Both the position numbers and the translations under genes were made by a program. Positions 1 through 64,000 of a stretch of 64,000 nucleotides of DNA are shown piece after piece. A model generated the notes under the pieces. It was not told the DNA's origin and did not search any database. It saw only the letters and a program-made list of their open reading frames with translations. This DNA is from Sporocytophaga myxococcoides DSM 11118 (GTDB lineage Bacteria > Bacteroidota > Bacteroidia > Cytophagales > Cytophagaceae), in assembly GCF_000426725.1 (NCBI RefSeq), contig NZ_KE384560.1:372001-436000 (forward strand), in the 5' to 3' direction. Every line of letters starts with the position of its first letter. Position 1 is the first letter of the stretch.

Positions 1-1
1 T

Positions 2-3000
2 AACAATGAAGCAGCAGATCATTTTCTTTATAGGCAAGGAACGGTTGTTGTAACAAGTAGCGCAACAATAAGAACCAATGCGGCTGCTGCGGATCTATCT
101 ATTCGAAGATTTTACAGTTTGAGTTTTGCATTCCCTAACCAAAATATTAAAATAGACAATGATTTTGGGGTTAACTGGGTTTTGACATTTAATGGAGGGG
201 TACTTGATGCTTCTAACAGAAATATTTATTTGTATCACAGTGCTCCATTGTCTATTACAGCAGGAAGCACAATCACTCTTTCAAATTTAGTTTTTAATCG
301 TGGCAGTGCTCAGGACTTGCCCGGGTATGATTATAACTGTACTATCTTAGCACTGGCAAATGGAACACAGATAAAGCAAAAAGGCAAAGTATCTTGCCTT
401 AACTTGAAGATTACCGGAAACATGGTTTCAGGAGTTTCATATACAAATGTAGACAATGATGATAGTCTTCATGTAAGAGGAGATATTGATATTGGTTGTT
501 CTGGTTGCAGTAATTCTACAGCATCATCCACAGACTTTTTTTCTGCAATAATAACAGTCGATGGAAATTTTAATCTGAATACAAATGGCTATGTTAACAC
601 ACAGGCACCGATTATTAGAGTTGGAGGAGACTGGAATAACACTAGTACAAATGGCACTGCTTTTAGCGAAAACCTGAGTACTGTTATTTTTATTGGCAGT
701 GGAAAAAATCAGATAAAATGCACTGCAACCGGGGGAGAAATATTTTACAATTTGGCTATTAACAAAAACGGTAAAGATTCTTTAGTTTCTGTAGTTAGTG
801 TTTCTAATTCACTTGCATTTACCAATGGGAAATTTATTTCCTCAGCTACAAATTTAATGATAATCAGGTCGGGAGCCACTGTTTCTGGAGCTTCACATGC
901 TAGTCACGTTAATGGTCCTGTCCAAAAAAACGGATCGGGAACATTTGATTTTCCTATTGGTGATGGAACCTATTACAGACCTATGGGCATTACAACTGGA
1001 GGAAGTGGAGATATTTTTATTGCGCAATATTTCAATCAGGGAGCTAAGCAACCTGACTATAATTTTGCAAGTAAAGGACCAGGAGTTCAAGAAGTAAGCA
1101 ACTGCGAATATTGGAATTTGAAAAGAGAGGCTGGTTCAAGTCAACCCAGGGTAAGGTTATCATATGGTGCTGGAAAATGTGAGTTATTATCTGAATATAC
1201 CACATATAAAGTTACCTATTGGAGCTCTTCCCAATGGATAGACCTGGGAAGAGGAGGAGCATTGACAAGTGGAAATGCAACAAGTGGATTTGTCGAAAGT
1301 ACTGGCCAGGTGAGTTCCTTCGGTATTTTTACTTTGCAATCCTGTCTCAAACCTATCGTAGCTAAAAGCGGGGCTACAAACTTCTGTCTTGGGAAATCTG
1401 TTACCCTTACGTCAAATGTTGCAACAACATATATCTGGGCGCCAGGTGGTCAGACAACGAATGCAATCACTGTTTCAACTGCCGGAACCTATACTGTAAC
1501 TACTACAACAGCTACCGGTTGCACTGCGACTTCCGAACCAATCACTGTTACCGTAAATTCATTACCTGCCCAACCAACCACTACGACAGTTTCTCCAAGT
1601 CCGATATGTGACTCTGCAGTTGTTACATTGACCGCTTCAGGTCCATCAGGTATTAGTGATTACAGGTGGTATAATGATAATGTAACTGCAACATCCTTTG
1701 CAGGTGGACCTTCTTATACAACACCTTCTAAAATTAAAGCCAACAGAACATTTTATGTTACTTCATACGATGGCAATGGATGTGAAAGCACTCCAAGAAC
1801 AGCTGTGAATGTTAATATTACTGCATCTCCTCCTGTTCCGACTTCAGCGGATGCATTTATATGTGATCCGGGAGAAATTATATTGACTGCCGGTGGTTCT
1901 GCCGGTGGGTATATATGGTATGACGTCGATCAGGCAGGTACCCCTGTTTATTATGGTTCCAATTTTGTTATTCCTAATCTTACCGCTACTAAAATTTATT
2001 ATGTTGCAGCTTCTGCTGCAGGTTGCGAGAGTGGAAGATTTAAGGTAACTGCAAGTCTCCATACACGACCTACAAGTCCAGTCGGAATTCCGGATTCGAC
2101 ATGCGGAAGTGGATCTGTTACATTAAAGGCTACTGGCTCATCATCTGGATACAAATGGTATAATCCACCAGGAACAGGGCCAGTTATAGGTACTGGAGCT
2201 TCTTTTTCTACAGGTGTTTTAACTTCAACTACAATCTATTATGTAAGCGCCATGAGCTTTGAGGGGTGCGAAAGTGGAAGCAAGACACCTGTTCAGGCAA
2301 TAGTGAAAAAGATTCCTGCTTTACCTTTAGCTGCTAACGGAACACATTGCGGACCAGGAGTAGTGAATCTTTCAGTATCAGGAGTAACAGGAAGTTATAA
2401 GTGGTTTAAAGACAATACAGATCAGATAGTACTTTCAAATTTAGCTACATATGCTCCGAGCATAAGTTCAACAACGACCTATTATGTTTCTTCGGATTCT
2501 TTAAGTTGTTCAAGTAGCAGAATACCTGTAGTTGCAACTATATTAACCCAACCGGCATTGCCAACCGGAAGTGATGTGTCGAGGTGCGGCCCTGGAAGAG
2601 TTAAGCTTGAAGCTTCAGCTTCAACGACCTCATTTAATTGGTATCTTGATTCAACAAGTACTTTGGTTCAGGGAACTCTACCAATTTATAATACCGATTC
2701 GATTTTAACCAATACTAAATATTATGTCTCATCTGTAAGCACAGATGGCTGCGAAAGTAATGGAAGAACAAAGATTAACGCTATTATAAATCTGCTTCCT
2801 TCTTCACCATCTGTAAAAGATGGTTATAACTGTGGTCCGGGAACAGTCGACCTTGAAGCCTATGGATCTGCAAATGAATTTATCTGGTATTCAGAAGCTA
2901 TAAATGGAGACTCCTTATATACTGGTGATAAGTATAAAACAAAGTCACTGACTAGTACTACTGATTTTTATGTCCTTGCCAAAAGTAGTCTTGGCTGCTT

Positions 3001-6000
3001 TAGTACAGACAAAACCAAAGTGACGGCAACGATTAAAGCAATTCCGGATGAACCGACTCCTGTTGATAGCTCAAGATGTGGTCCGGGAGACGTCGTTCTT
3101 TCTGCAAAAGGATCATCGGAAAATAAATATAAATGGTATACATCTGAAATAGGAGGTTCTGCACTGGACAGCCTGGAAATATTCACGGCAAAAAATCTAT
3201 CCAACAGCCAGACTTATTATGTAGCCTCTCAGGAAGATGGCTGCCAGAGTAATAGAGTTGATGTAGTTGCAACTATCTTTTCAAAACCTTCTTTACCTTC
3301 TGTAATTGACGGATCAAGATGTGGACCGGGAAGTGTACAACTCTCCGCAGCTTTGCCTAATTCCACATTCAAATGGTATCTTGACTCTACAAGTACTGTT
3401 GTTCAAGGATTTCTACCAACATATAATACCGATTCGATTGTAACGAATACTAAATATTATGTGTCATCTGTAAGCACAGAAGGCTGTGAAAGTGATGGAA
3501 GAACTAAGATTAATGCCATCATAAACCAAGTCCCGTCTTCTCCAATTGTAAAGGACGGTTCTAATTGTGGACCAGGAACGGTCGACCTTGAAGCTTCCGG
3601 AGGGGCAAACGAATTTATTTGGTATTCAAAAGATGTAAATGGCGATTCTTTGTTTACCGGGACTATATATAAAACTCAGTCCTTGACTACCACCACTCAT
3701 TTTTATGTCCTTGCAAAAAGTAATCTTGGTTGCTACAGCGAAGAAAAAACAGTGGTTACCGCAACAATTAAAACAATTCCGGGGGAACCAACTCCCATTG
3801 ATGGTTCTAGGTGCGGTCCGGGAGACGTTGTTCTATCTGCTACAGGATCATCTGAGAATAAATATAAATGGTACTCAGGTTTAAGTGGAGGGGCTCCCCT
3901 CGACAGTTTGGGAAGCTATACAACAGAAAGCCTCAATGGGAATAAGACATATTATGTAGCATCTCAGGAAAACGGATGCCAGAGCAATAGAGTAGGAGTA
4001 TTGGCTACCATCAATCCTATACCAGCGAAACCTATTGCAGTGGGTGATTCCAGCTGTGGAAAAGGGGATTTAGATCTTTTGGCTTCCGGAGCTTCCGATT
4101 ATTACTGGTATTCTGATGCATTATCAGCGACAAAGCTTGATTCCGGAGCAACTTTTACAGCACATGATATTAGTACTACTCAATATTATTTTGTTAGTGC
4201 TGTCAGCGATAAGGGATGTGAAAGCAGTGACCGGACTCAGGTTCAGGCTTTGATTCTGGATTTTCCTGTGCAACCAACCGCTAAAGATACAGCCCTTTGT
4301 GGTGAGGGGGAGGTGAAGCTCAAAGCATCAGCTTCTTCAGGAACTTTTAAATGGTATGATACTGGAAATCATGAAATAGGAAATCGGCAGGAATTGCCGA
4401 CAGGAATTATTGAGTCAGATTCTATATTCTATGTTTCATCTATTGTACATGGTTGTGAAAGTATTAAGAAACCTGTATTTGTTACGATAAACCCGCTTCC
4501 ATCAATTCCGACAGTGAAGGATACAAGTATTTGTGGGGTACAAAGTATAACGCTTACCGCTTCAGGAAGTCCGGATACTTATCGTTGGTATAATCAGGAA
4601 GACGATGATAGTTCAATGGCAGTGAATAAGGGAGATAAATTTTTATCTTCTATATCTTCAACGGTTTCATATTATGTTTCTTCCATTAGTAGTCAGAAAT
4701 GTGAAAGTCAGGATAGAGCAAAATTAACAGTTTCTTTTACCAAGAATCCGGAAGCACCTGTTTCAGTTCCTAATTACATCTGCGGTTCCGGTAATATTGA
4801 CCTTTCAGTAACAGGACTTTCCCAAAATTATTTATGGTATTCCAGCAAAGACTCTTTGCTAGGTAGTTCTGCAACCTATAAGGCATATGTAAAATCCGAC
4901 TCTACATTTTATGTGGTTGCAGATAGTGCTGGGTGTAAAAGCTCCAAAACGATAGTAGAGGCATTTATTAAGCCTTTACCTCCAGCTCCGACAGTTAAAG
5001 ATACGGCGACATGTGTTGCTGGCAGCATGACACTCTCAGCTTTCGGATCTCCGGAATCATACAAATGGTATGATAGTCTGAATGTTTTGTTAGGAGAAAG
5101 TCAATCTATTGCAATTAATAACATTTCCAGAACTACCACATTTTATGTGGAATCAAGCCTTAACGGATGTGAAAGTGAAACTAAAACTCCACTTATTGTC
5201 ACGTTAAATGACATTCCTCCGGCTCCGAAGGCAAATGTTACTCCTGTCTGTGGAGGGGGAAAGGTAGCTTTGTCTGCCTCAGGCTCTGCTGGAAATTATT
5301 TTTGGTACGAGACTGAAACAAGTACATTGGAACTTAAAAATAGTCCTGATTATCTCACAGATTCTTTATCTGCTTCCAAACTCTTTTATGTATTGGCAGA
5401 AAAGGATAATTGCAAAAGTGAACGTGTACCTGTTACGGCATTGGTAAATCCTTTACCAGATGAACCATCAGTTGCAGGTGATACAATTTGTGAAAGTGAA
5501 ACCACTCTAATACTAAAGGCCAGCGGTAATTTCGAGAACTTTATTTGGTATTCAACTTTGGTTGGCAACGACTCTATTGGATCAGGCAATTCTTTAACTG
5601 TAAATTTAAGTTCTACTTACACCTACTATGTAGCTTCTCTGGATAACAATGGATGTAAAAGTACCAGAACTCCTGTATTGGCACTTGTAAATCCTAGTCC
5701 TTTAAAACCTAATGCTATAGGAAGCAAAAGATGTGGACCAGGTCCTGTAACCCTTACAGCCTCAGGTTTTGATGAGTATAAATGGTATGAAGCAGAAAAT
5801 GGAAGTCCTTTTGCAACTCACAATGATACGTTAGAAGTGAACACTGTAACGGAAACCAGATCTTACTATGTATCTTCTGTTGCACAGGGATGTGAAAGTC
5901 AGGAAAAAACGAAGGTAGATGTGCATATCAATCCTATACCATCAAATCCTGAAGGAGTAGAGAGCTCGGTATGTAAACAGGGTAGTGTTCTTCTTTCAGC

Positions 6001-8209
6001 TAAAAATTCTCCTGATAAATATTACTGGTATACTGGAGATTCAAATACTGAAATTCCTGTTGATACAACCCTTGCAGATTATCAGACCCCATTCATAACT
6101 GCTACTACAAAATTTTATGTGAGCTCTGTGGATACTCTTGGTTGTGAAAGTGCTAAAACGGAAGTAACAGCATATGTTAAGCCCTTGCCAGAAGCTCCGG
6201 TAACAGTTTCAGATTCTGCATGCGTTAATACGAGGGCGATGATTTTAAAAGCGGATGGTATTGCAGAAAACTTTAAGTGGTATACATCAGATACGAGTTC
6301 AGTATCGATCAATGAAGGTAAGGCGTTTAACATTAGTAATTTGCCAGTTACCACTTCTTACTATGTTTCTTCTGAAACGGAAGGATGTTCTAGTTCATCC
6401 AGAACTATTGTTACTGCCATAGTAAAATCGTTACCTGACAAACCGGTTACTATAAATGATACGATTTGTGGAGGAGGTAATGTTGAATTAAGGGCAATTG
6501 CTTCAGGAGCAGACTCATTCATTTGGTATAATGGAGAAGCACAAGTTGCAGATGAGCATAATGATACCTTAAAAATTAACATAACAAAGAATTCTGTATT
6601 CGCAGTAGCTTCCTATTTTAATGGATGTGAAAGTTCTGAGAAAACAGAGGTCTTGGCTATTGTGAAACCATTCCCCCAGCTTCCTGTTCCAGATCATGGA
6701 TTCAGCTGTGGTCCTGGAAGAGTGACGCTCAATGCTTCTGCTAATGTAGGAAAACTTCTATGGTACAAAGGAAGTGAAGGAGGGCTAAGCACTGGTTCAG
6801 GAGAAGTAATGGTGACTTCTTATCTTGAAAATGATACTACTTATTATGTTACATCAGAGGCTCAGGGTTGCGAAAACACCACCAGAGTTGCGGTGAATGC
6901 GGTTATAAAACCCAAGCCTGAGCTTCCAATAACAGAAGACCAAAAAATTTGCGGGAGCCAAACAGTAACACTTGCAGCTTCCGGAGCTCCTGCAGATGGA
7001 GAATATTTGTGGTTCGTTCCAGATTCTAGTGAAGTCAAATATTCCGGTGCTGAATATCAAATCAATGCTATTGCCACTACGACTATGTATGTGGCTGTTG
7101 GTCTGGACGGATGTAAAAGTGAAAAGGTGCCTGTAACAGTGAGAGTTGATACCATTCCAACTATCCCTTTTACTGCAGATGTATCAAGGTGTGGAGCAGG
7201 TGAGGTAAAACTACAGGCGTCGGGTTCCACGGGGCAATTTAACTGGTATGAAACTAATAGTCAGGAAATAATTAGCACAGGTAAGGAGTTTGATTTAGGT
7301 AATCTGATTGCGAGTACTTCCTATTTCGTTTCTTCTTTTGATGAAAATTGTGAAAGTCCTAAGGTTGAAGTCAAAGCCATAGTTAACCCGGCTAGTGTAG
7401 CAGGTACACTGGAATCACCGGCCACACTAGTTTGTAATGGAGCAAATTCCGGCACTATTACAGCAGTTGGAGTTGAAGGAACTGTTAAATCGTGGCTGGT
7501 TTCAGGAAATAATTTTTTAACAGCATCTGCAAAAAATTCTGGAGAAAAGGAATTGGAGTATAACAACATTTCAACTCCTACAGGATATAAAATAATTGTG
7601 CAAAATGGTAGTTGTCCTGCAGATACTTCCGATGCGTTTATATTATCTGTTGATAATTCTCCAATGACAGTTGGTGGTACCTTGTTATTGGAAGACAGCA
7701 CCGCTTCAGGAGGTGTGCTTAAGCTTGAAGATTATACGGGGGATATAGTACGCTGGGAGTCAAGCGGTGATGGAATTACATATGCACCAATGGTAAGCAC
7801 AGATTCTTTGTACAAATTTTCAATAAGGTCAATTGATAATTTTTATAGAGCAGTTGTGAAATCCGGAACTTGTCCTGAGAGAACTTCAGAGGCATATTAC
7901 CTTGGAGAGTTTTTGAAGATGAAGATATACACTTCCTTTTCCCCTAATGGAGATGGTATCAATGACACCTGGTATATTGACGGTATAGAGGCATACCCGG
8001 ATAACAAGGTAAATATTTTCAATCGTTGGGGTAATCTTGTTTATGAAGCAAATGGATATGATAATAACATTAAAGTCTGGAAAGGTACAGCAAATACAGG
8101 TATGCTGATTGGAAATGATAACACATTACCAGATGGCACCTATTTCTATAATCTGGATTGGGGAAAAGGCAAGAAGCCTTCAACAGGATATGTCGTTATA
8201 AAAAGATAA
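2..8209 (+). CDS. Giant Ig-like repeat surface protein with T9SS type B sorting domain (5' end outside window)
   Basis: The reading frame is open from base 2, so the true start lies upstream of the window; a TTG at 119 is only an internal codon. About 2735 codons are visible. The first ~430 residues are a beta-rich region without clear repeats. Then come about 25 Ig-like units of roughly 80 residues, each with the pattern CGPG-x-V-x-L-x-ASG, then K/WY, then YYVSS, then GCES, giving two Cys per unit that could form a disulfide. The last ~90 residues (SPNGDGINDTW, then FNRWGNLVYE, then PDGTYFYNLDW) are the gliding-motility-associated C-terminal domain, a type B T9SS signal. Such proteins are known as T9SS-exported adhesins of the SprB kind. 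A PorP/SprF-like gene follows after 19 bases, which fits a cargo-partner pair. The ligand cannot be read from the sequence. Confidence 0.9.
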   Translation, partial: NNEAADHFLYRQGTVVVTSSATIRTNAAAADLSIRRFYSLSFAFPNQNIKIDNDFGVNWVLTFNGGVLDASNRNIYLYHSAPLSITAGSTITLSNLVFNRGSAQDLPGYDYNCTILALANGTQIKQKGKVSCLNLKITGNMVSGVSYTNVDNDDSLHVRGDIDIGCSGCSNSTASSTDFFSAIITVDGNFNLNTNGYVNTQAPIIRVGGDWNNTSTNGTAFSENLSTVIFIGSGKNQIKCTATGGEIFYNLAINKNGKDSLVSVVSVSNSLAFTNGKFISSATNLMIIRSGATVSGASHASHVNGPVQKNGSGTFDFPIGDGTYYRPMGITTGGSGDIFIAQYFNQGAKQPDYNFASKGPGVQEVSNCEYWNLKREAGSSQPRVRLSYGAGKCELLSEYTTYKVTYWSSSQWIDLGRGGALTSGNATSGFVESTGQVSSFGIFTLQSCLKPIVAKSGATNFCLGKSVTLTSNVATTYIWAPGGQTTNAITVSTAGTYTVTTTTATGCTATSEPITVTVNSLPAQPTTTTVSPSPICDSAVVTLTASGPSGISDYRWYNDNVTATSFAGGPSYTTPSKIKANRTFYVTSYDGNGCESTPRTAVNVNITASPPVPTSADAFICDPGEIILTAGGSAGGYIWYDVDQAGTPVYYGSNFVIPNLTATKIYYVAASAAGCESGRFKVTASLHTRPTSPVGIPDSTCGSGSVTLKATGSSSGYKWYNPPGTGPVIGTGASFSTGVLTSTTIYYVSAMSFEGCESGSKTPVQAIVKKIPALPLAANGTHCGPGVVNLSVSGVTGSYKWFKDNTDQIVLSNLATYAPSISSTTTYYVSSDSLSCSSSRIPVVATILTQPALPTGSDVSRCGPGRVKLEASASTTSFNWYLDSTSTLVQGTLPIYNTDSILTNTKYYVSSVSTDGCESNGRTKINAIINLLPSSPSVKDGYNCGPGTVDLEAYGSANEFIWYSEAINGDSLYTGDKYKTKSLTSTTDFYVLAKSSLGCFSTDKTKVTATIKAIPDEPTPVDSSRCGPGDVVLSAKGSSENKYKWYTSEIGGSALDSLEIFTAKNLSNSQTYYVASQEDGCQSNRVDVVATIFSKPSLPSVIDGSRCGPGSVQLSAALPNSTFKWYLDSTSTVVQGFLPTYNTDSIVTNTKYYVSSVSTEGCESDGRTKINAIINQVPSSPIVKDGSNCGPGTVDLEASGGANEFIWYSKDVNGDSLFTGTIYKTQSLTTTTHFYVLAKSNLGCYSEEKTVVTATIKTIPGEPTPIDGSRCGPGDVVLSATGSSENKYKWYSGLSGGAPLDSLGSYTTESLNGNKTYYVASQENGCQSNRVGVLATINPIPAKPIAVGDSSCGKGDLDLLASGASDYYWYSDALSATKLDSGATFTAHDISTTQYYFVSAVSDKGCESSDRTQVQALILDFPVQPTAKDTALCGEGEVKLKASASSGTFKWYDTGNHEIGNRQELPTGIIESDSIFYVSSIVHGCESIKKPVFVTINPLPSIPTVKDTSICGVQSITLTASGSPDTYRWYNQEDDDSSMAVNKGDKFLSSISSTVSYYVSSISSQKCESQDRAKLTVSFTKNPEAPVSVPNYICGSGNIDLSVTGLSQNYLWYSSKDSLLGSSATYKAYVKSDSTFYVVADSAGCKSSKTIVEAFIKPLPPAPTVKDTATCVAGSMTLSAFGSPESYKWYDSLNVLLGESQSIAINNISRTTTFYVESSLNGCESETKTPLIVTLNDIPPAPKANVTPVCGGGKVALSASGSAGNYFWYETETSTLELKNSPDYLTDSLSASKLFYVLAEKDNCKSERVPVTALVNPLPDEPSVAGDTICESETTLILKASGNFENFIWYSTLVGNDSIGSGNSLTVNLSSTYTYYVASLDNNGCKSTRTPVLALVNPSPLKPNAIGSKRCGPGPVTLTASGFDEYKWYEAENGSPFATHNDTLEVNTVTETRSYYVSSVAQGCESQEKTKVDVHINPIPSNPEGVESSVCKQGSVLLSAKNSPDKYYWYTGDSNTEIPVDTTLADYQTPFITATTKFYVSSVDTLGCESAKTEVTAYVKPLPEAPVTVSDSACVNTRAMILKADGIAENFKWYTSDTSSVSINEGKAFNISNLPVTTSYYVSSETEGCSSSSRTIVTAIVKSLPDKPVTINDTICGGGNVELRAIASGADSFIWYNGEAQVADEHNDTLKINITKNSVFAVASYFNGCESSEKTEVLAIVKPFPQLPVPDHGFSCGPGRVTLNASANVGKLLWYKGSEGGLSTGSGEVMVTSYLENDTTYYVTSEAQGCENTTRVAVNAVIKPKPELPITEDQKICGSQTVTLAASGAPADGEYLWFVPDSSEVKYSGAEYQINAIATTTMYVAVGLDGCKSEKVPVTVRVDTIPTIPFTADVSRCGAGEVKLQASGSTGQFNWYETNSQEIISTGKEFDLGNLIASTSYFVSSFDENCESPKVEVKAIVNPASVAGTLESPATLVCNGANSGTITAVGVEGTVKSWLVSGNNFLTASAKNSGEKELEYNNISTPTGYKIIVQNGSCPADTSDAFILSVDNSPMTVGGTLLLEDSTASGGVLKLEDYTGDIVRWESSGDGITYAPMVSTDSLYKFSIRSIDNFYRAVVKSGTCPERTSEAYYLGEFLKMKIYTSFSPNGDGINDTWYIDGIEAYPDNKVNIFNRWGNLVYEANGYDNNIKVWKGTANTGMLIGNDNTLPDGTYFYNLDWGKGKKPSTGYVVIKR
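2550..4019 (+). repeat. Tandem duplication of a three-Ig-unit block (2 x 735 bases) inside the giant adhesin
   Basis: Two consecutive blocks of three Ig-like units are much more alike than other units. The first Cys codon of the block lies at 2585 in copy one and at 3320 in copy two, and the next unit begins its Cys at 4055. Both spacings are exactly 735 bases (245 codons). Shared words include WYLDSTST, YNTDSI, TNTKYYVSSVST and GRTKINAIIN in unit one, GTVDLEA and FYVLAKS in unit two, and GDVVLSA, SSENKYKWY and YYVASQE in unit three. Copies differ by scattered substitutions, so the event is fairly recent but not brand new. Confidence 0.85.
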
Positions 8210-8228
8210 AGAGCTAAGTTAAGTACAC

Positions 8229-9146
8229 GTGGTCAGGTCAAGTATATTACTGGTAAGTTTAATTTTGCTGTCTTGGGTAACCAAAGCCCAGCAGGCTACG
8301 TTGTATTCGCAATACATGTTTAATGGGCTTGCGATTAATCCGGCATATGCCGGCTCCAGTGAAGCTTTAAACTTCACTGCTACAGGAAGAAAACAATGGA
8401 GTGGAGTGGAAGGAGCACCTTCAACGCTTACTTTCTCAGCACATGCGCCTATACGCAAAGAAAAGATGGCGTTGGGGGCTTTGATTACCAATGATCATAT
8501 TTCTGTTTTTACACAGACTACATTAAATGTAGTTTATGCTTATAGGTTACATCTTACCACAGGCTCTACTCTGGCATTTGGGCTTCAGGCTGGGGCTTCC
8601 AATTATCTTGCGAGATATAGCGACTTGACTTACAAAGCGGCTAATGATCCTACTTTACAACAGGAAGATTATAATACAATTACTCCTGGATTTGGAGCTG
8701 GAATTTATTATAATTCAAAAAAGTTTTATGCCGGAGCTTCTGTTCCCTATCTGGCCAGCAATTTCCTCGCTTCAAAATATGTTGCTAATCGAATGGAATT
8801 AAAGAATCATTATTTTTTTACAGCGGGTTATGTTGCGGATGTAAATGAGAACCTGAAATTTAAGCCTAGCACACTTATAAAATATATAGAAGGCGCTCCC
8901 ATTCAGATCGATTATAATGCTAATTTTCTTTACAAGGAATTTCTTTGGCTTGGGGTATCATACAGAAGTAAGACTTCATTAATATTTCTGGCTCAGGTTT
9001 ATGCAAATGACCAGCTCAGCTTCGGGTACTCTTATGATCATAGTCTTTCCAAATTGTCTGGATTTAATACTGGCTCACATGAAATTATGATTAGCTACCT
9101 TTTTTCATATACAAAAACTAAAGTTGTTACACCAAGATATTTTTAA
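8229..9146 (+). CDS. PorP/SprF family T9SS outer-membrane protein
   Basis: A 305-residue outer-membrane protein of the PorP/SprF family. The start is GTG at 8229: an in-frame stop lies six bases upstream and the next Met is inside the conserved domain. A signal peptide (hydrophobic core SSILLVSLILLSW, then KAQQ) is followed by the family's hallmark YSQYMFNGLAINPAYAGS and alternating beta-strand segments to the C-terminus. SprF-like proteins are known to be needed for secretion or anchoring of type B sorting-domain cargo such as SprB, and many genomes pair one with each cargo. Here it sits directly between the type B adhesin and a PD40 protein. Its stop codon shares one base with the next ATG (TAATG), so the genes are probably translationally coupled. 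Confidence 0.9.
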   Translation: MVRSSILLVSLILLSWVTKAQQATLYSQYMFNGLAINPAYAGSSEALNFTATGRKQWSGVEGAPSTLTFSAHAPIRKEKMALGALITNDHISVFTQTTLNVVYAYRLHLTTGSTLAFGLQAGASNYLARYSDLTYKAANDPTLQQEDYNTITPGFGAGIYYNSKKFYAGASVPYLASNFLASKYVANRMELKNHYFFTAGYVADVNENLKFKPSTLIKYIEGAPIQIDYNANFLYKEFLWLGVSYRSKTSLIFLAQVYANDQLSFGYSYDHSLSKLSGFNTGSHEIMISYLFSYTKTKVVTPRYF

Positions 9147-11227
9147 TGATGAAGGTTTTTCTGAAGTTGATTGTTGCTGTTGTATTGCTATCAAAAACAT
9201 CACTACTCTATAGTCAGGACAAAAATATAGTTGCACACTTTAAAAATGATTTGAAACTGGCGGAAGATCTCTATGCGAAGCAAGCTTATTTAAAAGCCGG
9301 AGAGATGTTTCAGCGTATTGCTAGGAAGGATACTGGAAATGCTGATATCAGATTTAAGATAGGCGAATGCTATTGGAAACTTAATAATACTACAGATGCA
9401 GAATACTGGTATAAAGAAGGATTTAAAAGAAATAACGCCATCATAAACCTGGCAGATTATAAGCTTCATCTTGCAGAGGCATTGGTGATCAATGGGAAAA
9501 AGGACGAGGCAAAAATCTGGTATGACCTGTATAGTAAAGAGAGTCTGAGCAAAAGGGCCATTGCTGAGTCCAAAAGGAGAGGTCTTGATGCTTATGATAC
9601 ATTCTTTAGAGATTCTTTATTTTACAGTGTAAAAGAACTACCTATTAATTCTTCAGCATCAGAATATTGCCCGGCATTTTATCAGAAAGGCCTTGTGTTT
9701 GTCTCTAACAGAAAAACCATTGAACTTGTAAAGAATGTTGATGCAGCCGATCAGGGTAATTTTCTTGACTTGTACTTTGTTGAATTTGCCGGCGATTCGG
9801 GATTTGGGAAGCTGCAAAAATTTACAGACTTTAATACAGGTCTAAACGAAGGTCCAATTACATTTTTTGAAAATGGAAGAAGAGCTGTTTTTTCCAAAAA
9901 TGAAAAAGCGGTTGGGAAAGATACCAAGCGGCTACAACTGTTTTATTCTGAAAAGGATCAGAATGGAAAATGGACAAAACCAGAAGCACTGCCATTTAAT
10001 AATTCAGCCTATTCTGTAAGTCATCCTTTCTTTGATAAAAATACAAGTTGCCTTTATTTCGTGTCAGACATGCCTGGAGGCTACGGAGGAACAGATATTT
10101 ACAGAAGTATCTTCCACAATGGCGCGTGGATGATGCCAGAGAATATGGGTACATCAATCAATACATCAGGAAATGAAATGTTTCCTTTTGTGTCAAAGGA
10201 TAGTTGTCTGTATTTTTCTTCCAATGGATTGCCAGGCATCGGGGGGCTTGATCTTTTTTTTGTTGATCTTAAGCATCATGCTTCCAAACCTATAAACCTT
10301 GGAGCCCCTTTAAACAGCTCCAAAGACGACTTTTCCCTAATACTTACTGATAATACTTCTACAGGATTTTTCTCCAGTAACAGGAAAAAATCAGGTGGGG
10401 ATGATATATACAGAATCATCATTCATAAGATAAAATATGAAGGAGTAATGCTTGATAAACTAAAAGCACTTCCTTTAAAAGGGGTTACTATAAAAATTTC
10501 TGACACAGAAACCGGAAAAGTTGAATGGGTTGTTAAAAGCTCTAACAAGGGGACATTCTCTTGCTACCTCATGCCCGGAAGGCATTATATGGTGGAGGCT
10601 GTAAAGGATGATTATAAAGTATCGCAAACGGAACTTTATTTTTCTTCGAGGTATGAGAATCTTGTAAGAAATAAAATAACAATGGAGAAGGTTAAAAAAT
10701 CCTTTGTTAAGGGGCGAGTGATAAAAGATACTTCAATGGTAAAGAATTGTATGGTGAAAGTTTTTGATTTTTCCAATGATTCTGTTGAAGTTATGAAGAC
10801 TAATAATGTGGGAGAATTCTCGTGTGAAATTAATAAGGATACCACCAATATTTTTTATGCTGAATATAAAGGAGTGAAGGGCTTATATAAGCTTGAACCC
10901 GTTCAACGAAAACGCAAGGGATCAGTATTGACTTATATTACTCTGGAGCTTGCCCCTTTGAAATACAAGGAATGTGAAGGTCTATTGCTTGATACACTGG
11001 ATCACCCATCTCCTAAGGATTCTTTAATCTTGTCCAATGAACTTACCGGAGAAGAAGAAATAATAAAGACAGATAAAGATGGTAAATTTAAATTTAATGC
11101 GTGGGAATCAGGTAGATATTCTTTATTTTTAAAGTCCGAAGACAGGTATGTCTGGATGAGTACTTTTGTTCCGGAAAAGGTTAACAGGATTCAATTGAGA
11201 AAAAGGAAAAAGGACGAGATCTATTAG
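9146..11227 (+). CDS. TPR / PD40 beta-propeller protein with carboxypeptidase-like domains, PorE-like but without OmpA domain
   Basis: A 693-residue secreted protein with a signal peptide ending near TSLLYSQ. Residues about 30-150 form TPR-like helices (LYAKQAYLKAGEMFQRIA, IRFKIGECYWKL). Residues about 165-430 contain PD40-type propeller blades (FVSDMPGGYGGTDIYRS, YFSSNGLPGIGGLDLFFVD, GFFSSNRKKSGGDDIYR). Residues about 435-690 hold two or three carboxypeptidase-regulatory-like beta domains. The order TPR-PD40-CRD is that of PorE, a T9SS component that ends with an OmpA-type peptidoglycan-binding domain; here the protein ends at KRKKDEIY and no such domain is visible. It is third in the adhesin-PorP/SprF unit and probably helps place or anchor the cargo at the cell surface. 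That role is inferred from context. Confidence 0.85.
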   Translation: MMKVFLKLIVAVVLLSKTSLLYSQDKNIVAHFKNDLKLAEDLYAKQAYLKAGEMFQRIARKDTGNADIRFKIGECYWKLNNTTDAEYWYKEGFKRNNAIINLADYKLHLAEALVINGKKDEAKIWYDLYSKESLSKRAIAESKRRGLDAYDTFFRDSLFYSVKELPINSSASEYCPAFYQKGLVFVSNRKTIELVKNVDAADQGNFLDLYFVEFAGDSGFGKLQKFTDFNTGLNEGPITFFENGRRAVFSKNEKAVGKDTKRLQLFYSEKDQNGKWTKPEALPFNNSAYSVSHPFFDKNTSCLYFVSDMPGGYGGTDIYRSIFHNGAWMMPENMGTSINTSGNEMFPFVSKDSCLYFSSNGLPGIGGLDLFFVDLKHHASKPINLGAPLNSSKDDFSLILTDNTSTGFFSSNRKKSGGDDIYRIIIHKIKYEGVMLDKLKALPLKGVTIKISDTETGKVEWVVKSSNKGTFSCYLMPGRHYMVEAVKDDYKVSQTELYFSSRYENLVRNKITMEKVKKSFVKGRVIKDTSMVKNCMVKVFDFSNDSVEVMKTNNVGEFSCEINKDTTNIFYAEYKGVKGLYKLEPVQRKRKGSVLTYITLELAPLKYKECEGLLLDTLDHPSPKDSLILSNELTGEEEIIKTDKDGKFKFNAWESGRYSLFLKSEDRYVWMSTFVPEKVNRIQLRKRKKDEIY

Positions 11228-11286
11228 GTGAATTCTGTTAACTCATCACCTACTTTTATCGTAAATGTTGAATGTAAATTTGAAGT

Positions 11287-12522
11287 ATGTCTTCTCCAGT
11301 AGCATTAAATGATTTTTCAACTAAAGATGAGAGTTCTACGACTCTTAAGGAAATTGCGCTAATCTTCCTTTTGGCGTGTATTCAATTCACTTTTGTTATT
11401 GACTACATAGTGATATTGCCCCTTGGTCCTGAAATCATGAAATCTTTTCAGATACGTCCGGATGAATACGGGTTGATTATCTCAGCATATACACTTACTG
11501 CAGCAATTGCAGGCTTTTTTTCTTCATTTTTTATAGATCGGTTTGACAGGAAACAGGCTTTGTTGTTTTGTTTGTTTTATTTCCTTACAGGATCAATATT
11601 AAGTTATATCGCGAATACATATTATTTCTTCATGTTGGCCAGGATGTTTACTGGGGCTTTCGGGGGGGTAATGTCTTCGCTAGTGATGATTTACCTGGGA
11701 GAGAAATTTTCATTGAAGAAACTTGGTGTGGCAACAAGCTTTGTAATGATTGCTAATGGTATGGCTACAATTGTAGGTGTACCGACTGCGGTATTTTTCT
11801 CAGATAATTTTGGCTGGAAATTTCCATTCATGGTGCTGTTGTGCATTAACTTTATAGTTATTACTCTGACATATTTCTTCCTTCCTAAAACTCAGAAGTC
11901 ATCCACAATTACAAGATCAAATGTTTCGGTTAAGCTAAGGTCTGTGGTCTTAAACGCAAATTTTATTTGGCCGGTGATTTTTATGTCTTTGTTGACTTTT
12001 GCAGGAGGAGCTACAATTTTGCCGTTTCTAAGTGCCTTCGTCTCTACAAATTTTTATTTTTCTACAGAAGAAATAGCATTAATGTTCTTCTATGGTGGAC
12101 TCGCAGCATTGTTTGTTAATCCTATTGTGGGCTACCTTATAGATAAATTTGGGAAACAGAATGTATTTCTGCTTCTTAATTTTGTTTCAATAATTCCATT
12201 GTTGTTGCTTACTACTTTTCCTTTTACGGAAAAAAATGCAACCTTGCTCGTGACCACTCTTTTCTGGTGTCTTTCCACTGCAAGGCAAATGTCCGGACTT
12301 ACCCTCGTAAATTCACTTTTCCCGAGTGAGCACCGAGGCAGGTTTATCACAATTAATTCTTCTATTCAGTTGTTGGCAGGAAGCGCCGCAACAGCTATAA
12401 GTGGCAAAATAATTTACACTGAAGAAAACCTGCTATGTAATTTTGATGTTCTTGGCGTTATCGGGATATGTGCAACGATTATTTGTATCTTCGCCGCATT
12501 TATACTGGAAGAGCAGAGTTAG
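11287..12522 (+). CDS. MFS transporter (DHA1/AraJ-like)
   Basis: A 411-residue integral membrane protein with about 12 hydrophobic segments. The first half carries the usual MFS features: FVIDYIVILPLGPEI in helix 1, the loop 2-3 motif FIDRFDRKQAL (variant of GxLaDrxGrkxxL), and ARMFTGAFGGVMSSLVM in helix 4. The second half has the related loop GYLIDKFGKQNVFLLL. A hydrophilic tail of about 20 residues precedes helix 1. This is the layout of drug/sugar-efflux DHA1 proteins; the substrate cannot be deduced. It begins 59 bases after the PD40 gene on the same strand. Promoter-like TAAATTTG lies only four bases before the ATG and is too close to rely on. Confidence 0.88.
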   Translation: MSSPVALNDFSTKDESSTTLKEIALIFLLACIQFTFVIDYIVILPLGPEIMKSFQIRPDEYGLIISAYTLTAAIAGFFSSFFIDRFDRKQALLFCLFYFLTGSILSYIANTYYFFMLARMFTGAFGGVMSSLVMIYLGEKFSLKKLGVATSFVMIANGMATIVGVPTAVFFSDNFGWKFPFMVLLCINFIVITLTYFFLPKTQKSSTITRSNVSVKLRSVVLNANFIWPVIFMSLLTFAGGATILPFLSAFVSTNFYFSTEEIALMFFYGGLAALFVNPIVGYLIDKFGKQNVFLLLNFVSIIPLLLLTTFPFTEKNATLLVTTLFWCLSTARQMSGLTLVNSLFPSEHRGRFITINSSIQLLAGSAATAISGKIIYTEENLLCNFDVLGVIGICATIICIFAAFILEEQS

Positions 12523-12603
12523 CTGGTAAGGGTAACATGCTATAAATTTCCTCTAGGCTATAATTATTCAGGCAAAATTCCGTTACCTTTAGTGTCTTGA
12601 ATT

Positions 12604-13260
12604 ATGAGAAGAATTTTATTTATCCTGCTTTTTGTTTCCTATTCCCTTATTTCACAGGGACAAAATGGGAAAAATATTGTTCAGCTTTCTGGTCTTGTAA
12701 TTGGTGGTGACAGTGCATATGGAATTCCTGGGGTCACTATTTACACTCCAAAATCAGGAAGGGGAACCATCACGAACTATCTCGGTTATTTTTCGATGCC
12801 TGCTTTAGGAGGCGATAGTATCGTAATCAAATCACTTGGATTTAAGGAAAAGTATTTTATCGTACCTAAAGACACTAATAAATTGAGTCTCGTAATAGAG
12901 CTATTAGGTGATACCTCTATTTTGCCCACAGTCGAAGTTTTTCCATGGCCAACAGAAAAAATATTTAAAGAAGCTTTTCTTTCGCTCAAATTGGATGGCA
13001 ATTCTTACGATAACATGCATAAAAATCTGAATGAGCAGGTAATGAGAAGAATGCTTTATACACAAGAAGCAAGCAGCAAGAACAACCACAATTATTACAT
13101 GCAGCAGCAAACTGCAAAAATGGAAAACAGGTTTTATCAGCCAACTCTAAGCCTACTCAATCCTTTTGCTTGGTCTCAATTTTTAAATTCTGCACGTAAT
13201 GGTGGACTTAGGAATAAGAAGAAGGAAGAAAATGAAAAATATGGAAATGATGATTTCTAA
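12604..13260 (+). CDS. Secreted protein with carboxypeptidase-regulatory-like domain
   Basis: A 218-residue exported protein. The signal peptide is MRRILFILLFVSYSLISQG with a cut near SQGQ. Residues about 25-95 (VQLSGLVIGGDSAYGIPGV, then GTITNYLGYFSMPALGGD, then IVIKSLGFKEK) match the carboxypeptidase D regulatory-like beta-sandwich common in Bacteroidota envelope proteins, here without a TonB-dependent receptor attached. The C-terminal ~100 residues are polar and helix-rich, with an Asn/Lys/Gln-rich stretch and a charged tail (KKKEENEKYGNDDF). It is probably periplasmic or attached to the cell surface. No partner gene is evident; the MFS gene ends 81 bases upstream. The molecular function is unknown. 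Confidence 0.8.
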   Translation: MRRILFILLFVSYSLISQGQNGKNIVQLSGLVIGGDSAYGIPGVTIYTPKSGRGTITNYLGYFSMPALGGDSIVIKSLGFKEKYFIVPKDTNKLSLVIELLGDTSILPTVEVFPWPTEKIFKEAFLSLKLDGNSYDNMHKNLNEQVMRRMLYTQEASSKNNHNYYMQQQTAKMENRFYQPTLSLLNPFAWSQFLNSARNGGLRNKKKEENEKYGNDDF

Positions 13261-13397
13261 AATTCCATTTTAACGGTCTATATGTATATTTTGATTTTTA
13301 GATTTAGATTGAATTTTAGGTTGTTATATTTTTAGGATGGTTTTTGAAAAACAAAAAAAATAATTAATTCCTCCCTCAGTTACCTTGCTGTTTTGTG

Positions 13398-13991
13398 CTA
13401 TTTCAAAACCTGGGCATAGAAAAAAGCATGCATTATAATGTAAATTGAAATGCCGGCACAAGCACCTGATAATATTAAATTCCATTCTCTGATATTTACT
13501 CTTAATAAATAAGTAAGTATGAATGCTGTGATTAGCAGGAATGAAATTGTCAAAAACAAAGCAGATAAAACTCCCATATTGAAAGCAAAAACTGGTAGAA
13601 ACAATTTGTCAGCATGTAAAACTGATCCCAGGGCAGCAGGGAAATCAAGGCCGTGAAGTAATCCACCACCTAGAGCAAGAAAATATCTGTAGTTATGAGG
13701 GGAATATTTGTTAGTAAATGCGTTCTTTTTAAGAAAGAAGTTGGATACTGAAACAATTAATGTCGTCAAAGGAAGTAGGAAGGGGAGCAATCTTGCCGGG
13801 GTGTTTATGATTCCAAATGCTGATAAAAAGAAAGTAATCAGGTATCCCAAAACAAAACAAGCTGCGTAAGTTGCAACTAGGCGCACTGATTTGAATGTAT
13901 AGATTCCACACAATGCAATAATAAAAAGAATGTGTACAAATACATCCAGGTAGGCTATTTTGATAAATCCCAAACTGAAGTAGTGGACCAT
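13398..13991 (-). CDS. HupE/UreJ-like membrane protein
   Basis: A 197-residue membrane protein with six or seven hydrophobic segments. The pattern fits the HupE/UreJ family seen in Bacteroidota: an N-terminal helix in which the usual G-x-x-H-I-x-x-G-x-D-H region reads LGFIKIAYLDVFVHILFIIA, and a central GGGLLHGLDFPAAL, which corresponds to the conserved GLIHGFGFA. HupE/UreJ proteins are linked to metal (nickel or cobalt) uptake elsewhere, but many Bacteroidota copies stand alone and have no proven substrate. The first His of the N-terminal motif is missing while the second (VHILF) is kept. No hydrogenase or urease gene is nearby. It converges on the gene to its left and lies downstream of clpB. 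Confidence 0.72.
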   Translation of the reverse strand: MVHYFSLGFIKIAYLDVFVHILFIIALCGIYTFKSVRLVATYAACFVLGYLITFFLSAFGIINTPARLLPFLLPLTTLIVSVSNFFLKKNAFTNKYSPHNYRYFLALGGGLLHGLDFPAALGSVLHADKLFLPVFAFNMGVLSALFLTISFLLITAFILTYLLRVNIREWNLILSGACAGISIYIIMHAFFYAQVLK

Positions 13992-14164
13992 GGGTCAAAG
14001 TTTTATCTTGATTTTACTTTATACGATTTATGCTAAATCAAGGTTTAATAGGATAAAATAGGCAAGGGAGCAAAGGGAAAGGTCATAAAAAATGAGATGT
14101 ACAGCAAAAAAAGTCGAAATTTCGCCTAATCCTTCACAAGAAAGAAAAGATAAGATAGAATGAA

Positions 14165-14195
14165 AAAAGGCTGCCCTATTTATGAGCAGCCTTTT
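14165..14195 (-). terminator. Intrinsic terminator of clpB
   Basis: A 10-bp perfect stem (AAAAGGCTGC / GCAGCCTTTT) with an 11-base loop lies just past the clpB stop. Read on the minus strand it ends in a T run (CCTTTTTTCA), as expected for a Rho-independent terminator. Confidence 0.8.
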
Positions 14196-14218
14196 GAATT
14201 TTATTTTTTTTGGTAAAA

Positions 14219-16834
14219 TTAGAGTTTTACAGATTCCAGATTCAGAAACTGAATATTATCGTTTTCATCCAACGTAATTCCCACAACTTCATCTTTCTTA
14301 ATAGCTCCTGAAAGTATTTCTTTAGATAATTCATTTAATATATGACGCTGAAGGACACGTTTCAGTGGTCTGGCTCCGAACTGTGGATCAAATCCCAATT
14401 CACCAAGTTTCTCCAATACTTCCGGTGAAGCTTCTATTCTAATACCACTTTCTTCAAGTCTCTTCTGAATTCCTTTAAATTGGATATCTACGATTTTCCT
14501 GATTTCTTTTCTGGAAAGAGGTTTGAACATAATGATCTCATCGACCCTGTTGAGGAACTCCGGACGAACAGACTTTTTCAACTGTTCTATAACATCGACC
14601 TTTGTTCTTTCAACAACCTCGTCTTCATTGTATTCATTTATCTCGGCAAAGTTTTCCTGAATAAGATTTGCTCCAATATTAGAAGTCATGATTATAATCG
14701 TGTTTTTGAAATTTGCAACACGGCCTTTGTTATCAGTAAGCCTTCCATCATCAAGTACTTGAAGCAGTATGTTGAATACATCCGGATGAGCTTTTTCAAT
14801 TTCATCCAGCAGAACTACAGAGTAAGGCTTTCTTCTTACTGTTTCGGTCAGCTGTCCTCCTTCTTCATAACCAACATATCCCGGAGGCGCTCCAATAAGC
14901 CGGCTTACAGAATGCCTTTCCTGATACTCAGACATGTCAATTCTGACCATTGCGTTTTCATCGTTGAATAAGAATTCTGCTAAAGCTTTTGCCAATTCAG
15001 TTTTACCTACCCCGGTTGTTCCAAGGAAAATAAAAGAACCAATAGGTCTTTTCGGATCCTGCAATCCTGCACGGCTTCTTCTTACAGCATCTGATATAGC
15101 CTGGATAGCCTCTGCCTGACCTGCCACTCTTTTCCCAAGTTCTTCTTCAAGATGAAGCAATTTCTCACGGTCGCTCTGCAGCATTTTGGCTACGGGAATT
15201 CCAGTCCATTTGGCTACTACTTCAGCAATGTCTTCTGCAGTCACTTCTTCTTTCAGCATGGAGCTTCCATGTGCCTGAGTTTCCTGAATTTGCTTTTGAA
15301 GATCCTGAAGATTCTTTTCGCTCTCCTTTATTTTTCCATATCTTATTTCTGCTACTCTTCCATAGTCACCGGAACGTTCAGCCTGTTCAGCTTCATTTTT
15401 ATATTTCTCAATATTTTCCTTTTCCTTCTGAATGGATTCTATGAGTGTTTTCTCATTTTGCCATTGTGCCTTCAGTTCATTTCGCTTATCCGTTAACTCT
15501 GCAATATCTTTAGAAAGCTGAGCTTCTTTCTCTTTATCATTTTCTCTGCGAATAGCTTCGCGCTCAATTTCAAGCTGCATTATTTTCCTTTGCACCTCAT
15601 CCAGTTCTTCTGGTAAAGAGTCAATCTCTATTCTAAGCTTTGAAGCTGCTTCGTCCATAAGGTCAATGGCCTTATCAGGAAGGAAACGGTCTGATATATA
15701 TCTGTTAGAAAGCTCTACAGCAGCAATGATGGCATCATCTTTTATTCGCACACCATGGTGTACTTCATATTTTTCCTTGATACCTCTTAATATAGAAATA
15801 GCATCCTGAAGATCCGGCTCATCTACCATCACAGCCTGGAACCTTCTTTCAAGAGCTTTGTCCTTTTCTATGTACTTTTGATATTCCTTTAAAGTAGTTG
15901 CTCCGATTGCGTGCAACTCACCTCTCGCCAGAGCAGGTTTCAGTAAGTTTGCTGCATCCATTGCACCTTCACCGCCTCCGCCTGCTCCAATCAGTGTGTG
16001 GATTTCGTCAATAAAGAGTACTATTTCTCCATCAGAATCAGTTACTTCCTTAATTACGGATTTTAATCTTTCTTCAAACTCGCCTTTGTATTTGGCACCT
16101 GCAACAAGGAGTCCCATGTCAAGGGATACAACGGTCTTTGACTTCAGATTTTCAGGAACGTCGCCATTTACAATTCTCTGCGCCAATCCTTCAACTATCG
16201 CAGTTTTACCAACCCCTGGTTCACCAAGTAGAACAGGGTTATTTTTAGTTCTTCTTGAAAGTATCTGAAGTACTCTTCTGATTTCTTCATCTCTACCGAT
16301 TACGGGATCTATTTTGCCTGCTTTAGCCAGTTCGTTAAGGTTTTTGGAATATCTTTCCAACGACCTGTATTTTGCTTCTGCATTTTGATCTGTTACTTTT
16401 GATCCTCCCCTTAATTCGTGGATAGCGGCTTTCAGATGTTTTTCTGAAAAACCTGCATCTTTCATCAAGGTTGCGGTTTTATCTCTTCCACCCAGAATAC
16501 CTAGTAAAAGGTGTTCTACTGCTACATACTGATCACCAAATTCCTTTAAAAAAGAACTTGCTTTTACTAAAGCCTGATTGGCATCGTTGGACAGATATGG
16601 ACTGCCTCCGCTCATTTTAGGGTAGGAGCGGATGATCTCTTCCAGTTTGGTCTCAAAAAGATTTTTGTTAACGTTCAGTTTCTTTAAAAGAAAGGCAATC
16701 ATATTCTCGTCCGATTCGAGGATGGCCTTTAAGATATGTCCCGATTCAACCCCCTGTTGTTGATTGCTTCCGGCAATTTCTGTAGCCCTTTGAATGACTT
16801 CCTGGGCCTTTATTGTATAATTGTTAAAGTTCAT
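14219..16834 (-). CDS. clpB: ATP-dependent disaggregase ClpB
   Basis: An 871-residue Hsp100 chaperone, the usual length for ClpB. It has an N-terminal Clp_N double repeat (residues 1-145), AAA+ domain 1 with Walker A GEPGVGKT at 204-211 and Walker [10 protein letters not shown], a long middle coiled coil (about 395-525, rich in Glu/Lys/Gln), and AAA+ domain 2 with Walker A GTTGVGKT and Walker [14 protein letters not shown]. The Clp D2-small domain closes the protein. There is no ClpP-binding loop, consistent with a disaggregase working with DnaK/DnaJ; dnaK lies 6 kb away on the other strand. Walker A of domain 2 has Thr where most relatives have Pro. The gene is monocistronic, with its own terminator. 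No convincing heat-shock promoter was seen upstream. Confidence 0.97.
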
Positions 16835-17000
16835 AGGTTGACTAACTTTTATTCTAAATCCTAAACATCAAACTTTCGTCCATTGGTGCATAATTTAAAG
16901 AATAGGAAAAAATGTCATTTCTCTTCTGTTTTTTTGCTTGTTGTGGTGACAATTTGTCTGAGTTAAGCAGTTCTGGAATTTCACCATTCGGTAAAAATGT

Positions 17001-17038
17001 CAAAAGCCGAAATTCATTGATTTGAATTTCGGCTTTTG
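17001..17038 (-). terminator. Intrinsic terminator, 16-bp perfect stem
   Basis: A long stem (CAAAAGCCGAAATTCA paired with its exact complement, loop TTGATT) lies downstream of the outer-membrane protein gene on the minus strand. It is followed in that direction by a T-rich stretch (ACATTTTTAC). It also separates that gene from clpB. Confidence 0.8.
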
Positions 17039-17058
17039 CAATGAAAGTTCTTTTTTAA

Positions 17059-17823
17059 CTATCTTCTTCCTCTCATTGTAGGTGACAATAAATGGTCATT
17101 TCCGAAATGATAAGTTACTCCAAGTAAAAGAGCGAAGGTATAGTTGTGATAAAATTGCTTATAATTATCGTAGCTAGTAACCGGGACGTCCGCATTGGTT
17201 TTTGCTTTCTTATTTAAGGTATTGGTAATGCCGAAATCAAATTTTGCACTTGTGTTAAATGTAAAATGCTGATTAAGATAAACATCTAACCCTGCTCCAA
17301 TGGCTGCATCGATGATAAATTTATTATAGTAATCGTTTTTAGAAGGAGGCAGATCATAAAACTTAGTCAAATTAGGATCGTCTTCTCTTCTTGTGTATAT
17401 CACATTTCCTCCGGCACCTTTAATAAGATATCCCAGTTGAGGACCTCCGTAAATTACGAAATCAGTTTTTTTAGTTAGCTTATGAGATGCTCTCAAAAAT
17501 AATGGTAGTTTGATGTAATCAAGTCTTCTTTTTCCACTTAATACACGCGCCGTATCAGTAGGCTGAAATTGAAGTTCTGATGTAAATTTTTGATTATGAG
17601 AGGCATAAAATAAACCTGTCTGGAAGGTTGTAGCTCTGTCCAGTCTAAAGTCCACATTCAGACCCGCTCCACCTGCAAATGTATTTTTGCTATCGTATTG
17701 AGGGTCATAATTGTTAGTCAGAATACCTGTTTTGGAAGGGAAGTAATAAACTCCCAGCGTTACCTGAGCAAATGAAGCAGATACGCAAAATAAAAATGCG
17801 AGGAAAAGTAATGCTTTTTTCAT
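17059..17823 (-). CDS. Outer-membrane beta-barrel protein (PorT/OMP_b-brl_2 type)
   Basis: A 254-residue exported protein. The signal peptide MKKALLFLAFLFCVSASFAQ is followed by alternating amphipathic strands ending in aromatic residues. Recognisable pieces are AGGAGLNVDFRLDRATTFQTG, LDYIKLPLFLRASHKLT, FVIYGGPQLGYLIKG and AAIGAGLDVYLNQHFTFNTS. The order LPL(F/L)LR, then GP..GYL, then G.G is that of the small porin-like/PorT-like barrels abundant in Bacteroidota. It ends TFALLLGVTYHFGND plus a short basic tail (MRGRR), which is unusual because barrels mostly end on an aromatic residue. A TACTTTTG box lies 20 bases upstream. Specific function unknown. Confidence 0.85.
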   Translation of the reverse strand: MKKALLFLAFLFCVSASFAQVTLGVYYFPSKTGILTNNYDPQYDSKNTFAGGAGLNVDFRLDRATTFQTGLFYASHNQKFTSELQFQPTDTARVLSGKRRLDYIKLPLFLRASHKLTKKTDFVIYGGPQLGYLIKGAGGNVIYTRREDDPNLTKFYDLPPSKNDYYNKFIIDAAIGAGLDVYLNQHFTFNTSAKFDFGITNTLNKKAKTNADVPVTSYDNYKQFYHNYTFALLLGVTYHFGNDHLLSPTMRGRR

Positions 17824-17842
17824 ATGACTTAATTTGGTAATA

Positions 17843-17850
17843 CAAAAGTA
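17843..17850 (-). promoter_or_regulatory. Bacteroidota -7 box (TACTTTTG) of the beta-barrel gene
   Basis: On the minus strand TACTTTTG matches the TAnnTTTG consensus and lies 19 bases before the ATG. No TTG at the right distance upstream was found, so only half of the promoter is supported. Confidence 0.4.
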
Positions 17851-17988
17851 AGAAAAAATCCAATTCGATTTTCAGAAAAAACATGACTGTAACGGATTCT
17901 AAGGCATAACTGTTTGAAATTTCGATATGAATTTTATATCGTCCATATATGTTTTAACTGGAATCAGTTAATTTAGAGGGATTATTTG

Positions 17989-17996
17989 TACCTTTG
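17989..17996 (+). promoter_or_regulatory. Bacteroidota -7 box (TACCTTTG) directly before rlmN
   Basis: TACCTTTG is a perfect TAnnTTTG match ending five bases before the rlmN ATG. Transcription would begin at or next to the start codon, which implies a leaderless or nearly leaderless mRNA. A -33 TTG is not obvious. Confidence 0.5.
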
Positions 17997-18001
17997 CACC
18001 T

Positions 18002-19063
18002 ATGAATACTCAGGTTTTAAAAGACATTCGCAAACAAACTATTCAGGATCTGAAAATCTTTCTGGAAGAAAAGGGGGAGAAGGGATTTCGTGCAAAACAG
18101 ATTTATGAATGGATTTGGAATAAAAGTGCGTCTTCTTTTGATGAAATGACCAACCTTTCCATAAAAACCCGCGATTTGTTAAAGGAAAGCTTTGCATTTC
18201 AAAAGGTTACTATTGCTCAAAAGCAGGTAAGTGCGGATAAAACTATCAAAGTGGGTTTCAGGCTTTTTGATGGCAATCTGGTAGAAGGAGTTTTGATTCC
18301 AGCAGACGATCGTATGACAGCTTGCGTCTCTTCTCAGGTAGGCTGTTCACTAACCTGTAAATTCTGCGCCACAGGTTATATGGAAAGAAAGAGAAATCTT
18401 GAGCCTGGAGAAATTTATGATCAGGTGGTTCTTATAAGACAGCTGGCTGAGGAACATTATAACACTCCTTTAACCAATATTGTATTCATGGGTATGGGGG
18501 AGCCTTTGCTCAATTATGCTAATGTATTGAAGGGAATAGAAATGATAACTTCTCCTGAAGGCTTGAATATGGCTTCCAAAAGGATAACACTTTCTACTGC
18601 CGGCGTTGCTAAAATGATCAAAAAACTTGCGGATGATGAGGTGAAGTTTAACCTTGCATTGTCTCTGCATGCTGCAAATGACGTGAAGAGAAATGAGATC
18701 ATGCCAATCAACGAAACCAATACACTTGAAGCATTGGGCGAGGCTCTAAGGTATTTTTACAAAAAGACAGGGACCCGTGTCACATATGAATATATCGTAT
18801 TCCATGATGTGAATGACAAGATTGAGGATGCTCGTGAGCTTTACGAATTCAGTAAAATCATACCTTGCAAAATCAATATTATAGAATACAATCCTATTGC
18901 TGAAGCTGCTTATGTGAATGCCAAAGAGGATAGGATTGAGAAATTCAGAGCATATCTGGAGGCTAAGGGAGTTACTGTAAATGTTCGGAGAAGCAGGGGC
19001 AAAGACATAGATGCCGCCTGCGGTCAGCTCGCAATTAAAGAGAAACCAGGATCAATTGCCTAA
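18002..19063 (+). CDS. rlmN: Dual-specificity 23S rRNA/tRNA adenine-C2 methyltransferase RlmN
   Basis: A 353-residue radical-SAM enzyme that methylates A2503 of 23S rRNA and A37 of some tRNAs. The iron-sulfur motif CxxxCxxC is Cys115-SLT-Cys119-KF-Cys122. The two catalytic cysteines are present: Cys108 (TACVSSQVGC) and Cys340 (DAACGQLA), equivalent to E. coli C118 and C355. GMGEPL (radical-SAM glycine-rich motif) and the Ser/Thr-rich STAGV segment are intact, and the N-terminal RNA-binding accessory domain (FRAKQIYEWIW) is complete. The length is normal. It runs convergent to the following gene, with only six bases between stops. Confidence 0.97.
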   Translation: MNTQVLKDIRKQTIQDLKIFLEEKGEKGFRAKQIYEWIWNKSASSFDEMTNLSIKTRDLLKESFAFQKVTIAQKQVSADKTIKVGFRLFDGNLVEGVLIPADDRMTACVSSQVGCSLTCKFCATGYMERKRNLEPGEIYDQVVLIRQLAEEHYNTPLTNIVFMGMGEPLLNYANVLKGIEMITSPEGLNMASKRITLSTAGVAKMIKKLADDEVKFNLALSLHAANDVKRNEIMPINETNTLEALGEALRYFYKKTGTRVTYEYIVFHDVNDKIEDARELYEFSKIIPCKINIIEYNPIAEAAYVNAKEDRIEKFRAYLEAKGVTVNVRRSRGKDIDAACGQLAIKEKPGSIA

Positions 19064-19069
19064 ACTTTT

Positions 19070-20410
19070 CTAAAAGGCAACTGAAATATTGGTCGCTAAA
19101 TCTGCTCCTTTTCCATGGTTAGGAAAAATAAAACCGGTAAGGTTGTCTGAGCTGAATCCCCATTTAAAACTTTGTCCTAATTTAAAACTAAAGAAGGCTC
19201 CTATCGCTCGCTTATTATATCCTCCTGCAGAGAGTAATACTCCTCCGTTAAATACTCTGTGAAAGTCATGGTTGTAGCCTATGCTGAAAAATGACTTTGT
19301 TGTAGAGCCTGGAAGGTTCTGAAATCCCTGGATATAAGTAAAGAAGATGGTGTTAGAGTTGTATGTCGACTCATCTTTTTTGGAAGTTCTTGGTGTTTTA
19401 ATTTTCCCTTCAATAACAAGCCTGGTACTTAGCGGTGTTTTATATGATCCACCCTTGGTTTTTATAGGGTCAAAAATCTGGGCAAGGGTATCAGTGCTAT
19501 ATTTTTGGCTTCCGAAAAACCTGCTTATGATCAATCCTTCATATTTTACCTGCCCTGATCGTTCATAGCTTGTAACATCTTTATCATATTTTACAGCACC
19601 GATATCTAATATGCTGGTGGTAAATTGAAGGTATTTATTTACAAAAACAGTTACGCCTGCATCTGCACCATAACCTTTACCATTGGAGTTCCATAGGTTG
19701 ATGTTGTCGATACCGGAGGTTTGTACTTTATAGTTAAAATCAAAATCTATGAAGCGTCCTTCCGGATCTGTATACATCGATCCATTGGCAGGGCGCATAT
19801 ATATGGAGCCGATGCCTGTAAGATACTTTACCCGAACCCCCGCTCTTATTCCAAATCCGTCTTCTTTACCAAAAACAGGAATAGCAGCGCCCAGTGCGTA
19901 TTCTCTGAGGTAGTTCACATTCAGACTTGCAGGACCAAGGTTTACACGTTGTCCGGCAAATTGCTTGTTCCCTTTTAAAGCAAGCTTCAGGAAGTTTTCA
20001 CCAAATAAAAAACTTGTACCTGATCTTTCATTTACACCTAGAGAAAATGCCAATTTTTTTTCTGACTTTGTTTTAAATTGCACTGCAACTCCCAACAATT
20101 GAAAGTCTAAGCCTGCACCAAAAAGGTTTTCACTGTTCAGCTTCGATAATATTTTATTGACATCCTGGTTTTGAATTAATCCTTTTTGATAAATTTCTTT
20201 AGCTGTCTTATAATCAAAAGCTGTATTGCCCAGCCAAACGTAACTATTTATGCCAATCTGAGCGTGCTTGTTTCCAAGGTCCAGTTCAGAAGGAGAATAT
20301 TTGGAAGCATTCAGATCATTGTAATTGCAATACCTCGTGCCCATATTATTTTGAGCCGAAGCAATTAATCCTGTTGAAAAAATGAACAGTGCTGTAAAAA
20401 GATTTCTCAT
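19070..20410 (-). CDS. Outer-membrane protein, DUF5723-like
   Basis: A 446-residue exported protein. The signal peptide is MRNLFTALFIFSTGLIASAQ. The mature part begins MGTRYCNYNDLNASKYSPSE, the N-terminal region describing early structures as in the DUF5723 family of Bacteroidota surface barrels, and continues with many amphipathic strands (AIGAFFSFKLGQSFKWGFS near the end). It ends in NISVAF, a terminal aromatic residue typical of barrels. It lies six bases downstream of a lipoprotein gene on the same strand, so the two are almost certainly co-transcribed. The role is unknown; the family assignment is by resemblance only. Confidence 0.7.
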   Translation of the reverse strand: MRNLFTALFIFSTGLIASAQNNMGTRYCNYNDLNASKYSPSELDLGNKHAQIGINSYVWLGNTAFDYKTAKEIYQKGLIQNQDVNKILSKLNSENLFGAGLDFQLLGVAVQFKTKSEKKLAFSLGVNERSGTSFLFGENFLKLALKGNKQFAGQRVNLGPASLNVNYLREYALGAAIPVFGKEDGFGIRAGVRVKYLTGIGSIYMRPANGSMYTDPEGRFIDFDFNYKVQTSGIDNINLWNSNGKGYGADAGVTVFVNKYLQFTTSILDIGAVKYDKDVTSYERSGQVKYEGLIISRFFGSQKYSTDTLAQIFDPIKTKGGSYKTPLSTRLVIEGKIKTPRTSKKDESTYNSNTIFFTYIQGFQNLPGSTTKSFFSIGYNHDFHRVFNGGVLLSAGGYNKRAIGAFFSFKLGQSFKWGFSSDNLTGFIFPNHGKGADLATNISVAF

Positions 20411-20416
20411 GGAAAA

Positions 20417-21445
20417 TTATTTTTTTATTGCAACATTTAGATCTCCGGTGAGCTGAAATTTCAAAAGGTTATCCTTGTTGATGGTGACATCAGGAGGATT
20501 GGCAGCATTGAATTTGATTCGAAGGAATTCTGCGTTGATTATTTTATTGGCTTTGGTTTCGTTAAGCTCAGTTGTAATTTTTGTTTCTCTCGGACTTACC
20601 GTTACCCCTCCGGCTATCACAGGCTCTTGAATAGTAGGATCTGTATTGAAGAGAGAGTCCAGTACATTATAGGAGCCATCAAGGAAGTACAGCTGAAGAC
20701 TGAATTTTAAAGGCATGCCATTGTTGGCAAAAGTATATAACTTTCCTGAAAGAGATTCAGCATTGATATCTGTTCCCTTAAGGTTTAAGTCTACAGTTTC
20801 TTCTACATTAAAAGTATTTCCCTTTGAGAGTGTGATTGATTTGAACTTCAACTTATGGATATAAACTTCAATTTTAAATGACCTTTCAGGGTCTATAATA
20901 ACTTTTCCATTGCTGTTTTTGGTGGAAAAATTATTGATTTGCAACTGCATGTTAGGCAAAAGTTGCCTGTTATTCAGGTTCAGAGGAGTCATTCTATAGA
21001 CACCCCCATTGGATGGTAAACCAGTGTTAAGGGTTTGATTTACCAATATTGGTGTTGTTCCGCCAGGTTGACTAATAACTACGTTTACGCCTGAGTTCAC
21101 ATCCACTTGGAGATTATTGGTCAGGACGAAATATATCTCACCTGATTCGACTTCTGCAGATTTGAATGTTTCTGTAAGGTCCAGGTCAAAGGGGCCGAGA
21201 TTGGTTGAAGGAATCGCAGGGATATTCACTGCAATTGAAGGGTTGGGAATTCCGAAATCCGCAAGTTTGAAAGTCTTTACATAGGCAAAACTGTCTATGT
21301 CGGGAATTTCATTAATTGTGAGATCCTCTTTGACCAGTGGTCCCAGAATCTGGGCGTCCCAATCCGGTTCCAGTTCATGGTCTTGTTTTACATTGCATGA
21401 AAAGAGAAATAAAAGAATAATAAACAAAAAGCGTCCTGATTTCAT
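20417..21445 (-). CDS. Hypothetical lipoprotein, co-transcribed with the DUF5723-like gene
   Basis: The open frame extends to 21532, but the better start is the Met at 21445. From there the protein opens MKSGRFLFIILLFLFSC, a clean lipoprotein signal with lipobox LFSC and Cys17. This gives 342 residues. The mature part is beta-rich with repeated strand/turn patterns (GEIYFVLTNNLQVDVNSGV, RMTPLNLNNRQLLP, SGKLYTFANNGMPLKFSLQL), and it contains no metal or catalytic motif. The stop is six bases from the following gene, an outer-membrane barrel, so the pair may form a surface complex. This is not a family I recognise. Confidence 0.75.
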   Translation of the reverse strand: MKSGRFLFIILLFLFSCNVKQDHELEPDWDAQILGPLVKEDLTINEIPDIDSFAYVKTFKLADFGIPNPSIAVNIPAIPSTNLGPFDLDLTETFKSAEVESGEIYFVLTNNLQVDVNSGVNVVISQPGGTTPILVNQTLNTGLPSNGGVYRMTPLNLNNRQLLPNMQLQINNFSTKNSNGKVIIDPERSFKIEVYIHKLKFKSITLSKGNTFNVEETVDLNLKGTDINAESLSGKLYTFANNGMPLKFSLQLYFLDGSYNVLDSLFNTDPTIQEPVIAGGVTVSPRETKITTELNETKANKIINAEFLRIKFNAANPPDVTINKDNLLKFQLTGDLNVAIKK

Positions 21446-21604
21446 TGAGTTTAAAAAAGTCACATACTGGTTAAAGATAGTTAATTTCATTGCAATGATA
21501 AAATTTGTTCGAATTAGTTCATTAACGTTCAAAAACTTTAACGGTTGGCAAAGATTTATTAATATAGCAGTGTATTACTATTTAGGGTATTTAATTTATA
21601 AGAA

Positions 21605-22192
21605 ATGAATTATAGAAGTATTGCAGGGGCATTGGTGATTGCTGTTTGTCTTTTTTCCTGCTCAGAAGATAAAACACAAACAGAAGAGCAAGTAACGGAA
21701 CAGCCGCAACAAACAGATACTTTAGTATCAGGTATAGACACCCTTAGAACGGAAATGGTAAAAATCCTCAAAGCAGATAGTGGGGTTTTCAGAGGGGTAA
21801 CTTTTGGAATGACTAAGGATGAAGTAAGTGATTTGGAAGCTGATACCAAAAGAGATTCTACAGAGCAAACTTATCTTGATTATCTTTTTGAAGTAAATGA
21901 GCTTGAAGAAGCTGAGGTGTCTTATTTTTATGGTAAAGATTTGAAGATAAATAAGATACAGCTTAATGTTTACCCTGAAGATGAACCATCACAAAAGCGA
22001 TATTTTGATGAATTAAAGGCATTCTTTTCCGATAAAAATGGGGAACCTAAAACCGTTACTGATAAGAATGCAATATGGCAAACACCTGAAGTTTTAATAA
22101 ATATGAAAAAAATGGGAAATGAAAAAGTGCACGATATTCAGGTAGATTTTGTTCCCGCGCCTGTTTCAACTCCCACTGCGGCAATAAAATAA
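21605..22192 (+). CDS. Hypothetical lipoprotein
   Basis: A 195-residue lipoprotein. The signal peptide has lipobox LFSC with Cys19, followed by an acidic Glu/Gln/Thr-rich linker. Residues about 60-170 (FRGVTFGMTKDEVSDLEAD, then YLFEVNELEEAEVSYFYGKDL, then YFDELKAFFSDKNGEP) resemble a small domain in which a GMTKDEV-type segment is followed by a strand pair that tracks differences in a ligand-like core. No catalytic residues stand out. The tail APVSTPTAAIK is low-complexity. It is divergent from the lipoprotein operon on the left and ends with a strong terminator. Function unknown. Confidence 0.75.
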   Translation: MNYRSIAGALVIAVCLFSCSEDKTQTEEQVTEQPQQTDTLVSGIDTLRTEMVKILKADSGVFRGVTFGMTKDEVSDLEADTKRDSTEQTYLDYLFEVNELEEAEVSYFYGKDLKINKIQLNVYPEDEPSQKRYFDELKAFFSDKNGEPKTVTDKNAIWQTPEVLINMKKMGNEKVHDIQVDFVPAPVSTPTAAIK

Positions 22193-22214
22193 TCAATTTA
22201 ATAAGCTTTTTGTC

Positions 22215-22244
22215 AGGCAAAGAATGCCTTCTTTGCCTTTTTTT
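22215..22244 (+). terminator. Intrinsic terminator after the lipoprotein gene
   Basis: A 10-bp perfect stem (AGGCAAAGAA / TTCTTTGCCT) with loop TGCC is followed by TTTTTTC. Confidence 0.88.
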
Positions 22245-22272
22245 CATCTTTTTTTTCCCTTTTTAATAGGTT

Positions 22273-22289
22273 TATGCCAGAATGGCATA
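22273..22289. promoter_or_regulatory. Inverted repeat TATGCC-N5-GGCATA upstream of dnaK
   Basis: Perfect 6-base half sites separated by five bases, about 22 bases upstream of a sigma-54-like element. The arrangement suits a binding site for a dimeric activator or repressor of dnaK. No binding protein can be named. Confidence 0.45.
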
Positions 22290-22310
22290 CTGTCAGTTCG
22301 GAATTCCTGT

Positions 22311-22326
22311 TGGCATAACCATTGTT
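22311..22326 (+). promoter_or_regulatory. Sigma-54-like promoter of dnaK
   Basis: TGGCA, six bases, then TTGTT fits the -24/-12 consensus TGGCAC-N5-TTGC at correct spacing, except that the -12 GC is GT. Transcription would start near 22338, leaving a leader of about 38 bases before the ATG at 22376. No TAnnTTTG box is present in the leader. Confidence 0.4.
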
Positions 22327-22375
22327 ATAGTACCAAGCAACAGAGAAAATTAAAACCTTTTAAAAATATTTATTT

Positions 22376-24286
22376 ATGGGAAAAATTATTGGTATAGACT
22401 TAGGTACAACGAACTCCTGCGTGTCTGTAATGGAGGGAAATGAACCGGTTGTAATTGCCAACAGCGAAGGTAGGAGAACAACTCCATCTATTGTTGCTTT
22501 CCTTGACAATGGGGAAAGAAAAGTCGGAGATCCTGCAAAACGTCAGGCGATTATCAATCCGAGAAATACCATTATGTCTATCAAAAGATTCATGGGTAAG
22601 AAATATTCTGAAGTAACTAAAGAAGCTTCAAATGTTACTTATAATGTGGAAAAAGGACCTAATGATACTCCAAGAGTAAAAATAGGAGACAGACACTATA
22701 CTCCACAGGAGCTTTCAGCGATGATTCTTCAGAAGATGAAAGCTACTGCAGAAGATTATCTGGGTCAGGAAGTAAAAGAAGCCGTAATTACTGTACCAGC
22801 TTATTTTAACGATGCAGAAAGACAGGCCACTAAAGAAGCAGGTCAGATAGCAGGTCTTGAGGTAAAACGTATCATCAACGAACCTACAGCTGCAGCACTT
22901 GCTTACGGTCTTGATAAAAAACATCAGGATATGGTTATCGCAGTATTTGACCTTGGTGGCGGTACTTTTGATATCTCAATCCTTGAATTAGGTGATGGTG
23001 TATTTGAAGTTAAATCTACTAACGGTGATACACACCTTGGAGGTGATGACTTTGACCAGGTTATCATCGACTGGCTGGCAGAAGAGTTTAAGAAAGACGA
23101 AGGCCTGGATCTTAGAAAGGACCCTATGGCACTTCAAAGATTGAAAGAAGCTGCGGAGAAAGCTAAAGTTGAACTTTCCAGCTCTACTTCTACAGAGATC
23201 AACCTGCCTTATATTATGCCTGTTGACGGTGTTCCTAAGCACCTTGTAAGACAGTTGACAAGAGCTAAATTTGAGCAGCTTGCAGATTCTCTAATCAAGA
23301 GAACGCTTGAGCCTTGCAAAAAAGCACTTAAAGATGCTGGTCTTTCAATAGATAAAATTAATGAAGTAATCCTTGTAGGTGGTTCTACGAGAATTCCTAG
23401 AATTCAGGAAGAAGTTGAGAAATTCTTCGGAAAGAAACCTTCTAAAGGAGTTAACCCTGATGAGGTAGTTGCTGTAGGAGCTGCGATCCAAGGTGGTGTA
23501 TTGACAGGTGAAGTAAAAGATGTACTTCTTCTTGATGTTACTCCGCTTTCTCTAGGTATCGAAACTATGGGAGGTGTGTTCACTAAACTAATAGAGTCTA
23601 ACACAACTATTCCATCTAAGAAATCAGAAGTATTTTCTACGGCTTCAGATAGCCAGCCTTCTGTAGAAATTCACGTATTGCAAGGTGAAAGACCGATGTC
23701 AAGAGATAATAGAACAATCGGACGTTTCCACCTTGATGGAATACCACCAGCACCAAGAGGAGTTCCTCAGATCGAAGTAACATTCGATATCGATGCTAAC
23801 GGTATACTTCACGTATCAGCTAAAGACAGAGGAACAGGAAAAGAACAGAAGATCAGAATCGAAGCTTCTTCAGGCTTAACAGATGCTGAGATCGAGAAGA
23901 TGAAAGCTGAAGCTAAAGCAAACGAAGAGGCAGATAAGAAGGAGAAGGAAAGTGCTGAGAAAATCAATGCTGCTGACTCTTTGATCTTCCAGACTGAAAA
24001 GCAATTGAAAGAGTACGGAGATAAACTTTCTGCAGGAAATAAATCTGCTATAGAAAGCGCCCTTGCTGAGCTTAAAACTGCTCACGGTTCAAGAAATGCA
24101 GATGCAATAGATACTGCTCTTGCATCATTGAACAAAGCATGGGAAGCTGCTTCTCAGGAAATGTACAGTGCAACTCAGGGAGCAGGCGCTGAAGCTGGTG
24201 GCGGTGCTGCCGGACAAGGTCCAACAGATACAGGAGGAGTTACTGATGTTGACTATGAAGAAGTTGATTCTAATAAGAATAAGTAA
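22376..24286 (+). CDS. dnaK: Chaperone DnaK (Hsp70)
   Basis: A 636-residue Hsp70. It begins [21 protein letters not shown] with the phosphate-1 loop. Other family signatures are [29 protein letters not shown], the phosphate-2 [12 protein letters not shown] and [11 protein letters not shown]. The interdomain linker [16 protein letters not shown] is standard, as is the substrate-binding beta domain. The helical lid ends in a Gly/Ala-rich tail and the acidic [13 protein letters not shown]. The length and all motifs are normal. It acts in the cytoplasm with DnaJ and GrpE, neither of which is in this window, and hands aggregates to ClpB, encoded nearby. The gene stands alone, with its own upstream regulatory elements and a terminator. 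Confidence 0.98.
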
Positions 24287-24314
24287 TAAGTAGTGAGTGA
24301 TAAGTTTAACAATG

Positions 24315-24347
24315 AAGCCCCGGAGTTTTACTTCGGGGCTTTTTTTA
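24315..24347 (+). terminator. Intrinsic terminator of dnaK
   Basis: A 10-bp stem (AGCCCCGGAG / CTTCGGGGCT, one G-T pair) with loop TTTTA is followed by seven Ts. Confidence 0.9.
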
Positions 24348-24610
24348 TATACCTATATTTTTAAAATTGAGCTTCAGGCCAGAATATGAAAATTGGTAAT
24401 CATGTGAGAATTTTATAGCAATTTTATCAATGCTGGCAGCATGTAATAGTCCAACAGATATCTCCTAAGTGCATGAGAAGCTTGAGGAGTGATACGGCTT
24501 GTGAGTTTAAATATTGATATCAAACATTTTCTGAAGCACAAAATTCCTATAGAATTACATTGTAGCCCACTATTAGAAAAGCAAGACTTATTACACTTCA
24601 AAATGTCATT

Positions 24611-25600
24611 TCAAATTTCACTTATAACTTTCTGTAGCATTGGATTGGATTTTCCGTAACTCACTATATTTATATCCAAAGGTGTAATAATAAATTTTTT
24701 TAGTGCTTTGACAAGTGATTCCAGTATCCAGCTAGGCTCATTTCCAAAAGCTCCGCCTCCTACAAGAGTGAGATAAACTTTATTGCAATCTGTCCTCTCA
24801 AGGTTTATCAAAGCTGCATATAAAGTAGCTTCGTAAGTAGCTTCTAATACAATTCTCGCAAAGCTTTCCCAATAAAAAGATTCAATGTGAGAATAAGCAA
24901 CAGGAAGTGCGGAACAGTAAGCTTGAGATACAATTTGCTTTTGTTCAGTAAGCGTAACTTCTGTATCCCATTGTATCCCGATTTTGAGTTTATCCTTTAA
25001 ACTTTCTCTTTCAGAATTGCTCATTTCATTGATTTGACGGTTGATTTGTAACAGTCCATCTTGATTTAATAAAGCATATCCGTTTCTCATTTTCCAGAGC
25101 TCAAGTTCTTTATTGTTCAGGGCTTCACCGATGAGATCCAAACAGTCTATCTGGGAGCTGGCAGTTTGTCCCGTTTGTCCGTTGATTAATACAAAATAGT
25201 TTCTGTAGATTGTTCCTGCTCCACAAGCAATTGCGCATGCAGGACCTTGGGTGTAGTCCTTTTCATAGATATCAATACCACGTTCAGGAGTGATATGAGG
25301 CCCCACCATTTCAAGTAAATTAAACTGTGAAGCTGCCTGGAATAAAGCATTTTTGTTATTGCTATCACCATGAAGTTGTTGAACGTTGGCAACAATTTCA
25401 GATATGGAAATTTTGTCTTTGAATATTTCCCTTGGAGGTGCTTCTTCTTTTAATGTTTTGAGGGTAGGTATCTGCAAGGATCCAAATTGGTATGATCTCC
25501 CATTTGCTTTGGACTGAATAGTGTTACCTTTAACGATGATATTTTCCCTTACAAATTCCGGCGATGTTTCTTCAAAGCCGGTAAGTTTCTTAAACCACAT
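24611..25600 (-). CDS. Macrodomain-like protein of unknown function
   Basis: A 329-residue soluble protein without a signal peptide. Two short motifs recall macrodomains: residues about 86-95 FQAASQFNLLE (where macrodomains have an Asn-rich ADP-ribose loop) and near the C-terminus VYLTLVGGGAFGN (like the glycine-rich phosphate loop after a beta strand). Between them, MVGPHITPERGIDIYEKDYTQGPACA and GTIYRNYFV look like conserved family signatures. A MavL-type ADP-ribose-binding fold is one possibility; I cannot confirm it. The gene follows the AAA+ ATPase on the same strand after 162 bases, so the two may be co-expressed. No toxin or ADP-ribosyltransferase is visible next to it. Confidence 0.55.
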   Translation of the reverse strand: MWFKKLTGFEETSPEFVRENIIVKGNTIQSKANGRSYQFGSLQIPTLKTLKEEAPPREIFKDKISISEIVANVQQLHGDSNNKNALFQAASQFNLLEMVGPHITPERGIDIYEKDYTQGPACAIACGAGTIYRNYFVLINGQTGQTASSQIDCLDLIGEALNNKELELWKMRNGYALLNQDGLLQINRQINEMSNSERESLKDKLKIGIQWDTEVTLTEQKQIVSQAYCSALPVAYSHIESFYWESFARIVLEATYEATLYAALINLERTDCNKVYLTLVGGGAFGNEPSWILESLVKALKKFIITPLDINIVSYGKSNPMLQKVISEI

Positions 25601-25762
25601 AATGATTGTTGTCCTGGTGATTGCTCAAGATGCTGTTATTCATATCTAGTACAGTTTGTTCTTATAAGATAAATAAATTTGAATGTTATTTAATTTGGTT
25701 GAGTTGTTGTATTATTTTAGTTCATTTGCCAGGCCATTTTAAAACTGTTTTCCTTTTATGAC

Positions 25763-27103
25763 TCAAATAGTTTTTCCTTCTTTGATAAGTTCTTTTCTTA
25801 TTCCAGTATAAATATCTTCTTCTTCAATCATCTTTTCCTGTCTGCTGATTGCCTTGAGCCCGCAGTACCTAAGCACATTCGTGATGGCACCTCCTGATAA
25901 TTCATACTCCTTTGCTATTTTTTTAATGTTCACGGAGGGCGCAAGCTCAAAATCCTTTCCAAAAGCTTTGGTCCAAAGTTCGGTTCGCATATCTGGTGCA
26001 GGAATAGGAAAGTAGATCATTGACTGGAACCTCCTTGCGAAGGCATCGTCAATGTTACCTTTGAGATTGGTAGCAAGTATGACCAGACCAGGAAAATCTT
26101 CAATGCGTTGAAGTAGAAATGATATTTCCTGATTAGCGTAGCGATCCTTTGAATCCTTAGTGGCAGTTCGCTTCCCAAATAAAGAATCTGCTTCATCAAA
26201 AAATAAAATCCAATTTTTATTTTCAGCCATATCAAAAACACTTGCAAGATTCTTTTCGGTTTCACCTATGTATTTTGAAACCACCATAGATAGATCAATG
26301 CGATAGACATCAAGTTTATTGGACTTACCGAGTAATGTTGCAGTAAGCGTTTTACCTGTTCCCGGTGGTCCATAGAACAATGCTCGAAAGCCTCGTTTCA
26401 GTTTCTTACCCATATCTCCGGTCTCAAGCAATTCTTTACCATAACGTATCCAGTTATTTATTTCGTCAACATCTTCCCTAACATTATGATCCAGGATCAG
26501 GTCTTCCCAATTAAGTTTAGTGGTAAGAAGTGAAGCAGGAAAATTTGTACTGAAGTCAGGCTTGTAAACCTCTCCGGTGGTAAGGAAAGTAAGAATTTCA
26601 TCTGAAATGCGCAGAGGCCTGCTAAAGAGGGGATCTCTATCATTTAAACTGTCTAGTAGAATAATTCTATGTTTTCTGAGAAAGTGTTTTTCTGTAAGTA
26701 CTTGTTGAAGCTGAAAACGTTTTGCAAGATCAGTGCCTGCCAGTATGAAGGAAGCGGTTTCTATAGTGGGTAGAAAGCCGTTGTGTACATTGCCTTTGTA
26801 TCCTCCAAACTCAGTAAATTCACGATTGTGAAGTGAATTTCTGGTAAAGAAAATATCAAGTGCATGAGGTTTTAAATGAGGAATGAGGGCTAACAAAAGG
26901 ATAATTCTTTCATATGGACTCATACTATAGTACTCAACAAGTGAGGCATAGTTGGAACCATCATCTTTTAGATCCGGAGGATTATCGGATAGAAGTTTTT
27001 CCTCTTCATTTTGAAAATAATTCCGGATGCGGGAGTCTACAATAGATTCAAACCAAGCAATTTCTTTGTTTAACGAAATTGTATTTTTTTCCAGTGTTTT
27101 CAT
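25763..27103 (-). CDS. AAA+ ATPase of the extracellular contractile injection system (Afp15/Pvc15) type
   Basis: A 446-residue ATPase. Residues 1-200 form an N-terminal helical domain (YSMSPYERIILLLALIPHLK, then FTRNS) like that of ATPases in Bacteroidota contractile injection loci. The AAA+ core has Walker A GPPGTGKT at 245-252, Walker B ILFFDEAD at 299-306, sensor 1 ATN at 344-346, an arginine-finger segment FARRF at 355-359, and sensor 2 SGGAITN. All catalytic elements are present. Relatives are needed for assembly or remodelling of injection particles, but no sheath, tube, baseplate or spike gene lies within the window. It may serve a distant locus or act on other clients; this is inference. 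The next gene on the strand is the macrodomain-like one. Confidence 0.8.
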   Translation of the reverse strand: MKTLEKNTISLNKEIAWFESIVDSRIRNYFQNEEEKLLSDNPPDLKDDGSNYASLVEYYSMSPYERIILLLALIPHLKPHALDIFFTRNSLHNREFTEFGGYKGNVHNGFLPTIETASFILAGTDLAKRFQLQQVLTEKHFLRKHRIILLDSLNDRDPLFSRPLRISDEILTFLTTGEVYKPDFSTNFPASLLTTKLNWEDLILDHNVREDVDEINNWIRYGKELLETGDMGKKLKRGFRALFYGPPGTGKTLTATLLGKSNKLDVYRIDLSMVVSKYIGETEKNLASVFDMAENKNWILFFDEADSLFGKRTATKDSKDRYANQEISFLLQRIEDFPGLVILATNLKGNIDDAFARRFQSMIYFPIPAPDMRTELWTKAFGKDFELAPSVNIKKIAKEYELSGGAITNVLRYCGLKAISRQEKMIEEEDIYTGIRKELIKEGKTI

Positions 27104-27392
27104 CTTATAAGTGAGTTTATCAGGTAGCTTGTCATCATTGGTTTAGCTCTAACGTTTTCTTTAGGGTAACACATTGAATGTAAGTTAATAAAACTTTTTT
27201 TGTGTAAAAATAAATTGTGATTAAGTGATAAAAAGAGATCATAATATATGGTAGGGAATATTCTAATACTAAGTCTTTACCGGACTTGAAAGGTTTATGG
27301 TGTCGGTATTCACGAATGGTGTATTTAGGATAGCTGGAACTTTGCTTACAAATATTGTAAATTAGATTCCGGAAGTTTTAATTCTAAATGTT

Positions 27393-27860
27393 ATGAATTT
27401 TTTAAATCGGTTTTTTAATAGAGGTGAATCACAAATAGAATGCCCTCGGTGTCTTGGCAAGGGACACGTAGATTGGGCTGATATTAAAAGATTGAATCAG
27501 GTGCTTAAATGGATTCCCGGTAGCTGTGCTTTTTGCAATGGGGTTGGTAAGATAGATCCAAAGATGGAAAAAAAAGTTGCAGTTGATGCTACTTATTTAG
27601 TTGATAATCTTTCAGAGATTGAAAGAAGATTATATATCAATGGTAATCCTGAAGCTTTGGAAAGAGCTGCTCAATATGAAAGTAATTTGGAAAGTTTTGT
27701 TGAACAAGTCAATTATCTGCATTTTCATGGAAAGTTGAGCTCTGAACAAATTACAGAATTTTTTCTGCTTTCTCAAATTAATTCCGACTCTTATGACGAT
27801 GAGAAAGCTAAACTTACTGATTACATTAATAGAATAATTGCCAGAGGAGAAAGTAAATAG
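27393..27860 (+). CDS. Small protein with a DnaJ-type zinc finger
   Basis: A 155-residue cytoplasmic protein. Residues about 17-52 contain one pair of CxxCxGxG motifs (CPRCLGKG and CAFCNGVG), the zinc-binding unit of the DnaJ central domain, but there is no J domain and only a single zinc centre instead of two. The rest (residues 60-155) is helical and acidic, with segments ATYLVDNLSEIERRLY and LERAAQYESNLESFVEQVN. The lipoprotein gene starts 12 bases downstream on the same strand, so the two probably form an operon. A role in binding a partner or unfolded polypeptide is a guess from the finger type alone. Confidence 0.7.
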   Translation: MNFLNRFFNRGESQIECPRCLGKGHVDWADIKRLNQVLKWIPGSCAFCNGVGKIDPKMEKKVAVDATYLVDNLSEIERRLYINGNPEALERAAQYESNLESFVEQVNYLHFHGKLSSEQITEFFLLSQINSDSYDDEKAKLTDYINRIIARGESK

Positions 27861-27872
27861 TATTTTATAATT

Positions 27873-28817
27873 ATGAATAAATTTGTTGCCATTATTTTTA
27901 TTTTTTGGTGTATTACTGCATGTGATAGTAGTAATAATAAAACATTGAAAAAGACACATGCTGCGTCGGTTGTCAATATAGATACTTCTGATTACAGTCT
28001 AAACTATCTTGAATCTCTGCATAGGAAGAGGAATTTTAAAAGATATGATAAATCATTGACAGAATTTATTCTTTCTAATCCTAATAAACGTGATAGTGTA
28101 AGAAAGATAATTTATCTGCAGCCTCTCGGGAATATGAGTGATAAAGTAGCAGGAATAATCAAAGAAGAAATAAATTATCTAAAGAGTTTTTTTCAATTGG
28201 AAGTAAAAATTCTGGGCAATATTTCTTTTGAAGAAATAAAGAATAGAAAGGTAGAGACAAGATTAGTCTCAGAAGACGATTTGGGATACTATAATAAATT
28301 TAAGAGTAGCTCGGTAAATCTGACCGAACAGATAAATGCAAATTCTTTAATAGAAAACTACTTAAAGAATAATGTGCCTACGGATGCAGTTGCAGTCCTT
28401 GGAATAACTGAGCATGATTTATATTTACCCCGGATGAACTTTATTTATGGTTCTTCTTATCTTAAAAATAGAATGGGGATAATCTCTACCTACCGTATTG
28501 CCGAGGATTACGAAGAAAGTAAAATGAATATTAGGAAAGTGGTGACGAAGCAGATTGCAAATTTATTTTCAATTCCTAACGTAAAGGATTATGTATGTGT
28601 TCTTAATTTTCACAATAATATCGAGCAATTGAGAGCAGGTACCTTATTAATATCACCCGTAGCATTGGCGAAACTCAAGTATGCAATTGGTTTTGACTAT
28701 ACCCAAAGGTTTAGTGATCTCAAGGAATTTTATCATAGTGAAGGTAATGAAGCCATGGAAGAATATTATGATAAATCTTTGAAGTTGATAGCAACCCAGG
28801 TGAAAAGCAAAAAATAA
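27873..28817 (+). CDS. Archaemetzincin-like lipoprotein lacking the zinc site (apparent pseudoprotease)
   Basis: A 314-residue lipoprotein with signal MNKFVAIIFIFWCITAC (Cys17). Residues about 70-300 follow the archaemetzincin plan. IIYLQPLGNMSDK is the first strand; AVAVLGITEHDLYLPRMNFI and MGIISTYRIAE are the segments just before the active site. At the place of HExxHxxGxxHC the protein has Lys226-Gln227-I-A-Asn230-LFSIP-Asn236-Val, so both metal-binding His, the catalytic Glu and the third ligand are all replaced. The downstream CxM reads CVL, and the structural CxxC is absent (LISPVALAKL). The frame is intact and well folded by eye, so it is probably a non-catalytic binding protein on the periplasmic or outer-membrane face. 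The DnaJ-finger gene lies just upstream. The family call rests on flanking similarity. Confidence 0.75.
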   Translation: MNKFVAIIFIFWCITACDSSNNKTLKKTHAASVVNIDTSDYSLNYLESLHRKRNFKRYDKSLTEFILSNPNKRDSVRKIIYLQPLGNMSDKVAGIIKEEINYLKSFFQLEVKILGNISFEEIKNRKVETRLVSEDDLGYYNKFKSSSVNLTEQINANSLIENYLKNNVPTDAVAVLGITEHDLYLPRMNFIYGSSYLKNRMGIISTYRIAEDYEESKMNIRKVVTKQIANLFSIPNVKDYVCVLNFHNNIEQLRAGTLLISPVALAKLKYAIGFDYTQRFSDLKEFYHSEGNEAMEEYYDKSLKLIATQVKSKK

Positions 28818-28899
28818 TTTAAGGACTTTTGATATTCGAAGTGCTGAGTTAGACATACAATTATTTTAATTATATCTTTTTTAAAACAGACTTATAAAA

Positions 28900-30147
28900 A
28901 TGAAGAATCTATTAATGCTCTTTCTTTTGCTATTGTTAATCTTTCAAAGAGAAGGTGCTAAAGCTGGAATAGCAAAGACAATTGATGGGCAGCCTGCAAT
29001 GGGGAATTACTATAGTTGGAATTATACTGCAGGAAGCTGGCAGTATAATGGTAAAATGGAATTTGAATATGATGGTAATAACAATCTGGTTTCAGAACTC
29101 TATTTTAATTCTGCTGGAGATACTTCTTCTAAGAAAGTTTATTCATATAATAATCTGGGAAAAGAGATAGGAAATTATACTTATTTATATACGAATAATA
29201 TCTTTATTCCCTCAAGTAAAGAAATCCGGACATATGATTCCAAAGGGTACCTTTCGAAGTTTGAAAGCTTCAGGTCAAGTGATGGAGTTACTTGGGTGAA
29301 TAGCGAAAGAATTGTTTATTACCGTTCTAATGGCACACTAGAATATCCGGATATGGTAGAGAAATCTCGGTGGGAAACAGTTTCATGGAGGATATTCAAA
29401 AAATATTCTAATATGGTGTGGATAGATTTTGAAAAAGAAAAATTTTCTTCTGGTCTAATTGAAGAAGGCACCAATCAAAGGATTATTTACACGACAGATA
29501 GTGAGGGAATAAAAAAGGGTAGATTTGAATCATACAGCTTCAATACAAAAACCTGGACTTATTCATTAGATGAGATTCATACAAAAGATGTCCAGGGTAA
29601 TACAACCATGATAATTCAGGGAGATTATGGTAGCGGTCCGATAGTTTTTTCAAGAATTATTTATCCTGTAGATGCTAAAGGAAATGATGCAGGTTATATC
29701 GCAGAAGTTTGGTCCAACAACAATTGGAAGTTTATTTCTTCTGAATTGACTACCAATACCTATAATTCAAACGGCGCATTGACAGAAATAATAAATGAAG
29801 GTAAAGAGGTTGGAGCATCAGATTTTCAGACAACTGGGATTAATTATAAAACCAGGATTATATATGAAGGATATAGTGAAGTAACCTCATTGGGACAATC
29901 CTCTGCGCTTTCAATAATACAGATGGTTTACCCAAATCCATGTAGGAATATTTTAAACATTGATGTTGCGGGCAAAGCAGATATAGAAATCTCCCTTTTT
30001 GATATGAGTAATCATAAAGTTTTAAGCTCAATAATCCCACAGGGGAAAGGTAGTGTTACAATTGAAGATATTCCTATAGGACTTTACTTACTTAAAACTA
30101 CGACTCAGGAGGGGGGCGTATATATTCAAAAGATTGTTAAAGAATAA
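28900..30147 (+). CDS. Secreted protein with T9SS type A sorting domain
   Basis: A 415-residue exported protein. The signal peptide runs to about residue 22 (LLMLFLLLLLIFQREG). The body is built of repeating Tyr/Asn/Gly-rich strands (YNGKMEFEYDGNNNLV, KVYSYNNLGKEIGNYTY, EIRTYDSKGYLSKFESF), reminiscent of YD/RHS-like or T9SS surface strand repeats. The C-terminal ~80 residues (MVYPNPCRNILNIDVAGK, then LFDMSNHKVL, then GLYLLKTTTQEGG, ending IQKIVKE) are a complete type A T9SS signal, which directs export through the outer membrane and removal of the tail. No catalytic motif was seen. A decayed copy of a similar tail follows directly after it in the same frame. Confidence 0.8.
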   Translation: MKNLLMLFLLLLLIFQREGAKAGIAKTIDGQPAMGNYYSWNYTAGSWQYNGKMEFEYDGNNNLVSELYFNSAGDTSSKKVYSYNNLGKEIGNYTYLYTNNIFIPSSKEIRTYDSKGYLSKFESFRSSDGVTWVNSERIVYYRSNGTLEYPDMVEKSRWETVSWRIFKKYSNMVWIDFEKEKFSSGLIEEGTNQRIIYTTDSEGIKKGRFESYSFNTKTWTYSLDEIHTKDVQGNTTMIIQGDYGSGPIVFSRIIYPVDAKGNDAGYIAEVWSNNNWKFISSELTTNTYNSNGALTEIINEGKEVGASDFQTTGINYKTRIIYEGYSEVTSLGQSSALSIIQMVYPNPCRNILNIDVAGKADIEISLFDMSNHKVLSSIIPQGKGSVTIEDIPIGLYLLKTTTQEGGVYIQKIVKE

Positions 30148-30495
30148 ATCAATTCAAAACCAAAGTATGAAAAGGGAGATTATTACTATTCTCCAACAGA
30201 TAAATTCAAAAATGTTAAGACTCGTTCATTTAAAGTAAGTTCATTCACAACATCTATTCAAAACAATAGCAAAGTGCTTGTTGATATTTTTCCTAATCCT
30301 GTTTAAAATATAATTAATGTTGAAGGAATAAGGAATTATCAATTTATGATCATCATTAGTACAGGTCAATTATGCATGGAAGGCATAGGAAGCTCTTCCA
30401 TTAATGTCGATTTGTTAAATGAAGGTTTATATACTATTCTGGTTTATTCTGAAAATGGATCTTTGCTTACTCAGAATATGTTTATAAAGGAGTAA
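30148..30495 (+). pseudogene. Decayed T9SS type A sorting-domain fragment in frame behind the previous gene
   Basis: After the stop at 30145-30147 the same frame continues for 115 codons with just one stop, TAA at 30304-30306. It encodes about 50 residues of linker (YEKGDYYYSPTDKFKN), then DIFPNPV, the stop, then NIINVEGI, GLYTILVYSENGSLL and a terminal MFIKE. That is a type A T9SS tail in which a Gln or Lys codon after PNPV became TAA. No start codon or passenger domain is present. It is probably the remains of a second exported protein or of a longer version of the gene before it. Confidence 0.7.
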
Positions 30496-30937
30496 AATAT
30501 TTTAACCTATAGTGACGAGGCAGGTTCCGATATTATTATCTGGACCTGTTGTTGTTTTGGCCCTCATACTTTCATTAGCCTAATGCGTCCAATATAGTTC
30601 CATGAAAATTTTTATAGCATTTATGTATTGTTGTTCAGTATTTTCATAGAGTGTGTATAGGTGAAAACACAGTGTGTCATTATTGAATATATATACTAGA
30701 TTTGATTAATAATGGGAGGTCTTTTAAAAACATATAATCTGCTACAATTTCCTACCAGGAAGCGTTTTGTTTTTCAGCCAGATTCTGTATGTACCAAGGC
30801 CTTTTTATTTAATCTCCTTCTTTCTCTGCCTTCTAAAGACTTTATTAATTAATCCCCGACCCATTCTTTTTATTTAAAGGGTTCGGGGAATTCAGTTACT
30901 AGTTTGAGTTTCTGTTATTAATTAATCGTCTTTAGCT
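30496..30937. other. Spacer without a gene
   Basis: No coding potential was seen. A small hairpin (CAGGTTCC / GGACCTG, 30526-30551) could end the upstream transcript. A second one (CCCCGACCC / GGGTTCGGGG, 30853-30888, one unpaired base) lies 50 bases before the next gene. Confidence 0.5.
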
Positions 30938-32266
30938 ATGTTTAAAAAAATATTTCTTGAGCCGGTCGAAAAAATCATTTTCCTGGCTGCCATATGCTTC
31001 ACAGCTATCACCATTTTTATTGCCATATATATAGCAAGTGATATACTTGTAGTTATTAGCGTTCTGTTAACAGTGTTACTTCTGATGATGCAGAGGATGA
31101 TCATGTCTGGAAGTTGGTACTTTAGAAAAGCTGAAATTCATGAACTGATTGTAAAGAAGTCCGACTGGTGGAGTGGTAGAATTAAAGCCTTGGCATTTCG
31201 CCTTCTTTCTGATAAAAGAAATAAGTATTACTGGTTGTCTTATCTGAAAATAAAGGATGTTCCGGTCATTGTAGCCACAGATCCGTCAGTTATAGGTTCT
31301 ATGGATTCTATGCCTAATGAGTTTATGATAGTTTCCGGAGATAGTTCAGATGTATCAAAAGGAGATTTAAAGGTGCACATTGGAAGCAGTCAATGCATGC
31401 AGCCATATTTCATGAATGTAATCCATTTCAGAAATAGTAATTTTTATTTTCAATTAGAATATAAAAGTGGAGGTTCTACTCAGAGTTTGGACAGGAACGA
31501 TATTGTGCTGGAAATAAAAAGGGGAAGCCCATTTATGTTGAATGAAACATTTAATGAGATTCTTTTTCTTCAATCAGTATCGAAGCCGAATGTCAAGATG
31601 ATAGAGATTGATCTTTCTTCAATGATGGCAGCTTTTTCCAGTGACGATACTCGTATCGATAACCTTAAAGATTTGTTAAACTTTATCTGGAAGATCAGAC
31701 GCATCACTATGGGGAAGCCTGTTGGGGTAAAGCTCACGAAGTATAATAGAGGCTGTTTGTCGGATCTATGCAGTGCAATTAATAAGTCATTAACTATTCC
31801 GGATTTTATTACACTTTCAGAGGAGTTTTATAAGTCATTCCTATGTCATCCAGCAAATGAAGGCAAAAAGCAGGATGACTTTTTTGCCAATGTTAGTAAG
31901 GTTTTAAGAATGCATAAGCTGGATGAAGAGGTTAAGATTATTGCAGAAGGGACAATTAAATCCGGTTTTGATCTATATAAATCCTTTGCCCTTGGAGTTT
32001 CTGCCTGGTTCCTTGCTTCAGGATTTTATACCAGATCTATGAATGATAAATATATTCTTTCAGATAAGTATATCGCAAGAGAAGAGTTGTTAAATAGTTG
32101 TTTTGAATTTATGAAGCTTGGCGGATATGTTGAGACCTGGCAGATAGAGCCTTATTTCCTATACAAAAAAGATATCAAAGGTAAACATGAATCTCTCCAC
32201 GATTTATATTTTCAAACAGCAGGGGGCTTTTCATCTGCATCAATAAAGCATTTTAATTTAAACTAA
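30938..32266 (+). CDS. Membrane protein related to FMN-binding glutamate synthase domain, signature motifs lost
   Basis: A 442-residue protein. Two transmembrane helices lie at about residues 13-50 (IIFLAAICFTAITIFIAIYI and the following ILVVISVLLTVLLLMM). The remainder follows the order of the glutamate-synthase-type FMN domain of membrane-linked relatives: VKMIEIDLS, then LLNFIWKIRRITMGKPVGVKL, then IPDFITLS, then VKIIAEGTIKSGFDLYKSFALG. In active relatives IPDFI is followed by DGxEGGTGAAP; here it is SEEFYKSFLCHPANEG. The SARGF-CxxxxCPTG segment is ASGFYTRSMNDKY, with no iron-sulfur Cys. The frame is intact, so it may be a non-enzymatic descendant. It is nine bases from an Rnk-like gene. 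The assignment is by motif order, not by a search. Confidence 0.6.
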   Translation: MFKKIFLEPVEKIIFLAAICFTAITIFIAIYIASDILVVISVLLTVLLLMMQRMIMSGSWYFRKAEIHELIVKKSDWWSGRIKALAFRLLSDKRNKYYWLSYLKIKDVPVIVATDPSVIGSMDSMPNEFMIVSGDSSDVSKGDLKVHIGSSQCMQPYFMNVIHFRNSNFYFQLEYKSGGSTQSLDRNDIVLEIKRGSPFMLNETFNEILFLQSVSKPNVKMIEIDLSSMMAAFSSDDTRIDNLKDLLNFIWKIRRITMGKPVGVKLTKYNRGCLSDLCSAINKSLTIPDFITLSEEFYKSFLCHPANEGKKQDDFFANVSKVLRMHKLDEEVKIIAEGTIKSGFDLYKSFALGVSAWFLASGFYTRSMNDKYILSDKYIAREELLNSCFEFMKLGGYVETWQIEPYFLYKKDIKGKHESLHDLYFQTAGGFSSASIKHFNLN

Positions 32267-32275
32267 TAGACTTTT

Positions 32276-32656
32276 ATGAAAAAGGAAATTATTTTATCAA
32301 AGCAAGACTATGATCTTATTACAAGTCTTATAAAAAATACTCCATCAGATTTTTCTCAGTATAGTTTGAGAAAGCTTAGTACTGAGTTAAGATCTGCTAA
32401 AGTTGTAGAAGGTGAAAGTCTACCTGCAGATGTAATAAGAGTAAACTCTGAAGTTGATATTTTTGATGAAAAAGAAAAGAAAACAATGACCTTCAAACTT
32501 GTTCCACCTTCTGTTTCTAATCTTAAAGAAAATAAGTTATCCATATTAGCTCCGCTGGGGTCGGCTATTATCGGGTATAGAAAGGGAGATATTGTAGAGT
32601 GGGAGGTACCGGCAGGTACGAAGGTATTTAAAATTAAAGAGGTAAGGAATTCATGA
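32276..32656 (+). CDS. Rnk-like GreA/GreB C-terminal domain protein
   Basis: A 126-residue cytoplasmic protein matching the Rnk layout. A short N-terminal helical part (ILSKQDYDLITSLI, then LSTELRSAKVV) is followed by the Gre-type FKBP-like domain: LPADVIRVNSEVDIFDE, TFKLVPPS, LSILAPLGSAIIGYRKGD and VEWEVPAGTKVFKI. Rnk ('regulator of nucleoside diphosphate kinase') proteins bind RNA polymerase near the secondary channel but lack the Gre coiled coil that cleaves transcripts. It lies nine bases after the glutamate-synthase-like gene, suggesting one transcript. An 18-base palindrome starts at its stop codon. Confidence 0.85.
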   Translation: MKKEIILSKQDYDLITSLIKNTPSDFSQYSLRKLSTELRSAKVVEGESLPADVIRVNSEVDIFDEKEKKTMTFKLVPPSVSNLKENKLSILAPLGSAIIGYRKGDIVEWEVPAGTKVFKIKEVRNS

Positions 32657-32717
32657 AGTGAAAGCTTTCACTTTGAGTTTTGGAATATAAATTATTACAC
32701 AGAATTATATAGAGAAG

Positions 32718-32811
32718 ACACAGAGATATACAGAGACCATGTTCAGCAATGCTTCATTTATCCCGATGCTTATGTTTAGTTTGTTGAGCATTTCTCTGTG
32801 TATCTCTGTGT
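32718..32811. repeat. Inverted repeat with 19-base arms (ACACAGAGATATACAGAGA type)
   Basis: The arm 32718-32736 is complementary to 32793-32811 with one mismatch; the 56-base centre is unrelated. The motif of repeated CAGAGA/TCTCTG is frequent between genes in Bacteroidota. It could fold into a long hairpin. No ORF is inside. Confidence 0.65.
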
Positions 32812-33106
32812 TTTAATAATACTGAGTAAATCGTTAGTTATAAAGCATAACCACTTTTAGCCTTAAGCCTTCCACTTTAAGCTTAAAATTATTTTTTCCA
32901 AGGTAAGTTCTAAAATACACTCATTCATTGATAACCTTCTGAAAATAACTAATCCTCATTTAAAAGAAAAAAAGACCTTTCATTGTTGAGATAGGTAGTA
33001 ACTTGTAATAATTGCTTCTGTATAGTCATTATAAATTCTTAATATCATTTGTAAAATATTGTATTCGATTGATTAAAGTAGATAGAATTTAGATAGTTAA
33101 GTTTCA

Positions 33107-33114
33107 TACTTTTG
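33107..33114 (+). promoter_or_regulatory. Bacteroidota -7 box (TACTTTTG) upstream of yjdM
   Basis: TACTTTTG fits TAnnTTTG. Transcription would start near 33121, giving a leader of about 98 bases that contains a short 14-codon frame. No TTG at proper spacing was found. Confidence 0.4.
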
Positions 33115-33218
33115 TAGTTATGCACATTTTGTGAAAAACTTCAATTATGGAAAAAATAAAAAGAGTGGACGAGTTCAATTCTTTTTACTAGTTTCAATAC
33201 TTTAATCAAAATAAAATA

Positions 33219-33554
33219 ATGACAGAAGAAAACAAACCATGCCCACAATGCAAATCTCCTTACGGGTATTTAAGCGGATCGTTGATGATGTGCCCTGAAT
33301 GCGGACATGAGTGGGATCCTAATGAAGTGGAAGAAACGGGGCTTGTAGTAAAAGATGTAAATGGAAATATTCTAAAAGACGGTGACTCTGTAGTGGTAAT
33401 AAAAAATTTGCCGGTAAAAGGATCTCCACAGCCAGTAAAAGCAGGGACAAAAGTGAAAAACATCAAGTTAGTAGAAGGTGATCATAACATAGATTGCAAG
33501 ATAGATGGATTTGGGTCAATGGCTTTAAAATCGGAGTTTGTGAAGAAAGCATAA
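33219..33554 (+). CDS. yjdM: Zinc-ribbon protein YjdM (PhnA-like)
   Basis: A 111-residue protein. An N-terminal zinc ribbon with Cys pairs CPQC and CPEC (residues 8-11 and 25-28) is followed by a short linker and the YjdM/PhnA C-terminal beta domain ([25 protein letters not shown]-type turn, [20 protein letters not shown]). The length and spacing are as in other family members. Despite the historical link with alkylphosphonate use, its biochemical role is unsettled, and no phn genes are here. A 9-bp hairpin terminator follows. Confidence 0.92.
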
Positions 33555-33602
33555 TGTATTCAGGTTCTTATATTTTAGGATTATTATCAATGTGATAAAA
33601 AT

Positions 33603-33631
33603 AAATCCCGGAAAATGAAGCCGGGATTTTT
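33603..33631 (+). terminator. Intrinsic terminator of yjdM
   Basis: A 9-bp perfect stem (AAATCCCGG / CCGGGATTT) with a 9-base loop and a short T-rich tail. Confidence 0.75.
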
Positions 33632-33760
33632 AATGAAAATAGAATTGGAATAATTGCTTAATGCAGTTTCGTAATAAACAACCCTGTAATTGAATCTGGA
33701 TAGCCATATTGACGCAAATAGATTCTGATCTCACCCTGGTTAAATTTTTAATAGCACTTT

Positions 33761-34372
33761 TTATATTCCATGATGCGTTTCACAATATTTCTTTATGTAG
33801 TCGTAATAACGCTTTTTTCTTTGCTTATCAGCCTTGTATTCTGAAAAGAGCTGCTCATCCCTTTTAATTATTTCTTCGATTGCTTCTTTATTTAGTTCAT
33901 AATCAAAACCATTATTCATATTCAATAGAAATGGTACAAGCTGATTTACCGTACTTCCACCCCCACTTGGAGCTGGAGCACTCATGTATGAAGTTGAAAC
34001 CGTATTGTAATAGCTATATTTTCCAAGTAATTCCATTTTATTGAAAATGTGATCATATTTGGCGAACGATAATCCTTCTGCACGATATACATCTTTGCCA
34101 TCGCAAAATCCCCATACCTGCTTCATTTTTATATCTATAGTATCTTCAAGCCGCATTTTGTACTGGACATATTTTTCAAAAAATCCGTAAACGGTTTTGG
34201 TTTCTTTAGCTCTTACTTGACATTTTATGGAAGGTTTGTTGTTTTTGAATTCACTAAAACTAAGGTAAATACCTCCTACTTTTGTCGAATCTTTTAAGAT
34301 TGGAGCCTGGCAAAAGGCATTGATACATATTAATAATGCACCAAAAGTGAATGAGAAAAGTTTACGAGTCAT
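33761..34372 (-). CDS. Hypothetical secreted protein
   Basis: A 203-residue exported protein with a signal peptide of about 21 residues ending CINAFCQ. Segments KVGGIYLSFSEFKNNKPSI, KQVWGFCDGKDVYRAEGLSF and MELLGKYSYYNTV form alternating strands, as in small Bacteroidota proteins where GIYLSFxEFxNNxPS opens the mature domain. A Ser/Gly/Pro-rich hinge (MSAPAPSGGGSTV) precedes a basic helical tail rich in Lys, Arg and Tyr. No enzyme motif is visible. It stands alone between yjdM and a T9SS remnant. Function unknown. Confidence 0.7.
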   Translation of the reverse strand: MTRKLFSFTFGALLICINAFCQAPILKDSTKVGGIYLSFSEFKNNKPSIKCQVRAKETKTVYGFFEKYVQYKMRLEDTIDIKMKQVWGFCDGKDVYRAEGLSFAKYDHIFNKMELLGKYSYYNTVSTSYMSAPAPSGGGSTVNQLVPFLLNMNNGFDYELNKEAIEEIIKRDEQLFSEYKADKQRKKRYYDYIKKYCETHHGI

Positions 34373-34611
34373 TTTATACAGAAATTTTTAACATTTATAA
34401 AATTACTTAAATTTTTTAATCAGAAAGTAATGAATTAATTCAAAAGTTTACATCTGCAATTCCAATTGATTTCACTAACTATTTCAGATAAGGTTAATTA
34501 GATCTCATTTGAAATCAGTCTGTTGAGAATTAAAAGATGAAATTTTAATGACTCGATTTTGTAACTTTTTGAGATAATAATGAAAACTCTTGAGAGGGGT
34601 GTTGGATAATT

Positions 34612-34866
34612 TTGCATATAAGCATACACTGGTTTTATCATCTATATCCTAATCCTACAGAAAAACATTTCATTCTTGAGACTGGTGCAGACCTTATAGA
34701 GCAAGCATCAATATGCGATTTGCAGGGTGTCTTGCAGTATTCAATGAATGGAAAAAGTTATATAGGAACACGCCTTATTGATGTGAGTAGTTTGAATGCT
34801 GGTGTATACATTTTAAAAATAAGTGATGGCCAAAGAGGGGTGAGATAGATGTTAAAAATAAATTGA
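34612..34866 (+). pseudogene. Orphan T9SS type A sorting domain, truncated by a stop codon
   Basis: This frame begins at a TTG and encodes LYPNPTEKHFILETG, then ICDLQGVLQYS and NAGVYILKISDGQRGVR, a type A T9SS tail with nothing in front of it to export. The stop TAG at 34846 interrupts the last strand; the frame continues MLKIN and then TGA at 34864. One change, CAG to TAG, would explain it. There is no signal peptide and no passenger. It is a remnant of an exported protein, as with the fragment at 30148. Confidence 0.65.
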
Positions 34867-34935
34867 ACATTTGTAAAGGGTTGATTTTGTTGCTTTTAAA
34901 AGAAAAAATATTAATTTAGAAGGAAAAACAAACTT

Positions 34936-37488
34936 ATGTTCAAACTATATTATTTGATAATGGCTGTAACCGCAGGCAATATATTGTTAAATACTACAGT
35001 AAAGGCTCAGGTTACTCAATCATGTGGAACTACCATTCAAAATGGGCAGAACCTCACTAAAAACGGTGATTTTACTGCTGGCAATGATGGCTCTTTCACT
35101 TTTACTCCTGCAGGAGCAGGAGGATACACTTACTTCACTTGCGCAGATGCTTTCCCTTCTTCTTCCTGCTATTCTAACCCGGGAAAGATATGGGTAGGCC
35201 CAAGTTCAGACTGGTTTAATCAGGCGTTTAACGTGGGAGCAAGTGGTTTTGGAAATCCTATTAAAGATCATTCTCCAACGGCTGATAATAATTTTCTAAT
35301 GGTAGACGGTGTCTGTCAGCTTGGCATCAATGCGTGGAGCCAACAAGTAGCGGTGGTTCCTGGTACCTGGTATTATTTTGAATGTTATGTTACAAACCTG
35401 AATAGATCAGGAACTTCAAATGACCTCGCCATATTGAATTTTGATATTAATGGTGATAACCTCACGTTAACTACTGGTGGAAGTACATTTACAACTTCCT
35501 CTACTCAGGGAATTTGGCAAGTAGTAACTGCAACATGGCAATGTCCTCCTGGAATAACGTCTGCAGCCATCAGTATTCAGAATACAACCACAGGTACAGC
35601 CTGTAATACAGGTGTGGATTTTGGTCTGGATGATATTACCTTTACTCCGGGATGTGCGTTTGCAGATGCTTCTACGCAGCAGCCCGCATTGTCTTCAACA
35701 GGTACCTTATGTGGTACTGGCGGTGCCGGATTGACACTTAATCCAGGAACGCCTGCAAGTTATATCTATGAATGGAAAAACAGCGCGGGAGCCCAGTTGT
35801 CAACCTCATCAACATATAAGGCTACAAGTGCAGGAACATATGTTGTATGCGTTAAAAACGGGGCGGGAGGATGTTTAAAATCCGATGTAATTACGATAAC
35901 AGGAAATTATACCTTGGCATTGCCGAATCCTGTTAAATTATGTGATCCTCCTTCAATAACTCTTAATCCAGGTTTTAATGGACCAGGCGTTACATTTAAA
36001 TGGCTTTCATCAGACAATGGTACCAAGTGGGATACAATTAAAGGAACACTTGGAGTCGCGTCAACTTACACAGCTAATTCTGCCAAGTATTATAAAGTAG
36101 TGGCAAATGATCCAACTCCAGGTTGTGGTGAAGTTGTCTCAAACGTTTCTCAAATCACTACACTGCAAACTGCTGTCCCTAAAGATGCTTATTTCTGCGC
36201 TCCTGGAACAGCTAAATTGTCCGTTACCGGCCCTGCTACTTCTACTTATAAATGGTATGCAAGTCCAACGAGCACAACAGCACTTCAAACTGGTACCACA
36301 TACACAACCCCATCGATTTCCACTGCTACGACTTATTATGTCGAAGATGTAACTGTTTATAACACCACAATGGGAAAAGCTGCAATAAGTGGTACATATG
36401 GCAACAGATCTTTAGATCAATATAAAACGGCATTTACGGCGAAGCAAAGTTTCATCATTGACAGTGTAACAGTTTACTGGTGGATGAATAATAGTAATCC
36501 TAATGATCCCATAACAGTTCAGATTCAGTTAACCAATAATCCTGGGGGAACAACAGCACCGACAGTAATAGATCCCGGAGTACCATTCACTACAACCAAT
36601 AGTGGTGCTCAGACATTAGGGATCATAAAACCTACATATCCAACTGCTGGAGTACAGATTTATGCAGTAAGAGTTCCGGTTAAAATTACAGTACCTGCCG
36701 CTGGTACTTATAGACTCACAGCTAAAAATGGGGCGACAGGAAATGCACAGATTGAAAATCCTACCACTGCCCCTTATCCCATCTCTGACGACGCAGGTGG
36801 CACTATTGGTATAATAACAGGGACATCAGAAGGGGGAAATGCCGTTGGTACTGCTTTTTATGGAGGACTATATAACTGGAAAATTTTATATAATCTTAAT
36901 TGTGGGAGAATTCCTGTAAAGGCTACCCCAGATTGCACACAGCCTCTTGAATTTCTTTATTTTGGAGTGAAACAAGAGACGGATAAAAAAGTTCTCTTAA
37001 GTTGGATTACTGCATTCGAAAAGAATACAAATCGATTTATTATTGAGAAGTCGATCAATGGCATTGATTTTTATGAGATAGGAACGCTCAGTGCTGCTGG
37101 TGAAAGCTCTACTCCACTGACATATACGTTTACAGATAATAAAACTGAAGGCCAAGTTTACTACAGGGTAAATGAAATAGATAATGATGGCTCTGTGTAT
37201 AAAACTCAAATAAAGAGTGTAAAGTCCGTAAATGAAGCAAGTATAAAAGTCTGGCCGAACCCAAACAAAGGAAAGTTTAACCTGGTGATTACTGGAGTTG
37301 AAGATTCGGATTATGTTGAACTGGAATTATCAAATACTATGGGTCAAAAGATTATCGATCTTATTGAAAGAAGAACTGGCCTAATATTTTCAAGTGAGAT
37401 AAACCCGGAAGGTTTAGAGCCTGGAGTATACATTCTTAATGTAAGAACGGATAAAGATATATTAACGGAAAAAATAATAGTAGAGTAA
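34936..37488 (+). CDS. Secreted multidomain protein with Ig-like units and T9SS type A sorting domain
   Basis: An 850-residue exported protein. The signal peptide ends near NTTVKAQ. Residues about 25-240 are a beta-sandwich region (NLTKNGDFTAGND, NNFLMVDGVCQLG, WYYFECYVTNLNR, VDFGLDDITFTPGC) like T9SS carbohydrate-binding or adhesive modules. Residues about 245-480 contain three Ig-like units with paired Cys; the last (FCAPGTAKLSVTG, YKWYASPTST, TTYYVEDVT) is close to the repeats in the adhesin at the start of the window. Residues about 485-655 form another beta domain (FIIDSVTVYWWMNNSNPNDP). The C-terminus (LLSWITAFEKNTNRFIIEKS, then VWPNPNKGKFNLVI, ending ILTEKIIVE) is a fibronectin-like segment plus a type A sorting signal. 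The role is probably surface attachment or matrix; the ligand is unknown. Confidence 0.85.
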   Translation: MFKLYYLIMAVTAGNILLNTTVKAQVTQSCGTTIQNGQNLTKNGDFTAGNDGSFTFTPAGAGGYTYFTCADAFPSSSCYSNPGKIWVGPSSDWFNQAFNVGASGFGNPIKDHSPTADNNFLMVDGVCQLGINAWSQQVAVVPGTWYYFECYVTNLNRSGTSNDLAILNFDINGDNLTLTTGGSTFTTSSTQGIWQVVTATWQCPPGITSAAISIQNTTTGTACNTGVDFGLDDITFTPGCAFADASTQQPALSSTGTLCGTGGAGLTLNPGTPASYIYEWKNSAGAQLSTSSTYKATSAGTYVVCVKNGAGGCLKSDVITITGNYTLALPNPVKLCDPPSITLNPGFNGPGVTFKWLSSDNGTKWDTIKGTLGVASTYTANSAKYYKVVANDPTPGCGEVVSNVSQITTLQTAVPKDAYFCAPGTAKLSVTGPATSTYKWYASPTSTTALQTGTTYTTPSISTATTYYVEDVTVYNTTMGKAAISGTYGNRSLDQYKTAFTAKQSFIIDSVTVYWWMNNSNPNDPITVQIQLTNNPGGTTAPTVIDPGVPFTTTNSGAQTLGIIKPTYPTAGVQIYAVRVPVKITVPAAGTYRLTAKNGATGNAQIENPTTAPYPISDDAGGTIGIITGTSEGGNAVGTAFYGGLYNWKILYNLNCGRIPVKATPDCTQPLEFLYFGVKQETDKKVLLSWITAFEKNTNRFIIEKSINGIDFYEIGTLSAAGESSTPLTYTFTDNKTEGQVYYRVNEIDNDGSVYKTQIKSVKSVNEASIKVWPNPNKGKFNLVITGVEDSDYVELELSNTMGQKIIDLIERRTGLIFSSEINPEGLEPGVYILNVRTDKDILTEKIIVE

Positions 37489-37585
37489 AATATGAATTGA
37501 TTAAAAAATCCAGCCAACCTTTTTAAGTTATAGGTGATAGGATTTTATAATTAATATATATCAGAGCAGGTTTAAAAGAAAATTA

Positions 37586-37616
37586 GGGGAACGAATTTTT
37601 ATTGTTCCCTTTTTTT
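37586..37616 (+). terminator. Intrinsic terminator after the T9SS Ig protein
   Basis: The stem GGGAAC(G)AAT / ATTGTTCCC with one bulged base is followed by seven Ts. Confidence 0.75.
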
Positions 37617-37817
37617 ATATGCCTTTCTTAACGTTGTAATCTAAATCTTTTGAAAAATTTGAAATATTTTAATCTTTCATTCGTCTGCCTGTATAAGCTC
37701 ACACCTTACCCTTCTTTCGTGAGGCTAGTTAATTTAAGCAGATTCAACAGAAATGAATTTTAGGAGTTAAGTTGTAAGAGTTTTTTATTGCTAAACAGAT
37801 AATCGAAATTTGCTACT

Positions 37818-38462
37818 ATGAAAGTTATTATAACCGGTGCCACAGGTATGGTGGGAGAAGGCGTTTTGCTGGAATGTCTTGAAAATACTGAAGTAAAGAA
37901 GATACTGATGATCAATCGCAAACCTTCACCTATCAAACATGCCAAACTGGAAGAACTTATTGTGCCTGATTTTATGAAGCTTGAAAATTACAAGGAAAGC
38001 TTATCTGGCTATGATGGCTGTTTTTATTGTGCCGGGATAAGCTCAATCGGCATGAGTGAAGAGAAGTATACTTATATAACTTATGATACAACCATGCACT
38101 TTGCAAAAGTACTTGCAAGCATAAATCCGAATCTGGTATTTAATTTTGTTTCTGGAGGTCATACAGACAGTACAGAAAAGGGAAAGTTGATGTGGGCACG
38201 GGTTAAAGGGAAAACTGAAAATGATTTAATGAAGCTTCCATTTAAAGCTGTTTATAATTTTCGTCCTGGATTTATGAAGCCTTTCAAAGGACAAAAGAAT
38301 GTGAAAAGAATTTTTAGAATTATCATTCCAATTATTCCTTTATTATTTCCCCAAGCTTCATTAACAATGAAACAGGTGGGCCAGGCAATGATCAATGTTG
38401 TTAAGAAAGGTTATTCTAAACATATTTTAGAAATAAGCGATATCAGGTTATTGGCTGGATAA
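37818..38462 (+). CDS. NAD(P)-binding epimerase-like (atypical SDR) protein
   Basis: A 214-residue Rossmann-fold protein. The dinucleotide-binding loop is GATGMVGEG at residues 7-15, after strand MKVIIT. A second strand and Arg follow (ILMINRKPSP), consistent with NADP(H) preference. NFVSGGHTD and KAVYNFRPGFMKPFKGQ match the later core of the short atypical-SDR group related to HTATIP2/TIP30-like proteins in bacteria. There is no Tyr-x-x-x-Lys catalytic motif in the usual place, so a true dehydrogenase function is doubtful. A decayed second copy of its 3' half lies at 43191-43470, on the other side of the stressosome operon. Confidence 0.82.
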   Translation: MKVIITGATGMVGEGVLLECLENTEVKKILMINRKPSPIKHAKLEELIVPDFMKLENYKESLSGYDGCFYCAGISSIGMSEEKYTYITYDTTMHFAKVLASINPNLVFNFVSGGHTDSTEKGKLMWARVKGKTENDLMKLPFKAVYNFRPGFMKPFKGQKNVKRIFRIIIPIIPLLFPQASLTMKQVGQAMINVVKKGYSKHILEISDIRLLAG

Positions 38463-38505
38463 GTCAGTAGGTTTAATCTGATAAAGTATTAAGTTTTACT
38501 GTTAC

Positions 38506-38526
38506 TAGGCGTTAAACGCCTAAATT
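38506..38526. terminator. Hairpin after the epimerase-like gene, possible terminator
   Basis: The 8-bp perfect arms TAGGCGTT / AACGCCTA have a single base between them, followed by AATTTT. The tiny loop makes it a poor classical terminator; it may instead be a protein-binding palindrome. Confidence 0.45.
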
Positions 38527-38946
38527 TTAATGACCAGTATAATATTAAATTTTTGCTATTGAATATGCTTTATATTTTATAAAAAATGCAACAGATATGG
38601 AATGTTGAATGGATCATCATTGATATCATATGCTTACATTAAATTGTTGATTTTTAATTTATTTTGTTTTGATCTTAGTTTTCATAATGTAGTTACTTTT
38701 AATTGAAATAGATATCTGACATGGTTGAGATAAGCATTTGATTTTTTTATTATCAACTCATAAAACCATATTATCAAATATTTAATTGCTACTTAAATCT
38801 TTGAATTATTCAAAAAATAATCCCATCTTTTCAATCAAATAAAACAGCTTGCACGAGATTCTCCTGCGTCAAGTATCACAAATACTGATCCGTATTGGTT
38901 TTGATAAACAATTTGATCTTAGAAGGTTAAATCAGATTTCTTATGT

Positions 38947-38982
38947 CCCTTCTTAAAGACTGTAGTTTTACAGTCATAAGGG
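38947..38982 (+). promoter_or_regulatory. Hairpin/operator-like inverted repeat before rsbR
   Basis: The inner stem GACTGTA / TACAGTC (7 bp, loop GTTT) is enclosed by CCCTT / AAGGG. It lies about 85 bases before the rsbR start. It could be an operator for this operon or an end-of-transcript structure; no T run follows. Confidence 0.4.
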
Positions 38983-39067
38983 TTGTTCTGATAATTATAC
39001 ATCGAACAATACAGCTGTTTTAATAGTTACCGACATCTAATTTTAAGTTTATATACTCAAGGAACAC

Positions 39068-39931
39068 ATGAATAATAATTTATTAGCAGATCTGCTTCTT
39101 AAGAAGCAAAAAGAAATTTTAGAACAATGGATGAAGAATCAGCTGGCAAATGCAACGCTGCGCGAAGATCTTATGAGCAATGAAAATTTGCGAATACAAT
39201 CTGGTGAAATGCTTGACTATCTGATTAAAGCAATTAAAAAAGGAAATTTTGAAGATTTAAATTCCAGAGAATTTGAGCCCATTGTTGAGATGTTGCAAGG
39301 CTTGTCGATATCAAGAGCTCAACAAGGCTATACTCCAAAGGAGACAGCGATATATGTATTTTCTTTAAAAGAAGCATTGATAAATCTGTTAATAAAAGAT
39401 ATGGCAGATTCAAGAGAACTTGTTGATGCTGTTGTATTAATAAGTCAACTTCTTGATCAGCTTGGTATTATAACATTTGAAACCTTTATCAAAGGCCGTG
39501 AATCAGTAATTCTAAGACAGACACAGGAAATTAATGAAATCTCAACTCCTGTTATTCGCGTTTGGGATGGAATTTTGGCTTTACCCATCATTGGGACCCT
39601 GGACAGTGCAAGAACACAGATTGTGATGGAAAACTTGCTTCAGGAGATAGTGGATACTGGAAGCAGCATTGCAATATTGGATATCTCAGGAGTACCTGCA
39701 GTAGATTCTCTTGTAGCTCAACACCTCATCAAAACAGTGAGCGCCACTAGACTAATGGGAGCGGAATGCATTATCAGTGGTATAAGAGCAGAGATTGCTC
39801 AGACTATAGTTCATTTGGGTATAGATCTATCAAATATCCAGACCAAAGCAAGCCTGGCCGCCGCATTGAAACACGCATTTGGAATGCTACAACTTGAAGT
39901 AAAGAAGGGAGAAAGGAAGATTGTAAGATAA
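39068..39931 (+). CDS. rsbR: RsbR-type stressosome protein (RsbRD-N plus STAS)
   Basis: A 287-residue protein. The N-terminal half (LLADLLLKKQKEILEQWMKN, then ISRAQQGYTPKETAIYVFSL) is the RsbRD-type helical sensor domain. The C-terminal half is a STAS domain: ALPIIGTLDSARTQIV, ILDISGVPAVDSLVAQHLI, IISGIRAEIAQTIVHLGIDL. In RsbR two Thr in the STAS domain are phosphorylated by RsbT; the second is kept as Thr246 (AEIAQTIV), and the first is replaced by Ser214 (VDSLVA), which is still phosphorylatable. It is the first gene of a five-gene operon and sits three bases before rsbS. In B. subtilis this protein and RsbS build the stressosome. What stimulus it senses here is unknown. Confidence 0.92.
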   Translation: MNNNLLADLLLKKQKEILEQWMKNQLANATLREDLMSNENLRIQSGEMLDYLIKAIKKGNFEDLNSREFEPIVEMLQGLSISRAQQGYTPKETAIYVFSLKEALINLLIKDMADSRELVDAVVLISQLLDQLGIITFETFIKGRESVILRQTQEINEISTPVIRVWDGILALPIIGTLDSARTQIVMENLLQEIVDTGSSIAILDISGVPAVDSLVAQHLIKTVSATRLMGAECIISGIRAEIAQTIVHLGIDLSNIQTKASLAAALKHAFGMLQLEVKKGERKIVR

Positions 39932-39934
39932 GAT

Positions 39935-40342
39935 ATGGACAGAATACCGATTTTAAAGATGGGCGAATTTTTACTTGTAACTATTCAAGTAGATATGTAT
40001 GATCGTCTGGCCCTGAATCTTGAAAATGATCTTGTGACTATGATTAAGAAGGTAGAAGCCAAAGGTGTATTGATAGATATATCGGCAGTTTCTATTGTTG
40101 ACTCTTTTATGGGAAGAATTCTTGGGAATATAGCCACAATGTCAAAAATATTAGATGCTGAAACTGTTGTTGTTGGAATGCAGCCAGCTGTAGCAATTAC
40201 ACTTGTGGAGCTTGGCCTTCCGCTCCCAGGAGTACATACAGCATTAGATGTTGAAAAAGGTATGCTCCTTCTTCAAAAGAAATTGAACTTTTATGAAGAA
40301 GACGAGGACGGAGACCTGGATCAACATGATAGCACTGAATAA
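39935..40342 (+). CDS. rsbS: RsbS stressosome antagonist (STAS)
   Basis: A 135-residue single STAS domain. The motif IDISAVSIVDSFMGRILGN carries Ser57, matching the RsbS serine that RsbT phosphorylates. The flanking segments (MGEFLLVTIQVDMYDRLA, ETVVVGMQPAVAITLVELGL) are as in other RsbS proteins. The C-terminal 15 residues are very acidic (EEDEDGDLDQHDS) and extend beyond the normal RsbS length. In known systems RsbS holds RsbT inactive within the stressosome until phosphorylated. The gene overlaps the proposed rsbT start by 17 bases, so the two are probably translationally coupled. Confidence 0.92.
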   Translation: MDRIPILKMGEFLLVTIQVDMYDRLALNLENDLVTMIKKVEAKGVLIDISAVSIVDSFMGRILGNIATMSKILDAETVVVGMQPAVAITLVELGLPLPGVHTALDVEKGMLLLQKKLNFYEEDEDGDLDQHDSTE

Positions 40343-40739
40343 GGAGAAGATATCAATTGAAAAGGAACAGGATGTAGTCTTTTTCAGACAAAGGCTTAAA
40401 GAACATGCGGTAAAGATAGGCATGTCTGTTCTTAATCAGACGAAACTGATAACAGCGGCAAGCGAGCTTGTCAGGAATATGTTGAAATACGGAGGTGGCG
40501 GAGAGATTACAATTGAAGTAGTTAATGAGAAAATGCAAGTAGGAGTAAGGGTTATTTTTGCCGATAAAGGGCCAGGTATTCCTGATATCTCAAAGGCTAT
40601 GCAGGACGGCTATTCCACCGGAAAGAGCCTGGGGCTTGGCTTGCCCGGAGCAAAAAGACTTGTTAATGAATTTGATATAAAAAGTACAGTAGGAGTTGGT
40701 ACTACAGTTTCAATAGTGAGGTGGAAGAATGGATTTTAA
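40326..40739 (+). CDS. rsbT: RsbT serine/threonine kinase of the stressosome
   Basis: A 137-residue GHKL ATPase/kinase, starting at the ATG at 40326. An earlier in-frame ATG (40293) would add 11 residues not found in the family and increase overlap with rsbS. N box ASELVRNMLKYGGGG, G1 box FADKGPGIPDI and G2 box STGKSLGLGLPGAKRLV are all intact, and the C-terminus VGVGTTVSIVRW is standard. RsbT phosphorylates RsbR and RsbS, then is released to activate a phosphatase (RsbU in Bacilli). No RsbU is in the window, so its output partner may be one of the two following proteins. It overlaps the next gene by 11 bases. Confidence 0.93.
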   Translation: MIALNKEKISIEKEQDVVFFRQRLKEHAVKIGMSVLNQTKLITAASELVRNMLKYGGGGEITIEVVNEKMQVGVRVIFADKGPGIPDISKAMQDGYSTGKSLGLGLPGAKRLVNEFDIKSTVGVGTTVSIVRWKNGF

Positions 40740-41772
40740 TCTGCATACAGTATTTCCAGTTGAAGACAGAAGTTATCTGGCTCTCATAAAAAATAAGATT
40801 AAAGACATAGGTCAGGAGTTACTACTTGGTGATACAGAAATCGGTAAGTTAAACATCATAGCGACTGAATTGGTTACTAATCTGATAAAGTTCGGTGAGC
40901 ATGGAAGAGAAATCCTGATCAAGCCCGTAGTTTTTTCGGAAGTTTCTGGGGTTGAGATAGTAAGCATTGATAAAGGGAGTGGCGCAAAGGATCCTGTTAG
41001 AATGATGGAAGATGGCTATTCTACTGCAGGGACCAAGGGGGAAGGATTAGGTGCTATAAAAAGACTTTCAGACGAATTCGACATTTATTCCCAAAGTACC
41101 GGTACTATTGTTTTAGCACGAGTATTTAAAAAAACGAAATCTCTTTATCCTAAGACCAAAGAAGGTTTTGAGGTCGGAGGGGTAATGGTCGCAAAGATAC
41201 CCGAAACTGTTTGCGGAGACCAATGGCATTATGTTACAGATGACAATGGACTGTCACTTGCAGTAATAGATGGCCTTGGACATGGCAAAGAGGCCAATGA
41301 AGCAGCAGTCGAAGCAATCAATATTTATAAAGAAAATATAAAATCAGAAACTCCTGATTTTATTGTTGATAAAATCCACAGTGGCCTCAAAAAAACAAGA
41401 GGAGCAGTCGGCCTTATCATACATGCAGATAATCAAAAGAAAAACATGATTCATTGCGGCGTGGGCAATATTGGCTGTAAAGTAATCAGTAATTACAGCA
41501 TGGAGAATGCAAAGTCTCTAATCCTCTTTAATGGCATACTTGGGTTGAATGTAAAGAGAATGAATAGTACCATAAACATTTGGGATAATACCAAAACTAT
41601 GGTGGTACATTCTGATGGACTTACAAGCAGATGGGACCTTCACAAATATCCTGGAATATTAAATAGGCATCCAACTATTATTGCAGCAGTTCTTTATAGA
41701 GATTTTAACCGAAGAACGGATGATATTACTGTCGTTGTAGCCAGAACAAAAAGGGCAATAAATTATGTATAG
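40729..41772 (+). CDS. RsbT-like ATPase domain fused to RsbX/SpoIIE-type PP2C phosphatase
   Basis: A 347-residue fusion. Residues 1-135 are a second GHKL domain: N box ATELVTNLIKFG, G1 SIDKGSGAKDP and G2 GEGLGAIKRLSDEF. Residues about 140-345 are a PP2C/SpoIIE domain with metal-binding Asp in CGDQW, VIDGLGHGKEAN, VHSDGLTSRW and RTDDITVVVA. This matches RsbX-like phosphatases, which reset stressosome phosphorylation, but with an attached ATPase domain. The order after rsbT and the overlaps (11 bases upstream, 8 downstream) show tight coupling. It likely dephosphorylates RsbR/RsbS; it could also take the place of RsbU. Both are inferences. Confidence 0.9.
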   Translation: MDFNLHTVFPVEDRSYLALIKNKIKDIGQELLLGDTEIGKLNIIATELVTNLIKFGEHGREILIKPVVFSEVSGVEIVSIDKGSGAKDPVRMMEDGYSTAGTKGEGLGAIKRLSDEFDIYSQSTGTIVLARVFKKTKSLYPKTKEGFEVGGVMVAKIPETVCGDQWHYVTDDNGLSLAVIDGLGHGKEANEAAVEAINIYKENIKSETPDFIVDKIHSGLKKTRGAVGLIIHADNQKKNMIHCGVGNIGCKVISNYSMENAKSLILFNGILGLNVKRMNSTINIWDNTKTMVVHSDGLTSRWDLHKYPGILNRHPTIIAAVLYRDFNRRTDDITVVVARTKRAINYV

Positions 41773-43108
41773 CGCGATTGTTAAAGTTAAAATCGATAAT
41801 GAACTAGATATTGTCGTCGCTCATAAAAGAGCAAGGCAGCTGGCAACGCTTACAGGATTGAACTTCTCCAACCAGGCAAAGTACGCTGCCGCAATTTCCG
41901 AAATAAGCAGAAATACATTGGAACACGCTAATGGAGGAGAAATTATGTTTTATATTAATGAGATTTCAGGTAGCCTATGTTTATCGTCGGTTATCAGAGA
42001 TGAGGGGAATGGTATTTCTGACATTAATAAAATAATGAATGCCTTTCCAGGCAGAATGGGGAAGGGAGTAGGTATAAAAAATACACAGCGACTGGTCGAT
42101 TTTTTTAATATTCAATCTGAGTCAGGTAAAGGTACACAGGTTGAATTGGGAATGAAACTTCCTGCAAATCATCCTCCGATTAACAGAATTATTATAAAAG
42201 GATGGGCCCAGCATTTCCTTAATGAAAAACCTGTTAGCCCATATGAAGAGTTGAAAAAGCAAAATGATGAACTCATTGATGCTTTGGAACAACTTAAATA
42301 TAAAAATCTAATGGTTGAAAACCAGCTGGAAGAGATTAAACGTTTAAATACAGAACTTCAAAAGCAAAATGCGGAAATCTCTTCTTTGTCTAAAGACAAA
42401 GAGCGCCGCAATAAACAATTGGAGGAAAAAAATAAGCAGCTGGATGAATTCTCCTATATCGTCACGCATGATCTAAAAGCTCCTCTCAACAATATGCTTG
42501 GGCTTATCGATGTCTTCAAAGACGAAATCAGGGAAACGAACATCAATGATGAATTTGAGATGTTTGTTGGTCAAGTTGAAAAAATGCAGAAACTGGTTGG
42601 AAATATTGTTTCCTACACGAGATCTGGAAAGGAGAATATTGTTAAAAGTAACGTAAACCTTTCAAATCTCTTAGAAGAGATCATCAAATTTCTACCTTCT
42701 AAAGATGGGGTGAGTGTTGAAGTTCCTAGGGACATCCCATCCATTTATACAGAAGAGATTTATCTTGAGCAGATTTTTAACAATCTTATCGGTAATGCAT
42801 TGAAGTATCATGATAAGAAGCAAGGCAGTATAAAAATTTCTTATAAAGTATGCGAAAATGGTATGTACCAATTTGGCGTCTGTGATGATGGTCCAGGTGT
42901 ACCAGATGGTCAGAAGGATAAAGTTTTTGACCTGTTTCATACTATTAACCAAAACAGGAGCATTGAAAGTACAGGGATTGGGCTTGCTATAGTTAAAAAG
43001 ATAATTGAATCTAAAGGCGGTAATATTTGGATAGAAGACAATATTCCATTTGGAGCAAACTTTATGTTTACTTGGCCAGCGTCCGCTTCGGAAGAGATTG
43101 TGAAATAA
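41765..43108 (+). CDS. Histidine kinase with an additional N-terminal anti-sigma-type ATPase domain
   Basis: A 447-residue protein. Residues 1-135 form a GHKL domain of the RsbT/RsbW kind (SEISRNTLEHANGGEI, IRDEGNGISDI, GKGVGIKNTQRLV). Residues about 160-225 are a charged coiled coil. A HisKA domain follows with His235 in FSYIVTHDLKAPLN, and then a second HATPase_c (FNNLIGNALKYH, VCDDGPGVPD, STGIGLAIVKKIIESKGG). There is no transmembrane segment and no receiver domain, so it is a cytoplasmic kinase probably acting on a separate response regulator, not encoded here. Its place as last gene in the rsb operon suggests it carries the stressosome signal into a phosphorelay. Confidence 0.9.
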   Translation: MYSAIVKVKIDNELDIVVAHKRARQLATLTGLNFSNQAKYAAAISEISRNTLEHANGGEIMFYINEISGSLCLSSVIRDEGNGISDINKIMNAFPGRMGKGVGIKNTQRLVDFFNIQSESGKGTQVELGMKLPANHPPINRIIIKGWAQHFLNEKPVSPYEELKKQNDELIDALEQLKYKNLMVENQLEEIKRLNTELQKQNAEISSLSKDKERRNKQLEEKNKQLDEFSYIVTHDLKAPLNNMLGLIDVFKDEIRETNINDEFEMFVGQVEKMQKLVGNIVSYTRSGKENIVKSNVNLSNLLEEIIKFLPSKDGVSVEVPRDIPSIYTEEIYLEQIFNNLIGNALKYHDKKQGSIKISYKVCENGMYQFGVCDDGPGVPDGQKDKVFDLFHTINQNRSIESTGIGLAIVKKIIESKGGNIWIEDNIPFGANFMFTWPASASEEIVK

Positions 43109-43910
43109 TTATTAAATACATCAATAGCAAATACTTTTTTCTTGAATGATACCTATGTATACCTGCGGTTAAGAATTAATGAAGTTTAGTAAAGCTGTTA
43201 TAATTTCATTCCGGATTTATGAAACCTTCATCGGGTAAAAGCATGTGATAGGTATTTTTAAAATTATCCAATTTTTTCAAAGCTTCATTAAGTATGAAAC
43301 AGACAGAGCAGGCAATGATCAACGCAGTCGATCTTGATGGGGTGAATGAAATAATTGTTCATGATTTGACATTTGAAGAGGTAAGTAAAGGAAATTATCA
43401 ATATGTAGACATTCCATTATTTGTCGTTTTTAAATTTAAGATTAATGATTTTAAAAAGGATGAGGTTTGACTAATACCTACAATCTGGAACATAACTTGA
43501 AGTTTAATGAGTATTTGAAAATGAAACAACCTGTCCTTGCTAGGCATGCAGACAGCATTCATGGTCCATTTTTTTAAGTGGATTTTGATACTTTAAAGCC
43601 ATAAGAGCCAAATTGGTCCTTTGGATATTAAATGTTAAGGAAAAAAAATAATAGTTTTTCAAAATTGAAAAATAAATTACATCATTTAAGGAACCTGAAA
43701 AATCCTGTTTGTTTTTTAAGTAAAAGAAAATTTTAAATTTTTATTTGCCATCTAAAGAAGTTTGTTTTTGAAGCTTTTTGTAGACTAAATAATTGAAAAA
43801 TAGTTGTTTGTTGTGTGTTTGGTTATAAAAAGAATAGCTTAAATAATTTAAATATTACCACTTTATTGTATAAATTGCCGCACCAAAATAAAAGTTTAAC
43901 TTAATTTTTT
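43109..43910. other. 802-base spacer containing a decayed gene fragment
   Basis: Only the epimerase remnant (43191-43470) has recognisable coding character. The remaining 440 bases up to the next gene are AT-rich, without a clear promoter box or RNA gene. Confidence 0.5.
43191..43470 (+). pseudogene. Decayed 3' half of the epimerase-like gene
   Basis: The DNA from 43191 matches 38244 onward of the intact gene, but with small deletions that shift the frame (AAAGCTGTTATAATTTCA against AAAGCTGTTTATAATTTT). It includes CCGGATTTATGAAACCTT and later GCTTCATTAAGTATGAAACAG. From the ATG at 43294 an open frame of 58 codons reads MKQTEQAMINAV, which parallels MKQVGQAMINVV, and then diverges into an unrelated acidic tail ending DFKKDEV. 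The N-terminal NAD(P) site is missing. The intact gene and this remnant flank the whole rsb operon in the same orientation. Confidence 0.7.
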
Positions 43911-45683
43911 ATGAAAAGAATGTTTTTAAAATCAATGCAACTTGCATGTTGCGCTGTGCTGTTATTTTTTAGTTCGCTTTCCTTAAATGCACAATCTATT
44001 GAATTAGATAAAGTAGGAAGAGCAGGGTTTAAAGGTGTTCAGAAACTGGATGACAAAGGTTACTATGTTCAGTATGAAGAAACCAATGCAAAACCACGTG
44101 TTGTAAAGCTGATTATACTTGACAACAATCTGGTTGCGACAAATGAAATAAAACTGGAGTTGAAACCAGAAGACAAACTTGAAGACCTTGCCTATAATGG
44201 TGGTAATTTTATGTTTGTTAAATCAAACTCAAAAGAAAAATCACGTACTTTCAAAATTCTTGATAGACAAGGCAAAGAACTTGCTTCAAAAGAGCAAAAG
44301 GATGTACCTGCACGTCTTCTTTATAAGCCTGCAATGATCACTCCTGTAGAGCAAACAGACTTTTTGGTGATCAATTATACAAAAGATAAAAAAGTAGGTT
44401 ACAGCATTGAGCGTTTCAACGAAAAGCTGGAAAGCAAATATCTTGAAACGTACGAGCCTGAAAAGAAAAAACTTTATCCTGTTGATTACCTTGTTGCAGA
44501 TGACGTACTATATGTATTGGAATTTTTATCAGCAGATTATTCTGACTATTTCGAGTACCATATTGCTGGTTTTAGCATGACCAATGGAAAGCAGTTATTT
44601 AACAATCATCTGAAGAGCGCTGATGATAAGGCTTATGGTTATGCAACTTTCCTTCGTTTAGGAGCAGAAGGAAAAGTAGTTACTGGTGGTATGTATTTCA
44701 ATGGTCCTAGAGAAGACAATGCAACATCTGATGGTCTATTTACTGCAGTAGTTGATAAAGCTGGTAAACTTAACTATCAATATAAAACATGGAAAGATGT
44801 TGAAGCTAAAGTTAAAGCTGGTAATTCAACAAATGGTATCTGGGGTGGTAAGACAAAGACATTTGTGCAGGACTTAGCTGTAAATGCTGACGGTAGCTTT
44901 TCTTTAATTGCTGAGAACTTCAGAAGAGGTGATGAGGCATTAGCAGGTGGGAAAAACAAAACTCTTGGTACTCTTACCAAAGTGAGCAATATGTCGAATG
45001 GTGAGTCTTCAGATGAAGCAGTAACCGTCTCTGAATTTGTGTTGTTCGATTTTACAAAAGACAATGTTCTTTCTGATGTGCGTAAATTAAACAAACCCGA
45101 ATCTGTAACTGTTATCAGATCAGCTGCTGATCCTAATGATCAGCCTTATGTAGGACAAGCTAAAGGTTTGAACCTGGCAAATATCCTTAACAACAGGGGG
45201 TATTTCCCATATCGTTTTACTGCACAGAAAAACGGAGAGAAAGTATTGGTATATCAGTTTACTTATGAAAAACTTTTCAAAGAAAAATTGTTTTTCACAA
45301 AGTTAAATGCAGCTACAGTTGATACTAATGCAATAGAAATCACAAATTCTGTTATGAAAGTAGAGCAGGAGCTTGATGCTGCTTCATCTCAGAAAATGGG
45401 TAAATTAGGAGCTCTTTCTAAAAAGCTTGATAAAGCATCTGGTTCTGATATTCAGAATACATATTACATGAAAGGTTCACACAGCCCTCATGATTTCCGC
45501 AGCCGTTCTTTGAATACAAGAGTATCGTCTTCAAATTTGGATGGAAAAATCCTTATTTATGATTTCGTTCCTGAACTTACAGGTGATGCCAACCAAAAGA
45601 AAAGCATGCTGGCTAAGTATAACAATGGGATGAACAACGCTATCAATGCGAAATTGAAAATATGGTATATTGATATCCGTTAA
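43911..45683 (+). CDS. Hypothetical secreted protein (DUF6770-like)
   Basis: A 590-residue exported protein. The signal peptide is MKRMFLKSMQLACCAVLLFF with a cut near SLNAQS. The mature region reads like a propeller or strand-rich protein: repeated blocks such as VVKLIILDNNLVATNEIKLE, FKILDRQGKELASKEQ, YSIERFNEKLESKYLETY and VVTGGMYFNGPREDN. Long protein of this sort with GGMYFNG and NAKLKIWYIDIR ends is seen in Bacteroidota and may correspond to the DUF6770 group; I am not certain. There is no sorting tail, so it probably remains periplasmic. It is monocistronic with a strong terminator. Confidence 0.65.
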   Translation: MKRMFLKSMQLACCAVLLFFSSLSLNAQSIELDKVGRAGFKGVQKLDDKGYYVQYEETNAKPRVVKLIILDNNLVATNEIKLELKPEDKLEDLAYNGGNFMFVKSNSKEKSRTFKILDRQGKELASKEQKDVPARLLYKPAMITPVEQTDFLVINYTKDKKVGYSIERFNEKLESKYLETYEPEKKKLYPVDYLVADDVLYVLEFLSADYSDYFEYHIAGFSMTNGKQLFNNHLKSADDKAYGYATFLRLGAEGKVVTGGMYFNGPREDNATSDGLFTAVVDKAGKLNYQYKTWKDVEAKVKAGNSTNGIWGGKTKTFVQDLAVNADGSFSLIAENFRRGDEALAGGKNKTLGTLTKVSNMSNGESSDEAVTVSEFVLFDFTKDNVLSDVRKLNKPESVTVIRSAADPNDQPYVGQAKGLNLANILNNRGYFPYRFTAQKNGEKVLVYQFTYEKLFKEKLFFTKLNAATVDTNAIEITNSVMKVEQELDAASSQKMGKLGALSKKLDKASGSDIQNTYYMKGSHSPHDFRSRSLNTRVSSSNLDGKILIYDFVPELTGDANQKKSMLAKYNNGMNNAINAKLKIWYIDIR

Positions 45684-45706
45684 TTATTTAACTAAATATT
45701 AGAATG

Positions 45707-45740
45707 AAAGAGGCTGTCCAAACGGGCAGCCTCTTTGCTT
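45707..45740 (+). terminator. Intrinsic terminator after the 43911 gene
   Basis: A 13-bp stem (AAAGAGGCTGTCC / GGGCAGCCTCTTT, one G-T pair) with loop AAAC and a T-rich tail. Confidence 0.85.
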
Positions 45741-45960
45741 TATATACAATTTGTATGAAATAAAATGAACTGTATGGAACTACCTGCTGTTTGAAAGTAA
45801 CCATTATAAAAAAGATCCGTTTCTATTTAAAGTAGAAAATTCTATTTTTGTAAATAAATCAAAGAATAAAGTCCTTTATGTAAAATTAATTTCTTTCAGG
45901 AAAACGAATTGTCCCTGGCATCTGCCTGGTACTCAGTGTCCACTTTTAAAGAAAGAAGTT

Positions 45961-47550
45961 ATGATAATTCTTCAGAATCTCACATATATACATTCCAATA
46001 AAGATTTATTGTTTGATGAAATACATCTTGCAGTAAACAATCATGATAAAATTGCCTTGATTGGCAATAACGGTTCCGGCAAATCCACATTGATGAAGAT
46101 TATAGCCGGTGTTATTCAACCATCTGGCGGTTTTGCGAATACAAGCTCAAAGCCATATTATGTTCCTCAGATCTTTGGCCAGTATAATGAACAGACGATA
46201 GCACAGGCACTTCAGATTGAAGACAAGCTGAATGCTTTGAGCGAAATTCTTAAAGGAAATGTCACTGATTTGAATTTTTCAATTCTCAACGATGACTGGA
46301 CTATAGAAGAAAGGTCTTATGGAGCTCTTGCGCACTGGGGGCTTCAGGAACTAGAACTTAAACAGCAGATGGGCACTTTAAGCGGAGGCCAGAAAACAAA
46401 AGTTTTTCTTGCTGGAATTATGATCCATCAGCCAGATATTATACTGATGGATGAACCAAGTAATCATTTGGATATAGGGGGAAGAGCACTCTTGTATGAG
46501 TTTATTCAATCATGTACAGCAACTTTATTAGTAATTAGCCACGATAGAAAGTTGTTGAATATGCTTGATACGGTTATAGAGCTGAGCACAAAAGGCTTAT
46601 CTGTGTATGGTGGAAATTATGACTTCTATAAAGAGCAGAAACAATCGGAACGACAGGCACTGGATCATGATTTGAAAAGCAAAGAAAAGGAGCTTAGGAA
46701 AGCAAAAGAAACAGAACGGGAAGCGATGGAGCGCCAGCAAAGGGCAGATGCAAGAGGAAAGAAGAAGCAGGAGAAAGCAGGCCTTCCCAGGATATCCATG
46801 AATACATTTAAAAACAAAGCGGAAAACAGCACAGCGAGAACAAAAGGTGTTCATTCAGAAAAGACAGGTACACTTTCTCAAGAGCTCAGTGATCTTAGAA
46901 AAGAATTGCCTGAGGCCGACAAGATCAAGTTTGGTTTTGATAATTCGGCTTTACATAAAGGGAAGATTCTTTGCACCGCTAAAGAAATTAATCATAGTTA
47001 TGACCAAAATCTTTTATGGAAAGAAGGTCTGAGTTTTCAAATTACAAGTGGTGAAAGACTTGTGGTGAAAGGTCTGAACGGGAGAGGTAAAACAACGCTT
47101 ATCAAAATTATATTAGGAAAAATAAAGCCATTAATAGGAACCCTACAGATAGCAGAAAGTAAAACAATCTATGTTGATCAGGAATATTCCATCATAAGCA
47201 ATATTCTTAGTGTATATGAACAAGCGCAGAAGTTTAATACAGCGCTTCTTCAGGAACACGAAGTTAAAATCAGACTAAACAGATTTCTTTTTACTAAAGA
47301 TGATTGGGATAAGCCTTGTGGTGTACTAAGCGGAGGAGAGAAAATGCGTCTGATGCTTTGTTGTCTGACGATAAGCAGCCAGGTGCCTGATATTATTTTG
47401 CTGGATGAGCCTACAAACAATCTTGATATTCAAAACGTCGAAATCATGACCGCAGCTATCAATGAATATGAAGGAACGCTTATTGTTATTTCACATGATG
47501 AATATTTTCTGGAACAGATAGGAGTGGAGAGGGTGATAGAGTTGAAATGA
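45961..47550 (+). CDS. ABC-F family ATPase
   Basis: A 529-residue soluble protein with two ABC domains and no membrane segment. Domain 1: Walker A GNNGSGKS at 35-42, signature LSGGQK, Walker B ILMDEPSNHLD. Domain 2: Walker A GLNGRGKT, signature LSGGEK, Walker B ILLDEPTNNLD. Between them is a basic, charged linker (about residues 225-300) with coiled-coil character (LKSKEKELRKAKETEREAM), which in ABC-F proteins contacts the ribosome. Members work in ribosome rescue or antibiotic resistance, e.g. Vga/Lsa/Msr types. The narrow class cannot be set from the motifs, so drug resistance should not be assumed. It shares a bidirectional terminator with the following convergent gene. Confidence 0.93.
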   Translation: MIILQNLTYIHSNKDLLFDEIHLAVNNHDKIALIGNNGSGKSTLMKIIAGVIQPSGGFANTSSKPYYVPQIFGQYNEQTIAQALQIEDKLNALSEILKGNVTDLNFSILNDDWTIEERSYGALAHWGLQELELKQQMGTLSGGQKTKVFLAGIMIHQPDIILMDEPSNHLDIGGRALLYEFIQSCTATLLVISHDRKLLNMLDTVIELSTKGLSVYGGNYDFYKEQKQSERQALDHDLKSKEKELRKAKETEREAMERQQRADARGKKKQEKAGLPRISMNTFKNKAENSTARTKGVHSEKTGTLSQELSDLRKELPEADKIKFGFDNSALHKGKILCTAKEINHSYDQNLLWKEGLSFQITSGERLVVKGLNGRGKTTLIKIILGKIKPLIGTLQIAESKTIYVDQEYSIISNILSVYEQAQKFNTALLQEHEVKIRLNRFLFTKDDWDKPCGVLSGGEKMRLMLCCLTISSQVPDIILLDEPTNNLDIQNVEIMTAAINEYEGTLIVISHDEYFLEQIGVERVIELK

Positions 47551-47573
47551 TAAGTTTGATTATGATAAATATA

Positions 47574-47610
47574 AAATGAAGAAGCCCCGAATTTCGGGGC
47601 TTCTTCATTT
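47574..47610. terminator. Bidirectional terminator with 18-bp perfect stem
   Basis: AAATGAAGAAGCCCCGAA and its exact complement surround one T. It lies between the ends of the ABC-F gene (plus) and the DoxX-like gene (minus) and can serve both. The core GCCCCGAATTTCGGGGC is the same as in the argH terminator. Confidence 0.9.
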
Positions 47611-47645
47611 ATGCTCATTAAAGATAAAATAGTATTAATAACCCA

Positions 47646-48857
47646 TCACTCTATCTCATCAATGGTCCAATGAAATTGCTTTCTGAAGATCGGTAATGTA
47701 TCAATGTTTAACTTTTTAAATTTTACTTTTTGACTTTTGTTGTTGTTTAAATAGACTAAAGTCAGGATGCTATCTTTAGTAGAATAATGATAGTTTAAAA
47801 CCATTTTATATTGATTGTAGTCTGTCAGAATCAAAAGATTTTCAGCTTTGTCAATTTTTAGTTTGTAATCAATCATCTCATCGCTATCATCCTGGAATAT
47901 CATATAATTCATACGATGTATGAAAACGCGTTTTGTCTTATCTAACCATGTAAATGAGCTGTCTCTATCCATAGATAAGTTAAGATAAGCACCATGTAAA
48001 TAGGGGCGATTCTCTTTGTCATCATTTAAGTTCCCTGTTTGAATCGTAGGATATAATACTTCAAACAAAATTATTAAAATCAGAAATGTCTTAATGAAGA
48101 AAGATAGAAACTGGTTTTTAATATTTGAGGAAAAGTCTTCGCCTGATGGTAATTGTAGCTTGCTTAACGATGTGCTGATAATTGAATAATAGCTACTCGC
48201 CCCTAATAAAGAAAGGAATAGCAGGAAAGAAGAGAAAAACTTCAGGGAGATATCAAAACAAAGATTAATTACTAAAATGTTTGTAAACGTTAATATACTT
48301 AGAGCATATCCAATTAATCTTGTTCTTTTATATAAAAGTAATGAACCTGTTATAGCTTGTGTTAAACCTAGAAAAATATTAAAGGAATAAGAAGAGCCAA
48401 TGGTTGTCCAAAACAATATGTCCTTGTCAAGGAAGCCGATTGGCGTGTATAAAATGTTTGGTTCGGGCTGATAAAACTGACTCTTGAAAATCTTGCCAAA
48501 TCCATAGTTAAGAAGCTGAAAGCTTAAGTAGTATGCTATTATCGCGTTGCCTATTTTTGCTATACCTCTTTGGAGATGGATCGACCTGAAAAGCAATACA
48601 GCAGAGCTCAACAGAAGTGAGAGAATAAATAATATAAAAGCAAGAGTATAAAGGGACGACGAATCTGAGGTGATCTCCTTATAGTTATAATCATTAAATA
48701 AAAGAGGTTTGAAAAATGATATCAGGCCTCCAAAAACTAATGACGCTATCTCCTCATGTTCAGGAAATAAATTGAAAGGAAATGGAATAAATAAGATGCC
48801 AAGCCATGTAAAAAAATAACTGGCTATTCTAAGGAAAGCTCTCGGATTACCTTTCAT
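47646..48857 (-). CDS. DoxX-like multi-spanning membrane protein
   Basis: A 403-residue membrane protein with about eight hydrophobic segments. The central part (YYLSFQLLNYGFGKIFKSQF, then GLTQAITGSLLLYKRTRLIG, then FTNILVINLCFDI) matches DoxX/DoxD-like proteins of Bacteroidota, in which a four-helix bundle carries the Tyr-G-x-x-K motif. The C-terminal ~110 residues after TGNLNDD are hydrophilic and beta-rich (GAYLNLSMDRDSSFTWLDK), probably extracytoplasmic. The start overlaps the end of the preceding gene by 11 bases, so the two are co-translated. No redox partner is nearby. The substrate or function of this group is uncertain. Confidence 0.75.
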   Translation of the reverse strand: MKGNPRAFLRIASYFFTWLGILFIPFPFNLFPEHEEIASLVFGGLISFFKPLLFNDYNYKEITSDSSSLYTLAFILFILSLLLSSAVLLFRSIHLQRGIAKIGNAIIAYYLSFQLLNYGFGKIFKSQFYQPEPNILYTPIGFLDKDILFWTTIGSSYSFNIFLGLTQAITGSLLLYKRTRLIGYALSILTFTNILVINLCFDISLKFFSSFLLFLSLLGASSYYSIISTSLSKLQLPSGEDFSSNIKNQFLSFFIKTFLILIILFEVLYPTIQTGNLNDDKENRPYLHGAYLNLSMDRDSSFTWLDKTKRVFIHRMNYMIFQDDSDEMIDYKLKIDKAENLLILTDYNQYKMVLNYHYSTKDSILTLVYLNNNKSQKVKFKKLNIDTLPIFRKQFHWTIDEIE

Positions 48858-49425
48858 TCAAGAGTCTTTTCATAGTTGAATATTTTTTACTCAGAAATGC
48901 AATTACTAAGGCTATAAAGAATATTGAAACAATACCGATCCATTTTGGATTGAAAGGAGGATTCGAGTTATCAAAAATTAAGAGAGGGGTATAGTTCTTT
49001 TTTGTTTTTTTTGAGACATTACTGATTTTGTCAAATCCAATAAAGTCAATGCTGTCGGAAGTTTCATAATCAAGTTCTTCTAAAGCTTTCTTTAGGTTAA
49101 CTGTAGACATGCCCTGCTTAAATAAAGGGTGATTATGGATAGTGTCAAATTCAAAAGAAACTCTGTCTTGGTGAATAATGGAGAGTCTGCTTACCACTAT
49201 AGAAATACTATCTGAGATGTATTTGACAGAATCTATTTTAGAAAAGTATCTTTTGGGTGGAAGTCCATAATTAGAGAAATCCTGGTCGGAAGAATCGGCC
49301 TTCATTGAGGTTCTGAAAGTAGTAGTTTTCCCGCTATGACTTTTATGGGCAATTAATTTAGTCTGTGATAATGCAGGAGTTATAATCGAAATAAAAATTG
49401 TAAAGATAAAAAAGATTCTTTTCAT
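48847..49425 (-). CDS. Hypothetical exported protein with a C-terminal membrane anchor
   Basis: A 192-residue protein. The signal peptide is MKRIFFIFTIFISIITPALSQ. The extracytoplasmic part is polar, with SISIVVSRLSIIHQDRVSFEF and LKKALEELDYETSDSIDF. A transmembrane helix (WIGIVSIFFIALVIAFL) lies near the C-terminus, followed by a short basic tail (KKYSTMKRLLNER). This gives a single-pass protein with most of its mass outside the cytoplasm. It is upstream of, and overlaps, the DoxX-like gene. A paired function with that membrane protein is likely. No family recognised. Confidence 0.7.
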   Translation of the reverse strand: MKRIFFIFTIFISIITPALSQTKLIAHKSHSGKTTTFRTSMKADSSDQDFSNYGLPPKRYFSKIDSVKYISDSISIVVSRLSIIHQDRVSFEFDTIHNHPLFKQGMSTVNLKKALEELDYETSDSIDFIGFDKISNVSKKTKKNYTPLLIFDNSNPPFNPKWIGIVSIFFIALVIAFLSKKYSTMKRLLNER

Positions 49426-49552
49426 AATTCGTTGGTTTGATTTTTTATACTATTCTCTAGCTATTTCTAAAAAAAATTATTTCTCAGAATATCCATCTTT
49501 TAAAACGAAATATTTAAAGGATTAATATAGTTAATACTCTTGAATTTCACTA

Positions 49553-49580
49553 ACAAAAAAAGCCCCGAATTTCGGGGCTT
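49553..49580 (-). terminator. Intrinsic terminator of the arginine cluster (after argH)
   Basis: An 11-bp perfect stem (AAAGCCCCGAA / TTCGGGGCTTT, one-base loop) is followed on the minus strand by seven Ts. Confidence 0.9.
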
Positions 49581-49608
49581 TCCATATATTTTTAACGTTA
49601 ATCTAAAA

Positions 49609-50940
49609 TTACTTCACCAACTTCTCATAAGCCTGCTGTACAAGCTCGAAATGGAACTGGTCAAATATGTTGTCAAAAGACGCTGTAATCTCTTCATTCA
49701 TAAGATTACCTATACTTCCTTCATGTGTATGGTTAATGGTTTCTGGAGCTTTAAATTGATTTTCTTCGATAAGAGCTCCTACTTGCTTGTATGCATCTCT
49801 GAATGGTGTCCCATCCAATACCATTTGATTGACTACCTCCACACTGAAAAGATACTTGTACTTCTCATCTTTCAACAAGTTGCTCTTTACTTTGATTTGT
49901 CCTAGCATGTATGCTGCAATCTGAAGACAATTATTAAGGTCCTCAAATGCAGGCAGAAAGTTTTCTTTGATGATCTGAAGATCCCTGTGATAACCTGAAG
50001 GCAGATTAGAAGTGATCAGACTAATCTCATTCGGTAAAGACTGAATCCTGTTACATCTGGCTCTTATCAATTCGAATACATCCGGATTTTTCTTGTGAGG
50101 CATGATGCTTGAGCCTGTAGTCAATTCATCAGGGAATGTAATGAAACCGAAGTTCTGGTTCATATATAGACACACATCCATTGCAAGTCTTCCAAGTGAG
50201 GAAGCTATTGAAGACATCGCAGCTGCAACGTTCTTTTCTGTTTTGCCTCTTCCCATCTGAGCATAAACAACATTGTAATTTAAGCTTTCAAAGCCTAAAA
50301 GATCTGTTGTCATTTGTCTGTTAAGTGGAAAAGAAGAACCATAACCAGCAGCAGATCCTAGTGGATTTTTATTAGCAATTTTATATGCAGCCAGCATCAT
50401 ATTGAGATCATCTGCAAGGCTTTCTGCATATGCACCAAACCATAATCCGAAAGAAGAGGGCATTGCTATTTGCAGATGTGTATATCCTGGAAGTAAATCG
50501 TTTTTGTGTTTTTCGCTCAATGAAATTAAGAGCTCAAACAACGTCTTTACATTTTCTACAGTTACCCTTATCTGATCTCTTATATAGAGCTTAAGGTCTA
50601 GCAGTACCTGATCGTTTCTTGATCTCCCGCTATGTATTTTCTTACCAACATCACCAAGTCTTCTTGTAAGGATTAATTCTACCTGAGAGTGTACATCTTC
50701 CACGCCATCTTCAATGGTGAACTGGCCTTTCTGTATTTCTCTGTAGATATTTTTTAATTCTTTATGAAGGATATTTAATTCACTCTTCTCTAGCAACCCG
50801 ATGCTTTCAAGCATTTGCGTATGTGCAATAGATCCAAGTACGTCAAACTCAGCCAGAAGCAAATCCATCTCGCGATCTTTGCCAACAGTGAATTTCTCAA
50901 TGCTTTTATTTACTTCTGTGCTTTTTTGCCACAACTTCAT
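49609..50940 (-). CDS. argH: Argininosuccinate lyase
   Basis: A 443-residue enzyme splitting argininosuccinate into arginine and fumarate, the last step of the pathway. It contains the fumarase/aspartase signature GSSIMPHKKNP (with the catalytic Ser loop), the conserved HSGRSRNDQV near residue 100 and TH in LLPGYTHLQIAMPS. The length is slightly shorter than the usual ~460. It is the last gene of the arginine cluster and lies 33 bases after the M20 deacylase, followed by a strong terminator. Confidence 0.96.
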   Translation of the reverse strand: MKLWQKSTEVNKSIEKFTVGKDREMDLLLAEFDVLGSIAHTQMLESIGLLEKSELNILHKELKNIYREIQKGQFTIEDGVEDVHSQVELILTRRLGDVGKKIHSGRSRNDQVLLDLKLYIRDQIRVTVENVKTLFELLISLSEKHKNDLLPGYTHLQIAMPSSFGLWFGAYAESLADDLNMMLAAYKIANKNPLGSAAGYGSSFPLNRQMTTDLLGFESLNYNVVYAQMGRGKTEKNVAAAMSSIASSLGRLAMDVCLYMNQNFGFITFPDELTTGSSIMPHKKNPDVFELIRARCNRIQSLPNEISLITSNLPSGYHRDLQIIKENFLPAFEDLNNCLQIAAYMLGQIKVKSNLLKDEKYKYLFSVEVVNQMVLDGTPFRDAYKQVGALIEENQFKAPETINHTHEGSIGNLMNEEITASFDNIFDQFHFELVQQAYEKLVK

Positions 50941-50973
50941 GGTAACGAAATTTTAAATATCAGTTAATTAGAA

Positions 50974-52041
50974 TCAAACAACCAGTTCACTTAGAACAGC
51001 AATGTACCTGTCGATACCTTCTTCGATTTCAGCCAGCCAGATAAATTCATTTGCTGTATGAGATCTGCCTGAGTTCCCAGGTCCCATTTTAACAGAAGGA
51101 ACAGGAACCAATGCCTGATCTGAAGTAGTCGGCGAACCGTATGGCTTCGCACCAAACTTTATAGCTGCATGCACCAGGGCATGGTCAGGGTCTATGAATG
51201 ATGGTCTCAACCTTACAGATCTTGGCTTCACTTCAGATTCAATGTTTTCTTCTATAATGCGAAGAACATCTTCGTTTTTATATTCTTCCGTAATACGCAC
51301 ATCAATGGTGAATGTACAGTTCTCAGGAACTACATTGTGCTGATAACCTGCATTGATAATGGTTACAGACATTTTCATCGGTCCGAGGTGTGGAGACACC
51401 TTTTCGAACTTATAGTTTCTGATCCACTCGATGTCTTTAATGGCCTTATAAATGGCGTTATCGCCTTCTTCACGTGCTGCATGACCAGCTTTACCTTTAG
51501 CAACACAGTCAAGCACCATAAGTCCTTTTTCTGCAACAGCGATATCCATCAACGTTGGTTCTCCAACTATTGCGAAATCGATAGGACCAAGGTCAGGATA
51601 AACCAATTCAAGTCCGTCAAAGCCTGATATCTCTTCTTCTGCAGTAGCTGCCACAACAAAGTTGTATTTCAGGTTTTCTTTCTCATAAAAATGGATGAAA
51701 GTCGCCATAAGCGAAACCAGACATCCTCCCGCATCATTGCTTCCAAGGCCAAATAACTTTCCGTCTTTTACCATTGGATCAAACGGGTCATTTGTATAGC
51801 CAGGATTAGGCTTTACTGTATCGTGATGAGAATTTAGAAGAATCGTAGGCTTGTTTGGGTCATAGTTTTTATTAAAAGCCCAAACATTGTTCTTCTTTCT
51901 GTGAGTCGGGACTCCTCTGTCTTCAAAAAAACGGTTTAACAATTCCGCAGTTTTGTCTTCCTGCTTGCTGAAGGACTCTATTCGTATAAGTCCCTTTAGT
52001 AGCTCCAGAGCGTCTTTTTTTAATTTATCCCTATCAAACAT
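50974..52041 (-). CDS. M20 family N-acyl-citrulline/ornithine deacylase (ArgE-type)
   Basis: A 355-residue M20 metallopeptidase. Metal and catalytic residues are His72 and Asp74 (SHHDTVKPN), Asp103 (GLGSNDAGG) and the Glu run at 135-137 (ATAEEEISG); the final His is in NSGRSHTANEF. In clusters with ArgF' the acyl group remains until after carbamoylation, so the substrate is expected to be N-acetyl- or N-succinyl-citrulline rather than acetylornithine. That is an inference from context. The gene lies between argB and argH, separated from argB by a 247-base spacer with hairpins. Confidence 0.88.
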   Translation of the reverse strand: MFDRDKLKKDALELLKGLIRIESFSKQEDKTAELLNRFFEDRGVPTHRKKNNVWAFNKNYDPNKPTILLNSHHDTVKPNPGYTNDPFDPMVKDGKLFGLGSNDAGGCLVSLMATFIHFYEKENLKYNFVVAATAEEEISGFDGLELVYPDLGPIDFAIVGEPTLMDIAVAEKGLMVLDCVAKGKAGHAAREEGDNAIYKAIKDIEWIRNYKFEKVSPHLGPMKMSVTIINAGYQHNVVPENCTFTIDVRITEEYKNEDVLRIIEENIESEVKPRSVRLRPSFIDPDHALVHAAIKFGAKPYGSPTTSDQALVPVPSVKMGPGNSGRSHTANEFIWLAEIEEGIDRYIAVLSELVV

Positions 52042-52110
52042 AAAAATTTGTAGTTTAAAATGTAAAGGAGTTTAGCCTTTACCTTATTTATTAAATGATT
52101 TATCTCTTCC

Positions 52111-52134
52111 GTGGCCTGTCCCCCGACAGGCCAC
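52111..52134. repeat. Hairpin repeat in the argB-deacylase spacer (copy 1)
   Basis: The 10-bp perfect stem GTGGCCTGTC / GACAGGCCAC encloses CCCC. It is GC-rich in an AT-rich spacer, and a related hairpin lies 77 bases away in the opposite orientation. No T run follows, so it is not a classical terminator. Confidence 0.6.
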
Positions 52135-52210
52135 CACTAATGTTATCTACAATGATACTTTACTACTTGTTTAAACTAAACTTATAGTTAATTGACTCTA
52201 TGCTCTAATT

Positions 52211-52233
52211 GTGTCCTGTCAGGGGATAGGCAC
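52211..52233. repeat. Hairpin repeat in the argB-deacylase spacer (copy 2, inverted, decayed)
   Basis: GTGTCCTGTCAGGGGATAGG and its following bases read on the minus strand as a degenerate form of copy 1 (CCTATCCCCTGACAGG core). The stem is imperfect. Confidence 0.45.
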
Positions 52234-52262
52234 GGAGCATACTCCTTTAAACTTTCGACTTT

Positions 52263-52302
52263 AAACTTTTAGCTTTAAGCCTTCCGCTTTACGCCTTTAA
52301 AA
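52263..52302. repeat. Dispersed spacer repeat of TTTAGCTTTAAGCCTTCC type
   Basis: CTTTTAGCTTTAAGCCTTCC followed by GCTTTACGCC strongly resembles 32858-32892 (TTTTTAGCCTTAAGCCTTCC then ACTTTAAGC). Shorter related pieces are at 56672-56698 and 56886-56925. All copies are between genes. Confidence 0.5.
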
Positions 52303-53080
52303 CCGTTCCCGCCTGCACAGACTGGTTTACAATTGAAACAATATCATCAGCATGACATATGATTACGGACTTCACACCAGCTTTAATAGCGTCAAAGGAG
52401 TTGTCCATTTTAGGAATCATACCTTTTGCGATAACGCCATCTTGCTTCAATTGACCGTATTTCTCAGTATCAATAGATGAAATTACAGAGTTTTTATCAT
52501 TGATATCCTGAAGAACACCTTTTAGTTCAAAACAATAAACAAGGCTCACATCAAAAGACCTGGAAAGCGCAACAGCAAGTGTAGAAGCAACCGTGTCAGC
52601 ATTGGTGTTAAGCATGTTTCCTTTACCATCATGAGTAAGAGGAGCTATAACGGGAGTAAGGCCGGAAGAAATTAAGGTTGCCAAAGGTGCAGCCTCAATT
52701 TTTTCAACGTCTCCGACAAAGCCATAGTCTATGCCATTTTTGACAGGACGTTTGCTCGCCAGCATGATGTTTGCATCAGCACCTGTAAGTCCAATAGCAT
52801 TGGTTCCCATAGACTGAAGCTGACTGACAACCTTTTTATTTATCAGACCACCGTAAACCATGGTGACAATTTTCAAAGTCTCTGCATCTGTGATCCTTCT
52901 GCCATCGACCATCTGAGCTTCGATACCAAGACCTTTGCTTATTTCCGTAGCTACTTTTCCTCCTCCGTGGACAAGGATTTTATTTGCCTTCAATGAAGAA
53001 AGATCTCTAAGAAATTTTTGAAGTGTCTTGTCGTCGTCAATGACGTTGCCACCTATTTTTATGATGTAAAGTTTATCCAT
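52289..53080 (-). CDS. argB: Acetylglutamate kinase (acylglutamate kinase)
   Basis: A 263-residue amino-acid kinase. It has the phosphate-binding KIGGNVIDD near the N-terminus, LVHGGGKVATEIS, the substrate-binding DGRRITDAETL, and the C-terminal NADTVASTLAVAL and KGMIPKMDN motifs. The order and length match ArgB. It phosphorylates N-acetyl- or N-succinyl-glutamate, step two of the pathway. The start ATG lies 53 bases beyond the end of argF'. Its 3' end overlaps the edge of a dispersed repeat, so the last residues (QAGTVLKA) are encoded within repeat-like DNA. Confidence 0.95.
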   Translation of the reverse strand: MDKLYIIKIGGNVIDDDKTLQKFLRDLSSLKANKILVHGGGKVATEISKGLGIEAQMVDGRRITDAETLKIVTMVYGGLINKKVVSQLQSMGTNAIGLTGADANIMLASKRPVKNGIDYGFVGDVEKIEAAPLATLISSGLTPVIAPLTHDGKGNMLNTNADTVASTLAVALSRSFDVSLVYCFELKGVLQDINDKNSVISSIDTEKYGQLKQDGVIAKGMIPKMDNSFDAIKAGVKSVIICHADDIVSIVNQSVQAGTVLKA

Positions 53081-53133
53081 CGTTAAGTTTTAAGTAATAA
53101 ATTGTAAGTTTTAAGAACTCAGGCTTATTACTT

Positions 53134-54090
53134 TTAAAAATTATCCTCTAATATTTTTTTCAGTACAGCCTGCGCAGACCACACCCTGTTGCCTGCCTGC
53201 TGGATCACAACGGAGTTTGGGCTATCTATTACTGCATCAGAAACAATGACATTTCTTCTCACAGGCAGACAGTGCATGAATTTAGCCTGATTGGTAAGCT
53301 TCATTTTCTCAGGGCTGATCATCCAGCTTTTATCTTTGGAAATGATATTACCATAGTACTTATATGAAGACCAGTTTTTTGCATAAACAAAGTCTGCACC
53401 TTCAAGAGCTTCGTTTTGATTATAGGTAATCTTAGCTCCCTGTGTAAATTTAGGATCTAGTTCATACCCCTCGGGATGTGTAATTACAAGGTCGACGTTT
53501 GCAGCCGGATGATTCATCCATTCTGCAAATGAATTAGGTACAGCTTGTGGAAGAGCCTTAGGATGTGCAGCCCAGGTAAGCACTACTTTTGGTCTTGCTG
53601 TTTTCTTAAGTTCATTGATAGTAATCAAATCGGCAAGAGACTGCAATGGATGACGTGTTGCAGATTCAAGACTTACTACCGGAACTCCTGAATAGGTTAT
53701 AAATTTCTGTATAACTTCTTCTTTGTAATCTGTATCCTTATCATTAAGGCTTGGGAATGATCTGATACCAATAATATCGCAATATTGACCTATTACAGCA
53801 GCTGCTTCTTTAATATGCTCGCTTGTATCTCCATCCATCACCACATTATCTCTAATCTCAAGATTCCAGCTATCCTGACCAACGTTCATGTCCATAACCC
53901 TTAAAGTTAGGTTGTGAGCAGCCTTTTGAGTGCTCAAACGTGTTCTTAGACTTGGGTTGAAAAATATCAGGCCAAGGGTTTTATTCCGACCGAGATTCGC
54001 ATGCTTTAATGGATCGTGCTTAAGTTCAAGCGCAAGGTTGACAAGAGCTGTTACATCATCTACATCATGAACAGAGGTAAAATTTCTCAT
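53134..54090 (-). CDS. argF': N-acyl-ornithine carbamoyltransferase (ArgF')
   Basis: A 318-residue transcarbamylase. The carbamoyl-phosphate motif FFNPSLRTRLST replaces the STRTR of normal ornithine carbamoyltransferases, as in the acetyl-/succinyl-ornithine enzymes. Other signatures are HCLPVRRNV and SATRHPLQSLADLI. At the position that decides the acyl group (Glu92 in the Xanthomonas acetylornithine enzyme, Pro90 in the Bacteroides fragilis succinylornithine enzyme) this protein has Ser90 in MDGDTSEH. So the true substrate cannot be assigned from this residue. It is adjacent to argD, with no bases between them, and sits upstream of argB. Confidence 0.92.
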   Translation of the reverse strand: MRNFTSVHDVDDVTALVNLALELKHDPLKHANLGRNKTLGLIFFNPSLRTRLSTQKAAHNLTLRVMDMNVGQDSWNLEIRDNVVMDGDTSEHIKEAAAVIGQYCDIIGIRSFPSLNDKDTDYKEEVIQKFITYSGVPVVSLESATRHPLQSLADLITINELKKTARPKVVLTWAAHPKALPQAVPNSFAEWMNHPAANVDLVITHPEGYELDPKFTQGAKITYNQNEALEGADFVYAKNWSSYKYYGNIISKDKSWMISPEKMKLTNQAKFMHCLPVRRNVIVSDAVIDSPNSVVIQQAGNRVWSAQAVLKKILEDNF

Positions 54091-55230
54091 TTATTTAACA
54101 AGCATTTTAGACATTACAGATTTGAAAGCTTTTAAGAATAAGTCTGCTTCTTCTTTAGTGATATTTAAAGCAGGAAGTATTCTCATCGTATTTTTGTCAG
54201 AAGATGATCCTGTGAATATTTTGTGATCATCAAGAAGTGAATTTCTCACGCCAGCGCAAGGAATTTCAAGTTCAACACCAATCATTAATCCAAGACCTCT
54301 TATTTCTTTTACTCCAGATACCTTTTTCAATTCAGTCATAAGGTAATTACCTATGTTTTCTGAATTTGAAAGAAGGTTTTCATCTTTAATTATATCCAGC
54401 ACTGCAATACCAGCCGCACATGCTAAGTGATTTCCGCCGAAAGTTGTGCCAAGCATTCCGTGTACAGCTTTGAACTCAGGACTGATCAATACACCTGCGA
54501 TAGGAAATCCATTACCCATTCCTTTGGCAACTGTGATAAGGTCCGCTTTAACTCCTGAATGTTGGTGTGCAAAGAATTTGCCGCTTCTTCCGTATCCTGA
54601 TTGTACTTCATCAAGGATTAAAACAGCTTTGAATTTTTTACAAAGTTCATCTATCTTTTTAAGGAAAGGAGTACTTGGAATCTGCACGCCTCCAACACCT
54701 TGTATTCCTTCAATAATAACAGCTGCAACATCTTCATTCATGTTCTTTTCAAATGCCTCAATATCATTGAAAGGAAGGAATTGAATGTTTTCAGTTTTGT
54801 TTACAGGGGCTTGCATTGAACTACCGTCAGTAGCTGCAACTGCAAGAGAAGTTCTTCCATGAAAACTTTTGCTGAAGCTGATGATTTTTTTTCTTCCAGT
54901 ATGGAAAGAAGCTAATTTTAATGCATTCTCATTAGCCTCTGCTCCTGAGTTTACAAGGAAAAGATCATAATTGTCATATCCGGAAAGCTTACCTAGTTTT
55001 TCAGCAAGTTCACTTTGCACAGATATTACAACAGAGTTGGAATAAAAGGCAATGTTATTTAACTGTTCAGTAATCTTTTTTACATAATGTGGATGAGTAT
55101 GACCGATAGAGATAACAGCATGACCGCCATAAAGGTCCAGGTATTCATTACCTTGTTTGTCCCAAAGCTTGATTCCCTGAGCTTTTACAGGCTCCACATT
55201 AAGGAGAGGATAGACGTCGAATAGTTTCAT
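54091..55230 (-). CDS. argD: Acetylornithine (acylornithine) aminotransferase
   Basis: A 379-residue class III aminotransferase. The PLP lysine is Lys236 in LITVAKGMGNGFPIAG. Asp208 (LILDEVQSGYGRSG) pairs with the pyridine nitrogen. NSGAEANENALKLA and FHGRTSLAVAATDGS are the phosphate and substrate loops. The length and motifs are normal for ArgD. It turns acyl-glutamate semialdehyde into acylornithine, which ArgF' next carbamoylates; the stop of argD touches the start of argF' and shows coupling. Upstream there is a short repeat-rich gap and a frameshifted gene between it and argC. Confidence 0.95.
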   Translation of the reverse strand: MKLFDVYPLLNVEPVKAQGIKLWDKQGNEYLDLYGGHAVISIGHTHPHYVKKITEQLNNIAFYSNSVVISVQSELAEKLGKLSGYDNYDLFLVNSGAEANENALKLASFHTGRKKIISFSKSFHGRTSLAVAATDGSSMQAPVNKTENIQFLPFNDIEAFEKNMNEDVAAVIIEGIQGVGGVQIPSTPFLKKIDELCKKFKAVLILDEVQSGYGRSGKFFAHQHSGVKADLITVAKGMGNGFPIAGVLISPEFKAVHGMLGTTFGGNHLACAAGIAVLDIIKDENLLSNSENIGNYLMTELKKVSGVKEIRGLGLMIGVELEIPCAGVRNSLLDDHKIFTGSSSDKNTMRILPALNITKEEADLFLKAFKSVMSKMLVK

Positions 55231-55260
55231 ACTTAAGTTGTAAGTTATAAGTTATAAGTA

Positions 55261-55621
55261 TTAAGTAGTTTGCCTTACCTTTTTAATAAAAGAAATAAGC
55301 ATGGCTTTTACTTCATTAACTTCCTGGTTCAATTCTTCAAATAAATCTTGAGTCAGGTATTTCAAATCCTTTGAAAGGAGTAATAAATATTCAATTTCAT
55401 CAGCAGATCCCAAAGATATTTGCAGAAAATTTGCGAAGTCAGCATTGGTGCGCCTTCCACAGTCTTCCGCTATATTACAAGTAATCGATGCCTCAGCTCG
55501 CCTCAATTGACTTACAAGATTGAATAATTCCCGATTTGGGAAAGACTTCAGTAGCTTTATAGATTTTAAGCGTTAAACTATAGGCTTTTTGCCACACTAT
55601 TAATTCCTTATAGTCTTGCAT
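55261..55621 (-). pseudogene. Four-helix-bundle (S23-type) protein gene with a frameshift
   Basis: The ATG at 55621 (minus) starts MQDYKELIVWQKAYSLTLKI, YKATEVFPKS, the normal beginning of four-helix-bundle proteins. The frame then breaks at the GGG/CCC run at 55530-55532. In the next frame the protein continues ELFNLVSQLRRAEASITCNI, AEDCGRRTNADFANFLQIS, LGSADEIEYLLLL and ends KKVRQTT. One extra G explains the break, and the corrected protein would be about 119 residues. Such proteins occur in 23S rRNA intervening sequences and as free-standing genes of unknown role. Its place inside the arginine cluster has no known metabolic meaning. A sequencing error is possible. Confidence 0.75.
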
Positions 55622-55655
55622 AATTACTTATAACTTACAACTTATAACTTAAAAC

Positions 55656-56627
55656 TCAGAAGGCTGCTGCCTTTAGTCTTAATCCTTCCGTTTCCTCCAG
55701 ACCAAACAACAGGTTCATATTCTGAACCGCTTGTCCTGAAGCCCCCTTCAGAAGGTTGTCAATCATGCTCACGATCAGAAGATAGTTGTCATGCTTTTCG
55801 ATATAGATGATTGTATTGTTTGTATTCACTACTTGCTTTAAATCAGGATTTACTCTGCTTACATGGGTAAAAGGATGAGAAGCATAATAGTTTTCATACA
55901 TCGCATAAGCTTCTTCCTGAGTCAAAGTAGACTTCACATGAAGCGTCGCGAATATACCCCTTGTAAAGTCACCACGGAAAGGAATAAAGTTGATGGCCTT
56001 ATCCATTCCTGGCTGAAGTATTCTTAAGCTCTGTTTGATTTCTTTTAAATGCTGGTGATTGAATGCCTTGTAAATAGACATGTTATTGTTTCTCCAGCTG
56101 AAATGAGAAGTAGCAGAAAGACTCTGACCAGCTCCTGTAGAACCTGTTATAGCTGAGATATGAACCTCATCCTGAATTAGACCTTTTGAAGCAAGAGGAA
56201 GAAGTCCAAGCTGAATGCATGTAGCAAAACAGCCAGGGTTCGCAATATGATGCCCTTTTTTAATCTTGTCTCTCTGAAGCTCTGGTAATCCGTAGATAAA
56301 GTCGTTGCCTTCTTTAGCGATACGGAAATCCTGACTAAGGTCAATTATTTTAATAGTTGATGCAATCTTGTTTTCCGCAAGGAATTTGGAGGCATCGCCA
56401 TGACCCACGCAAAGAAATAATACATCAATTGCATCTGATAATGTAGAGGAAAATTTCAGATCCGTAACACCCAGAAGGTCAGTATGAACCTGAGAGATCG
56501 GGTTACCAGCGTTACTATTGCTGTGTACAAAAGCAATTTCAACAGAAGGATGGAATACAAGGATTCTTAAAAGTTCACCACCTGTGTATCCGGCACCACC
56601 GACAATTCCTACTTTAATCTTTTTCAT
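55656..56627 (-). CDS. argC: N-acetyl-gamma-glutamyl-phosphate reductase
   Basis: A 323-residue NADPH-dependent reductase. The nucleotide-binding VGIVGGAGYTGGELLRIL is at the N-terminus. The catalytic Cys133 is in HIANPGCFATC. The substrate-binding GLPEL and the His/Arg segment in HQHLKEI and FIPFRGDFTRGIFAT are present. The length is typical. It converts the acylglutamyl phosphate made by ArgB to the semialdehyde for ArgD. It lies 302 bases after argG; that gap is filled with repeats. Confidence 0.96.
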   Translation of the reverse strand: MKKIKVGIVGGAGYTGGELLRILVFHPSVEIAFVHSNSNAGNPISQVHTDLLGVTDLKFSSTLSDAIDVLFLCVGHGDASKFLAENKIASTIKIIDLSQDFRIAKEGNDFIYGLPELQRDKIKKGHHIANPGCFATCIQLGLLPLASKGLIQDEVHISAITGSTGAGQSLSATSHFSWRNNNMSIYKAFNHQHLKEIKQSLRILQPGMDKAINFIPFRGDFTRGIFATLHVKSTLTQEEAYAMYENYYASHPFTHVSRVNPDLKQVVNTNNTIIYIEKHDNYLLIVSMIDNLLKGASGQAVQNMNLLFGLEETEGLRLKAAAF

Positions 56628-56929
56628 GATTTTAAAAACGTAAAGCTTAAAGCAAAAAGCTGAAAGAGTTTGTATTCAGTTTTAGCTTTAAGCTTTAAAA
56701 TGATTTATTATAAATGAACTCATCTAAATCCTCTCCCAATTAGGAGAAGTAGTTGAGTTGGTTGTTAACTTTTAGCTTTTAACTTTAAAGAACCTCATCC
56801 TAAATCCTTCTCCTGAAGGAGAAGGACTTTAATGCGTTGAAAATTTTAATTCTTCTACTTCAAGTAAGCTTTCTCAAAAACTACAACTTAAGACTTTTAA
56901 CTTTAAGCTTTCTGCTTTTCGCTGTCAGC
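56628..56929. repeat. Repeat-filled spacer between argG and argC
   Basis: It contains AAGCTTAAAGC/TTTAGCTTTAAGC-type repeats (56641-56700, 56769-56790, 56886-56925) and two motifs of the CTCTCCCAATTAGGAGAAG / CCTTCTCCTGAAGGAGAAGG type (56728-56752 and 56805-56830). The latter is a self-complementary word common between genes of Bacteroidota. No gene is present. Confidence 0.6.
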
Positions 56930-58114
56930 TTAGTTATTCACCTTATGGAAAATCATTGTCTGATTTCCGAAGATCTTAGAGAACCCTTTCACATCTTCAC
57001 CAGACCATGCATTGTTCATCTCACCGTAGCTTCCGAATTTAGAAGACATAAGGTCATGAGAAGACTCTATACCTATCACATGGAATCTGTATGGAGCAAG
57101 GTATACTTTCACTTTACCGGAAACAAACTTCTGAGAATCATCAAGGAATTGTTCTATATTTCTCATTACAGGCTCAAGGAATTGGCCTTCATGAACGAAG
57201 TTCCCATACCAGCCGGAAAGTTGCTCTTTCCAGTAGGTTTGCCATTTGGTTAAAGTGTGTTTCTCAAGTGTATGGTGTGCTTTGATGATTACCATCGGAG
57301 CAGCAGCTTCAAAACCTACGCGTCCTTTAATACCAATGATAGTGTCACCTACGTGGATATCTCTGCCGATTCCAAATGGAGCGGCAATGTCATTCAATTT
57401 AAGAATAGCCTCTACAGGAGAAAGCTTCTGGCCATTAATACCAACAAGTTCACCTTTTTCAAAAGTTAATTCGACTTCTTCAGCCTCTGTTTTTGTAACT
57501 TGAGTAGGGAATGCAGTTTCAGGAAGATATTGACCTGAAGTCAGAGTCTCTTTACCACCTACACTGGTTCCCCAGATACCTTTATTGATAGAGTATGCAG
57601 CTTTTGTCCAATCAGAAACAACTCCTTTTGATTTCAGATACTCGATTTCGGCCTCTCTTGAAAGCTTCATGTCTCTGATAGGAGTGATGATACCTACATT
57701 AGGAATCAGGATATTGAAGATCATGTCGAAACGTACCTGATCGTTTCCAGCTCCTGTGCTGCCGTGGGCTACAAAGTCAGCATTGACCTGCTTGCAGTAA
57801 TCAGCAATTGCAGTTGCCTGAAATACTCGTTCAGCACTAACAGATAGTGGGTATGTGTTATTTTTTAGGATGTTACCGAATATGAGGTACTTAACACAAT
57901 CTTTATAGAACTTGTCAACCACATCAAGGGTAACGTGGGTTTTTACGCCCAATTTGTAAGCTTTAGCTTCTATTTCTTTAAGCTCTTCCTTAGTGAAACC
58001 ACCTGTATTGACGATGGCGGAATGAATCTCAAGACCTTTCTCTTCTGAAAGATATTTTACACAATAGGAGGTATCGAGCCCTCCGCTAAAAGCCAGTACT
58101 ACTTTCTTACTCAT
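56930..58114 (-). CDS. argG: Argininosuccinate synthase
   Basis: A 394-residue ATP-dependent ligase joining citrulline and aspartate. The N-terminal P-loop-like SGGLDTS is at residues 10-16. Further motifs are VAHGSTGAGNDQVRFD, TPIRDMKLSREAEIEYLKS, and YSINKGIWGTSVGGKE for citrulline and aspartate binding. All key residues are present and the length is typical. It is the second gene of the cluster. A stable hairpin between it and the GNAT gene may separate or tune the two transcripts. Confidence 0.96.
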   Translation of the reverse strand: MSKKVVLAFSGGLDTSYCVKYLSEEKGLEIHSAIVNTGGFTKEELKEIEAKAYKLGVKTHVTLDVVDKFYKDCVKYLIFGNILKNNTYPLSVSAERVFQATAIADYCKQVNADFVAHGSTGAGNDQVRFDMIFNILIPNVGIITPIRDMKLSREAEIEYLKSKGVVSDWTKAAYSINKGIWGTSVGGKETLTSGQYLPETAFPTQVTKTEAEEVELTFEKGELVGINGQKLSPVEAILKLNDIAAPFGIGRDIHVGDTIIGIKGRVGFEAAAPMVIIKAHHTLEKHTLTKWQTYWKEQLSGWYGNFVHEGQFLEPVMRNIEQFLDDSQKFVSGKVKVYLAPYRFHVIGIESSHDLMSSKFGSYGEMNNAWSGEDVKGFSKIFGNQTMIFHKVNN

Positions 58115-58162
58115 TAGTGAAAATGCTTAATTGAGCTTTAAATTTAAAGATAAATTTTAAAA

Positions 58163-58196
58163 ACAGGACAAAGGCGACATTAATTTGTCGCCTTTG
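58163..58196 (-). terminator. Hairpin between the GNAT gene and argG (possible attenuator/terminator)
   Basis: An 11-bp perfect stem (CAAAGGCGACA / TGTCGCCTTTG, loop of 6) overlaps the stop codon of the GNAT gene and is followed on the minus strand by TCCTGTTTTTAAAATTT. It could terminate part of the transcription before argG. Confidence 0.65.
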
Positions 58197-58857
58197 CTGT
58201 AGAAAAAAGAGTCAATACTTTTGAAGACATCTTTAAAGCTTTGAGTAGCTTATGATTTTTTAGTCTTTGGAAACGCTCGTAGAGTTTGGATTTTTTTACA
58301 AACTCCCATTTTTTCTTATTCTTCTCTTCAGGATCGTAAAGCATTCCTGTGCAAAGACAGTTTTTATAGTTCTTGCTTTCCAGTATCTGAAAGTTAACGC
58401 AGCTTTGGCAACCTTTCCAAAAGGTTTCATCATCTGTAAGTTCTGAAAATGTAACCGGACGATAACCTAGTTCGGAATTAATTTTCATCACAGCGGCACT
58501 CGTCGTAAGGCCAAAGAGCTTTGCGTCTGGATATTTTTTTCTTGATAGCTCAAATGCCTTCTCCTTGATCTTTGTAGCAAGGCCTTCTTTTCTGAATTCC
58601 GGTGATACAATCAGACCTGAGTTGGCCACATATTTATTGTGAGACCAGGTTTCTATGTAGCAAAAGCCAGCAAATCTGCCATCCTTAGTGGTGGCGATAA
58701 CGGCTTTGCCTTCTTCCATTTTTTTCTTAATATATTCAGGATTTCTTTTAGCTATACCGGTACCACGTGCCTTGGCACTTTCTTCCATTTCTTTACAGAT
58801 TGCCTCTGCAAGAACTTTATGTTTTTCCCCAGCAATAGTTACAATAAAATCAGCCAT
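58180..58857 (-). CDS. GNAT acetyltransferase, candidate N-acylglutamate synthase
   Basis: A 225-residue GNAT-fold protein. The CoA-binding loop is in VSPEFRKEGLATKIKEKAF (R/Q-x-x-G-x-A pattern), preceded by the strand KAVIATTKDGRFAGFCYIE and followed by LFGLTTSAAVMKINSELGYRPV. A Cys-rich segment (WKGCQSCVNFQIL, then NCLCTGM) is unusual for GNATs and could bind metal. It is the first gene of the arginine cluster, and no other synthase for acylglutamate is seen. It therefore probably makes N-acetyl- or N-succinyl-glutamate from glutamate and acyl-CoA. The evidence is context plus fold. Confidence 0.78.
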   Translation of the reverse strand: MADFIVTIAGEKHKVLAEAICKEMEESAKARGTGIAKRNPEYIKKKMEEGKAVIATTKDGRFAGFCYIETWSHNKYVANSGLIVSPEFRKEGLATKIKEKAFELSRKKYPDAKLFGLTTSAAVMKINSELGYRPVTFSELTDDETFWKGCQSCVNFQILESKNYKNCLCTGMLYDPEEKNKKKWEFVKKSKLYERFQRLKNHKLLKALKMSSKVLTLFSTAKATN

Positions 58858-59496
58858 TTTTTCTGCTCAGATAAATAAAATTGATAAAATTAACCCTGGC
58901 TTATATTTACAAAGCCCTTTTTAAATTTTAAAAGAGTAAAGTGAATTGAGAGCAGAATTACCACATGGGTAATTCAAGAGGTATACCGGCCTAGGGCCTG
59001 GGGTTCCTGAATGGTAAAATTCTTCCTGCACCCATGGTTGTGGGAGTAGAGATGAGGTTAGAATATTTAAAAGTATTTACCATTTCTTGTTAATGAAAGA
59101 AAGCACAAATTTAAGCTAAAATGCAGATTTTTCAAAAAGAGTTCATTGAAAATCTACAAAAAAATAACTCTAATTATTACAATACTGTTTATTTAACATT
59201 TTGGCCCATATTCATCCGCTCATTATCAGTACTTTCTTCTTCCACACAAACACTGATTCAATAGATAAGCAAAAAAACACGTTATATAAATAATTATACA
59301 AGGATAATAAGCTAGATTGTTAGTATATTGTATAATAGAGGCTTCGGGGACAAGCAATTTCACAGATGTTCTGCTATAGCTGAGAAATGTTCTTTCATAT
59401 TCAAATTTTGTTTGATCCTTTACCTGGAGTTCCTCATTGCGGAGTGAGTTTTTTCCGATAAATAAGATTTCTCAAAATTATTTGGTCCTGTGATTA
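58858..59496. other. 639-base spacer upstream of the arginine cluster
   Basis: No coding region or RNA gene was recognised. The DNA is AT-rich. The promoter of the arginine cluster must be in the left part, but no perfect TAnnTTTG box or ArgR-like palindrome was found on the minus strand. Confidence 0.4.
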
Positions 59497-60675
59497 TTAC
59501 TTGTTCTTTCGTTGAATCTCGTTTTTTGATAGAAGAACATATGCATTCATGGTCGTATTCCGGTTATCTGTGTTCAATTTTATTTTCCATAAATATTTTT
59601 CCGCTTGTGAAACTAATGGCATTTCACAAATAAACTCCAAAGTTCTTGTTTCTCCGGGGCTGAGGTTTTTGTAATTGTTGCCATCAATTGTGCTTATTCC
59701 ATCAGGAATAGTTATTTCATGCATTTGATTGCCAAAATTGTCCTGAACACTCACATCGCCTTTTAACGACAACTTTTCTTTCGGACAAAAGAATTCCTGG
59801 TTACAGAAGTTGACTATTTTGCAGGTGAGAATAAAGTATTGTTCATCACTGGTTAGTTCCCTGGATCTTTCTCCAGGAGTATGGTCCAATAAAAATTTTA
59901 CTGGTCTAATTTGTGCTGAAAGTGCTGTGATTTCAAGATTTCCCATCTTTAAGGTTTCTCCTAGTGAAAGAGTGTGCTTCAGAATGTCTTGGATATCTGA
60001 AGTCTTTCTGGAAAAATGCACTCCTTCGACTGAATCTTTCATCTTCTGAAGATAAAAAGCTTCTTCAAAGCGCATTTCTTTGATCGCTCTTGAAATCTTT
60101 TCTTCAAGCCCATGTCTTTTTGTGGAATTATTTTTCGCTGATTTTTTTTTGCTGAAATTCAGATAGATTTTATAATCGCTTTTCTCAGAGACAACCTTGA
60201 AAATCTTTTCTTCTGAGGTAACCACTACAGGCTTTTCCTCCATCAGACTAAAAAGTGCATTTTCAGGATCTGGCATTTTCTCCTCATTTCTACTGATAGA
60301 GTTTAGCATAAAAAAGCCCAACTCTCTCATAATTTCTTCTGCATCAGGTTTGTATAGTTTTGTATATACAATTAAAGTGTCAGCTTGTTTCTCAGTCCTC
60401 AGGATTTCATATTTGTATTGCTTCCTTACATTTTTGGGGAGCTTTTTCTTAAGATAATTTTTTCTGTTTATTTCTCTTATAAACAGGTCTCTAGTTTTAA
60501 TTTTTTGATCTTCTGCTGATAGAAGTTCATATGCATCATCAGGCTGGGATTCAATATAAGTTAAGTCAAGATAGTTTTTTACAACATCTTCCGGCTTTCT
60601 GTGACAACCGCTAAACCCCACAATATTTGATATTACAAAAAGTATGTATAAATAAAGCTGTATTTTTTTTTCCAT
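59497..60675 (-). CDS. Hypothetical lipoprotein with DUF4352-like C-terminal domain
   Basis: A 392-residue lipoprotein. The signal ends in lipobox FSGC with Cys24. Residues about 27-140 (DVVKNYLDLTYIESQPDDAY, ELLSAEDQKIKTRDLFIRE) resemble an NTF2-like/DUF4878 fold found in small lipoproteins. A basic linker (KKKSAKNNSTKRHG) follows, with a stretch like UvrB/UvrC motifs by chance (EEKISRAIKEMRFEEAFYLQ). Residues about 245-385 form a beta-sandwich of the DUF4352/telokin type (LKMGNLEITALSAQIRP, YFILTCKIVNFCNQ, LSPGETRTLEFICEM). The Cys pairs FCNQEFFC could form a disulfide. No catalytic motif is present. It is divergent from thrA. Confidence 0.7.
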   Translation of the reverse strand: MEKKIQLYLYILFVISNIVGFSGCHRKPEDVVKNYLDLTYIESQPDDAYELLSAEDQKIKTRDLFIREINRKNYLKKKLPKNVRKQYKYEILRTEKQADTLIVYTKLYKPDAEEIMRELGFFMLNSISRNEEKMPDPENALFSLMEEKPVVVTSEEKIFKVVSEKSDYKIYLNFSKKKSAKNNSTKRHGLEEKISRAIKEMRFEEAFYLQKMKDSVEGVHFSRKTSDIQDILKHTLSLGETLKMGNLEITALSAQIRPVKFLLDHTPGERSRELTSDEQYFILTCKIVNFCNQEFFCPKEKLSLKGDVSVQDNFGNQMHEITIPDGISTIDGNNYKNLSPGETRTLEFICEMPLVSQAEKYLWKIKLNTDNRNTTMNAYVLLSKNEIQRKNK

Positions 60676-60864
60676 AACTTTTAAAAATGACCAATCGCAT
60701 TCTTCCTCCGTAACAGGAGAACTCTGAAAAAATAATTAATGTTAAAATATAATGTATCGTATTGAGAATTACACTGATATATAGTGGTCTATAGAGATTT
60801 TTTGGATAATCGAAAATATTTTAGTAGTTGGCTGGCAGGAATTTGAATTAAAAAAACTAAAAAC

Positions 60865-60895
60865 TTGGGACGGGAGGTTCAAAATCTTAACTTTG
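60865..60895 (+). promoter_or_regulatory. Bacteroidota-type promoter of thrA
   Basis: TTG at 60865-60867 and TAACTTTG at 60888-60895 are separated by 20 bases, a good match to the TTG / TAnnTTTG consensus. The start is predicted near 60901, giving a leader of about 40 bases. Confidence 0.7.
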
Positions 60896-60939
60896 CCCGA
60901 TTATTTATTGGATAAATTGTAATTCGGAATCTAGAGGTA

Positions 60940-63405
60940 ATGAAAATTTTAAAGTTTGGCGGGACTTCAGTTGGAACTGCAGATAGTATAAGAAAGGTAG
61001 TAGATATTCTACTTTCATATAAAAAAAAGAAGCAGGAATTTTCCGTAGTTTTTTCAGCAATGTCGGGAATTACCAATCAGCTGATTGAGGTAAGCAAAAA
61101 AGCTGCTGAAAGTGATGAAGACTATCATGCAATTCTTAAATCCATTGAGAATAAGCACATCAATGCGGTAAAATCGCTTATAGATATAAAAGTTCAGAGC
61201 AAAGTGGTGGCACATATCAAAATGCTTACTAATGAGCTTGAAGACCTGCTGCACGGTGTATTCCTTCTGAAAGAACTTTCACCAAGAACAACAGATCTTG
61301 TTGCGAGCTTCGGAGAAAGAATGTCAACTTACATTGTTTCCGAGTTTATGAAGCAATCTGGCCTAGATACTGAATTTTGCGATGCCCGCAAGCTGATTGT
61401 TACTGATAATAGTTTTGGAGCTGCGACTATTGACTTCAAAGCAACAGATAAAAATATAAAAGAGCATTTTAAAGCTACCAAAAAAATCCAGGCCATTACA
61501 GGTTTCATCAGTTCTACAGTTAAGGGGGAAACTACAACATTAGGACGTGGAGGCTCTGACTACACGGCTTCTGTATTTGGTGCAGCTTTGGGAGCTGAAG
61601 AAATAGAGATTTGGACGGACGTTGATGGTGTGATGACTGCAGATCCTAAGAAAGTTAAAGGAGCATTTACGCTTCCTGCAATTTCTTATGTGGAAGCAAT
61701 GGAAATGTCACATTTCGGAGCTAAAGTTATTTATCCTCCTACATTACAGCCAGCATTTAACAAAAAAATTGCTATCTGGATTAAAAATACTTTCAATCCG
61801 GAATTTGAAGGCACCTACATAAGTGCTAAAACCAAAGCCAATGATTTCCTGATTAAAGGGATCAGCTCTATCCGTGAGATCGCATTGATCAGCCTTCAAG
61901 GTAGTGGTATGATGGGTGTACCAGGCGTTTCGGCACGTTTATTTGGCTCATTAGCTAAGAAAAAAATCAACGTTATATTAATTACGCAAGCGTCTTCTGA
62001 GTACTCAATCTGTTTTGCAGTAGAACCAAAGGAGGCAGAGTACGCAGCTGAATTGATCAATGAAGAATTTGCCAACGAAATTCAGGCAAAGAAAATTGAC
62101 AACGCAATAGTAGAATATGATTTGTCTATCATTGCGATTATCGGTGAAAACATGAGAAATACACCAGGTATAGCAGGGAAGTTCTTTGCCTCACTTGGTA
62201 AAAACGGTGTTAACATTCGTGCAATCGCTCAGGGATCTTCCGAGTTAAACCTTTCTGTTGTAATTGGAGAGCATGATTTATCCAAAGCCTTAAACTCTCT
62301 GCACGAATCTTTCTTCCTGTCTGATATCCGTACATTGAATGTCTTTGTAGTAGGTTTGGGATTGATAGGAAGCACCCTTTTAAAACAGATACAAAAGCAG
62401 TCTTCTCAATTGCTTAAAGAAAGATTATTGAAGATCAATATCATTGGAATTGCTAACAGTAAGAAAATGTTGTTAGATGAAAATGGGATCAATCTGAAAG
62501 ACTGGAATGGAAAGCTTGAGAAAGACGGAGAAAAGATGAAAATGTCTGCTTTCGTTGAGAAAATGAAAAGTATGAACCTTCAGAATTCCGTATTTGTGGA
62601 CTCAACGTCTAGCAAAGATGTCGTGGAGCATTATGAGGATGTTCTTAACACAAGTATCTCTATCGTAACTCCCAATAAGCTTGCAAACTCAGGATTATAT
62701 AAGGATTATCAAAAGATTCAATCTGCTGCATTTAAGCATGGGGTGAAGTTCCTTTATGAAACAAACGTGGGAGCAGGGCTTCCGGTCATCAATACACTGA
62801 AGGATCTTAAATATAGCGGAGATAAAATATTGAAAATTGAAGGTATCCTTTCAGGTACGCTTTCATTTATTTTTAACACATTCAAAGAAGGTACAAAATT
62901 CAGTGAAGTAGTTAAAGAAGCTAAGGAAAAAGGATATACCGAACCAGATCCGAGAGATGATCTTAACGGAATGGACGTTGCAAGAAAGATTCTAATATTG
63001 GCAAGAGAAGCAAATTATCCTTTGGAAATTGCAGATGTCAATGTGGAGAACATCCTTCCAGAGCCTTGCAGAAAGGCTAAGTCTATAGAAGATTTCTTTG
63101 TTCAACTTGAGAAGAACAATGATGTTTTCTCAGCAAGAAGAGATGAGGCTGCAAAGAAAGGTAATGTATTAAGATTTATCGCAACTCTTGAAAACGGTAA
63201 AGCAAGAGTGAGTCTTGAATCTGTTGGAACTACTCATCCATTCTACTCCTTAAGTGGAAGTGACAATATGATCGCTTTTACAACCGAGAGATATAAGGAC
63301 AGACCTTTGGTAATTAAAGGTCCAGGTGCAGGGGCAGAGGTAACTGCTGCCGGCGTTTTTGCTGAGATTATCAGCATAAGCAATTATTTGAAAAGTTTTG
63401 TCTAG
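60940..63405 (+). CDS. thrA: Bifunctional aspartokinase / homoserine dehydrogenase
   Basis: An 821-residue fusion enzyme. Residues 1-290 are aspartokinase (KFGGTSVG at the N-terminus, GFISSTVKGETTTLGRGGSD, WTDVDGVMTADPKKV). Residues about 310-460 hold two ACT domains (MMGVPGVSARLFGSLAKKKI and MRNTPGIAGKFFASLGKNGV) for feedback by threonine or lysine. Residues about 465-821 are homoserine dehydrogenase (VVGLGLIGSTLL nucleotide loop, TPNKLANS, GAGLPVINTLKDL, GILSGTLSFIFN, GYTEPDPRDDLNGMDVARK). The length matches ThrA/MetL enzymes. It catalyses the first and third steps from aspartate. The next gene starts two bases after its stop. Confidence 0.97.
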   Translation: MKILKFGGTSVGTADSIRKVVDILLSYKKKKQEFSVVFSAMSGITNQLIEVSKKAAESDEDYHAILKSIENKHINAVKSLIDIKVQSKVVAHIKMLTNELEDLLHGVFLLKELSPRTTDLVASFGERMSTYIVSEFMKQSGLDTEFCDARKLIVTDNSFGAATIDFKATDKNIKEHFKATKKIQAITGFISSTVKGETTTLGRGGSDYTASVFGAALGAEEIEIWTDVDGVMTADPKKVKGAFTLPAISYVEAMEMSHFGAKVIYPPTLQPAFNKKIAIWIKNTFNPEFEGTYISAKTKANDFLIKGISSIREIALISLQGSGMMGVPGVSARLFGSLAKKKINVILITQASSEYSICFAVEPKEAEYAAELINEEFANEIQAKKIDNAIVEYDLSIIAIIGENMRNTPGIAGKFFASLGKNGVNIRAIAQGSSELNLSVVIGEHDLSKALNSLHESFFLSDIRTLNVFVVGLGLIGSTLLKQIQKQSSQLLKERLLKINIIGIANSKKMLLDENGINLKDWNGKLEKDGEKMKMSAFVEKMKSMNLQNSVFVDSTSSKDVVEHYEDVLNTSISIVTPNKLANSGLYKDYQKIQSAAFKHGVKFLYETNVGAGLPVINTLKDLKYSGDKILKIEGILSGTLSFIFNTFKEGTKFSEVVKEAKEKGYTEPDPRDDLNGMDVARKILILAREANYPLEIADVNVENILPEPCRKAKSIEDFFVQLEKNNDVFSARRDEAAKKGNVLRFIATLENGKARVSLESVGTTHPFYSLSGSDNMIAFTTERYKDRPLVIKGPGAGAEVTAAGVFAEIISISNYLKSFV

Positions 63406-63406
63406 T

Positions 63407-64000
63407 ATGAAAGATAGTATAAAAGTATTTGCCCCTGCTACAGTGGCAAATGTGGCATGTGGGTTTGATGTACTTGGCTTTGCGGTCGAGAATCCAGGGG
63501 ATGAAGTAGTGCTTACTAAAAAATCTACACCTGGTGTAAAGATTACAACAATTACTGGGGATGAAGGAAGGCTTACGAAAGATGCAGAAAAAAATACCGT
63601 CGGTGTTGCTGTTTCCAGGTTCCTGAATCATCTTCAGTCGGATGCAGGTATTGAAATTACCTTGCATAAAAAAATGCCTCTTGGCAGTGGACTTGGTTCA
63701 AGCGCAGCAAGCGCAGTGGCTGGTGTGTTTGCAGTAAATCAACTATTAGGTATGCCGCTTAATCAGCAGGAATTACTTCCATTCGCAATGGAAGGTGAAA
63801 GAATTGCCTGTGGTAGCGCCCATGCGGATAATGTTGCACCTTCATTGCTAGGTGGTTTTGTTTTGATCAGAAGTTATGATCCACTGGATGTGATCAAAAT
63901 TCCTACTCCGGCAAATTTATATTCTACCATTATTCACCCTCAGGTAGAAGTACAGACGAAAGATGCGAGGGAAATACTGAAAAAGCAGATCCCTTTAAGG
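63407..64000 (+). CDS. thrB: Homoserine kinase (3' end outside window)
   Basis: An ATG at 63407, one base after the thrA stop, opens a frame of 198 codons that runs off the window without a stop. The GHMP-kinase phosphate loop is PLGSGLGSSAASA at residues 91-103. The start KVFAPATVANVACGFDVLGF is the homoserine-kinase version of the family's N-terminal motif, and HADNVAPSLLGGFVLI is the typical next block. The usual length is near 310 residues, so about two-thirds is visible. The thrA-thrB order suggests an operon for threonine synthesis, probably continued by thrC outside the window. Confidence 0.95.
   Translation, partial: MKDSIKVFAPATVANVACGFDVLGFAVENPGDEVVLTKKSTPGVKITTITGDEGRLTKDAEKNTVGVAVSRFLNHLQSDAGIEITLHKKMPLGSGLGSSAASAVAGVFAVNQLLGMPLNQQELLPFAMEGERIACGSAHADNVAPSLLGGFVLIRSYDPLDVIKIPTPANLYSTIIHPQVEVQTKDAREILKKQIPLR

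Follow-up and report, generated by a model that had tools for sequence, protein, structure and literature searches.

What can an archaemetzincin do once the residues that hold zinc and cleave substrates have been replaced? The question is raised by a gene in a 64,000-nucleotide stretch of the Sporocytophaga myxococcoides DSM 11118 genome (contig NZ_KE384560.1, positions 372,001 to 436,000; hereafter the window), which an earlier note had described as encoding an archaemetzincin-family lipoprotein that has lost every zinc and catalytic residue. Its reading frame is intact, as that note had held, running from an ATG to a TAA through 314 codons (Table 1). Four such zinc-less genes are known: the window gene, one in the Sporocytophaga MAG G003, a congener of the window genome, one in Flavobacterium bernardetii, and one in the genome G1046, which belongs to the F. 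bernardetii genus group. Scans for promoters (12 found versus 10.3 expected) and for the Bacteroidota -7 motif (73 found versus 83 expected) were uninformative.

Table 1. Features of the zinc-less gene and its neighbours, in window coordinates.
Feature	Position	Strand	Basis or remark
Pseudo-archaemetzincin lipoprotein gene, 314 aa	27873-28817	+	ORF call and profile matches
Presumed signal peptide with lipobox ITAC, Cys17	27873-27923	+	read by eye
18-residue insertion, residues 131-148	28263-28316	+	alignment with 52 active-type rows
Former active-site helix, KQIANLFSIPNV replacing HExxHxxGxxHC	28548-28583	+	alignment
Cys242, sole finger cysteine retained	28596-28598	+	alignment
SPVA replacing last CxxC (S261, A264)	28653-28664	+	alignment
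Upstream gene, 155 aa, two CxxCxGxG-like repeats	27393-27860	+	ends 12 bases before the zinc-less gene
Downstream gene with Por secretion tail	28900-30147	+	profile match

The profile check that the earlier note had proposed gave small E-values for the window protein, with bit scores below both curated cut-offs: NCBIfam model NF033823 (archmetzin) matched residues 146-253 (E 3.4e-14, 53.2 bits, cut-off 145) and Pfam PF07998 gave E 1.4e-4 and 22.3 bits (curated cut-off 24.4). The sibling protein P0004 scored above the PF07998 cut-off with 25.9 bits, and the F. bernardetii protein (L087) below it with 21.9. The PDB archaemetzincin 2x7m also matched the window protein (E 2.3e-7), and a profile of the zinc-less proteins aligned over 277 columns with one built from 11 active long-form homologues (probability 100, E 6.8e-41). 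Judged by these comparisons, the homology to archaemetzincins is not a matter of chance, and the 277-column match indicates that nearly the whole protein, C-terminal extension included, corresponds to the Bacteroidota long form. The metzincin fold has presumably been retained without metal.

Against the archaemetzincin consensus HExxHxxGxxHCx4CxMx17CxxC (PMC3427221), the window protein reads KQIANLFSIPNV-KDYV-CVL, followed by SPVA. The zinc motif HExxHxxGxxH with its Glu is absent, KQIANLFSIPN standing in its place, as is the Cys4 finger CX4CXMX17CXXC, so that all three His, the Glu and three of the four finger Cys of active archaemetzincins are replaced. C242, the third finger cysteine, is the only one to survive, and it is present in all four zinc-less members. 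The loss of every zinc and catalytic residue thus holds for the His ligands and the Glu, but not for C242, while the reading of Lys226 to Val237 as KQIANLFSIPNV instead of HExxHxxGxxHC was confirmed by placing the columns against 52 active-type rows, and alignment likewise agreed with the claims that CxM has become CVL and that the final CxxC is gone (SPVA). The 52 rows, which include a few short-type genes with long frames, had been chosen for a length of at least 270 aa and for HExxHx5HC, making their His, Glu and first-Cys columns 100% conserved by construction; the C242, M244, C261 and C264 columns are also 100% conserved among them. From its residues, a zinc peptidase mechanism is excluded for the window protein.

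The residues that replace the zinc site are themselves conserved, with K226, Q227, N230, N236, V237, S261 and A264 invariant across all four zinc-less members. Within this clade the former active-site segment (helix and Met-turn) is the most conserved of seven segments, whose borders were chosen by hand, with 20 of 33 positions invariant as against 126 of 314 for the whole protein. Scaffold residues including Y81, G86, Q153, D182, Y184, G193, S205 and R208 are retained in all four members; those lost include W51, F88, P185 and W188. In addition, the insertion at residues 131-148 is found in all four and is gapped in at least 90% of the 52 active-type rows.

We consider it likely that the product is a zinc-free, non-proteolytic envelope lipoprotein of archaemetzincin fold that works by binding, not by cutting. 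The loss of catalysis and the pattern of conservation form the whole basis of this putative binding role. According to the mechanism we propose, the zinc ligands and the catalytic Glu would have been lost once, in the ancestor of the four members inside the long form, and the metzincin fold would stay in place without metal in a lipoprotein anchored in the cell envelope. The former substrate cleft, lined by the invariant Lys, Gln and Asn, would offer a binding surface for a protein or peptide, with which we also count the added 18-residue segment located elsewhere in the protein. The gene, which is present in cassettes in the Flavobacterium group and at differing places in related genomes, would move laterally.

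The proposed survey of homologues for the same residue losses found them shared by the four genes and not confined to one strain; a one-strain oddity was rejected because G003, F. bernardetii and G1046 also carry the gene. Within the genus of the window it occurs in two of four genomes, one copy being frameshifted (G003, at the former active-site helix), and G001 and G002 have no such gene. A short archaemetzincin with an intact zinc motif is found in three of these four genomes, and the second archaemetzincin of the window genome is of this kind (HELGHNLGLDHC). Queried with the window protein (P0001), 19 of 148 related genomes matched, its own included, and the zinc-less motif was otherwise seen only in G003. 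Across the order, a family-model search matched 42 of 390 genomes (E 1e-5), where only the window and G003 genes lacked the motif apart from fragments and a weak match, L062. In the class the zinc-less profile matched 14 of 395 genomes, one of them (L086) a weak N-terminal match, and the window's own gene was the sole zinc-less one there. The F. bernardetii family group gave matches in 3 of 388 genomes, one of them zinc-less, and its genus group in 65 of 299, two of them zinc-less. Among the other 63 of these, 18 loci were motif-read in the census described below and 45 were judged by score alone, each reaching at most 96.4 bits against 543 and 612 for the zinc-less pair; G829 and G1047 among the 45 apparently equal L076 and L080 (same coordinates), which were motif-read under those labels. 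The counts from these different genome searches overlap and are not additive.

A pattern scan of named-species genomes returned four loci, zinc-less in F. bernardetii F-372 and the Sporocytophaga MAG, and with the zinc motif intact in F. silvaticum and in an archaeal archaemetzincin. The F-372 gene is intact and encodes 310 aa; that of G1046 encodes 315 aa. In a census of 83 distinct homologue ORFs (E<=1e-8, fragments included; rows identical over their final 150 residues and hits weaker than E 1e-8 excluded), 75 carried HExxHx5H, and the eight without it were five ORFs of the four zinc-less genes and the fragments L021, L022 and L061. L062 (genome G129), which lies outside the census, is a weak match of 269 residues that reads HEVGHLLGLVN, with the third-place His missing. 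L061 (G268) is an archaemetzincin-like ORF of 149 residues that ends before the zinc motif and is perhaps a remnant, and L021/L025 (G064) and L022/L024 (G056) are two long zinc-motif archaemetzincin genes split by frameshifts, whether real or errors of assembly. A single-protein scan of genome contigs gave no match. Among 72,556 plasmid records one matched, a Bernardetia archaemetzincin with 24% identity; one stretch in viral contigs fitted a pattern, with none confirmed; and neither P0001 nor the F. bernardetii protein matched a defence library.

The surroundings of the gene differ between close relatives. In the congener G002, whose DnaK is 99.5% identical to that of the window genome, the upstream and downstream genes adjoin with 51 bases between them and no zinc-less gene, an empty site. 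G003 has no upstream gene, so its zinc-less copy sits at a different locus. As these genomes indicate, the zinc-less gene is an accessory one, gained and lost. The upstream neighbour had been called a DnaJ-type zinc-finger protein; its distance stands, whereas the match to DnaJ falls below the PF00684 cut-off and is weak (E 0.0045), with CPRCLGKG and CAFCNGVG visible. Further upstream, on the minus strand, positions 25763-27103 encode an AAA+ ATPase that also has a winged-helix match; its hits to IetA, a defence protein (E 2e-36), perhaps reflect no more than generic AAA similarity, and at this locus G002 matches only residues 357-446.

The ends of attC sites are of the GTTRRRY/RYYYAAC type. 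On a 6-kb contig of F. bernardetii, the ORFs are separated by four ~130-bp repeats, of which one is truncated where the contig stops, and the zinc-less gene forms a unit (L087:2344-3310) with attC-like repeats on both sides. The repeats are imperfect palindromes of ~125-135 bp with GTTRRRY/RYYYAAC-type ends, and the first and last bases of each of the three units on the contig are complementary over runs of 10, 9 and 9 bases. In a second F. bernardetii array, runs of at least 9 occur in 6 of 13 units, with a mean of 7.15 versus 4.32 between different units, and the genome (3.4 Mb) holds at least 40 copies of the repeat (all 40 of those scored, the best 40 of 115 candidates). By these features the F. 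bernardetii zinc-less gene is an integron-type gene cassette. Large cassette arrays of this genome lie at L087:1-6024 and L118 (G769:C4:1-20000), and the next cassette after the zinc-less gene (L087:3597-5934) encodes a cytosine methyltransferase and an HpaII-type restriction enzyme together. In G1046, attC-like sites of a different type, found by eye and pattern, flank the gene; the unit's own ends match at 8 of 9 bases, an agreement also seen in 0.9% of random GTT/AAC-anchored pairs at that place (1818 among 198680). A single copy of the F. bernardetii repeat, 84% identical, is present on the Chryseobacterium plasmid NZ_CP041688.1 (L096:3604-6133), with a tyrosine recombinase gene ~1.4 kb away (NF040815 221.5 bits, TIGR02249 206.7, cut-off 265).

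None of the four genomes with a zinc-less gene had an integron integrase above the TIGR02249 cut-off, and for this reason we use the term integron-type cassettes, with no claim that an integron is complete; matches below the cut-off carry little weight, being present in 13 of 14 control genomes as well. A cassette context for the window gene was rejected, since a search for the F. bernardetii-type repeat found none adjoining it (best window match E 0.27), and an attC-like repeat was looked for and not found beside the G003 copy. Salinibacter ruber is a member of the Bacteroidetes with a complete integron (PMC9024848), and Bacteroidota are listed among integron phyla (PMC8618304); our literature search found no match for an archaemetzincin together with an integron. 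A portable binding protein of the envelope is a possibility that we put forward tentatively; the dead active site would be its pocket, and its targets might, for example, be phage, a foreign protease or a bacterial toxin. The same reading, no less speculative in this form, would take in a gene that is cassette-borne in Flavobacteriia and single in Sporocytophaga, and a metzincin fold free of metal.

Phylogenetic analysis, using alternate active rows only and piece 1 of the G003 gene, placed the four zinc-less genes in one clade inside the long-form Bacteroidota archaemetzincins (support 100/99). The stem of this clade measures 1.7 changes per column, and such long branches, which the program flags, call for caution. 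Within it the G003 copy joins G1046 (99/89) and then F. bernardetii (99/95), rather than the window copy from the same genus, which makes at least one lateral transfer likely. Because the same replacement residues occur in all four genes, parsimony suggests that loss of the zinc site is most likely older than their split, in which case dN/dS would measure selection on the zinc-less form itself.

For the three closest zinc-less genes, NG86 dN/dS was 0.131/1.188 (F. bernardetii-G1046), 0.156/1.527 (F. bernardetii-G003) and 0.159/1.33 (G1046-G003), that is, ratios of 0.10-0.12; the corresponding LWL85 values were 0.116/0.622, 0.145/0.713 and 0.146/0.731, ratios of 0.19-0.20. Active homologue pairs were similar, with a median NG86 ratio of 0.128 (n=39, the pairs for which dS was defined among the 40 computed out of 105 eligible). 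Codons with a single difference between F. bernardetii and G1046 comprised 75 synonymous and 28 nonsynonymous changes, for an expected synonymous fraction of 0.21. Pairs that include the window copy had NG86 dN of 0.46-0.53 with saturated dS (2.3, 3.0 and undefined) and LWL85 ratios of 0.31-0.51; identity between the window and F. bernardetii genes at codon positions 1, 2 and 3 was 0.60, 0.71 and 0.44, a pattern of protein-level constraint. These comparisons support purifying selection on the zinc-less form across the clade; recent selection on the window copy alone is less sure, given the saturated dS and LWL85 ratios.

A decaying gene, its first loss being catalysis and its open frame in the window a leftover, would accommodate the frameshift in G003, the lack of the gene in G001 and G002, the long stem and the LWL85 maximum of 0.51 for the window-G003 pair. 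It is hard to reconcile with identical replacement residues in four genes, with the NG86 ratios among three of them, or with three full-length open frames that share 49-78% amino acid identity (78% for F. bernardetii-G1046), and we regard it as improbable. For the clade, low dN/dS and the invariant replacement residues led us to reject simple decay, and decay appears largely refuted there. Selection and not decay, as the earlier note had argued, therefore stands for a clade of one origin and is less well shown for the window copy.

Equally improbable, in our view, is that the protein regulates an active archaemetzincin of the same cell or acts as its decoy. A short zinc-motif archaemetzincin does accompany the zinc-less gene in the window genome, G003 and F. 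bernardetii, but G1046 (completeness unstated) had no second NF033823 match at E<=0.001, and the searches run saw no active long-form copy in the four genomes; with G1046 lacking an active paralogue by the search made, such a paralogue seems unlikely as the binding partner. Least probable of all is new catalysis in the former cleft by Lys226, Gln227, Asn230 and Asn236, since the invariance in the four members of these residues, which occupy the positions once held by the zinc ligands and the catalytic Glu, is accounted for equally well by a binding site, and we know of no metal-free enzyme of metzincin fold, which we counted against it.

The role of archaemetzincins in general is an open question, and AfAmzA, whose active sites were occluded, was inactive towards the substrates tried (PMC3427221). 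A relative under selection with almost no metal site, as we read the window protein, suggests that neither catalysis nor zinc is required for the scaffold to be of use. In a free-living bacterium the zinc-less gene is removable and offers a clean system for asking what the scaffold binds, and its carriage in cassettes ties it to mobile accessory functions in Flavobacteriia.

Taken together with known systems, the F. bernardetii units resemble integron cassettes in their palindromic repeats, end types and own-end complementarity, and differ in that none of the four genomes has an integrase above the TIGR02249 cut-off and in that the window and G003 copies are without repeats. The window protein aligns with M54 archaemetzincins (AmzA; PDB 2x7m, 3zvs, 4axq, 3lmc) around the active site and with long-form Bacteroidota archaemetzincins over nearly its full length; whereas active M54 members keep three His, the Glu and four finger Cys, it keeps one finger Cys. 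In mammalian AMZ1, whose activity is doubted, the third His is the one named as replaced (PMC3427221), compared with all three in the window protein. Archaemetzincin pseudoproteases had been called little described, which is true of a zinc-less form, none being found in the literature searched, but not of non-proteolytic archaemetzincins, which are known from CarG and NF033824. The NF033824 model (non-proteolytic archaemetzincin-like protein), which we infer to be the CarG family, gave the window protein 29.8 bits against an equivalog cut-off of 250. CarG of Myxococcus xanthus, a non-proteolytic archaemetzincin relative in which the motif Glu is replaced by Gln (PMC3427221), acts through binding a protein, CarD (PMC4374960), and is a 170-residue zinc-associated transcription factor that needs each of its four cysteines (PMC3427221, PMC4374960). 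Both proteins are thus relatives of archaemetzincins, but where CarG is non-proteolytic and still associated with zinc, the window protein has most of the ligands gone and, unlike CarG, carries a lipoprotein signal as read by eye.
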